Source of the DNA: a virus
Reading direction: 5' to 3' (one strand)
Length of the DNA: 25,242 bases
Virus record (IMG/VR): IMGVR_UViG_3300040808_000817
Location: 1-25,242 of that record
The position numbers and the translations under genes were made by a program. The notes under the pieces are model-generated. The model saw only the letters and a list, made by a program, of their open reading frames with translations, did no database searches and was not told where the DNA came from. Positions 1 to 25,242 of the stretch are shown here, in pieces. Position 1 is the stretch's first letter. Each line of letters starts with the position of its first letter.

Positions 1-2
1 GC

Positions 3-197
3 AATAGTGCTGAACATGTTGAGGAACGAGCTAATTGGTACGGAGAACCAGAATTAAGTTCTGAGTTTGCTCATCCTGCTTATACAAGATACCCTCATCT
101 TAAAGACCAAAAGATGAAACAAAAAGCAATGACTGAATTAAATTATGATGGCAACGAAGATCGTGGTCGTTACGGAGAAGATGAATCGAATGATTGA
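3..197 (+). CDS. C-terminal end of an unknown protein (5' truncated)
   Basis: A reading frame is open from the first bases of the window and stops with TGA at 195-197, giving about 64 residues. The start lies upstream of the window. The visible part is hydrophilic, with many Glu, Lys, Tyr and Asn residues and an acidic tail (GRYGEDESND). I recognise no domain. Its end overlaps the beginning of the ligase gene, which suggests one transcript with translational coupling. Confidence 0.55.
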   Translation, partial: NSAEHVEERANWYGEPELSSEFAHPAYTRYPHLKDQKMKQKAMTELNYDGNEDRGRYGEDESND

Positions 198-1467
198 ACC
201 TTGGAAAATTATACAACAGTTAGAATCTGATAACGGAAAGCTTTTCAAAGAAGACGTTATTAGAGCTAATATTGATAATACGGAATTCGTAGCAGGATTA
301 AGATTAGGACTTGATAATATGGTAACCTTTGGTGTTGCTCAAGTTCCTATTAAAAAGGATCCAACAGGAGAAGGTATTCGTCCTGAAGATTTCGTCAAGG
401 TTGCTTCTCAACTTGAAAATAGAACATTAACAGGTCATGCTGCTCGAGATGCTATTCTTGTATTAATGGCAAAAGCAACACAAGAACAATGGAATGATTG
501 GTATCGTAGAATCTTAATTAAAGACTTTAGAGCAGGTTTCTCTGTAAGTACAGTCAATAAGGCAGCAAAAGGTACTATCCCTGTATTCAAGTGTATGCTT
601 GCCCACAGCGGAGATAATAATCCTAAAAAGATTACAGGAGACTGTGTTGTAGAATATAAGTACGATGGTGTAAGAGCAATCGTAATTGTTAAAAACGATA
701 CTGCTACCATTTATTCTCGTAACGGAAAACAATTAACTAACTTTCCACATATAGAAGAAGCATTCAGTCATAAGATGTTTAATAACCTTGTCTTTGATGG
801 TGAAGTAATGTCAGCCGATTTTCAATCACTAATGAAACAAGTACACAGAAAGGAAGGTGCTGAAACTCAAGATGCTTACTTTGCATTATTTGATTTTCTA
901 CCTATTGATGAGTTCAGAACAGGAAGTGGTACATTACCTCTTATTAAAAGAAAAGAACTCTTAAAAGGATTTGAACACTCAGAGTATTTTAAAGATTGTA
1001 TTATTAATACTAAATATCAAGTCATTAACATTGAAGACGATGCTGATAAATTTAAAGAAATTAATAATGAAGCAATTGAAAAAGGTTATGAGGGTATTAT
1101 GGTCAAACCTATTAACGGAATGTATGAATGTAAACGTTCTTACGGTTGGTTGAAAATGAAACCTTATATTGAAGTTACGCTTAAAGTTATTGATATTGAA
1201 GAAGGAACCGGAAAAAATGAAGGAAGTACAGGAGCACTTATCTGTGAAGGCACTGACGAAGGTAAATTTATCAAGGTTAATGTTGGCACAGGTCTTAGCG
1301 ATGATATGCGGGATGATATTTGGAATAACTCTGACGCTGTACTTGGTCAACTAATTGAAGTAAGGGCTGATGCCATTACAATAAGTCAAGATTCGGAAAA
1401 TGAATATAGTTTACGCTTTCCGAGATTCAAATGTTTTAGAGGTTTTAAACCAGGAGAAAAACTATGA
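181..1467 (+). CDS. ATP-dependent DNA ligase (T4 gp30-like)
   Basis: Seals nicks in phage DNA through an enzyme-AMP intermediate. With the start at 181 the protein has 428 residues. The nucleotidyltransferase motifs are in order: motif I KYDGVR with the adenylated lysine near residue 160 (T4 ligase uses K159), FDGEV (motif III), EGIMVK (motif IV) and WLKMKP (motif V), followed by an OB-fold-like C-terminal part. ATGs lie in frame at 145, 181 and 190. I chose 181 because GGAG lies just upstream (174-177), the lysine falls at the T4 position, and 145 would overlap the upstream gene by 53 bases; 190 is almost as good. The gene ends in an ATGA overlap with the next one. Family call is firm, start less so. 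Confidence 0.93.
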   Translation: MNRMIEPWKIIQQLESDNGKLFKEDVIRANIDNTEFVAGLRLGLDNMVTFGVAQVPIKKDPTGEGIRPEDFVKVASQLENRTLTGHAARDAILVLMAKATQEQWNDWYRRILIKDFRAGFSVSTVNKAAKGTIPVFKCMLAHSGDNNPKKITGDCVVEYKYDGVRAIVIVKNDTATIYSRNGKQLTNFPHIEEAFSHKMFNNLVFDGEVMSADFQSLMKQVHRKEGAETQDAYFALFDFLPIDEFRTGSGTLPLIKRKELLKGFEHSEYFKDCIINTKYQVINIEDDADKFKEINNEAIEKGYEGIMVKPINGMYECKRSYGWLKMKPYIEVTLKVIDIEEGTGKNEGSTGALICEGTDEGKFIKVNVGTGLSDDMRDDIWNNSDAVLGQLIEVRADAITISQDSENEYSLRFPRFKCFRGFKPGEKL

Positions 1468-1730
1468 CGCAATATGATGAAGTAGTCGATAAACAAAGGA
1501 CTATGTTAGAGGCTGAAGAATGGTCAATGAAAGTAAAATCCATTCATGTACATTCTTTTAAATCTATGTACTATGACGACCATCCTGAAGATACAGAGGG
1601 TGGAAAAATGGTCACTGATATAGAATATAATTGTGGATTAATTAAAAGGTCTCAAGGTAGTAAATTTATTCGTAACTTTGGAAAAGAACTCAAAGGCGAA
1701 GAATTATACGACCTTTATGTAAGACAATGA
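1464..1730 (+). CDS. Hypothetical protein, 88 aa
   Basis: Begins at the ATG of an ATGA overlap with the ligase stop and ends in another ATGA overlap with the cell-wall hydrolase, so it is surely translated from the same message. The protein is soluble and charged, with an acidic centre (HPEDTEGG). I see no signal peptide, membrane segment or known motif and do not recognise the family. Confidence 0.7.
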   Translation: MTQYDEVVDKQRTMLEAEEWSMKVKSIHVHSFKSMYYDDHPEDTEGGKMVTDIEYNCGLIKRSQGSKFIRNFGKELKGEELYDLYVRQ

Positions 1731-2260
1731 AAATCTTTAATCAACTCGGATTTTTAGCTTTAGCATTAATAGTAGGAATGGCTTTCGGCACAATGAAAGT
1801 CCAAGGTTCAATAGATTATGATTATGTTACTACTCAAGACGAACATTGTATGGCAAAGAATATTTACCACGAATCTCGTTCAGAGAACTTGGCAGGAAAA
1901 TATGCTGTTGCTGATGTTGTATTGAATCGTGTTCGTGATGATAGATATCCTAATAATATTTGTTCAGTAATATATCAAGGTAAACATAAGCCTTCTTGGA
2001 AGGACCCTAATGTTCTTGTACCTATAAGAAATCAATGTCAATTCAGTTGGTATTGTGATGGTAAGTCAGACGACGCTGTAGACGCTGCTGCTTGGAACGA
2101 TGCATTGTTTATTTCTTATAATATTATAAACAATAATAAGTATCGTGGAATAACCGAAGGAGCAACTCATTATCATACGACTTGGGTAAATCCTTATTGG
2201 GCTCCAACATTACAACACATAGGAACTATCGGAAGTCATATATTCTATCGAGCAGAATGA
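1727..2260 (+). CDS. SleB/CwlJ-type cell wall hydrolase with N-terminal signal or anchor segment
   Basis: Likely peptidoglycan-degrading enzyme (Hydrolase_2 family, the SleB/CwlJ fold known from spore cortex hydrolases and many phages). Residues 1-28 are a short basic start and a hydrophobic stretch (LGFLALALIVGMAFG), so the protein can reach the periplasm by Sec, either cleaved or as a signal-anchor endolysin. The catalytic domain follows: IYHESR near residue 46 with the probable catalytic Glu49, VVLNRV, CQFSW, and a C-terminal ATHYH region with later histidine. It probably acts as endolysin or wall-remodelling enzyme. Its start overlaps the previous stop (ATGA). A strong late promoter for the next gene follows directly. 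Confidence 0.85.
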   Translation: MKIFNQLGFLALALIVGMAFGTMKVQGSIDYDYVTTQDEHCMAKNIYHESRSENLAGKYAVADVVLNRVRDDRYPNNICSVIYQGKHKPSWKDPNVLVPIRNQCQFSWYCDGKSDDAVDAAAWNDALFISYNIINNNKYRGITEGATHYHTTWVNPYWAPTLQHIGTIGSHIFYRAE

Positions 2261-2271
2261 ATAAATAACTC

Positions 2272-2279
2272 TATAAATA
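2272..2279 (+). promoter_or_regulatory. T4-type late promoter box TATAAATA
   Basis: Exact match to the T4 late promoter consensus in the 35-base gap between the hydrolase and the RuvC-like gene. It is followed by a Shine-Dalgarno GGAG at 2286-2289 and the ATG at 2296. In T4 such boxes are read by the gp55/gp33-programmed host polymerase late in infection. The exact match and the intergenic position are seen; function is inferred. Confidence 0.6.
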
Positions 2280-2295
2280 TATTATGGAGTATATT

Positions 2296-2865
2296 ATGAA
2301 ATACGCTGGTGTTGACTACAGCTTAAGTAGTCCAGCAATTTGTATACATGAAGGCGAAGAATGGAGTTATGATAACTGCACCTTTCATTATTATGTAAAG
2401 CAAAAGAAATTGCTACAAGGAGAGAAAGGTCAGTTTCAAGCAACAATGTATCCTGACAATTGGACAACCGACCAAGAGAGATACGATATGTTAGGTTCAT
2501 GGTCGCAAGAGAAATGTTTTGAATGTGACTTCGTTGGAATTGAAGGATACGCATTTGGAGCAGTAGGTAGAGTATTTCAAATAGCAGAGAATTGTGGTTT
2601 GTTTAAACATAAACTATATGAGAAAGGAATACCTCACGAAGTTTATCCTCCAACAATGATTAAAAAGTTTGGCAGTGGAAAAGGTAACGCAAACAAAGAA
2701 TTTATGATTGAAGCATTTGAAAAAGAAGTTTCTATTGACATTCGCGAAAAATGTGGTATAATAAACAAATCATGGAATCCTATTACTGATATCGTAGATT
2801 CCTACTATATTTGTAAATATGGATTCTATAAACAAAACGGAAAATTAGATGATAGTAATATTTAA
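2296..2865 (+). CDS. RuvC-like Holliday junction resolvase/endonuclease (RNase H fold)
   Basis: Predicted to cut branched DNA during recombination and packaging. In the 189-residue protein the acidic residues expected of the RuvC/RNase H fold are visible: Asp7 in AGVDYSLSSP, Glu83 in VGIEGYAFG, and Asp165/Asp168 in ITDIVDSYY, with a lysine-rich KKFGSGKGNANK loop between. I chose ATG 2296 over the in-frame ATG at 2284 because GGAG (2286-2289) sits 6 bases before it; the 2284 start would contain this site. The only promoter seen just upstream is a late box, fitting a resolvase used in late replication (T4 endonuclease VII has that role but a different fold). The stop lies inside the next gene (17-base overlap). 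Confidence 0.75.
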   Translation: MKYAGVDYSLSSPAICIHEGEEWSYDNCTFHYYVKQKKLLQGEKGQFQATMYPDNWTTDQERYDMLGSWSQEKCFECDFVGIEGYAFGAVGRVFQIAENCGLFKHKLYEKGIPHEVYPPTMIKKFGSGKGNANKEFMIEAFEKEVSIDIREKCGIINKSWNPITDIVDSYYICKYGFYKQNGKLDDSNI

Positions 2866-3535
2866 CGGTCCCCCAGCTTCAGGCAAAGATGAAGCAGCAA
2901 GTTTATATAAAGAACAGTTTGGATTTGGCAACCTGTCTTTTAAGTATCAATTGTTTAAAGAAACGATTGCACATTTTGGTGTTGATGAAAATTGGTTCAT
3001 GGAAGGTTACGAAGATAGAGATATTAAAGAAAAGAAAGAATTTGCTTTAGGCGATAGGTCAAGAAGAGAAGCAATGATTCATGTATCAGAAGATATCATT
3101 AAACCTAAAAATGGCAAATCGTTCTTTGGTTGGAAAGTATCAAAAGAAATTGAAGAAGGTGTACATTACGCCGTAGCAGATGGTGGATTTGTTGAAGAAC
3201 TTGTACCTTTAATTGAAAAGGTTGGTGCAGAGAATATAGTTGTTGTTCAAATTACAAGAGAAGGACATGATTTTTCAACTGATAGTCGTAGATACTTCAA
3301 TGGTAATCTAATTAAAGAATATGTAATTAATCATCCAACAAAAATAGATAAGACTTTTGTACTTGAACAGAAATTACCAAATATTAACACATATCGTATA
3401 CATAATAATGGTTCAGTCAGAAACTTTCATAATACACTAACTGAGATTTATAATGAACTTAATGAAGAGTTTAAACTTGATAGCACTAACGGACAAATTA
3501 CAGAATCTACCGATACCGAACATAATCAATCTTAA
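2849..3535 (+). CDS. Deoxynucleoside monophosphate kinase-like P-loop protein (T4 gp1-like)
   Basis: A 228-residue P-loop kinase. Walker A lies at the very N-terminus (GPPASGKD, residues 7-14), and the layout fits the T4 gene 1 dNMP kinase family, which phosphorylates dNMPs for phage DNA synthesis. A central lid-like region is rich in Arg and Glu (DRSRREAM) and a YFNG stretch follows. The C-terminal 25 residues look unstructured (Ser, Thr, Asn, Glu rich), and their coding region is shared with the start of the next gene over 83 bases. Substrate range cannot be read from the sequence; a general P-loop nucleotide kinase is the alternative. Confidence 0.75.
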   Translation: MIVIFNGPPASGKDEAASLYKEQFGFGNLSFKYQLFKETIAHFGVDENWFMEGYEDRDIKEKKEFALGDRSRREAMIHVSEDIIKPKNGKSFFGWKVSKEIEEGVHYAVADGGFVEELVPLIEKVGAENIVVVQITREGHDFSTDSRRYFNGNLIKEYVINHPTKIDKTFVLEQKLPNINTYRIHNNGSVRNFHNTLTEIYNELNEEFKLDSTNGQITESTDTEHNQS

Positions 3536-4286
3536 AGAATGTCAAGATCGTAAGTCCTGGACAGAATCAGAATTTCTACGACACGGTGTTAATAATATTA
3601 AAGTACATTCATACGATCGTTATGAGGAAGGCAAAAGTATTGCTTTCGTAGGTGATCCCAGTGTAGTTAATACTACAACTAAAGGTGTAACTTCCTCACA
3701 TTTACTTACTATTAAATGGTGGTATGAAAATACAGATGAAGAATACGGTTTATTCTTCGAAGATGATTTAGATTACGAAACAATTCAATATTGGAATTTT
3801 ACATTAGAAGAATATATTGAAAGATGTAATCAGTGGGATTGGGGAGCATTACATATGTGTAATGTTTTTGAATATCCTTATGATTATCAAAACGAATACA
3901 TTCCGATGGTACCAAAGCGAAGAGAACTCTGGGACCACGGTTTACAAGCATATGCAATTAAAAGAGAATATGCAGAAAAATTAATAGAATATTATTTTGG
4001 AGAATATTCAGATAAGATTCATTATCGTATGCCACTTGGTAGTCCGGTAACAACAGAGAATAATATATTACATGGATTTGGGTTAGTTATTTCCTTTCCT
4101 TTATTCAACCATAATGTAACTGACTTTAGGTCTAAGAATATATATTATTATAACGAACAAGCAAGTTCAGCTTTTTATTCCTACGAGTTCTTAGATGGAT
4201 GGTGGGAAAAGAAAGGTCAGTGGTTATCACTTGATGGCATATTTGATAATGAACGTGAATCACATAAAATTTATGGAGAATTATAA
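3453..4286 (+). CDS. Glycosyltransferase, GT-A type (GT25-like)
   Basis: Predicted to transfer a sugar from a nucleotide-sugar donor. After a variable start, residues 22-32 (PNIINLKECQD) resemble the beginning of GT25/LPS-type glycosyltransferases. An acidic FFEDDLDYE motif at residues 101-109 is the likely metal-binding DxD. The rest is aromatic-rich with no membrane segment, so it is cytoplasmic. The only good starts lie inside the kinase gene (ATG at 3453 or 3462), giving an unusually long overlap of 74-83 bases. The stop and the next ATG form a TAATG overlap, so the two glycosyltransferases are translated together. The acceptor (DNA base, LPS, virion protein) is unknown. Confidence 0.7.
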   Translation: MNLMKSLNLIALTDKLQNLPIPNIINLKECQDRKSWTESEFLRHGVNNIKVHSYDRYEEGKSIAFVGDPSVVNTTTKGVTSSHLLTIKWWYENTDEEYGLFFEDDLDYETIQYWNFTLEEYIERCNQWDWGALHMCNVFEYPYDYQNEYIPMVPKRRELWDHGLQAYAIKREYAEKLIEYYFGEYSDKIHYRMPLGSPVTTENNILHGFGLVISFPLFNHNVTDFRSKNIYYYNEQASSAFYSYEFLDGWWEKKGQWLSLDGIFDNERESHKIYGEL

Positions 4287-5254
4287 TGAGTTGTGTATAT
4301 AAAGGTGAAGTTGTAGAAACAGAACTGTCTAAGAATTCAAAAGGCGGAACTGAAATGATGAGACAGCGCTTAATTGATAATATTGATAAAGAAGTATTAG
4401 AAAAAGTAGCAGTACATTTATCAAGACCAAGAGAATTATACGATGATGTCCCAAATGTACTTTGGTGTCATGACCTCGCAGAAGATCCTGAAAATAAAAT
4501 CTTAAAAGAAGGTGGTTGGGAAAAATTCCATCACTTTGTATTTGTATCTGCATGGCAGCGTGACCAATACATTGTAAGATTTGGTATTCCTTATTCAAGA
4601 TGCTCAGTTATTCATAACGCAGTTGAAGTGAAATACAACCCTAAAGAAAAAGATATGGAAACAATTCGTTTCGTCTATCATACAACTCCACATCGTGGAT
4701 TAGAATTACTTGTTCCTATCTTTGAAACTCTATGCAAAGAATTTGATAATATTCATCTTGACGTATTCTCAGGATTTGAGATTTATGGTTGGGAAGAAAG
4801 AAACGAAGCATATAAAGAAATGTTTAAAAGAATTGAAGACCATGAACAAATGACTTATCATGGTGTTAAATCAAATGATGAAGTTCTCGAAGCTTTAGAC
4901 AAATCTCATATTTTCTTATATCCAAATATTTGGAAAGAAACATCTTGTATTGCATTACTTGAAGCAATTAAATCGCAAATGATTTGTATTCACCCAAATT
5001 ATGGAGCATTACCTGAGACAGGTGCTAATGCAACAATTATGTATGATTGGAATGAAGATATGAATCATCATGCAAATTATGCTTTTGCTGTGACAAGACA
5101 AATACTAACACAAATGAAAAACGATCCCAACTATTTCCATGGATTTACTTTCTCTGATAGATTTAACCTAGCAAGAAACTCAGTTGCTTCATTTGCCACT
5201 ATGTGGAATACTTTACTAAGGAACATTGGTGATGTCTACCAAAAACAAGGATAA
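4286..5254 (+). CDS. Glycosyltransferase, GT-B type (GT4-like)
   Basis: A 322-residue enzyme with GT4 hallmarks. GGTE near residue 20 is the usual glycine-rich acceptor-side loop, and HNAVE near 110 opens the second Rossmann domain. The donor-binding E-x7-E is exact at Glu218 and Glu226 (KETSCIALLE). It has no membrane segment. It starts in a TAATG overlap with the GT-A gene, and its last codons overlap the next gene by 23 bases. Together the two enzymes could build a two-sugar modification. The substrate cannot be deduced. Confidence 0.82.
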   Translation: MSCVYKGEVVETELSKNSKGGTEMMRQRLIDNIDKEVLEKVAVHLSRPRELYDDVPNVLWCHDLAEDPENKILKEGGWEKFHHFVFVSAWQRDQYIVRFGIPYSRCSVIHNAVEVKYNPKEKDMETIRFVYHTTPHRGLELLVPIFETLCKEFDNIHLDVFSGFEIYGWEERNEAYKEMFKRIEDHEQMTYHGVKSNDEVLEALDKSHIFLYPNIWKETSCIALLEAIKSQMICIHPNYGALPETGANATIMYDWNEDMNHHANYAFAVTRQILTQMKNDPNYFHGFTFSDRFNLARNSVASFATMWNTLLRNIGDVYQKQG

Positions 5255-5621
5255 CTTAATACCTTTTCCAAATATACATTCAAATCCACCAGTTGACCAA
5301 ATCAGTGTTTCAGAAAGAATTCGCGAATATAAAGAATCGTATTCTACGGAACTTGCGGAAATTATATGGGAAAATGTATTAGGAGAAATGGCAAGAGCAG
5401 GTTGCGACTTTGATGAAAACATGGATAAGTACTTTCCTTCTATGATTCTTATCTTTGAAGCAATTCGTTCTTTACATCTACAAACAATGGGTGAAGAGCA
5501 TCAATTACAACCATTTGCTGAAAATAATGTTATGATATTGGATTCTGACCCAGATCGCCTATCTGGTGGACTCAAAAAGAATTTAGAAGAAACTATTGAC
5601 ATCGACGAAGATTTAGATTAA
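5232..5621 (+). CDS. Hypothetical protein, 129 aa
   Basis: Starts at the ATG at 5232 inside the end of the GT-B gene; a TTG at 5226 is a less likely start. Soluble: a polar N-terminus, then a mainly helical middle (residues about 25-90, with ERIREYKESYSTELAEIIWE) and a very acidic tail (ETIDIDEDLD). I do not recognise a function. Its place directly before RNase H suggests a link to replication, but that is context only. Confidence 0.7.
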   Translation: MSTKNKDNLIPFPNIHSNPPVDQISVSERIREYKESYSTELAEIIWENVLGEMARAGCDFDENMDKYFPSMILIFEAIRSLHLQTMGEEHQLQPFAENNVMILDSDPDRLSGGLKKNLEETIDIDEDLD

Positions 5622-5656
5622 AATATCCAATACAAATACAATTATGAGTAAATATT

Positions 5657-6514
5657 ATGATATTAGTTGATTATAACCAAGTTATGCTTGCGAGCTTATT
5701 CGCAGGTATTGGTAATCACACAAACGTCGAACTTGATGAAAATCTTCTCCGACATATGTTCCTAAATTCTATTAGGTTCAATCGCAAAAAGTTTCACAAA
5801 GAATACGGAGAGATTGTTCTCTGTTGTGATAACACAAACGTTTGGAGAAAAGATTACTTTCCATATTACAAAGCAAATCGTAAAAAGAATCGAGACGAAT
5901 CAGAACTTGATTGGAATATGCTATTTGATGTTATCCATGAAATCCGTAGAGAGATTGAAGAGTTCTTTCCATATAAGGTAGTATATGTTGACCGCTGTGA
6001 AGCTGATGATATTATCGCAACACTATGTATGGAACATGGCACTGAATTAAATACAGGAGCAGAAAAGATTCTGATTCTTTCAGGAGATAAGGATTTCATT
6101 CAATTACAAAGATTCGCAAATGTTGACCAATACAACCCGGTCTTAAAGAAATGGGTAAGACATGCAAATCCTCAGCAATATATAACCGAACATATATTAA
6201 AAGGTGACACTGGTGATGGTGTTCCAAATATATTGAGTGAAGATAATTGTTTGGCAGTCGGTAATAGACAAAAGCCAATGACAAAGAAAAGAATTGAAAT
6301 GTTCACCAATACTCCAGAACAAATGGATGAGGAGACTAAGTTAAGGTATAATCGTAATAAACAAATGATTGACCTGACTATGATACCTGAGGAATATCAA
6401 AAGATTATCCTCAATGAATATAATAACCAAGAAGAAGTTGGCAGATCACAACTGTTTAACTACTTCGTAAAGAAAAAGTTGAAAAACTTAATCGGAGACT
6501 TACAGGATTTTTAA
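5657..6514 (+). CDS. rnh: T4-like RNase H (5'-3' exonuclease, FEN-1 family)
   Basis: Removes RNA primers and 5' flaps from lagging-strand fragments. The 285-residue length is close to T4 RNase H (305). The metal-binding acids of the family are all visible: Asp5 (ILVDYNQ), Asp58 (CCDNTN), the EADD cluster at 115-118, Asp144/Asp146 (LSGDKDF) and Asp184/Asp187 in GDTGDGVPN, which belongs to the helix-hairpin-helix part. It is followed after 2 bases by the next gene and, with the ligase, forms the Okazaki-fragment part of the replication set. Spacing from a weak GAG ribosome site to the ATG is 8 bases. Confidence 0.93.
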   Translation: MILVDYNQVMLASLFAGIGNHTNVELDENLLRHMFLNSIRFNRKKFHKEYGEIVLCCDNTNVWRKDYFPYYKANRKKNRDESELDWNMLFDVIHEIRREIEEFFPYKVVYVDRCEADDIIATLCMEHGTELNTGAEKILILSGDKDFIQLQRFANVDQYNPVLKKWVRHANPQQYITEHILKGDTGDGVPNILSEDNCLAVGNRQKPMTKKRIEMFTNTPEQMDEETKLRYNRNKQMIDLTMIPEEYQKIILNEYNNQEEVGRSQLFNYFVKKKLKNLIGDLQDF

Positions 6515-6516
6515 TT

Positions 6517-6963
6517 ATGATTAGAGATGCAGTGTGTGACGTTATTGACGGCACAGTAAAACAAAAAACAGTAAAAGAGAAAGTTGCTTTTTTACAAAAA
6601 TATCAATCAGTACCATTAAAAGGTGTTCTTCGTTTGATTTATGATGAAGACATTGAATTTATGGTACCTGACTCAAAGCCACCTTATAAAGAAAATAATC
6701 TGATTGACCTTGATACTATGTTGTATCGTGAAGCAAGACGTTTAAGAATTTTCTTCAAAGGAGGCGGTTACGACAACCTCAACCAAATGAGAAGAGAAAC
6801 ATTGTTCATTCAACTTCTTGAAGACCTATACCCAGGAGATGCAAAATTGCTATCAGAGAATATGATTTCTCATACTCCAGTAAAAGGCATTACAAGAAAG
6901 ACAGTTGAAGCAGCATTTCCCGGCCTCTTCGAAACACCTCTTCCAGAACTCGGATTTAAATAA
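6517..6963 (+). CDS. Conserved phage-type hypothetical protein, 148 aa
   Basis: Starts 2 bases after RNase H, so almost certainly co-translated with it. Soluble, with a Lys/Arg-rich middle (EARRLRIFFKGGG) and a C-terminal region (VKGITRKTVEAAFPGLF) that could be a helix-turn-helix. It reminds me of uncharacterised proteins beside rnh in marine T4-like phages (DUF6433 type), but I cannot confirm that. In T4 the genes after rnh encode DNA-binding and late-transcription factors, which would suit the basic character, as inference. Confidence 0.7.
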   Translation: MIRDAVCDVIDGTVKQKTVKEKVAFLQKYQSVPLKGVLRLIYDEDIEFMVPDSKPPYKENNLIDLDTMLYREARRLRIFFKGGGYDNLNQMRRETLFIQLLEDLYPGDAKLLSENMISHTPVKGITRKTVEAAFPGLFETPLPELGFK

Positions 6964-6976
6964 AAGGAAAAACACT

Positions 6977-7123
6977 ATGTCTAGGCGCAAGAAGGTAAGC
7001 GCAGATCCCAACGATTGGGATGAATACAAAAAAGTAGACAATAAAAGGAATAAAAGTTCCAAGAATGAAACTAGGAACATTCGGAAACAAAAGCTATCCG
7101 AAAAGAAAAACTTTTTTTCATAA
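6977..7123 (+). CDS. Small basic protein, 48 aa
   Basis: Short ORF with a good ribosome site (AAAAGG at 6962-6967) and an ATG at 6977. The product is strongly charged: it begins SRRKK, nearly a third of residues are Lys or Arg, and it has no hydrophobic core. Such a protein is probably disordered and may bind nucleic acid or another phage protein. It is the last gene of the first transcript; a sigma-70-type promoter starts right after it. Confidence 0.6.
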   Translation: MSRRKKVSADPNDWDEYKKVDNKRNKSSKNETRNIRKQKLSEKKNFFS

Positions 7124-7128
7124 AACTA

Positions 7129-7157
7129 TTGACATTTGGTCAATTCTTTGTTATAAT
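7129..7157 (+). promoter_or_regulatory. Sigma-70-type (early) promoter
   Basis: Perfect TTGACA at 7129-7134 and TATAAT at 7152-7157 with a 17-base spacer, preceded by CATAAAACTA as in other promoters of this window. The predicted start is near 7164, just ahead of the HAD gene. Confidence 0.85.
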
Positions 7158-7179
7158 ATAATTTGAAATGGAAAAAGAA

Positions 7180-7770
7180 ATGACAAAAATGAACTTTAGA
7201 ACAGATAAATTAATACTTGTAGACTGTGATGGTGTACTCCTTGATTGGAAATATGCTTTCTACAGCTTTATGGCTGACAAAGGCCATATTATGCAGGTAC
7301 ACGGTCAATATGAAGTGGCCGAGACATTTGGCATTACAAAAGCCGAAGCTAAGAAACTAATCAGACAGTTTAACGAATCTGCAAGAATCGGATATTTACC
7401 AGGATTAAGAGATGCAATTAAATATGTCAAAAAATTACATGACGAAGGTTATGTATTTCATTGTATTACTAGTCTCAGTACTGATTACTATGCCGGCAAG
7501 TTGAGAGAACAAAATCTTGAAACATTGTTTGGTAAAGGTGTATTTGAGAAAGTAGTTTGCCTTGACTGCGGTGCAGATAAGGACGATGGATTAGCTCCTT
7601 ATAAAGATAGCGGTTGTATCTGGGTTGAAGATAAACCTGAAAACGCAGAATGCGGTCTGAATCTGGGTCTTAGATCTTATCTGATTGCACACGATTTCAA
7701 CGATGATTATAACCATCCTGACATAAGAAAAGTTAGGCTTTGGAAAGAAATCTACGAAGAAATTGTATAA
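7180..7770 (+). CDS. HAD-superfamily phosphatase-like protein
   Basis: A 196-residue HAD-fold protein. Motif I is LVDCDGVLLDW with the nucleophile Asp15 and acid/base Asp17. Motif II is probably CITSLS, and the acidic motif IV region is WVEDKPENAECG. This fits small 5'-nucleotidase-like HAD phosphatases; the substrate is unknown. ATGs at 7168, 7180 and 7189 are in frame. The predicted transcript starts near 7164, so 7168 would be almost leaderless, whereas 7180 has a purine-rich GGAAAAAG before it. I chose 7180. It has its own early-type promoter; a late box overlaps its stop codon and serves the next gene. Confidence 0.75.
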   Translation: MTKMNFRTDKLILVDCDGVLLDWKYAFYSFMADKGHIMQVHGQYEVAETFGITKAEAKKLIRQFNESARIGYLPGLRDAIKYVKKLHDEGYVFHCITSLSTDYYAGKLREQNLETLFGKGVFEKVVCLDCGADKDDGLAPYKDSGCIWVEDKPENAECGLNLGLRSYLIAHDFNDDYNHPDIRKVRLWKEIYEEIV

Positions 7771-7773
7771 ATA
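7766..7773 (+). promoter_or_regulatory. T4-type late promoter box TATAAATA
   Basis: Exact late-promoter match spanning the stop codon of the HAD gene, 29 bases before the next ATG (7803). The position before a gene start supports function, but chance matches to 8 AT bases occur in AT-rich DNA. Confidence 0.5.
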
Positions 7774-7802
7774 AAAATATGCAATATAGGATTGGATACT
7801 AA

Positions 7803-8048
7803 ATGCCGACATATATCTTTGAAGACACTAACACAGGTGAACAATTTGAAAAGTTCATGTCTATCTCAGCCAGAGAAATCTACCTTCAAGACAACCCACA
7901 TTTAAAGACTATCATATCCTCAGGGCCAACATTGATTGACAGTGCCCGACTTGGTCGCATGAAACCCGACCAAGGTTTTCGTGATTTACTTTCGTCTATG
8001 AAACAAAACAAATCATATACAGGAAACAAAATCAACGACTGGAAGTAA
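7803..8048 (+). CDS. FmdB-like small protein without its zinc ribbon
   Basis: 81 residues. The start MPTYIFEDTNTGEQFEKF matches the beginning of FmdB-type zinc-ribbon regulators (MPTYEY...C..C...FE), but both cysteines of the usual ribbon are missing: the protein has none at all. The rest is soluble with a basic tail. This is either a degenerate FmdB relative that no longer binds zinc or a protein that shares only the opening beta-hairpin. It lies between the HAD gene and phoH. Confidence 0.65.
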   Translation: MPTYIFEDTNTGEQFEKFMSISAREIYLQDNPHLKTIISSGPTLIDSARLGRMKPDQGFRDLLSSMKQNKSYTGNKINDWK

Positions 8049-8090
8049 TTCTAGAGATTGCCTCTGCGTTGATGACAAAGGAGGTTATTT

Positions 8091-8855
8091 ATGTCAAGAC
8101 AGCGTCGATTATCACCAAAGGAGCGGAAGTTATTGAAAAGGAAACAAGGAAAAGGAACTTTGGATACAAAATTCTCAATGCGAGATATTTCCCCAATGAC
8201 AGATACTCAAGAAGATATGTTCGACAGCTATCGTGCTGGATATAATATTGCTGCCATAGGAACGGCAGGCACAGGAAAAACAATGTGCGGATTATATCTT
8301 GGTTTAAGTGATATTTTAAATGATGATGATTATGACCAAGTTATAATTGTTCGTTCTGCAGTTCAAACTCGAGAGCAAGGTTTTATGCCTGGCACTCAAG
8401 CTCAAAAAGAAGCAGTATATGCAGTACCTTACGCTGATATCGTTAACAATTTATTTGGCAGAGGAGATGCTTGGGAGATACTCAAACAAAAGCATTCTGT
8501 TAAATTTATGACATCGTCGTTCGTTCGCGGACTTACATTTGATAATTCTATTATTATTGTAGACGAATGTCAAAGTATGACCTATCACGAACTTGATAGT
8601 ATCATAACAAGAGTTGGCGATTCTTCAAGAATTATATTTTGTGGTGATACAGCGCAAGATGACCTTGCCGGGAGTAGGAATCGGAATGATACATCCGGTC
8701 TTACCGACTTTATTAATGTATTAAAAAGAATGGACCATTCCTTTAAGATAGTTCAATTTGGAATTGAAGATATCGTAAGAAGTGGTTTAGTAAAAGAATA
8801 TATTATCGCAAAGGAGAAACAATCATATAGGCCGCCTTTAGCAATGACTGCCTAA
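8091..8855 (+). CDS. phoH: PhoH-like P-loop ATPase
   Basis: A 254-residue ATPase of the PhoH family, common in marine phages. The N-terminus is very basic (residues 1-22). Walker A is GTAGTGKT (57-64), Walker B IIIVDECQ, and a downstream FCGDTAQDD motif is typical of the family. PhoH has RNA-helicase-like sequence features; its role in phage infection is not settled, and a phosphate-starvation role is only an old association. The ATG at 8091 has the best ribosome site of the window (AAAGGAGG with a 7-base gap), so high expression is likely. A hairpin follows the gene. Confidence 0.93.
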   Translation: MSRQRRLSPKERKLLKRKQGKGTLDTKFSMRDISPMTDTQEDMFDSYRAGYNIAAIGTAGTGKTMCGLYLGLSDILNDDDYDQVIIVRSAVQTREQGFMPGTQAQKEAVYAVPYADIVNNLFGRGDAWEILKQKHSVKFMTSSFVRGLTFDNSIIIVDECQSMTYHELDSIITRVGDSSRIIFCGDTAQDDLAGSRNRNDTSGLTDFINVLKRMDHSFKIVQFGIEDIVRSGLVKEYIIAKEKQSYRPPLAMTA

Positions 8856-8861
8856 CAAACT

Positions 8862-8890
8862 AGGAAGGGGATCTTCGGATCCCCAACCTT
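8862..8890 (+). terminator. UUCG-loop hairpin after phoH
   Basis: The stem GGGGATC (8867-8873) pairs with GATCCCC (8878-8884) around a TTCG tetraloop, an extra-stable type. It continues with AGG/CCT beyond an AA/AA internal loop. Only CTTTAT follows instead of a full T-run, so it may be a weak terminator or an mRNA-end stabiliser. Confidence 0.6.
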
Positions 8891-8904
8891 TATAGGATTA
8901 TATT

Positions 8905-9597
8905 ATGAAATTATTTGAACACAATTCAGAGGCACCAGTCCTCGAAAAACTTACACGAGCAAATGTAGACGGTAAACGTATTTACCAAACTCCATCAGGT
9001 GAAGGTTATCCTTCAGTCACAACAGTATTAGGTATTCTTGGAAAAGAATCTTTAATGGCATGGCGTAAACGAGTTGGAGAAGAAGAAGCAAATCGTATCT
9101 CTTCTCAAGCCGCACGTCGTGGAACTGCAGTACACAAACTATGTGAAGATTATTTGGATAACGATCCAGATTATAAAAAGAAACATATGCCTGCGAACAT
9201 TGATATGTTCAATAAGATGAAACCAATTCTTGATGATAAGATAAATAATATATGGTACCAAGAATGTTTCTTATATTCTAACGAATTACAAACTGCTGGG
9301 CAAGTAGATTGTATCGGAGAATGGGAAGGTGAACTTGCTGTTATTGATTTTAAGACATCAAGGAAACTTAAGAAAGAAGAATGGATTCTCAATTATTATA
9401 TGCAAGTTGCATTCTATGCAAAAGCATTTGAGGAAATGACAGGTACTCAAATTAAAAAAGGTGTTGTCTTTATTGGTGTCGATAATGAAGATCCACAAAT
9501 CTTCAAGTTTGATACGACTGATTACATTGACCACTTTAAAGCTGTAAGGGAAACATATAAAGAATTATATGAAAAAGAAAAGGTACATAATCTCTGA
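8905..9597 (+). CDS. PD-(D/E)XK nuclease (Cas4/RecB-like exonuclease family)
   Basis: A 230-residue nuclease. The core is visible: GTAVHKLCE (His77 region), an acidic strand GQVDCIG with Asp135, VIDFKTS with Asp148 and Lys150 of the D-xK motif, then YYMQVAFYA with Gln167 in the QxxxY-like helix. This order is that of single-domain RecB/Cas4-type nucleases, which resect or trim DNA ends. No iron-sulfur cysteine set is evident, which separates it from true Cas4. It comes after the phoH hairpin and overlaps the next ORF by 29 bases. It probably serves phage recombination or breakdown of host DNA. Confidence 0.83.
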   Translation: MKLFEHNSEAPVLEKLTRANVDGKRIYQTPSGEGYPSVTTVLGILGKESLMAWRKRVGEEEANRISSQAARRGTAVHKLCEDYLDNDPDYKKKHMPANIDMFNKMKPILDDKINNIWYQECFLYSNELQTAGQVDCIGEWEGELAVIDFKTSRKLKKEEWILNYYMQVAFYAKAFEEMTGTQIKKGVVFIGVDNEDPQIFKFDTTDYIDHFKAVRETYKELYEKEKVHNL

Positions 9598-9916
9598 TAT
9601 TAACATGGGTGTTTTCTTAGGAACATATAACGGATACGACCTAGGAATGGAAGATGATGGTAGAATATATGCATGCTTTGCTGCGAACAATCCTTTTGGC
9701 TTAACTACATGTTGCTCATTTAAAACTGAACGTGCAGCTCATCATTATATAACTGATATGTTTCCTCTAAGAAAGCAAAGACAGCTTTCAACACTTGAAG
9801 TTGAAACAGAGTCAGAATTTCCTACTGTTGTTGACATAATCAAGTCAGGTCATGGAGAAGAAACATTTGATATGATAGATGGATTAGTTGCTGAAGGCAG
9901 CCAAGTAATACATTAA
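9569..9916 (+). CDS. Hypothetical protein, 115 aa
   Basis: Starts inside the nuclease gene (ATG 9569, or 9605 if the overlap is not real). The N-terminus is basic (KKKRY), followed by a beta-rich part with a cysteine pair (TTCCSF) and an acidic C-terminal half. No known motif or membrane segment. It ends just before the promoter of the HD-hydrolase gene. Confidence 0.6.
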   Translation: MKKKRYIISDINMGVFLGTYNGYDLGMEDDGRIYACFAANNPFGLTTCCSFKTERAAHHYITDMFPLRKQRQLSTLEVETESEFPTVVDIIKSGHGEETFDMIDGLVAEGSQVIH

Positions 9917-9929
9917 TAATAAATATCTA

Positions 9930-9958
9930 TTGACATCATAAAGAAAATAGATTAAAAT
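9930..9958 (+). promoter_or_regulatory. Sigma-70-type (early) promoter of the HD-hydrolase gene
   Basis: TTGACA at 9930-9935 and TAAAAT at 9953-9958 with a 17-base spacer. The core CTATTGACATCATAAAGAAA is identical to the promoter at 23585. The predicted start, near 9965, is only about 3 bases before the ATG at 9968. Confidence 0.75.
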
Positions 9959-9967
9959 AGCTCAATT

Positions 9968-10498
9968 ATGATTAAAGATACAAAATTAATTCAAGAAGCG
10001 TTAATGTTGGCCATTCGTGCACACGATGGTCAAAGACGGAAGTATACAGGAGAACCTTACTCCATGCATCCTATTGGCGTTTCAAAAATAGTAGAGACAG
10101 TAGAACATACTCCTGAGATGATTGCTGCTGCTTTACTTCACGACGTAGTTGAAGATACTCCTGTTACATTTAGAGAAATCAAAGATACATTTGGTACCAC
10201 AGTAGCAGAATATGTTCACTATTGCACAAACGTTTCCGAAAAGGAAGATGGGAACCGTGCGTTCCGCAAAAAAATGGATGCTGACCATTTTGCTCTAGGA
10301 CCTGCTGAAAGTCAAACGATAAAAGTTGCCGACTTAATTCACAACAGTCAAACTATTATTCCACATGACCAAAAGTTCTTCCATAAAGCATATAAGTATG
10401 AAAAACAATATATGATGGATGTTTTAACGAAGGCAGACCCAATCCTTAAAGGTCAAGCGCAATCAATGCTTGACGAATCCTGGGATCCAGTTAAATAA
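9968..10498 (+). CDS. HD-domain (p)ppGpp hydrolase-like protein (SpoT/MESH1 type)
   Basis: Small alarmone-hydrolase-like enzyme of 176 residues; the family removes the 3' pyrophosphate of (p)ppGpp. Metal and active-site residues are present: RRKYTGEPYSMHP (His34), ALLHDVVEDT (His58-Asp59, Glu62-Asp63) and KVADLIHN (Asp122, Asn126). It consists of the hydrolase domain only, with no synthetase, TGS or ACT domain, like MESH1. ATG 9968 leaves almost no leader after the predicted transcript start and has no ribosome site, so the message may be leaderless. Broader HD nucleotide hydrolase activity is the alternative. Expected effect: lowering the host's stringent response early in infection. Confidence 0.82.
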   Translation: MIKDTKLIQEALMLAIRAHDGQRRKYTGEPYSMHPIGVSKIVETVEHTPEMIAAALLHDVVEDTPVTFREIKDTFGTTVAEYVHYCTNVSEKEDGNRAFRKKMDADHFALGPAESQTIKVADLIHNSQTIIPHDQKFFHKAYKYEKQYMMDVLTKADPILKGQAQSMLDESWDPVK

Positions 10499-10508
10499 CG
10501 ACTGGATC
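10484..10508 (+). terminator. Hairpin over the stop codon of the HD-hydrolase gene
   Basis: GATCCAGT (10484-10491) pairs with ACTGGATC (10501-10508) around a 9-base loop that holds the stop codon. T-rich sequence follows (CCTTATTCCTTTTAG) but no clean T-run. Possibly a terminator that isolates the next promoter. Confidence 0.4.
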
Positions 10509-10569
10509 TCCTTATTCCTTTTAGTTCTATCCATATTCCAAAATAATTCATTTTTTCTCATAAAAACTA

Positions 10570-10598
10570 TTGACATTCGTTATGAGATGGTGTATAAT
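10570..10598 (+). promoter_or_regulatory. Sigma-70-type (early) promoter with downstream element
   Basis: TTGACA at 10570-10575 and TATAAT at 10593-10598, spacer 17. It is followed directly by AGTTGTATAAAA, a downstream element shared by five promoters here, and preceded by CATAAAAACTA. The spacer (TTCGTTATGAGAT) is nearly the same as in the promoter at 10966. Confidence 0.88.
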
Positions 10599-10630
10599 AG
10601 TTGTATAAAATGAAAAAAGGAAAGGAAATT

Positions 10631-10960
10631 ATGACTAAATTTGACAAGAACCAATTTACCTGGGATGGTATGTATTTAATGTATAGAGGCGATTATGTCG
10701 GTTCTAAAACAATGGATGAAGTACATCCTGACTGTCACCCTTCTTGGGTCGGTAAAGTAAAGCCTGCATTTATTGCTAGGAATAAGTATGGATCATTTCC
10801 CTACAAGTCATGGATTAATTGTCTAGTTGATAACTATACTGTTGAGGAATACCTTAAAGTTTCAAACGAACTATCTCCTAGAGAAGCAGTTAACCTTGTT
10901 GGATACTCTGGTAGAGGTAGGTATAACAAAAACGCAAATTTTGTGAAAAAAGTTGCTTAA
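10631..10960 (+). CDS. Hypothetical protein, 109 aa
   Basis: The start at ATG 10631 is set by AAAGGAA 5-6 bases upstream; an ATG at 10610 would be nearly leaderless. The product is soluble and rich in Trp, Tyr and Lys (WDGMYLMYRGDYVG), with a basic tail (GRGRYNKNANFVKK). I recognise no family. It is a single-gene transcription unit between two near-identical promoters, which suggests an early accessory gene. Confidence 0.65.
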   Translation: MTKFDKNQFTWDGMYLMYRGDYVGSKTMDEVHPDCHPSWVGKVKPAFIARNKYGSFPYKSWINCLVDNYTVEEYLKVSNELSPREAVNLVGYSGRGRYNKNANFVKKVA

Positions 10961-10965
10961 AACTA

Positions 10966-10994
10966 TTGACATTCGTTATGAGATAGAGTATAAT
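10966..10994 (+). promoter_or_regulatory. Sigma-70-type (early) promoter with downstream element
   Basis: TTGACA at 10966-10971, TATAAT at 10989-10994, 17-base spacer, then AGTTGTATAAATT. It starts 6 bases after the previous stop codon. Confidence 0.88.
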
Positions 10995-11025
10995 AGTTGT
11001 ATAAATTATGGAAAAGGTGGAAAAT

Positions 11026-11409
11026 ATGAATTATATCGTTAAACAAATTCAGATCCCAGAATCTGAAAAAGAATACCCAAACCTTTATGGTTGGGGTGGA
11101 GCTGAGGAGAAATCACCAGCTTGGAAAGCAAAGCTCGAAACTATGCACTTCAGTGAAGAAGATACTTTCGACATAAACAGTCTTCCCTTCTACAAAGACT
11201 GCTTTGAGGTTCAAGCGCAAAGCTTGGATCATGTATTTAGAATCACTAACCTATGGGATGAACCTGACGCAGTGTTCACAATCCAACCTGGTCACAGTAC
11301 TTCAGTCGGTGATATCATCGTAGAGAAGGACACAGGAGATCATTACATGGTCTGTGACTTTGGTTTCAAGCTACTAGGAATTACAGGAGTAATGTCAAAT
11401 GTCGCTTAA
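11026..11409 (+). CDS. Hypothetical protein, 127 aa (YodL-like C-terminus possible)
   Basis: Of the ATGs at 11008 and 11026 I chose 11026, because AAGGTGG (11014-11020) lies 5 bases before it. The N-terminal half has charged and Trp-rich segments. The C-terminal half (residues about 65-120: an SLDHVFRITNLWDEPD segment, then PGHSTSVGDI and a DTGDHYMV strand) has the look of the small YodL-type domain found in phage and plasmid proteins, from memory and unconfirmed. No membrane segment. Function unknown; the 52-residue gene that follows overlaps it. Confidence 0.65.
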   Translation: MNYIVKQIQIPESEKEYPNLYGWGGAEEKSPAWKAKLETMHFSEEDTFDINSLPFYKDCFEVQAQSLDHVFRITNLWDEPDAVFTIQPGHSTSVGDIIVEKDTGDHYMVCDFGFKLLGITGVMSNVA

Positions 11410-11557
11410 TGAATATTTTGAATTTTTGGATGCTCTGAGGGAGTCAGGAACTATTAATATGTTCGGCGCTCCTAAAGTGCTTCAAGATGAGTTTGGTTTG
11501 AGCAAAGGAGAGTCCTACGAGATCTTCAAAGCTTGGACTGAGAATTTTAATAACTAA
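11399..11557 (+). CDS. Small acidic protein, 52 aa
   Basis: ATG 11399 lies inside the end of the preceding gene, with AGGAG at 11385-11389 nine bases upstream, and the frame runs 52 codons to TAA at 11555-11557. The sequence looks folded and mainly helical (FEFLDALRESG, then a MFGAPKVLQDEFGL segment), like a small helix-turn-helix or partner protein. Function not known. Confidence 0.65.
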   Translation: MSLNEYFEFLDALRESGTINMFGAPKVLQDEFGLSKGESYEIFKAWTENFNN

Positions 11558-11579
11558 TGAATGGAAAAGGAGTATAACT

Positions 11580-12536
11580 ATGGCACATGAATTAGAAATG
11601 GTAAACGGTGTAGCCGCAATGGCATATCGTGAAAGTAAAGGAATCCCTTGGCACGGTCTAGGTGTTCCGGTATCGGATGATATGACTCCGATAGAAATGA
11701 TGAAAGCTGCTAATCTTGATTGGACAGTTTCAAAGCAAAAATCTTTCATTGAACTTAACGGTGAAAAGATTGAGACAGGTCAAGAAGCCTTAGTCAGAGA
11801 CACTGACGGCAAAATCTTGACGAATGTTTCAGGTAACTGGAAACCCTGTCAAAACTTGGAAGCTTTTGAATTCTTTAATGAATTCGTTGCTAACGGTGAC
11901 ATGGTCATGGATACTGCAGGGTCATTGAAAGATGGTCAAATGGTATTCGCAGCCGCTGATGTCAAAGATGGTTTTTCCTTATTTAATGGTGATGAAGTAA
12001 AAGGTTATCTTTTGTTCTCTAATCCTCATGTATATGGAAAATCTATTGATGTCAAGTTCATTATGACAAGAGTTGTATGTAATAACACATTGTCTATGGC
12101 TTTGACTGAAAAAGGTCAACCTGCTGTAAGAATGTCTCATAGGTCTGAGTTCAATGCTGATACTGTTAAGCAGTTGTTAGGTATTTCTCATAATCGTGTA
12201 GAACAGTTCAAAGAAGCTGCAGAGTTCCTTGGTTCTAAAAGGTATTCTGATTCTGCATTTAAGACATTCCTTGCTCAAGTATTTGGTACTTCAAATCAAA
12301 AAGACAAAGTCTTGTCTAGAACTGCTGAAAGAGCTTTGGAAATTGTTGATACTCAACCAGGAGCAAACTTTGCACCAGGAACATGGTGGAATGCTTATAA
12401 CGCAGTAACTTATATGACTGACCATGAAATGGGAAGGTCTGCTGATACAAGAGCTGAGGCTGCTTGGTTTGGACATAACGCGAAAAGAAAGCTTGATGCT
12501 CTCAACATCGCAGTTGAAATGGCGGAGGCTGCGTAA
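11580..12536 (+). CDS. DUF932 / phage-plasmid primase-associated-like protein (TIGR03299 type)
   Basis: 318 residues, soluble. The opening (HELE...GIPWHGLG) and the RVVCNNTLSMAL segment in the middle are hallmarks of the DUF932 (TIGR03299) family found in many phages and plasmids. The biochemical role of the family is not established. The ribosome site AAGGAG lies 7 bases before ATG 11580. It belongs to the transcript from the promoter at 10966. Its stop codon sits in the loop of a strong hairpin, so it should be the last gene of that unit. Confidence 0.85.
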   Translation: MAHELEMVNGVAAMAYRESKGIPWHGLGVPVSDDMTPIEMMKAANLDWTVSKQKSFIELNGEKIETGQEALVRDTDGKILTNVSGNWKPCQNLEAFEFFNEFVANGDMVMDTAGSLKDGQMVFAAADVKDGFSLFNGDEVKGYLLFSNPHVYGKSIDVKFIMTRVVCNNTLSMALTEKGQPAVRMSHRSEFNADTVKQLLGISHNRVEQFKEAAEFLGSKRYSDSAFKTFLAQVFGTSNQKDKVLSRTAERALEIVDTQPGANFAPGTWWNAYNAVTYMTDHEMGRSADTRAEAAWFGHNAKRKLDALNIAVEMAEAA

Positions 12537-12551
12537 GCGGCTTCCATTTTC
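12524..12551 (+). terminator. GNRA-loop hairpin that holds the DUF932 stop codon
   Basis: GGAGGCTGC (12524-12532) pairs over 9 positions (two G-U) with GCGGCTTCC (12537-12545) around GTAA, a GNRA tetraloop in which the TAA stop (12534-12536) lies. ATTTTC follows, so it is probably an intrinsic terminator. Confidence 0.6.
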
Positions 12552-12575
12552 ATGGAATTTAATCTTATACAACTA

Positions 12576-12604
12576 TTGACATCATAATGAAACTATGGTA
12601 TAAT
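12576..12604 (+). promoter_or_regulatory. Sigma-70-type (early) promoter with downstream element
   Basis: TTGACA at 12576-12581, TATAAT at 12599-12604, spacer 17, then GGTTGTATAAATTAAATTAA. The leader after it is almost the same as that of the promoter at 13119. Confidence 0.88.
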
Positions 12605-12635
12605 GGTTGTATAAATTAAATTAATTGGAGTTATT

Positions 12636-12989
12636 ATGAAATTTGATAAAAATGGAAAAGTGAGAACAGATGCTTATGTAGGTACATTTTCAACTAAATG
12701 TGCTGGTGATATGTTAGAGGTTGAATCTATTAAAAATGTCGTCAAGCAAGTGAATAAAGATCTTAAGTTTTACGATGCAAGGGATGCAAGAGGTTATCCT
12801 CTCAGATATAGAACATCGTTGAAAGGCAGACAGCCAATCAACAAAGTAAGACATCCAAGAACTGGTCAACTCAGAGGTTATACATACCACGGAGATGTGA
12901 TTGGTGGAATGGAAAATTGTGCAGCTGTTGATGTCTATATCCACAGAAACTTAACACACCAAATGTGGAAGGACAGAAAAATCTCATGA
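12636..12989 (+). CDS. Hypothetical protein, 117 aa
   Basis: Starts at ATG 12636, with GGAG about 6 bases upstream. A soluble, basic protein (Arg/Lys rich: DARDARGYPLRYR and KGRQPINKVRHPRTGQLRG) that could bind nucleic acid; no family recognised. Its stop overlaps the start of a 35-residue ORF (ATGA). Confidence 0.65.
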   Translation: MKFDKNGKVRTDAYVGTFSTKCAGDMLEVESIKNVVKQVNKDLKFYDARDARGYPLRYRTSLKGRQPINKVRHPRTGQLRGYTYHGDVIGGMENCAAVDVYIHRNLTHQMWKDRKIS

Positions 12990-13093
12990 AAATTAAGATA
13001 GAAATTGAACTTGATACCGAAAGAGATGCAAATGAAATCCAAGATCTTATTGATATCGTTGAAAGGATTAGAGATAGAGAAGAGGATGAATAA
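12986..13093 (+). CDS. Very small acidic protein, 35 aa
   Basis: Starts in an ATGA overlap with the preceding stop. The 35 residues alternate Lys/Ile/Glu at the start (KIKIEIELD) and then form one charged amphipathic helix ending REEDE. No motif. The coupling to the upstream gene is the main evidence that it is translated. Confidence 0.5.
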   Translation: MKIKIEIELDTERDANEIQDLIDIVERIRDREEDE

Positions 13094-13118
13094 AGTTAGT
13101 TTATTTTCATAAAAACTA

Positions 13119-13147
13119 TTGACATTTCATTATGAATGTGTTATAAT
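13119..13147 (+). promoter_or_regulatory. Sigma-70-type (early) promoter with downstream element
   Basis: TTGACA at 13119-13124, TATAAT at 13142-13147, spacer 17, then AGTTGTATAAATTAAATTAA, and CATAAAAACTA before it. It drives the 13178-15165 cluster. Confidence 0.88.
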
Positions 13148-13177
13148 AGTTGTATAAATTAAATTAATGGAGAAATT

Positions 13178-13672
13178 ATGAAATTAGTTATTCAAACACA
13201 GTTCAGAGAAAATTATGCAGCTCACAACGAGGACTATGTCCACGGTGTTTCTGAGCCATATTGGAAGTTCAAGGGTGGCGAAACATTCGTCGTTTCTTGT
13301 TCATTTGCTGATGCAGCCGACGCTGCGTTTAGGCAATCTGCGTTTGATGCAGTTTCGTACTCTAACGAAATGGCTGAGGAATATGTTCTTGATTGGGAGA
13401 TCGTCGATGACGCTGAGTTCTCAATCTCTAACCACATTGAGGAGTGGGAAACTCCAACGATGCTTTGGTTTGATGGTGAGCATTTCATGGCAACCAAGAA
13501 AACTGACAATACCGACATGGGGTATATGAGGTCTGAGATTCTCACTAAGTTTGAGTCATGGACTATCACTCCTGAAGATAGTATGTCAGATTATAAATCA
13601 ACCTTCACTATGGAAGACGGTTCGGAGTTAACATATGCCGAACTTAGTTCCTACTTTTCGGAGGCAGCGTAA
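13178..13672 (+). CDS. Hypothetical protein, 164 aa
   Basis: ATG 13178 has GGAG 7 bases upstream. Soluble, acidic and aromatic-rich, beginning KLVIQTQFRENYAAH, a beta-strand opening. The middle is Ala/Asp/Phe rich and the rest Glu/Ser/Thr rich. It resembles proteins I associate with marine T4-like phages, without known function. First gene of a string of overlapping genes: its stop overlaps the next start as TAATG. Confidence 0.65.
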   Translation: MKLVIQTQFRENYAAHNEDYVHGVSEPYWKFKGGETFVVSCSFADAADAAFRQSAFDAVSYSNEMAEEYVLDWEIVDDAEFSISNHIEEWETPTMLWFDGEHFMATKKTDNTDMGYMRSEILTKFESWTITPEDSMSDYKSTFTMEDGSELTYAELSSYFSEAA

Positions 13673-13875
13673 TGAAAGATATTCTATACACTGCACTATC
13701 TATTTTTATCATATCAGTTGTATTCGTTTTCGCAGTGGCAGTTTATGCAAATACTCCTGATGTTCATGTTTCGCATTCAAGTGGTGAATGCGTTGAAGTA
13801 ATAAATTATACCAAAGAAGCATTATACTCTTGTGAGAATATGCCTACTAAGTATAATAAGGTTTGGGTGAAATAA
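13672..13875 (+). CDS. Small exported or membrane-anchored protein, 67 aa
   Basis: One hydrophobic segment at residues 5-26 (ALSIFIISVVFVFAVAVYA), then a short polar domain with two cysteines (SGECVEV and YSCENMP) that could form a disulphide in the periplasm. It may be a signal peptide cut after VYA or a membrane anchor. Begins and ends with one-base TAATG overlaps. Function unknown; the context is two further membrane proteins. Confidence 0.65.
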   Translation: MKDILYTALSIFIISVVFVFAVAVYANTPDVHVSHSSGECVEVINYTKEALYSCENMPTKYNKVWVK

Positions 13876-14081
13876 TGGAAGAACTATTAAATCAAATATT
13901 CGCAGGTGTAATCCTTATAGTTGCGACAGTCTTTACTTATATCGGATGTCACATGTCTGTTGAGAAAGAGGAAAAGAAACACATCCCTTTACTTTGGGAA
14001 AAAGGTGGATTCTTAAATAAACAATATCATAAGCATTTTGATAAATCTAAAGTAAAGTATTTTGATGGAGATAATACATGA
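13875..14081 (+). CDS. Small membrane protein, 68 aa
   Basis: ATG 13875 in a TAATG overlap. A hydrophobic segment at about residues 8-26 (FAGVILIVATVFTYIG) is followed by a charged tail (EKEEKKH, KHFDKSK), so it is probably a single-span protein with a cytoplasmic C-terminus. Function unknown. Confidence 0.62.
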   Translation: MEELLNQIFAGVILIVATVFTYIGCHMSVEKEEKKHIPLLWEKGGFLNKQYHKHFDKSKVKYFDGDNT

Positions 14082-14293
14082 AACCTCTTATTGATTATTA
14101 TACTACCGCAACTGACGCTGTTGTAAGTGGTATTAAGTCAGTGAATTGGAAACGAGTTAGTAAATTGTTATTAGTCGTTCCTTTTGCTCTTATTTGGACA
14201 CCACTCTATTATGTAATAGATTATATTCATAAAGGTGCAGTGTGGTTCAATACAGCAGGTGGAGATCTTATTGAGGAGTTTATGAATGATTGA
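14078..14293 (+). CDS. Small membrane protein, 71 aa
   Basis: Starts in an ATGA overlap. A basic stretch (WKRVSK) is followed by a hydrophobic segment (LLLVVPFALIWTPLYYVI, about residues 30-48), then a polar amphipathic end. Single-span or monotopic; function unknown. The end overlaps the next gene by 8 bases. Confidence 0.62.
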   Translation: MKPLIDYYTTATDAVVSGIKSVNWKRVSKLLLVVPFALIWTPLYYVIDYIHKGAVWFNTAGGDLIEEFMND

Positions 14294-14606
14294 GATTTTG
14301 AAAGAAGTGACTGATTGGAATGATATGAAAATCAATAATGGTTTCTATCACGTAAATCAAGCTGGGCATTTAATTGCTCATCAGCCTTCAGGTGGTAAAC
14401 TTAAAGTATTTAAAAATCCACTTAAGCAGTTTTCAAAGTCAAGACGTAAGTTTGTAAAGGTTGGAGATTATCAAGAAAAGAATAATCTCGGAGGTATTCC
14501 TGTTCCAGGAAGTAATGGGAATACTTATTATATTATCGACGGAAAATGTAACTGTAAAGGATTTCAGTTCCGTGGTGATTGTAAACATATAAGGAGCGTA
14601 GCATGA
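14286..14606 (+). CDS. SWIM-type zinc finger protein, 106 aa
   Basis: The C-terminal end holds CNCKGFQFRGDCKH, a clean CxC...CxH zinc-binding SWIM motif (Cys88, Cys90, Cys99, His101) preceded by the usual YYIIDG strand. SWIM fingers bind DNA or proteins. The N-terminal part is basic (KQFSKSRRKFVKVG), which favours nucleic acid binding. It is not recognisably fused to a larger enzyme. It starts and ends in overlaps with its neighbours, in the middle of the small-gene cluster. Confidence 0.75.
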   Translation: MIEILKEVTDWNDMKINNGFYHVNQAGHLIAHQPSGGKLKVFKNPLKQFSKSRRKFVKVGDYQEKNNLGGIPVPGSNGNTYYIIDGKCNCKGFQFRGDCKHIRSVA

Positions 14607-14986
14607 GTTTCATTGAACAAGCGACAAGAGAAGATGTCATTCGTAAATACTTTGACGCATTTAGTAATAAAGATATTGATGCCTTAGAGAAAATGTTTGA
14701 TAAAGATGTTACTTTGACAGATTGGGATATATCTGCTGAAGGTTTATTGCCTGTATGTAGAGCAAACGAACAAATCTTTAGTTCTGTATTGAGGATCACT
14801 GCTATTCCTGAAGAGATTATTATTGACGGAAATAATGTTTGTGCATTGTTAACGATTGAAATAATCACTGAAGGTGTTGACCCAACAAATGATTTCGCGG
14901 AAAACCACGAATCACTTAAAGTCGTAGATTTAATAACGCTGACTAACGACCTTAAGATTAAATCAATCTCAGCGTTTAAGCAATAA
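14603..14986 (+). CDS. NTF2/SnoaL-like fold protein, 127 aa
   Basis: The opening helix pattern (REDVIRKYFDAFSNKDIDALEKMFDKDVTLTDW region, residues about 9-41) is the classic start of NTF2-like/SnoaL proteins, followed by the expected beta-strands (EEIIIDGN, ALLTIEIITEG, VVDLITLT). Such folds serve as small enzymes or as ligand-binding or scaffolding domains; no catalytic residues can be assigned. It starts in an ATGA overlap with the SWIM gene. Confidence 0.75.
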   Translation: MSFIEQATREDVIRKYFDAFSNKDIDALEKMFDKDVTLTDWDISAEGLLPVCRANEQIFSSVLRITAIPEEIIIDGNNVCALLTIEIITEGVDPTNDFAENHESLKVVDLITLTNDLKIKSISAFKQ

Positions 14987-14988
14987 TT

Positions 14989-15165
14989 ATGGACGAAAGA
15001 ATCTTAAAAGAAATACAACTCGCAAGAAAATTGGCAAGAGAGATTCAATGGGTAATTGATTCTGGTGGTGTAATGCCTGTTCAGATTCTTAATCAATACA
15101 AACCTCTTAAAAAGTTTTATGACGATTGTATTGCCGAAGAAGAAGGCATCTTTTATAAGATGTAA
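14989..15165 (+). CDS. Small hypothetical protein, 58 aa
   Basis: ATG 14989, two bases after the preceding stop, running to TAA 15163-15165. Helical and charged (LKEIQLARKLAREIQ), with an acidic C-terminal part. It has no obvious ribosome site of its own, so coupling to the NTF2-like gene is likely. Last gene before an AT-rich gap. Confidence 0.55.
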   Translation: MDERILKEIQLARKLAREIQWVIDSGGVMPVQILNQYKPLKKFYDDCIAEEEGIFYKM

Positions 15166-15221
15166 ATATTACAAAAATATTACATAAATTATAATACATT
15201 ATAAATTTTTTGTATATATAG

Positions 15222-15251
15222 AATTGTAAGGAAAATGTCTTTCTTACAATT
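15222..15251 (+). promoter_or_regulatory. AT-rich gap with a 12-bp hairpin
   Basis: The 95 bases before ATG 15261 are very AT-rich. They hold a direct repeat of AATATTACA near 15165-15184 and an inverted repeat: AATTGTAAG plus AAA (15222-15234, with one bulged G) pairs with TTTCTTACAATT (15240-15251) around ATGTC. It lies where the 5' leader of the next tiny gene would be, so it could control its translation or end the upstream transcript. No T-run follows. Confidence 0.45.
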
Positions 15252-15260
15252 GAGATAAAT

Positions 15261-15356
15261 ATGAACTTTGAAAAATTTAGAGATAGCTTAGAATTATCAA
15301 TGTTAGTTGGTATATTCATCCTGTCGCTATTAGGGGTAAATCCAAATGCTATTTAA
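15261..15356 (+). CDS. Micro-protein with one hydrophobic segment, 31 aa
   Basis: Short frame of 31 residues: a polar amphipathic start (NFEKFRDSLE) and a hydrophobic stretch (LSMLVGIFILSLLG) as in single-span micro-proteins. The ribosome site is poor (GAG 4-6 bases before the ATG). A GATAAATA sequence, one mismatch from the late promoter box, overlaps the start. Its end overlaps the next tiny ORF. Confidence 0.42.
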   Translation: MNFEKFRDSLELSMLVGIFILSLLGVNPNAI

Positions 15357-15453
15357 AGGAATACGTAGATTTTTCACCCGAGGGTGGACAAGAACATTCT
15401 TTAAGTATTGGATTCAACCCTGGCATCCAAAGGGATGTATTAAAAACTCGTAA
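15346..15453 (+). CDS. Cationic aromatic micro-protein, 35 aa
   Basis: Overlaps the end of the previous micro-ORF by 11 bases, with GGGG some 10 bases before its ATG. The peptide carries at least eight Lys/Arg residues and nine Phe/Trp/Tyr residues and no acidic ones (GIRRFFTRGWTRTFFKYW), a composition of membrane-active or nucleic-acid-binding peptides. Reality of the gene is likely but not certain. Confidence 0.45.
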   Translation: MLFKGIRRFFTRGWTRTFFKYWIQPWHPKGCIKNS

Positions 15454-15473
15454 CCAATACAAAGGAGAGGAAC

Positions 15474-15584
15474 ATGAGATCGTTCGCAAAGCGGATTGTT
15501 CTCAATAGTGAAATCTGTATCGAGTGTCTGTTGGTTTCCATTTTCATGGGAATGATGTTTTACAGCATAAGTACGATTGCATAA
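15474..15584 (+). CDS. Small membrane protein, 36 aa
   Basis: A strong ribosome site AAAGGAG (15461-15467), 6 bases before ATG 15474, makes translation likely. Residues 1-10 are basic (RSFAKRIVLN) and residues 17-36 hydrophobic with two nearby Cys residues (ICIECLLVSIFMGMMFYSI), so a single span with the N-terminus inside. Last plus-strand gene before the tandem terminators. Confidence 0.55.
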   Translation: MRSFAKRIVLNSEICIECLLVSIFMGMMFYSISTIA

Positions 15585-15609
15585 CCTGAGTGCAATCCAA
15601 ACCGGTAAG

Positions 15610-15639
15610 AAGGGTGGTCAAAATAGGCCACCTTTTTTT
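15610..15639 (+). terminator. Intrinsic terminator (probably bidirectional)
   Basis: GGTGGTC (15613-15619) pairs with GGCCACC (15626-15632) around AAAATA, extended by A/G-T pairs, and is followed by seven T (15633-15639). It is a textbook plus-strand terminator. On the minus strand the same hairpin lies directly after the stop of the last gene of the curli-type block, with CTTCTT after it. Confidence 0.88.
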
Positions 15640-16267
15640 ATCTTCTTTGACAGCGCCTTTGCGCTTTTCTTAAAAGCCTAAAGTTATTTACTGTAACTGC
15701 ACCTGTTGTTAAACCTGAGGCAAGTTTCCATCCATACCAAAAATTTTCATCATCAGATGACAAAGCACCAAGTCCACCAATAACAAAAAGTTTTATTCCT
15801 ATCATTTCATGTATCTCAGGTACTTTTGGTAGTAATGGATTTGCTTCGCTTATACAATCATATTTTAATCCACGATAAGTTGAATAGACATCAAGTATTT
15901 GAGAAGAGAAAAATAAAATATCTATCATTCGTTTTTCTCTTTCAGTCCAGTGGTCTATTGTAAAATTGTGTTCTTCTTTTACTTGCCATTTTGGGTCGTA
16001 TCGTAATTGATTGAGTGTAGGAACAAACTCAGGACCATGAGGTAAATTAATAATTGCACCATTTGACATTATTCTTGCTTTACCAACAACGACTCTTTGT
16101 GCTGTTAATTGATTGTAAGGAGCTGTATGTCCTAGTCTAATAAGTTCTTTTCGTGCTTCTGAGAGTTCAGAAATAAATGGGTCCGTTGGAACAAAGCCTG
16201 AGACTGGAACTGCTAATAAAAGCAATCCTAGTAATAAACTACTTAGTCGTCGCGATAAAAATTCCAT
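15638..16267 (-). CDS. Membrane protein with signal peptide, DUF5658-like motif
   Basis: Last gene of the minus-strand block, 209 residues. Residues 1-24 form a signal peptide (SRRLSSLLLGLLLLAVPVSG). The centre is polar; then come segments with DVYSTYRGLKY and EANPLLPKVP, the D...T...E.NP pattern of DUF5658-type small membrane proteins, and two weakly hydrophobic stretches (IGIKLFVIGGLGAL, GWKLASGLTTGAVTV). The tail is very basic (RLLRKAQRRCQRR). It overlaps the cyclase stop by 29 bases, so it is translated with it. Function unknown; it may be the membrane partner of the cyclase or of the fibre system. The DUF5658 link rests only on the motif. Confidence 0.68.
   Translation of the reverse strand: MEFLSRRLSSLLLGLLLLAVPVSGFVPTDPFISELSEARKELIRLGHTAPYNQLTAQRVVVGKARIMSNGAIINLPHGPEFVPTLNQLRYDPKWQVKEEHNFTIDHWTEREKRMIDILFFSSQILDVYSTYRGLKYDCISEANPLLPKVPEIHEMIGIKLFVIGGLGALSSDDENFWYGWKLASGLTTGAVTVNNFRLLRKAQRRCQRR
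15652..15668 (+). terminator. Second hairpin with short T-run
   Basis: AGCGC (15652-15656) and GCGCT (15661-15665) pair around CTTT, followed by TTT. It lies inside the end of the convergent minus-strand gene and could back up the terminator at 15610. Confidence 0.4.
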
Positions 16268-18284
16268 CCCAGTTCCTCGGCAGATCTTGCGTTTTCATAT
16301 ATTCACAACGCTCAATCCACATTTTGTAATAACCTTGCATTTGTCCTTCAAAGCAACCCATAAGGTCATTACATATTTTTATTGCTTTATCAAAATTTTG
16401 TTTCTGATAATTTGAATGCATTGCTTCGTGCATCTCTGCTGGTTTAATATATTTATCTTTATTAAGGTCTAGTACAGTGTATATACCAACTCCTACTGAT
16501 TTTCCTTTTACAGCAAGATCATCTACTTTTAAGAAAAGGAATTCTTCAGGATTACATCTCCTAACTGTTTCTTCTCCTAATAAAAGTAAACATCCGTATT
16601 CTTTACATTTAGACTCGATTCTTGCAGCAGTTGATACTGCATCTCCAAGAATGTCGTAACTGTGTCGTGATGTACTTCCCATTTCACCAACATAACCAAG
16701 ACCGCTATTGATGCCAGCACCCATACCAATGGGTGGTCTACCTTGTTTAATAATCTCTTCATTAAATTTCTCTACCGCTCGTAACATATTAATACCAGTC
16801 ATCACCGCAGTTTTAGCGTGGTCGGTATCTTCCATTGGAGCATTATGTATATGCATACTTGCGTCTCCAATGTATTTGATAATCATTCCATTTGCATCTA
16901 GAACAGGTTGTGTAATGGCATCCATATAACCATTCATCAATGTAGTCAGTCCTTTAACGTCATCTCCAAAGCTTTCGCCTAAAGGAGTAAATCCTCGAAG
17001 ATCCGAGAATACAATACTTACATCTTTTTTCATTCCGTCCTTGACAAGTGAAGGATTTTGTTGTAAAATAGTAACCACTTCTGGAGAACAATAACCAGCG
17101 AACTGTTTCATGATTTCGCGTTTCTCCAAAAATGTTAAATAGTATTTGTTGAATGAAGATTGTGCAAAAACCACTAAGGAAGCTAATGAAACCAAAGATG
17201 CATCAACAAAGGTTAATGAGGAAGTCCAAAACCAGTGACTCACTCCGTATCCGGAACCAACGAGAAGAAGACTCGTTATCACCCCAAGAGTTATGGGAAA
17301 AACATAGACCGCTACAAGGATTCCTAGACTTACTAGGACCAGAAAGAAAAGCTCAAATATTGGCTTCCAGTCGGGAATCGTTATTTGAACGCCTGAGAGG
17401 ACGGTCTGAATTAACTGGGCTTGAACTTCGTGGGGATACATTGCACCCGTTGGGGTTGGTACTGGATTAGAATAGCCTTCTGCGGTTATTCCAAATACTA
17501 AAACTTTACCACTAGGTAATGGTTCTGTTATTGACTGCGATGGAAATTGATTCCAAAAGGCAATTGGTATTTCAGCAAAACTATTTGTTGTGATAGGATC
17601 TTGCTTTCCTATTCGTACCCATTCAACTCCATTAGAGCCTACTTTCATTTGATAGCTTGGTTCTCCTGTGTACACTCGAAGGGTGTCAAGTGCCAAGCTG
17701 GGGTACTGTAATCCATTTGCATTGATAACCAAAGGAGCTCTTCGCACGACGCCGGTGGGTTGGTCAGGGATAGCAACGGTGGCACCAACACCAAAAGCCC
17801 AAGAACTGAGAGCATCAATAGGGAATAAAAGCCCTGGGAATTTATAAAGCCAATTTTCATTTTGTTCTCCGAAAGTAGCAACACCTACAAAGGTGCCAAC
17901 TCCATCTGATGTTTGTTGAGTGGGAGCAGAAGATAATACAACAGCTTTTTCTGCCATTGCTTCTGCGAGTAAATGATCTTCTTTAAATCTATCTTCTTCA
18001 GAGTATATTACGTTAAGAACATATAAGCTGTCGCCAGGACCGTTCCGTATGTAATCAGCAACAGAACCACGAGGCCACGGATACTGACCTTCGGCAGAGA
18101 TTGCTCGTTCGTCGATGTTGACGAGGACAATTTCTTCAACAATCTCTTTTTCTTTATTCTGCTGTAGTGAATCATAATATGCATACTCTATACTTTGAAC
18201 TATTGACGGATTATTTATTGATAAAAGAGCAAAGCCTGTGATAGTTATTAAAACAGTCCACCATTTTGTTAATTGCTTAAGCAT
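16239..18284 (-). CDS. CHASE2-domain class III adenylate cyclase
   Basis: Sensor enzyme of 681 residues predicted to make cAMP. A TM helix (about 8-24) leads into a periplasmic CHASE2 domain (about 30-300; VNIDERAIS, YPWPRG). Three TM helices (about 308-375) and a cytoplasmic cyclase domain (about 420-605) follow. Metal-binding Asp428 (FSDLRGFT) and Asp474 (YIGDAS) are present. Purine-specifying Lys470 and Asp544 (SYDILGD) match adenylate cyclases, with Arg555 and Lys593 (AVKGK) for transition state and phosphate. The transition-state Asn (GDAVN) is Ser551 here. The C-terminal 70 residues are a helical extension seen in CHASE2 cyclases. The start lies 6 bases after the second curlin-like gene. 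Enzyme class firm, activity untested. Confidence 0.92.
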   Translation of the reverse strand: MLKQLTKWWTVLITITGFALLSINNPSIVQSIEYAYYDSLQQNKEKEIVEEIVLVNIDERAISAEGQYPWPRGSVADYIRNGPGDSLYVLNVIYSEEDRFKEDHLLAEAMAEKAVVLSSAPTQQTSDGVGTFVGVATFGEQNENWLYKFPGLLFPIDALSSWAFGVGATVAIPDQPTGVVRRAPLVINANGLQYPSLALDTLRVYTGEPSYQMKVGSNGVEWVRIGKQDPITTNSFAEIPIAFWNQFPSQSITEPLPSGKVLVFGITAEGYSNPVPTPTGAMYPHEVQAQLIQTVLSGVQITIPDWKPIFELFFLVLVSLGILVAVYVFPITLGVITSLLLVGSGYGVSHWFWTSSLTFVDASLVSLASLVVFAQSSFNKYYLTFLEKREIMKQFAGYCSPEVVTILQQNPSLVKDGMKKDVSIVFSDLRGFTPLGESFGDDVKGLTTLMNGYMDAITQPVLDANGMIIKYIGDASMHIHNAPMEDTDHAKTAVMTGINMLRAVEKFNEEIIKQGRPPIGMGAGINSGLGYVGEMGSTSRHSYDILGDAVSTAARIESKCKEYGCLLLLGEETVRRCNPEEFLFLKVDDLAVKGKSVGVGIYTVLDLNKDKYIKPAEMHEAMHSNYQKQNFDKAIKICNDLMGCFEGQMQGYYKMWIERCEYMKTQDLPRNWDGIFIATTK

Positions 18285-18290
18285 CTTGCA

Positions 18291-19076
18291 TTATTCTTGT
18301 AACACACTTACTGAGCAACCACCAACTGTATAACAATCCACTGATAAGTTATATGTTTGATTGGTTGTACCCAATTGTCTGATAAGCGCATCCGTTCCGT
18401 AAATACCGTCTAAAGTAATATTTGCTGTGTGGTTTGCGTTAGTGCCTTTTTGTCTGAACGTTAAAGTATTGTCTGAATTGTAAAGTGTAATGTTTGCTTC
18501 TTTTGCACCTGAATCTTGTTGTCTTCCATCTATCCAATTATCAGACCCAGCAACATGTAAGTTAAAATCATGTCCGTCGGTTGCACCGGTTTGATTTGTT
18601 TGATGCCACTGAAGGTGGTTATCATTACCATATAAATCTATTTCCATATAATGACCACCACCTTCAGCGCCATTATAATTCCAACCTTGTGTGGTATTAT
18701 CAAAAGCAACACCTTGACCTAATTTAAATTCATTACCTGTTCCACTGATTTCATCAAACACAATCGTATTATCATTTCCTTCGTTATTATACTGAACAAT
18801 TAATAAATCAAGTGACGATGCGTTGATATACGAATATTGGTCTAACATTTTAACTTCATTATCAGCACCGTATTGCTGAATCTCTAAATTTAGATTATCA
18901 CCTGTCTGTTCCATAGTAATAAGATTATCTGCTAAAGCAACTAACGGTAAGGTCATTAAAATACCAAATAACAATCCTATTCCAAAGAATACGAATAAAT
19001 CATTACTAGTCCAAATGTGTGGGCCGATTGATTTACGAAACATCTCCCACGCTCTTTTTTCATTTTCGTCTTTCAT
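18291..19076 (-). CDS. Curlin-like repeat protein 2 with long N-terminal export region
   Basis: A 261-residue putative secreted fibre subunit. Residues 1-26 are a long charged cytoplasmic-type region, 27-44 hydrophobic (LFVFFGIGLLFGILMTLPL), then VALA before Asp50, a possible signal peptidase site. From residue 50 the protein is Asn, Gln, Gly and Thr rich, with about eight imperfect repeats of 20-27 residues of the strand-turn-strand type (EQTGDNLNLEIQQYG, VQYNNEGNDN, LYNSDNTLTFRQKG, IRQLGTTNQT), close to the curlin pattern with Q-x-G-x-N. Two Cys lie near the end (VDCYTVGGC). It shares its repeat style and first repeat with the protein at 20208. A GATAAATA sequence, one base off a late box, lies just before its start. 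Confidence 0.8.
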   Translation of the reverse strand: MKDENEKRAWEMFRKSIGPHIWTSNDLFVFFGIGLLFGILMTLPLVALADNLITMEQTGDNLNLEIQQYGADNEVKMLDQYSYINASSLDLLIVQYNNEGNDNTIVFDEISGTGNEFKLGQGVAFDNTTQGWNYNGAEGGGHYMEIDLYGNDNHLQWHQTNQTGATDGHDFNLHVAGSDNWIDGRQQDSGAKEANITLYNSDNTLTFRQKGTNANHTANITLDGIYGTDALIRQLGTTNQTYNLSVDCYTVGGCSVSVLQE

Positions 19077-19084
19077 AATATTAT

Positions 19085-20254
19085 TTATCCTCCTTGTCTG
19101 ATTATAATAATAGAGTTTTGCCCTTGGTTAAGGTCAATGATTCCTTCGTATCCGTCAACTGAAGTGTCAATCTTTACGGATGCGTCGGATGCTAACGAAA
19201 TTTGTATAATTCCATCTACGTTTCTAAAGAATATTATTCTACCGCTTTGTTCAAATATATTATATTGTGAATCTGAATTTAATCCAAAAGTTGCTCCACG
19301 TAATTCTGCTCCTAACGAACTACCTGATATTGCACTATCATCAAGCTTGACTGTTGTTTTAACTAATTCTTCAACCACGTCCAATACATCTGTTAAAAAA
19401 TCAACATCAAGATAATCAATATCAAGCTCTGTAAATTCTAATGCATCATCCTCAAGATAATCAATATCTAATCCATCAAACTCTAAGAAATCTATATCAA
19501 GCAAACCTTGGTCTTTATTTGCGTCATCTGCCAATTCTTCCTCAATAGCTTCTTTCACTTCAGGAGGTGGTGATACAATAAACATATTATCAATCATAGC
19601 AGGAGTAATACCTTGCATTTGAATTTGTCTTGTGGGAGGAGTATCTAAGCTACTTACCATCGTAGCAGCATAAGCTTCATCTAAGGTAATTGTACCACCA
19701 AGATTTGATACCTCTATACTACCTGAAGGATTACCATATTGGTCAGGCAAGAGTATTACAAGTGATCTTCCTAACTCATCAATGGTTGTTGTGAAATCTG
19801 TTCCACGAACTGATACTGTTGCCGTGGGTGTTGAAATGTCAATGTTATTCTTATTGACCATTCCTAAACGACCAGACGCAAATCGAGCTGTGCCTAATGC
19901 CATACGCATTGTCATTTTTGATTTACTTGGATCTGGGTCGTAGTATACTTTGTCTATGTATACTTTTGTGTTTTCTGTTAAACTGAGTTCTGCTTTATCA
20001 AGGAACTGAATAAGCATTCGGCCATTCTCAGTTTCGGCTGTGTCGTTCATTTCAACTTCTGGAACAAATGCACTAGAAACAACAAGCTCTTCACCTGCTT
20101 CTCTAATTAAAGAAGCTGAACCTTTATGTTCAACGATTGCTCCAATTGGATCCGAGCTCGACAATGCCACTCCCGAAAGTAGTAGCAGTGTCGAACACAG
20201 AATTAAATTACGAATCGTTTGAACTGTCTTTCTGATTAATTTGAATTGTCGCAT
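19085..20254 (-). CDS. FecR-domain exported protein with acidic repeats and curlin-like tail
   Basis: 389 residues. Signal peptide at 1-31 (basic start, then LILCSTLLLLSGVALS). FecR-type domain at about 35-200: GSASLIREAGE, ENGRMLIQFLDKAELSL, TPTATVSVRGTDFT. FecR domains in such envelope proteins are thought to bind peptides or glycan or pass signals. Residues about 251-293 are acidic tandem repeats (LDIDYLEDDALEF type, no Lys or Arg), possibly metal-binding or a spacer. The C-terminal 60 residues (NIFEQSGRIIFF, DLNQGQNSIIIIRQGG) look like curlin repeats, so it could dock to the fibre. ATG 20254 is used since its basic N-region fits; it overlaps the preceding gene by 47 bases. The pairing with a CHASE2 cyclase also occurs in bacteria as far as I recall. 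Confidence 0.83.
   Translation of the reverse strand: MRQFKLIRKTVQTIRNLILCSTLLLLSGVALSSSDPIGAIVEHKGSASLIREAGEELVVSSAFVPEVEMNDTAETENGRMLIQFLDKAELSLTENTKVYIDKVYYDPDPSKSKMTMRMALGTARFASGRLGMVNKNNIDISTPTATVSVRGTDFTTTIDELGRSLVILLPDQYGNPSGSIEVSNLGGTITLDEAYAATMVSSLDTPPTRQIQMQGITPAMIDNMFIVSPPPEVKEAIEEELADDANKDQGLLDIDFLEFDGLDIDYLEDDALEFTELDIDYLDVDFLTDVLDVVEELVKTTVKLDDSAISGSSLGAELRGATFGLNSDSQYNIFEQSGRIIFFRNVDGIIQISLASDASVKIDTSVDGYEGIIDLNQGQNSIIIIRQGG
19407..19468. repeat. Two 17-base direct repeats inside the FecR-type gene
   Basis: TCAAGATAATCAATATC occurs at 19407-19423 and again at 19452-19468, 45 bases (15 codons) apart. It encodes the LDIDYL units, part of an at least threefold tandem acidic repeat, so the region probably grew by duplication. 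Confidence 0.85.
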
Positions 20255-20942
20255 TTTCAGAATCTATGTCCAAAGTGATTATTCCATTACAAGTAGTTAC
20301 ACCTGTTGGACAAGTACCACTGATTTGGTTAATATCAATATCAGCAGAAGAACCAACGTGAGTCACGTTAATTTCATGCTCCGCTCCGTCTTTCTGTAAT
20401 GTCTTGATATTATTACTTCCACCAGTAATATCAAAATTCCAAATTGCGTCGTCAACATCAATGTCGACATCAAAAATGTTACTGTCTCCAATAACTGTTA
20501 AATCAAAATCTAATCTTTCAGCACTTGCATTATAACCTTGGTCAAAGTCCATAGTGTTAGAATCACCAGTAAAGTCAACATCAAATGTTGAACTATCCGA
20601 TGAACCAACATAACCTACGTTCCAATCCCAAATGTTAGAATCTCCAGTCCATAATAAGTTAGCAGTTGTACTGTCACCTATGTATGTTCCGAATAATAAG
20701 TTTTCGTTACCAATTTGGTCAATGTTAAAAGTTAACGATGAACCTGTAATTGGCATAGCGCTTGAGCTTGACGAAAAATCATCTAACCCAATTTTGTTAC
20801 CGTAACCATATTGGTCGATATACAAAGTAAGAGTATCACCATCTTGTTCGATGTTGATTTCATTATCGTCAGTCGCTTGTGCGAATGCTACATTGTTGAA
20901 AGAGAATAAACATAATAAAGATAGGCCTAATATTCTTTTCAT
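20208..20942 (-). CDS. Curlin-like repeat protein 1 (putative secreted fibre subunit)
   Basis: 244 residues. A standard Sec signal peptide ends at AFA (about residue 21). The mature part is Asp, Asn, Ser, Gly and Ile rich, with about eight repeats of 22-25 residues of alternating hydrophobic strands and a G-D/S-N turn (INIEQDGDTLTLYIDQYG, FTGDSNTMDFDQG, VIGDSNIFDVD), the strand-turn-strand layout of curlin (CsgA/CsgB) beta-solenoids. Only some repeats keep the Gln pairs of true CsgA, and the protein is much more acidic. A Cys pair near the end (GTCPTGVTTC) matches one in the second repeat protein. The start overlaps the csgG stop (TAATG). It is the likely substrate of the CsgG pore encoded just before it. 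Confidence 0.83.
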   Translation of the reverse strand: MKRILGLSLLCLFSFNNVAFAQATDDNEINIEQDGDTLTLYIDQYGYGNKIGLDDFSSSSSAMPITGSSLTFNIDQIGNENLLFGTYIGDSTTANLLWTGDSNIWDWNVGYVGSSDSSTFDVDFTGDSNTMDFDQGYNASAERLDFDLTVIGDSNIFDVDIDVDDAIWNFDITGGSNNIKTLQKDGAEHEINVTHVGSSADIDINQISGTCPTGVTTCNGIITLDIDSENATIQINQKDSSNDS

Positions 20943-21886
20943 TATTCTTCCTCTATTTTATTGTTAATAGTCCAGAAGCCACGTTCGTCGCCCTGGTATA
21001 CCATCTCTAGTACTGCAGCTTCAATTGCTGTTCGTACTGCATATGTCACACTCTCATTATTTCCAATCCCGTCCTCATATTCAATCAATTGAGTACCTTG
21101 CTCTATAAAGCGGAAGACGTCTCCTCCTGAACCGTAGCTCAAGATTGATTTCTTTGCTTGGACATTTAATAATATCTCACCTGTAAGAACCGAAACTGCA
21201 CGCACAGATACTGTGACTACATCTTGACGATACTGACGGCTAAAGCTAATACCTAAAGTTCTAGCTCCTCGGCCTCCGGTCTTTACATTACTATCATAAC
21301 CTATGATGCCGCCCTCAATAATCATTCCTGCGAATAATAAAGGTCCAACACCTTTTGGTTCTTCGCCCAGTTTCTTCGCCGCTTCATCACGACCTGAACG
21401 AATAATCTGTCTTTCTCTAACAAGAGCATCAATCCCTTGTCTTTCTACAACTCTAAACCAAGTTCCCCCACCTGCTGTTTTCAGAGCGTCTATTAATAAT
21501 TCTGTTCCACCTTGAGTCACAGCAGTTGAAAAACTTTGTCCTGTCTGTGAATCTTTTCTTTGTCCTGTTTTATCTATAAAATTGTAAACAGCAACCACAG
21601 GCATATTTTCTGCAGGTGGTAAATTCAGTAAATCAATGTATGAAGGTAACTTTACAACTTCAGGTTGCTCTACACATATTTGTTTTGTCTCAATATATTT
21701 ACGAGTACCTGTTTTGATTTTATCAATTACTAAGCCATCTCCATTTTCATCTCTAACTTTATTAAATCCTTGCGCATACTTACCTTCACCGTATTCACAG
21801 TTCGCAGGTCCTTCTGACCACTGCGGCATTTGCGCACAACTTGCTAAAATTAATGTTGAGAGGAGTGCGGATAATAATTTAGCCAT
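20942..21886 (-). CDS. csgG: CsgG-like curli secretion pore (outer-membrane lipoprotein)
   Basis: 314 residues. Lipoprotein signal LILASC gives the lipidated Cys17. An extra segment of about 75 residues, with two further Cys, precedes the CsgG domain. From residue 97 it aligns in memory with E. coli CsgG: VVAVYNFIDKTGQ, SFSTAVTQ, VERQGIDALVRERQIIR, IEGGIIGYDSNVKTGG (TM1 region), VSVLTGEILLNV, ILSYGSGGDVFRFI, RGFW. CsgG forms a nine-subunit outer-membrane channel for curli subunits. In the constriction loop (112-119) the E. coli Tyr51 and Asn55 are replaced; Phe119 matches Phe56. ATG 21886 lies inside the csgF stop region (GGCTAA). Identification is firm; the partner fibre is inferred from neighbours. 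Confidence 0.93.
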   Translation of the reverse strand: MAKLLSALLSTLILASCAQMPQWSEGPANCEYGEGKYAQGFNKVRDENGDGLVIDKIKTGTRKYIETKQICVEQPEVVKLPSYIDLLNLPPAENMPVVAVYNFIDKTGQRKDSQTGQSFSTAVTQGGTELLIDALKTAGGGTWFRVVERQGIDALVRERQIIRSGRDEAAKKLGEEPKGVGPLLFAGMIIEGGIIGYDSNVKTGGRGARTLGISFSRQYRQDVVTVSVRAVSVLTGEILLNVQAKKSILSYGSGGDVFRFIEQGTQLIEYEDGIGNNESVTYAVRTAIEAAVLEMVYQGDERGFWTINNKIEEE

Positions 21887-22391
21887 TTGGATCGCTTCCA
21901 AAGTTTCCTGTTCCTATCGGAATCTCAATAACAGTTGTCGTACCATCTTCATCTACAATTGTCATCTTAATAAATTCTGTACCGTCTGCATTTGTAATAA
22001 CTTCATATGTTACTGTTGAACCTTCTAAAACAAAAGATCCAAACCTTACTGCGTTATCGTTAGAGAACATATTGTCCACCAACTGTTTTGCTAACTGAGC
22101 ATAAATTCTACTCTCAAGGTTTCTTATAAACTTTGATAACGTTGAATTGTCCAATTCTCTTTGTGCTGCACGTTCAGCTGCATCTAATGCATCTCTGATT
22201 GCTTTCTTTCTTGTATGTTCTTGATTCTCGATAGTGAGATAATGAGCACCAGTTCCAACACCGCTGAAACTTGGATTTTTAAACTTATGTACGATAGGTT
22301 CTCCGTATGCTTTACCTGCTGCTAAAAACAGATACATTATTACAATAACCCAACCTATTCCTAATAAAGCTTTATCAGTCTTGTTGTCCAT
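21879..22391 (-). CDS. csgF: CsgF-like curli assembly protein
   Basis: 170 residues. Hydrophobic export segment at 8-29 (LLGIGWVIVIMYLFLAAGKAYG), then the CsgF hallmark HKFKNPSFSGVGTGAHYL at the mature N-terminus, the part that in E. coli plugs into the CsgG channel (FRNPNFGG). It is followed by a helical neck (residues 60-110) and a C-terminal beta part (STVTYEVI, KMTIVDEDGTTTVIEIP). CsgF helps anchor fibre nucleation at the cell surface. The start is ATG 22391 with AGGTGAG about 5 bases before it; a GTG at 22400 is unlikely. Gene order csgF-csgG as in the curli operon. No csgE-like gene is visible in the block. Confidence 0.9.
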   Translation of the reverse strand: MDNKTDKALLGIGWVIVIMYLFLAAGKAYGEPIVHKFKNPSFSGVGTGAHYLTIENQEHTRKKAIRDALDAAERAAQRELDNSTLSKFIRNLESRIYAQLAKQLVDNMFSNDNAVRFGSFVLEGSTVTYEVITNADGTEFIKMTIVDEDGTTTVIEIPIGTGNFGSDPNG

Positions 22392-22647
22392 CTTTCTCAC
22401 CTTTTTTCTTCAATTCTTCTATTTCTTTATACTTAAGAACAACATCAACCTTTTGTTGTAATCTTATAAGATCTTGGTCAAGCATTCTCATTCTATCAAT
22501 TAACCTAATCAAAGCCATGTGTTGCTTATCAATTTCCGGCTGAAGCTTGTCGTTTACAAACCTCCAAACAAAATATACAAAGTACCCAAGTCCTACCACC
22601 ATCACAGCAGGAAATCCGTACTCATTAACTAAATTCGCAATGTCCAT
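22375..22647 (-). CDS. Small membrane protein, holin/BhlA-like layout (paralogue of the next)
   Basis: 90 residues. One TM helix near the N-terminus (FPAVMVVGLGYFVYFVWRFV, about 12-31), then a long charged coiled-coil-like tail ending in a Lys/Glu-rich tract. This layout is that of BhlA/UviB-type holin-like proteins, and the N-terminal half aligns with the neighbouring gene product (L-x-x-x-x-G-x-P, G-x-F-x-x-F). It could be a holin or an inner-membrane part of the secretion system. It starts 4 bases after the previous stop and overlaps csgF. Confidence 0.62.
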   Translation of the reverse strand: MDIANLVNEYGFPAVMVVGLGYFVYFVWRFVNDKLQPEIDKQHMALIRLIDRMRMLDQDLIRLQQKVDVVLKYKEIEELKKKGEKDGQQD

Positions 22648-22651
22648 TATT

Positions 22652-22948
22652 TTAATCTCTTCTTACGTCAACTTTTCCGTCTTCAACAAAATTTTCAGCG
22701 CGAGCTACTCTTTCAATATCCGGGTTTAACCCTAAGGCACTCGAAACAAGAAGGTCAATCTTGACCATCTCATTGGACATTGTCCTTGCTCGGTTCTCTA
22801 ATGATTCGGCAAACATTGTTAGTGTACCAATGTTATCAATAATTCCTTCAAAGATTTGCTTAATAATAATGAATATAAAGAATCCCATTGTAAGAGCGCC
22901 AGCAATAGGTAAACCAACGTCAGATATTAGTTGAAATATTTCTTCCAT
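22652..22948 (-). CDS. Small membrane protein, holin/BhlA-like layout
   Basis: First gene of the minus-strand block, 98 residues. One TM helix (LPIAGALTMGFFIFIIIKQI, about 12-31), then a helical amphipathic tail with a coiled-coil look. Similar in plan and in several positions to the next gene product, so probably an old tandem duplication. ATG 22948 is preferred; an upstream TTG extension would span the late promoter box. No clear ribosome site precedes it. Function open: holin-type pore or envelope partner of the fibre system. Confidence 0.62.
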   Translation of the reverse strand: MEEIFQLISDVGLPIAGALTMGFFIFIIIKQIFEGIIDNIGTLTMFAESLENRARTMSNEMVKIDLLVSSALGLNPDIERVARAENFVEDGKVDVRRD

Positions 22949-22953
22949 ACCGT

Positions 22954-22961
22954 TATTTATA
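22954..22961 (-). promoter_or_regulatory. T4-type late promoter box TATAAATA driving the curli-type block
   Basis: Exact late-promoter box on the minus strand, 5 bases before ATG 22948. Initiation some 5 bases after the box would make the message nearly leaderless. It is the only convincing promoter found for the nine-gene block. The rest of the 242-base divergent gap (22949-23190) holds no ORF I trust, only AT-rich DNA, a CTAGAGG direct repeat and the promoter at 23138. Confidence 0.55.
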
Positions 22962-23137
22962 CACAATGAATATACCAATACGAAACCATAAAGCTTAAAT
23001 TGGCACTTCTAGAGGCTTCAGCTCTGGCGTATGATACAATATACTATGATCATTTGTGATTACTAGAGGACATTTTAGAGTGAATAATAATCGCAAATAA
23101 TATAACAAAAAGTTCTAAAAATAACTGAAAAAAGTTG

Positions 23138-23166
23138 TTGACATTTCAAGATAAACCTGCCATAAT
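23138..23166 (+). promoter_or_regulatory. Sigma-70-type (early) promoter
   Basis: TTGACA at 23138-23143 and CATAAT at 23161-23166, spacer 17. It lacks the downstream GTTGTATAAA element and so belongs to the plain form. It diverges from the late promoter of the minus-strand block. Confidence 0.78.
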
Positions 23167-23190
23167 ATACATTCAATAATTGAAACAGAG

Positions 23191-23391
23191 ATGGAAAACA
23201 TGACTTTAGAAACAATCCTAATTGAAGACATCAATACTTTTCGTGGTTCTCGACCTGCTGGGTTTGACTTGATTGAATACGAAAAAGGAACTGATCCTAT
23301 GGATGGATTTGTTCTTTATGGATTTGATGAAATTGGTATGATGGTTCCTCCATCAAAAGCTGCACATTGTTTTATGAGTACTGGAGTATAA
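23191..23391 (+). CDS. Hypothetical protein, 66 aa
   Basis: Starts at ATG 23191 or 23200 (the latter has GATGGA in front). The product is small, acidic and soluble, rich in Gly, Phe, Met and Asp (DGFVLYGFDEIGMM), looking like a compact beta-fold. No known motif. First gene behind the promoter at 23138; the next gene starts 2 bases after its stop. Confidence 0.6.
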   Translation: MENMTLETILIEDINTFRGSRPAGFDLIEYEKGTDPMDGFVLYGFDEIGMMVPPSKAAHCFMSTGV

Positions 23392-23393
23392 TT

Positions 23394-23576
23394 ATGGAAA
23401 ACATTCAAAACATCGACCGAAAGGTATTAGCTTTACGAGAAGCTGAAACAGCAATGTTATCTCTTAACAGCCACCTTGGGAAGGAGTATTTCCCTCCTGA
23501 AACTTTGGCAATGATTTCTGAGCTTAAAGTTGATTTGGCTGAAATTCGTTATTCTCAAGAAAATGAAATTTCTTAA
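23394..23576 (+). CDS. Hypothetical helical protein, 60 aa
   Basis: ATG 23394 has GGAG 8 bases upstream. The protein is almost wholly helical and charged (DRKVLALREAETAMLSL, then PPETLAMISELKVDLAEI), like a small helical hairpin. No family recognised. It is followed at once by the promoter at 23585. Confidence 0.6.
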   Translation: MENIQNIDRKVLALREAETAMLSLNSHLGKEYFPPETLAMISELKVDLAEIRYSQENEIS

Positions 23577-23584
23577 AAAAACTA

Positions 23585-23613
23585 TTGACATCATAAAGAA
23601 ACTATAGTATAAT
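23585..23613 (+). promoter_or_regulatory. Sigma-70-type (early) promoter with downstream element
   Basis: TTGACA at 23585-23590, TATAAT at 23608-23613, spacer 17, then AGTTCTATAAATT. Same 20-base core as the promoter at 9930, more than 13 kb away. Confidence 0.88.
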
Positions 23614-23644
23614 AGTTCTATAAATTGGAAAAAGGAAATATATT

Positions 23645-23920
23645 ATGTTAACTAAAAATGAAATCTCGCAAATCAACACTTTGTTCTCTAAGATGGAAGG
23701 TGGTGATTTTAAAATGGTTGCTTCTTTGTTCAAGCAACATCAAACTAACGTTGCTCAAATGGCAACAGGAAACTTCTCAACAGGAGATTCCGTATTCTTC
23801 GTAAACAGGTCAGGAGAAAAAATCTCCGGAGTTGTTGAAAAAGTAATGCAAAAGAACATTAAGGTTTCGACTCCTCAAGGTATTTGGAGAGTCCCAGCCA
23901 CCATGCTTAAAGCATCATAG
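23645..23920 (+). CDS. Hypothetical protein with SH3/KOW-like C-terminus, 91 aa
   Basis: ATG 23645 has AAAGGAAA in front. The N-terminal half is helical (residues 1-40). The C-terminal half (FSTGDSVFFVNRSGEKISG, VMQKNIKVST, WRVPATML) reads as a small beta-barrel like KOW or SH3-type nucleic-acid-binding domains; this is pattern reading, not a family match. Own promoter and terminator make it a single-gene unit. Confidence 0.65.
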   Translation: MLTKNEISQINTLFSKMEGGDFKMVASLFKQHQTNVAQMATGNFSTGDSVFFVNRSGEKISGVVEKVMQKNIKVSTPQGIWRVPATMLKAS

Positions 23921-23938
23921 GTCGTTCTGACCAAATCC

Positions 23939-23969
23939 GAAGAGCCTGTCGTCTGATGGGCTTTTCTTT
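23939..23969 (+). terminator. Intrinsic terminator before the tRNA genes
   Basis: GAAGAGCC (23939-23946) pairs with GGCTTTTC (23959-23966, one G-U) around a 12-base loop, with TTT after it. A small GGTC/GACC hairpin (23920-23932) precedes it. Confidence 0.65.
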
Positions 23970-23978
23970 AGTGTTTAC

Positions 23979-24065
23979 GCCTCGGTGGTGAAATAGGTAA
24001 ACACAAGAGACTTAAAATCTCTCGCTCGTAAGAGCTTGTCGGTTCGATTCCGACTCGAGGCACCA
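23979..24065 (+). tRNA. tRNA-Leu(UAA)
   Basis: Acceptor GCCTCGG pairs with TCGAGGC (one G-U). The anticodon arm AGAGA-CTTAAAA-TCTCT gives anticodon TAA. A long variable arm (GCTCGTAAGAGC) is typical of tRNA-Leu. T-arm GTCGG-TTCGATT-CCGAC. CCA is encoded. It reads UUA, a common codon in this AT-rich genome. Confidence 0.95.
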
Positions 24066-24070
24066 AATAT

Positions 24071-24146
24071 AGGACTGTAGCTCAATGGTTAGAGCATCCG
24101 TCTTATAAGCGGAAGGTCGGTGGTTCAACTCCACCCAGTCCTACCA
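24071..24146 (+). tRNA. tRNA-Ile(UAU)
   Basis: A 76-base standard cloverleaf: acceptor AGGACTG/CAGTCCT, D-arm GCTC/GAGC, anticodon arm TCCGT-CTTATAA-GCGGA with anticodon TAT, T-arm GGTGG/CCACC, CCA encoded. It reads AUA. Most bacteria use a CAU tRNA modified by TilS for this codon, so a true UAU anticodon is notable. Confidence 0.93.
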
Positions 24147-24153
24147 AGTAGTA

Positions 24154-24241
24154 GGAGAAGTGGCAGAGTGGTTGAATGCACAGGTCTTGAAAACCTGCGA
24201 ACTGAAAGGTTCCGTGAGTTCGAATCTCACCTTCTCCGCCA
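24154..24241 (+). tRNA. tRNA-Ser(UGA)
   Basis: Acceptor GGAGAAG/CTTCTCC, anticodon arm CAGGT-CTTGAAA-ACCTG with anticodon TGA, a long variable arm as in tRNA-Ser, encoded CCA. Reads UCA. Confidence 0.95.
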
Positions 24242-24245
24242 AATC

Positions 24246-24322
24246 CGGAGTATAGCGCAGCCTGGTAGCGCATCTGCTTTGGGAGCAGAGGGTCATAGGT
24301 TCGAATCCTATTACTCCGACCA
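24246..24322 (+). tRNA. tRNA-Pro(UGG)
   Basis: Acceptor CGGAGTA/TACTCCG with the C1-G72 pair typical of bacterial tRNA-Pro, anticodon arm TCTGC-TTTGGGA-GCAGA with anticodon TGG, encoded CCA. Reads CCA. Confidence 0.95.
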
Positions 24323-24350
24323 AATTAACCAACAGAGGAAATGTTTAGTA

Positions 24351-24647
24351 ATGAAAAATCGTTATGGTGATGAGTATCATTGGGAAAAACTCAATGACAA
24401 AGAGTACCGGTTTCACATGACTGGTAACTCAATGAAGTACTGTCGTTTCGGTGGTAAACACCTTGAGGAACATATTGATTATAGTAATCTTGGTATGTTT
24501 GACCCAAGCGGCGGCCCGTATGTTGGGATTGGTTCTAAGATTTACTTTGATGAGATTCAAGGTGGTCAGAAGGGCGATGAACCTTTGATTGTGGAACGCA
24601 TTCGTTGGACTGATGATGTCATGATTATAGAGGTGAGTGATGAGTGA
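24351..24647 (+). CDS. Hypothetical protein, 98 aa
   Basis: The frame is open far upstream through the tRNA genes, but ATG 24351 is the real start (AGAGGAA about 10 bases upstream). The product is soluble and rich in Gly, Tyr and His, beta-like (GGPYVGIGSKIYFDEI), ending with an acidic strand (VMIIEVSDE). No known family. Its end overlaps the next gene by 8 bases; the base mix here is somewhat less AT-rich than elsewhere. Confidence 0.62.
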   Translation: MKNRYGDEYHWEKLNDKEYRFHMTGNSMKYCRFGGKHLEEHIDYSNLGMFDPSGGPYVGIGSKIYFDEIQGGQKGDEPLIVERIRWTDDVMIIEVSDE

Positions 24648-24996
24648 ACAAAACTATTTTCCAGATAACTGGGTTATCCTAAAAATTAAAGAAGGCAAGT
24701 ATGACAAAGGTTTCTACAAAGTGCTTGCTGGTTGGTCAGGTGGATATCTTTCAGGTGACAGTTGGCGTATGAACAGTGGTATCACCAAAGTAACCGAAGA
24801 AGGCGACCATTTGAAGTTTTGGGGTGCATCAGGTAGTTGCTATGTGTGTCACAAAAAAGGTTATCGCTTGACAATGGCTAACAGTGGAGTGTATAATCAA
24901 CTCAAAGAGAATGAAGTATTTGAAGGTCAGATTACTCTGATGCCTGAAGATACTAATTGGATGGTATTACAAATGGAGTATGGCCATGAGCGATGA
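24640..24996 (+). CDS. Hypothetical protein, 118 aa
   Basis: ATG 24640 with AGAGGTGA in front, overlapping the previous gene. Soluble, Trp and Gly rich, beta-like (YKVLAGWSGGYLSGDSW), with a CYVCHKKG segment holding CxxCH, a heme-binding motif in other settings but here probably chance or a partial zinc site. No family recognised. Overlaps the next gene by 11 bases. Confidence 0.62.
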   Translation: MSEQNYFPDNWVILKIKEGKYDKGFYKVLAGWSGGYLSGDSWRMNSGITKVTEEGDHLKFWGASGSCYVCHKKGYRLTMANSGVYNQLKENEVFEGQITLMPEDTNWMVLQMEYGHER

Positions 24997-25242
24997 CAAG
25001 TATACAGATATTGTGAGCGATGGTGGTATGGATCCTCGCAATAAACAGTCTGAAGCATTGGATGCACTGACAGAACTAAGCCAAGAAATAGAAAAAGCTC
25101 GTAAGCAGTACGAAGACGATAATGACGATTGGTGGAACGGGCTAACTGAACAAGAACGTGAAGATGCGTTCTATGCTGTGTGTAAGCGTATACACAAAGC
25201 AGAGCTACAAGACCGCGGCAGTTATCGTTATGCACTGTATGA
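24986..25242 (+). CDS. Hypothetical protein (3' end cut by the window)
   Basis: ATG 24986 inside the previous gene; the frame stays open to the end of the window (85 codons seen). The product is hydrophilic and helical, with an acidic stretch (YEDDNDDWWNG) and a Cys/His-containing helix (VCKRIHKAEL). No motif recognised; length and function unknown. Confidence 0.6.
   Translation, partial: MSDDKYTDIVSDGGMDPRNKQSEALDALTELSQEIEKARKQYEDDNDDWWNGLTEQEREDAFYAVCKRIHKAELQDRGSYRYALY

Follow-up and report, generated by a model that had tools for sequence, protein, structure and literature searches.

The window, the whole stretch of DNA analysed here (25,242 nt of viral record IMGVR_UViG_3300040808_000817), harbors nine intact ORFs that all lie on the minus strand at 15638-22948, with neighbouring ORFs overlapping or separated by gaps of at most 8 bases. 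Plus-strand genes occupy both sides of the block, an opposed orientation also seen in near relatives. The initial annotation described a nine-gene minus-strand block between plus-strand genes, which is borne out by the intact ORFs, the Pfam domains and the orientation. The block is almost certainly a phage-borne type VIII (curli) secretion operon. Its features are as follows.

22954..22961, minus strand: T4-type late promoter motif, TATAAATA, 13 nt upstream of the first ATG of the block
22652..22948, minus strand: sm1, small membrane protein of 98 aa (phrog_18771; alignment)
22375..22647, minus strand: sm2, sm1 paralogue of 90 aa (phrog_18771; alignment)
21879..22400, minus strand: CsgF homologue, pore partner (PF10614, E=1.5e-16; phrog_35372)
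20942..21886, minus strand: CsgG homologue, outer-membrane secretion pore (PF03783, E=4.6e-52)
20208..20942, minus strand: cur1, curlin-repeat exported protein of 244 aa (PF07012, Curlin_rpt, E=2.7e-05)
19085..20254, minus strand: FecR-domain protein of 389 aa (PF04773, E=1.1e-09, residues 72-160; phrog_37870)
18291..19076, minus strand: cur2, second curlin-like exported protein of 261 aa (curlin motif; Curlin_rpt E=0.01, under the cut-off)
16239..18284, minus strand: CHASE2 class III adenylate cyclase of 681 aa (PF05226, 1.1e-29; PF00211, Guanylate_cyc, 5e-17; phrog_35576, E=8.9e-143)
15638..16267, minus strand: ninth gene, facultative, DUF5658-like, 209 aa (PF18902, E=3.5e-05, just under the cut-off)
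15607..15638, no strand assigned: terminator-like hairpin closing the block, 13-bp stem with 5 G-C pairs

The T-run of the hairpin is on the plus side, and the tail on the minus side is weaker. An Rfam scan of the window returned four tRNAs only, with no riboswitch near the block, and matches in sigma-70 promoter scans were at chance level. The description of this marine phage as T4-like holds by kinship; gp23 is absent from the window itself, but relatives have it at a distance of approximately 5 kb. The initial proposal of three small membrane proteins reduces to two, the paralogues of 98 and 90 aa; the third is a 209-aa add-on. This DUF5658-like ninth gene has a signal-peptide-like start and is present in 24/30 near loci, and none was found in phage records. 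It was rejected as a core member, since many relatives lack it or have it elsewhere and no gene of the block evolves faster.

CsgG (PF03783) and CsgF (PF10614) both score above the Pfam cut-off, which places the block within type VIII (curli) secretion. CsgG has a lipobox-like LASC, whose Cys17 is at least 90% conserved. No Pfam match to the CsgE gate or the CsgC chaperone was found among the nine ORFs, and the pelagiphage study likewise finds neither (PMC9599517). Curli do not strictly require CsgE (PMC7029224), and its absence is therefore compatible with type VIII membership. cur1 has a signal-peptide-like start and, unlike cur2, passes the Pfam cut-off for curlin. The curlin motif N-x-h-x-h-x-Q occurs three times in cur1 compared to 0.2 in shuffles and four times in cur2 compared to 0.3, and every relative has it (46 for cur1, 38 for cur2), with degenerate repeats in both proteins. 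The predicted structure of cur1 is all-beta (pLDDT 82.5), and that of cur2 has a helical N-terminus followed by a beta-rich region (pLDDT 83.4) and a C-terminal Cys pair, in which C248 is invariant and C254 at least 90% conserved. Neither model matched a PDB fold with E <0.02, and no solved fibre was matched. Like E. coli curli (csgBAC/csgDEFG), the block encodes a CsgG lipoprotein pore, CsgF and Sec-exported curlin subunits. Unlike E. coli curli, its repeats are degenerate and it lacks CsgE, CsgC and CsgD, having instead a FecR-domain protein, a cyclase and the sm pair.

The FecR iron-citrate regulator has a cytoplasmic N-domain, one membrane helix and a periplasmic FecR domain. The phage protein, as read by eye, has a short basic N-terminus and a signal-peptide-like stretch before the FecR domain at residues 72-160; it departs from that layout, which makes assignment as an iron-citrate regulator questionable. 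In the cyclase, the metal-binding D428 and D474, the substrate residue K470 and the transition-state residue R555 are invariant in 75/75 sequences. The transition-state Asn position is Ser551 in the window, with Ser in 48/75 and Asn in the other 27; short-form phage cyclases have Asn. Since the Ma1120 cyclase is active with Ala at this position (PMC4215837), Ser551 is compatible with putative cyclase activity.

The sm1/sm2 family comprises proteins of 83-126 aa with one apparent helix that are found only beside csgG. In sm1 the apparent N-terminal helix is followed by a coiled-coil-like tail ending in RRD. These are the most constrained genes of the block, with dN/dS of 0.03-0.04 for sm1 and 0.02-0.06 for sm2. 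Small upstream genes of this kind have been published as histidine kinases, a label rejected here given their size and the absence of a kinase domain. No HisKA or HATPase domain was detected in 16 sm1 and 16 sm2 members at E up to 1, and the lone signalling-type match among them was a HAMP domain with E=0.15. Comparison of sm1/sm2 with PDB sequences gave nothing convincing.

The proposal that the pore, its partner, two exported curlin-like proteins, the FecR-domain protein and the cyclase form one unit is upheld by complete co-occurrence and by purifying selection. The module genes occur together wherever flanking DNA reaches (51/51, 44/44 and 30/30; 64/64 in another set), as they do in a short-form set in which the second curlin is mostly missing (41/41); co-occurrence is complete rather than at chance level, with the relatives in these counts being related to each other and not independent samples. 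Gene order is fixed across many contigs, and the ORFs are intact in most relatives. All eight core genes have dN/dS of 0.02-0.33 and are under purifying selection. The module occurs in two phage forms, one of eight genes with a late promoter and one of approximately six genes without it.

The joint system had been taken to be little described, which does not hold. Zaragoza-Solas et al. 2020 (PMC7029224) gave the first description of the pelagiphage T8SS module, and Wittmers et al. 2022 (PMC9599517) give the order including FecR, the second curlin and the cyclase. The published order, small gene(s)-CsgF-CsgG-curlin-FecR-second curlin-adenylate cyclase, is matched here; the window adds the ninth DUF5658-like gene and a Ser-type cyclase. 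Pelagiphages infect SAR11, and Methylophilales phage Melnitz (MZ577097) shows that carriers of the module can have OM43 hosts as well. Melnitz, whose GenBank record lists FecR, the cyclase and two genes with curlin repeats, and Pelagibacter phage HTVC008M (KC465899) share the full set of eight core genes in unchanged order, and no DUF5658 gene was found in either. The window cyclase is 47% identical to that of Melnitz and 33% to that of HTVC008M. In both phages the module is co-oriented with upstream genes, whereas in the window it is inverted on both sides.

FecR and the cyclase have been published as not occurring in bacterial curli operons. A five-gene operon in a Hyphomonas sp. TMED17 MAG (NHBW01000006, locus L179) runs counter to this, encoding csgF-csgG-curlin-FecR-CHASE2 cyclase on a 705-kb contig with metabolic genes around it. 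Its CsgG falls in the phage clade (support 100/99). The gene order is that of the phage module but without sm1/sm2, and the operon has one long curlin (504 aa) and a cyclase with the canonical Asn. The absence of sm1/sm2 from this closest bacterial version suggests that they are phage additions. When more bacterial carriers were looked for, 398 genomes of the order yielded a single clear phage-like CsgF; FecR matches in the class were far weaker and mostly within large proteins.

The motif TATAAATA lies within 120 bp upstream of the first gene in 74/120 distinct relatives, compared to a mean of 1.9 and a maximum of 5 under a Markov model of the 120 upstream regions, and in 56/88 when similar upstream regions are collapsed. 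In the set of 120, 43 sites are at exactly -13. The motif is rare upstream of internal genes (1/120, 0/112, 1/110, 1/106, 7/93 and 0/91). The single match in the window is no more than chance expects and so is not counted as evidence by itself; the conserved position is. In Melnitz, TATAAATA precedes gp18, gp22, gp23, baseplate and tail-fibre genes as well as sm1, and the annotation includes gp33, the late sigma factor (gp55) and gp45. gp55 was also found in HTVC008M and in the relative G784; protein searches gave no match in the window or in G779, G780 and G783, possibly because these are incomplete or have diverged. The short, non-gp23 form has the late motif in 0/46, indicating that late control by TATAAATA is not universal. 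The module is likely a late-expressed unit, judging from the conserved motif. An earlier attempt to predict late promoters failed (PMC7029224), and the late promoter goes beyond the published accounts (PMC9599517, PMC7029224), as do the small proteins without a kinase domain, the bacterial five-gene version and the two phage forms.

The best overall explanation, for which we put the chances at about even, is a curli operon expressed from one T4-type late promoter that would export a curli-like fibre around lysis. The operon would be transcribed as one unit, with the late sigma system initiating on or beside its first AUG. The T4 late motif spans -13 to -6 relative to the start site (PMC1524935); with the motif at -13, the predicted start falls on the AUG, which would allow a leaderless message. 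The outer-membrane pore would consist of CsgG and CsgF, and two Sec-exported curlin-like proteins, one probably the nucleator, would pass through it and build a fibre on the infected cell. Fibre secretion by the infected cell is slightly favored. The periplasmic FecR-domain protein and the CHASE2 cyclase may act as a sensor pair reporting envelope or secretion state as cAMP, and the sm1/sm2 pair in the inner membrane may adapt the operon to the phage. Given late expression, the likeliest payoff would come around lysis, when fibres and debris might keep progeny close to nearby hosts, the sibling capture proposed in PMC7029224. This payoff is possible but doubtful; no clumping was observed in Melnitz-infected OM43 cultures (PMC9004378), which counts against it.

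Late expression also fits a rather unlikely alternative, in which holin-like sm1/sm2 and perforation of the outer membrane by CsgG/CsgF would time or assist lysis and the curlins would be secondary. A pinholin-like CsgG was proposed in PMC9004378, and the apparently single-helix sm proteins have weak similarity to the 'holin' phrog_4898 in 12/16 sm2 members (best E 1.1e-4) and 8/16 sm1 members (best E 0.008); no other protein of the window, the Melnitz genome or the contigs of two relatives matches that family. However, those matches are weak (E 5e-4 to 0.03), none was found in HTVC008M, and the same search also matches in 5/14 control genomes. A lysis role leaves the conserved curlins, FecR and cyclase unexplained, the bacterial operon has these three without sm genes, and phages that lack the module must lyse otherwise.

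Timing also bears on two other published proposals. A fibre coat that blocks adsorption of competing phages is plausible in that surface fibres could mask receptors (PMC9599517), but exclusion should pay most early, and with a late promoter an early block to superinfection is less likely to be the chief task of the module; we consider this shield unlikely. An ungated CsgG that admits nutrients or cofactors during replication (PMC7029224, PMC9599517) would fit the missing CsgE gate, yet late expression is ill-suited to feeding replication and the curlins and CsgF are conserved together with the pore, making uptake improbable. Curli genes are missing from the hosts of the carriers that have been isolated (PMC9004378, PMC9599517), as might be expected of a functionless, decaying passenger; the dN/dS values of the core genes, the intact ORFs and the fixed order make this extremely improbable.

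Curli modules of phages occur widely in the ocean (PMC9599517), and their putative role is the question at stake. Late control, the mislabelled near-invariant membrane proteins and the bacterial counterpart operon provide three testable handles: the time of expression of the module, the parts that phages added, and the make-up of the minimal unit. The results call into question two published labels, histidine kinase and FecR as iron regulator, and weigh against the early superinfection-block idea. Beyond the curli-fibre explanation, it is conceivable, if speculative, that a rare bacterial curli-FecR-cyclase operon was converted by T4-like phages into a device of the lysis stage, with the holin-like inner-membrane pair sm1/sm2 placed at its front and a late, possibly leaderless message. 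If true, a single late programme would cover amyloid secretion, cAMP output and the opening of the envelope, and progeny would end up alongside new hosts in a mat of fibres.

The window, an IMG/VR viral record of 25,242 bases that is probably a fragment, contains nine intact minus-strand genes of a curli-type module, as the initial annotation had claimed.

15638-22948 (-): module; in the direction of transcription sm1 (98 aa) and sm2 (90 aa), encoding small membrane proteins, csgF, csgG, cur1 (first curlin-like protein), fecR, cur2 (second curlin-like protein), CHASE2 cyclase and a DUF5658-like gene (209 aa)
1727-2260: endolysin-like gene
3453-5254 (+): adjacent pair of glycosyltransferase genes
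23979-24322 (+): four-tRNA cluster (Leu-TAA, Ile-TAT, Ser-TGA, Pro-TGG), separated by approximately 1 kb from the module's promoter end

The neighboring plus-strand genes are phage-like (DNA ligase, RuvC-like resolvase, exonucleases and PhoH), and several flanking genes have homologs in the Methylophilales phage Melnitz (MZ577097). The module also opposes its flanks in close relatives, which have gp23, the major capsid gene of T4, approximately 5 kb from it; in other clades it is co-oriented with them.

The joint system was thought to be little described, but the same gene set and order are known from pelagiphages, both podo- and myoviruses, with one or two genes labelled "histidine kinase", then CsgF, CsgG, CsgA/B, FecR, frequently a second CsgA/B, and adenylate cyclase (PMC9599517). 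The operon was first described, with the idea of "sibling capture", in PMC7029224. A role in lysis was proposed in Melnitz (PMC9004378); a function for the module is something we infer. Melnitz was said to lack csgA/B (PMC9004378), contrary to its GenBank record, which annotates two curlin-repeat proteins (MZ577097 52015-54809).

Expression of the module appears to be tied to a T4-type late promoter. T4 late promoters carry the consensus TATAAATA at -13 to -6 relative to the start site (PMC1524935). Of 120 distinct loci with the eight-gene (long) form, 74 have this motif no more than 120 bp before sm1, against a Markov null mean of 1.9 and maximum of 5; the relaxed ATAAATA is found in 99 of the 120. 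After similar upstream regions were collapsed, the motif remained in 56/88. Forty-three sites begin exactly at -13 from the conserved sm1 ATG, so transcription is predicted to start on the AUG. This leaderless geometry is not universal, since in Melnitz the motif and the annotated start of sm1 are 7 nt apart. The motif is rare before internal module genes, peaking at cur2 (7/93). The Melnitz genome carries it ahead of genes for capsid, sheath, baseplate and fibre, plus gp32 and hsp20, and lacks it at DNA polymerase, recA and helicase. Late promoters of pelagimyophages could not be predicted previously (PMC7029224). Besides the site ahead of sm1, the window has two further TATAAATA sites: 2272-2279 (+), which precedes the RuvC-like resolvase gene at 2284 by 12 nt, and 7766-7773 (+), before an ORF at 7803.

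Among distinct CsgG-found loci with enough flank, drawn from the nearest 80 loci per search and related to one another, csgF and both sm genes were present in 51/51, cur1 and fecR in 44/44, second curlin and cyclase in 30/30, and the DUF gene in 24/30; csgG was a short way downstream in all 64 sm1-found loci with room. Among annotated phages, the searches for sm1 and sm2 found them in the Melnitz strains and the Pelagibacter phage HTVC008M only. A search seeded with bacterial FecR recovered a short form, most commonly one sm gene, csgF, csgG, one curlin, fecR and cyclase. The csgG, csgF, curlin and cyclase genes are in all 41 short-form loci, and a second curlin in only six. The late motif was found in 0/46 in the short form, and gp23 in none of nine contigs tested, which are fragments. 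The short form may correspond to the podovirus-type modules of PMC9599517. Some relatives have inserts between cur2 and the cyclase that resemble, by eye, Fe-S assembly genes (locus L142, 9063-9843, NifU-like and A-type carrier-like; locus L151, 13467-13922, NifU-like).

The sm1 and sm2 proteins are paralogues that align as one apparent N-terminal helix and a charged helical tail. Their dN/dS (0.02-0.06), approximate because dS is near saturation, is the lowest in the block. A HisKA or HATPase domain was found in none of 32 members, which leaves the published histidine kinase label unsupported. Weak similarity to a holin family suggests a possible holin-like nature, a lead rather than a classification.

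Both cur1 and cur2 contain the curlin motif (as defined in PMC10192328) above shuffled expectation, together with conserved cysteines. Their structure models are beta-rich, with moderate confidence, and matched nothing in the PDB. Judged from its sequence, the FecR protein begins like a secreted protein, with a signal-peptide-like stretch, and differs in architecture from the iron-citrate regulator; the label "iron-dependent regulator" is therefore doubtful. All 75 relatives compared keep the metal-binding Asp428 and Asp474 of the cyclase, as well as Lys470 and Arg555. At residue 551, the site of the transition-state Asn, 48 of them have Ser like the window, in every case together with Asp544, whereas the other 27 and the short form have Asn; substitution here need not abolish activity (PMC4215837).

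A single scan of genome contigs revealed csgF-csgG-curlin-FecR-CHASE2 cyclase on a 705-kb contig of Hyphomonas sp. TMED17, beside a TonB-receptor-like gene and metabolic enzymes, as read from sequence. FecR and cyclase were stated to be absent from bacterial curli operons, and an alphaproteobacterial origin was argued for the pelagiphage module (PMC9599517); the Hyphomonas operon, on one MAG contig, is a counter-example to the former statement. Unlike the phage module, it contains no sm genes. Its CsgG clusters with phages (support 100/99) on a long branch, and phage-like CsgF occurs in only 1/398 genomes of its order. The same scan found the sm-bearing phage module on contigs of GTDB MAGs assigned to Bacteroidota, Planctomycetota, Synechococcus or Rhodobacteraceae (loci L172-L178, L180, L181, L183, L192 and L246); these contigs are probably phage DNA mis-binned into MAGs. 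Conversely, OR851715.1, a 1,499-base "Salmonella phage" record encoding a CsgG, is likely a host csgG deposited as phage.

Given the earlier descriptions (PMC9599517, PMC7029224, PMC9004378), the window is a further member of a known system, to which are added probable late control, a phage-specific and mislabelled sm pair, a bacterial counterpart, and long and short forms.
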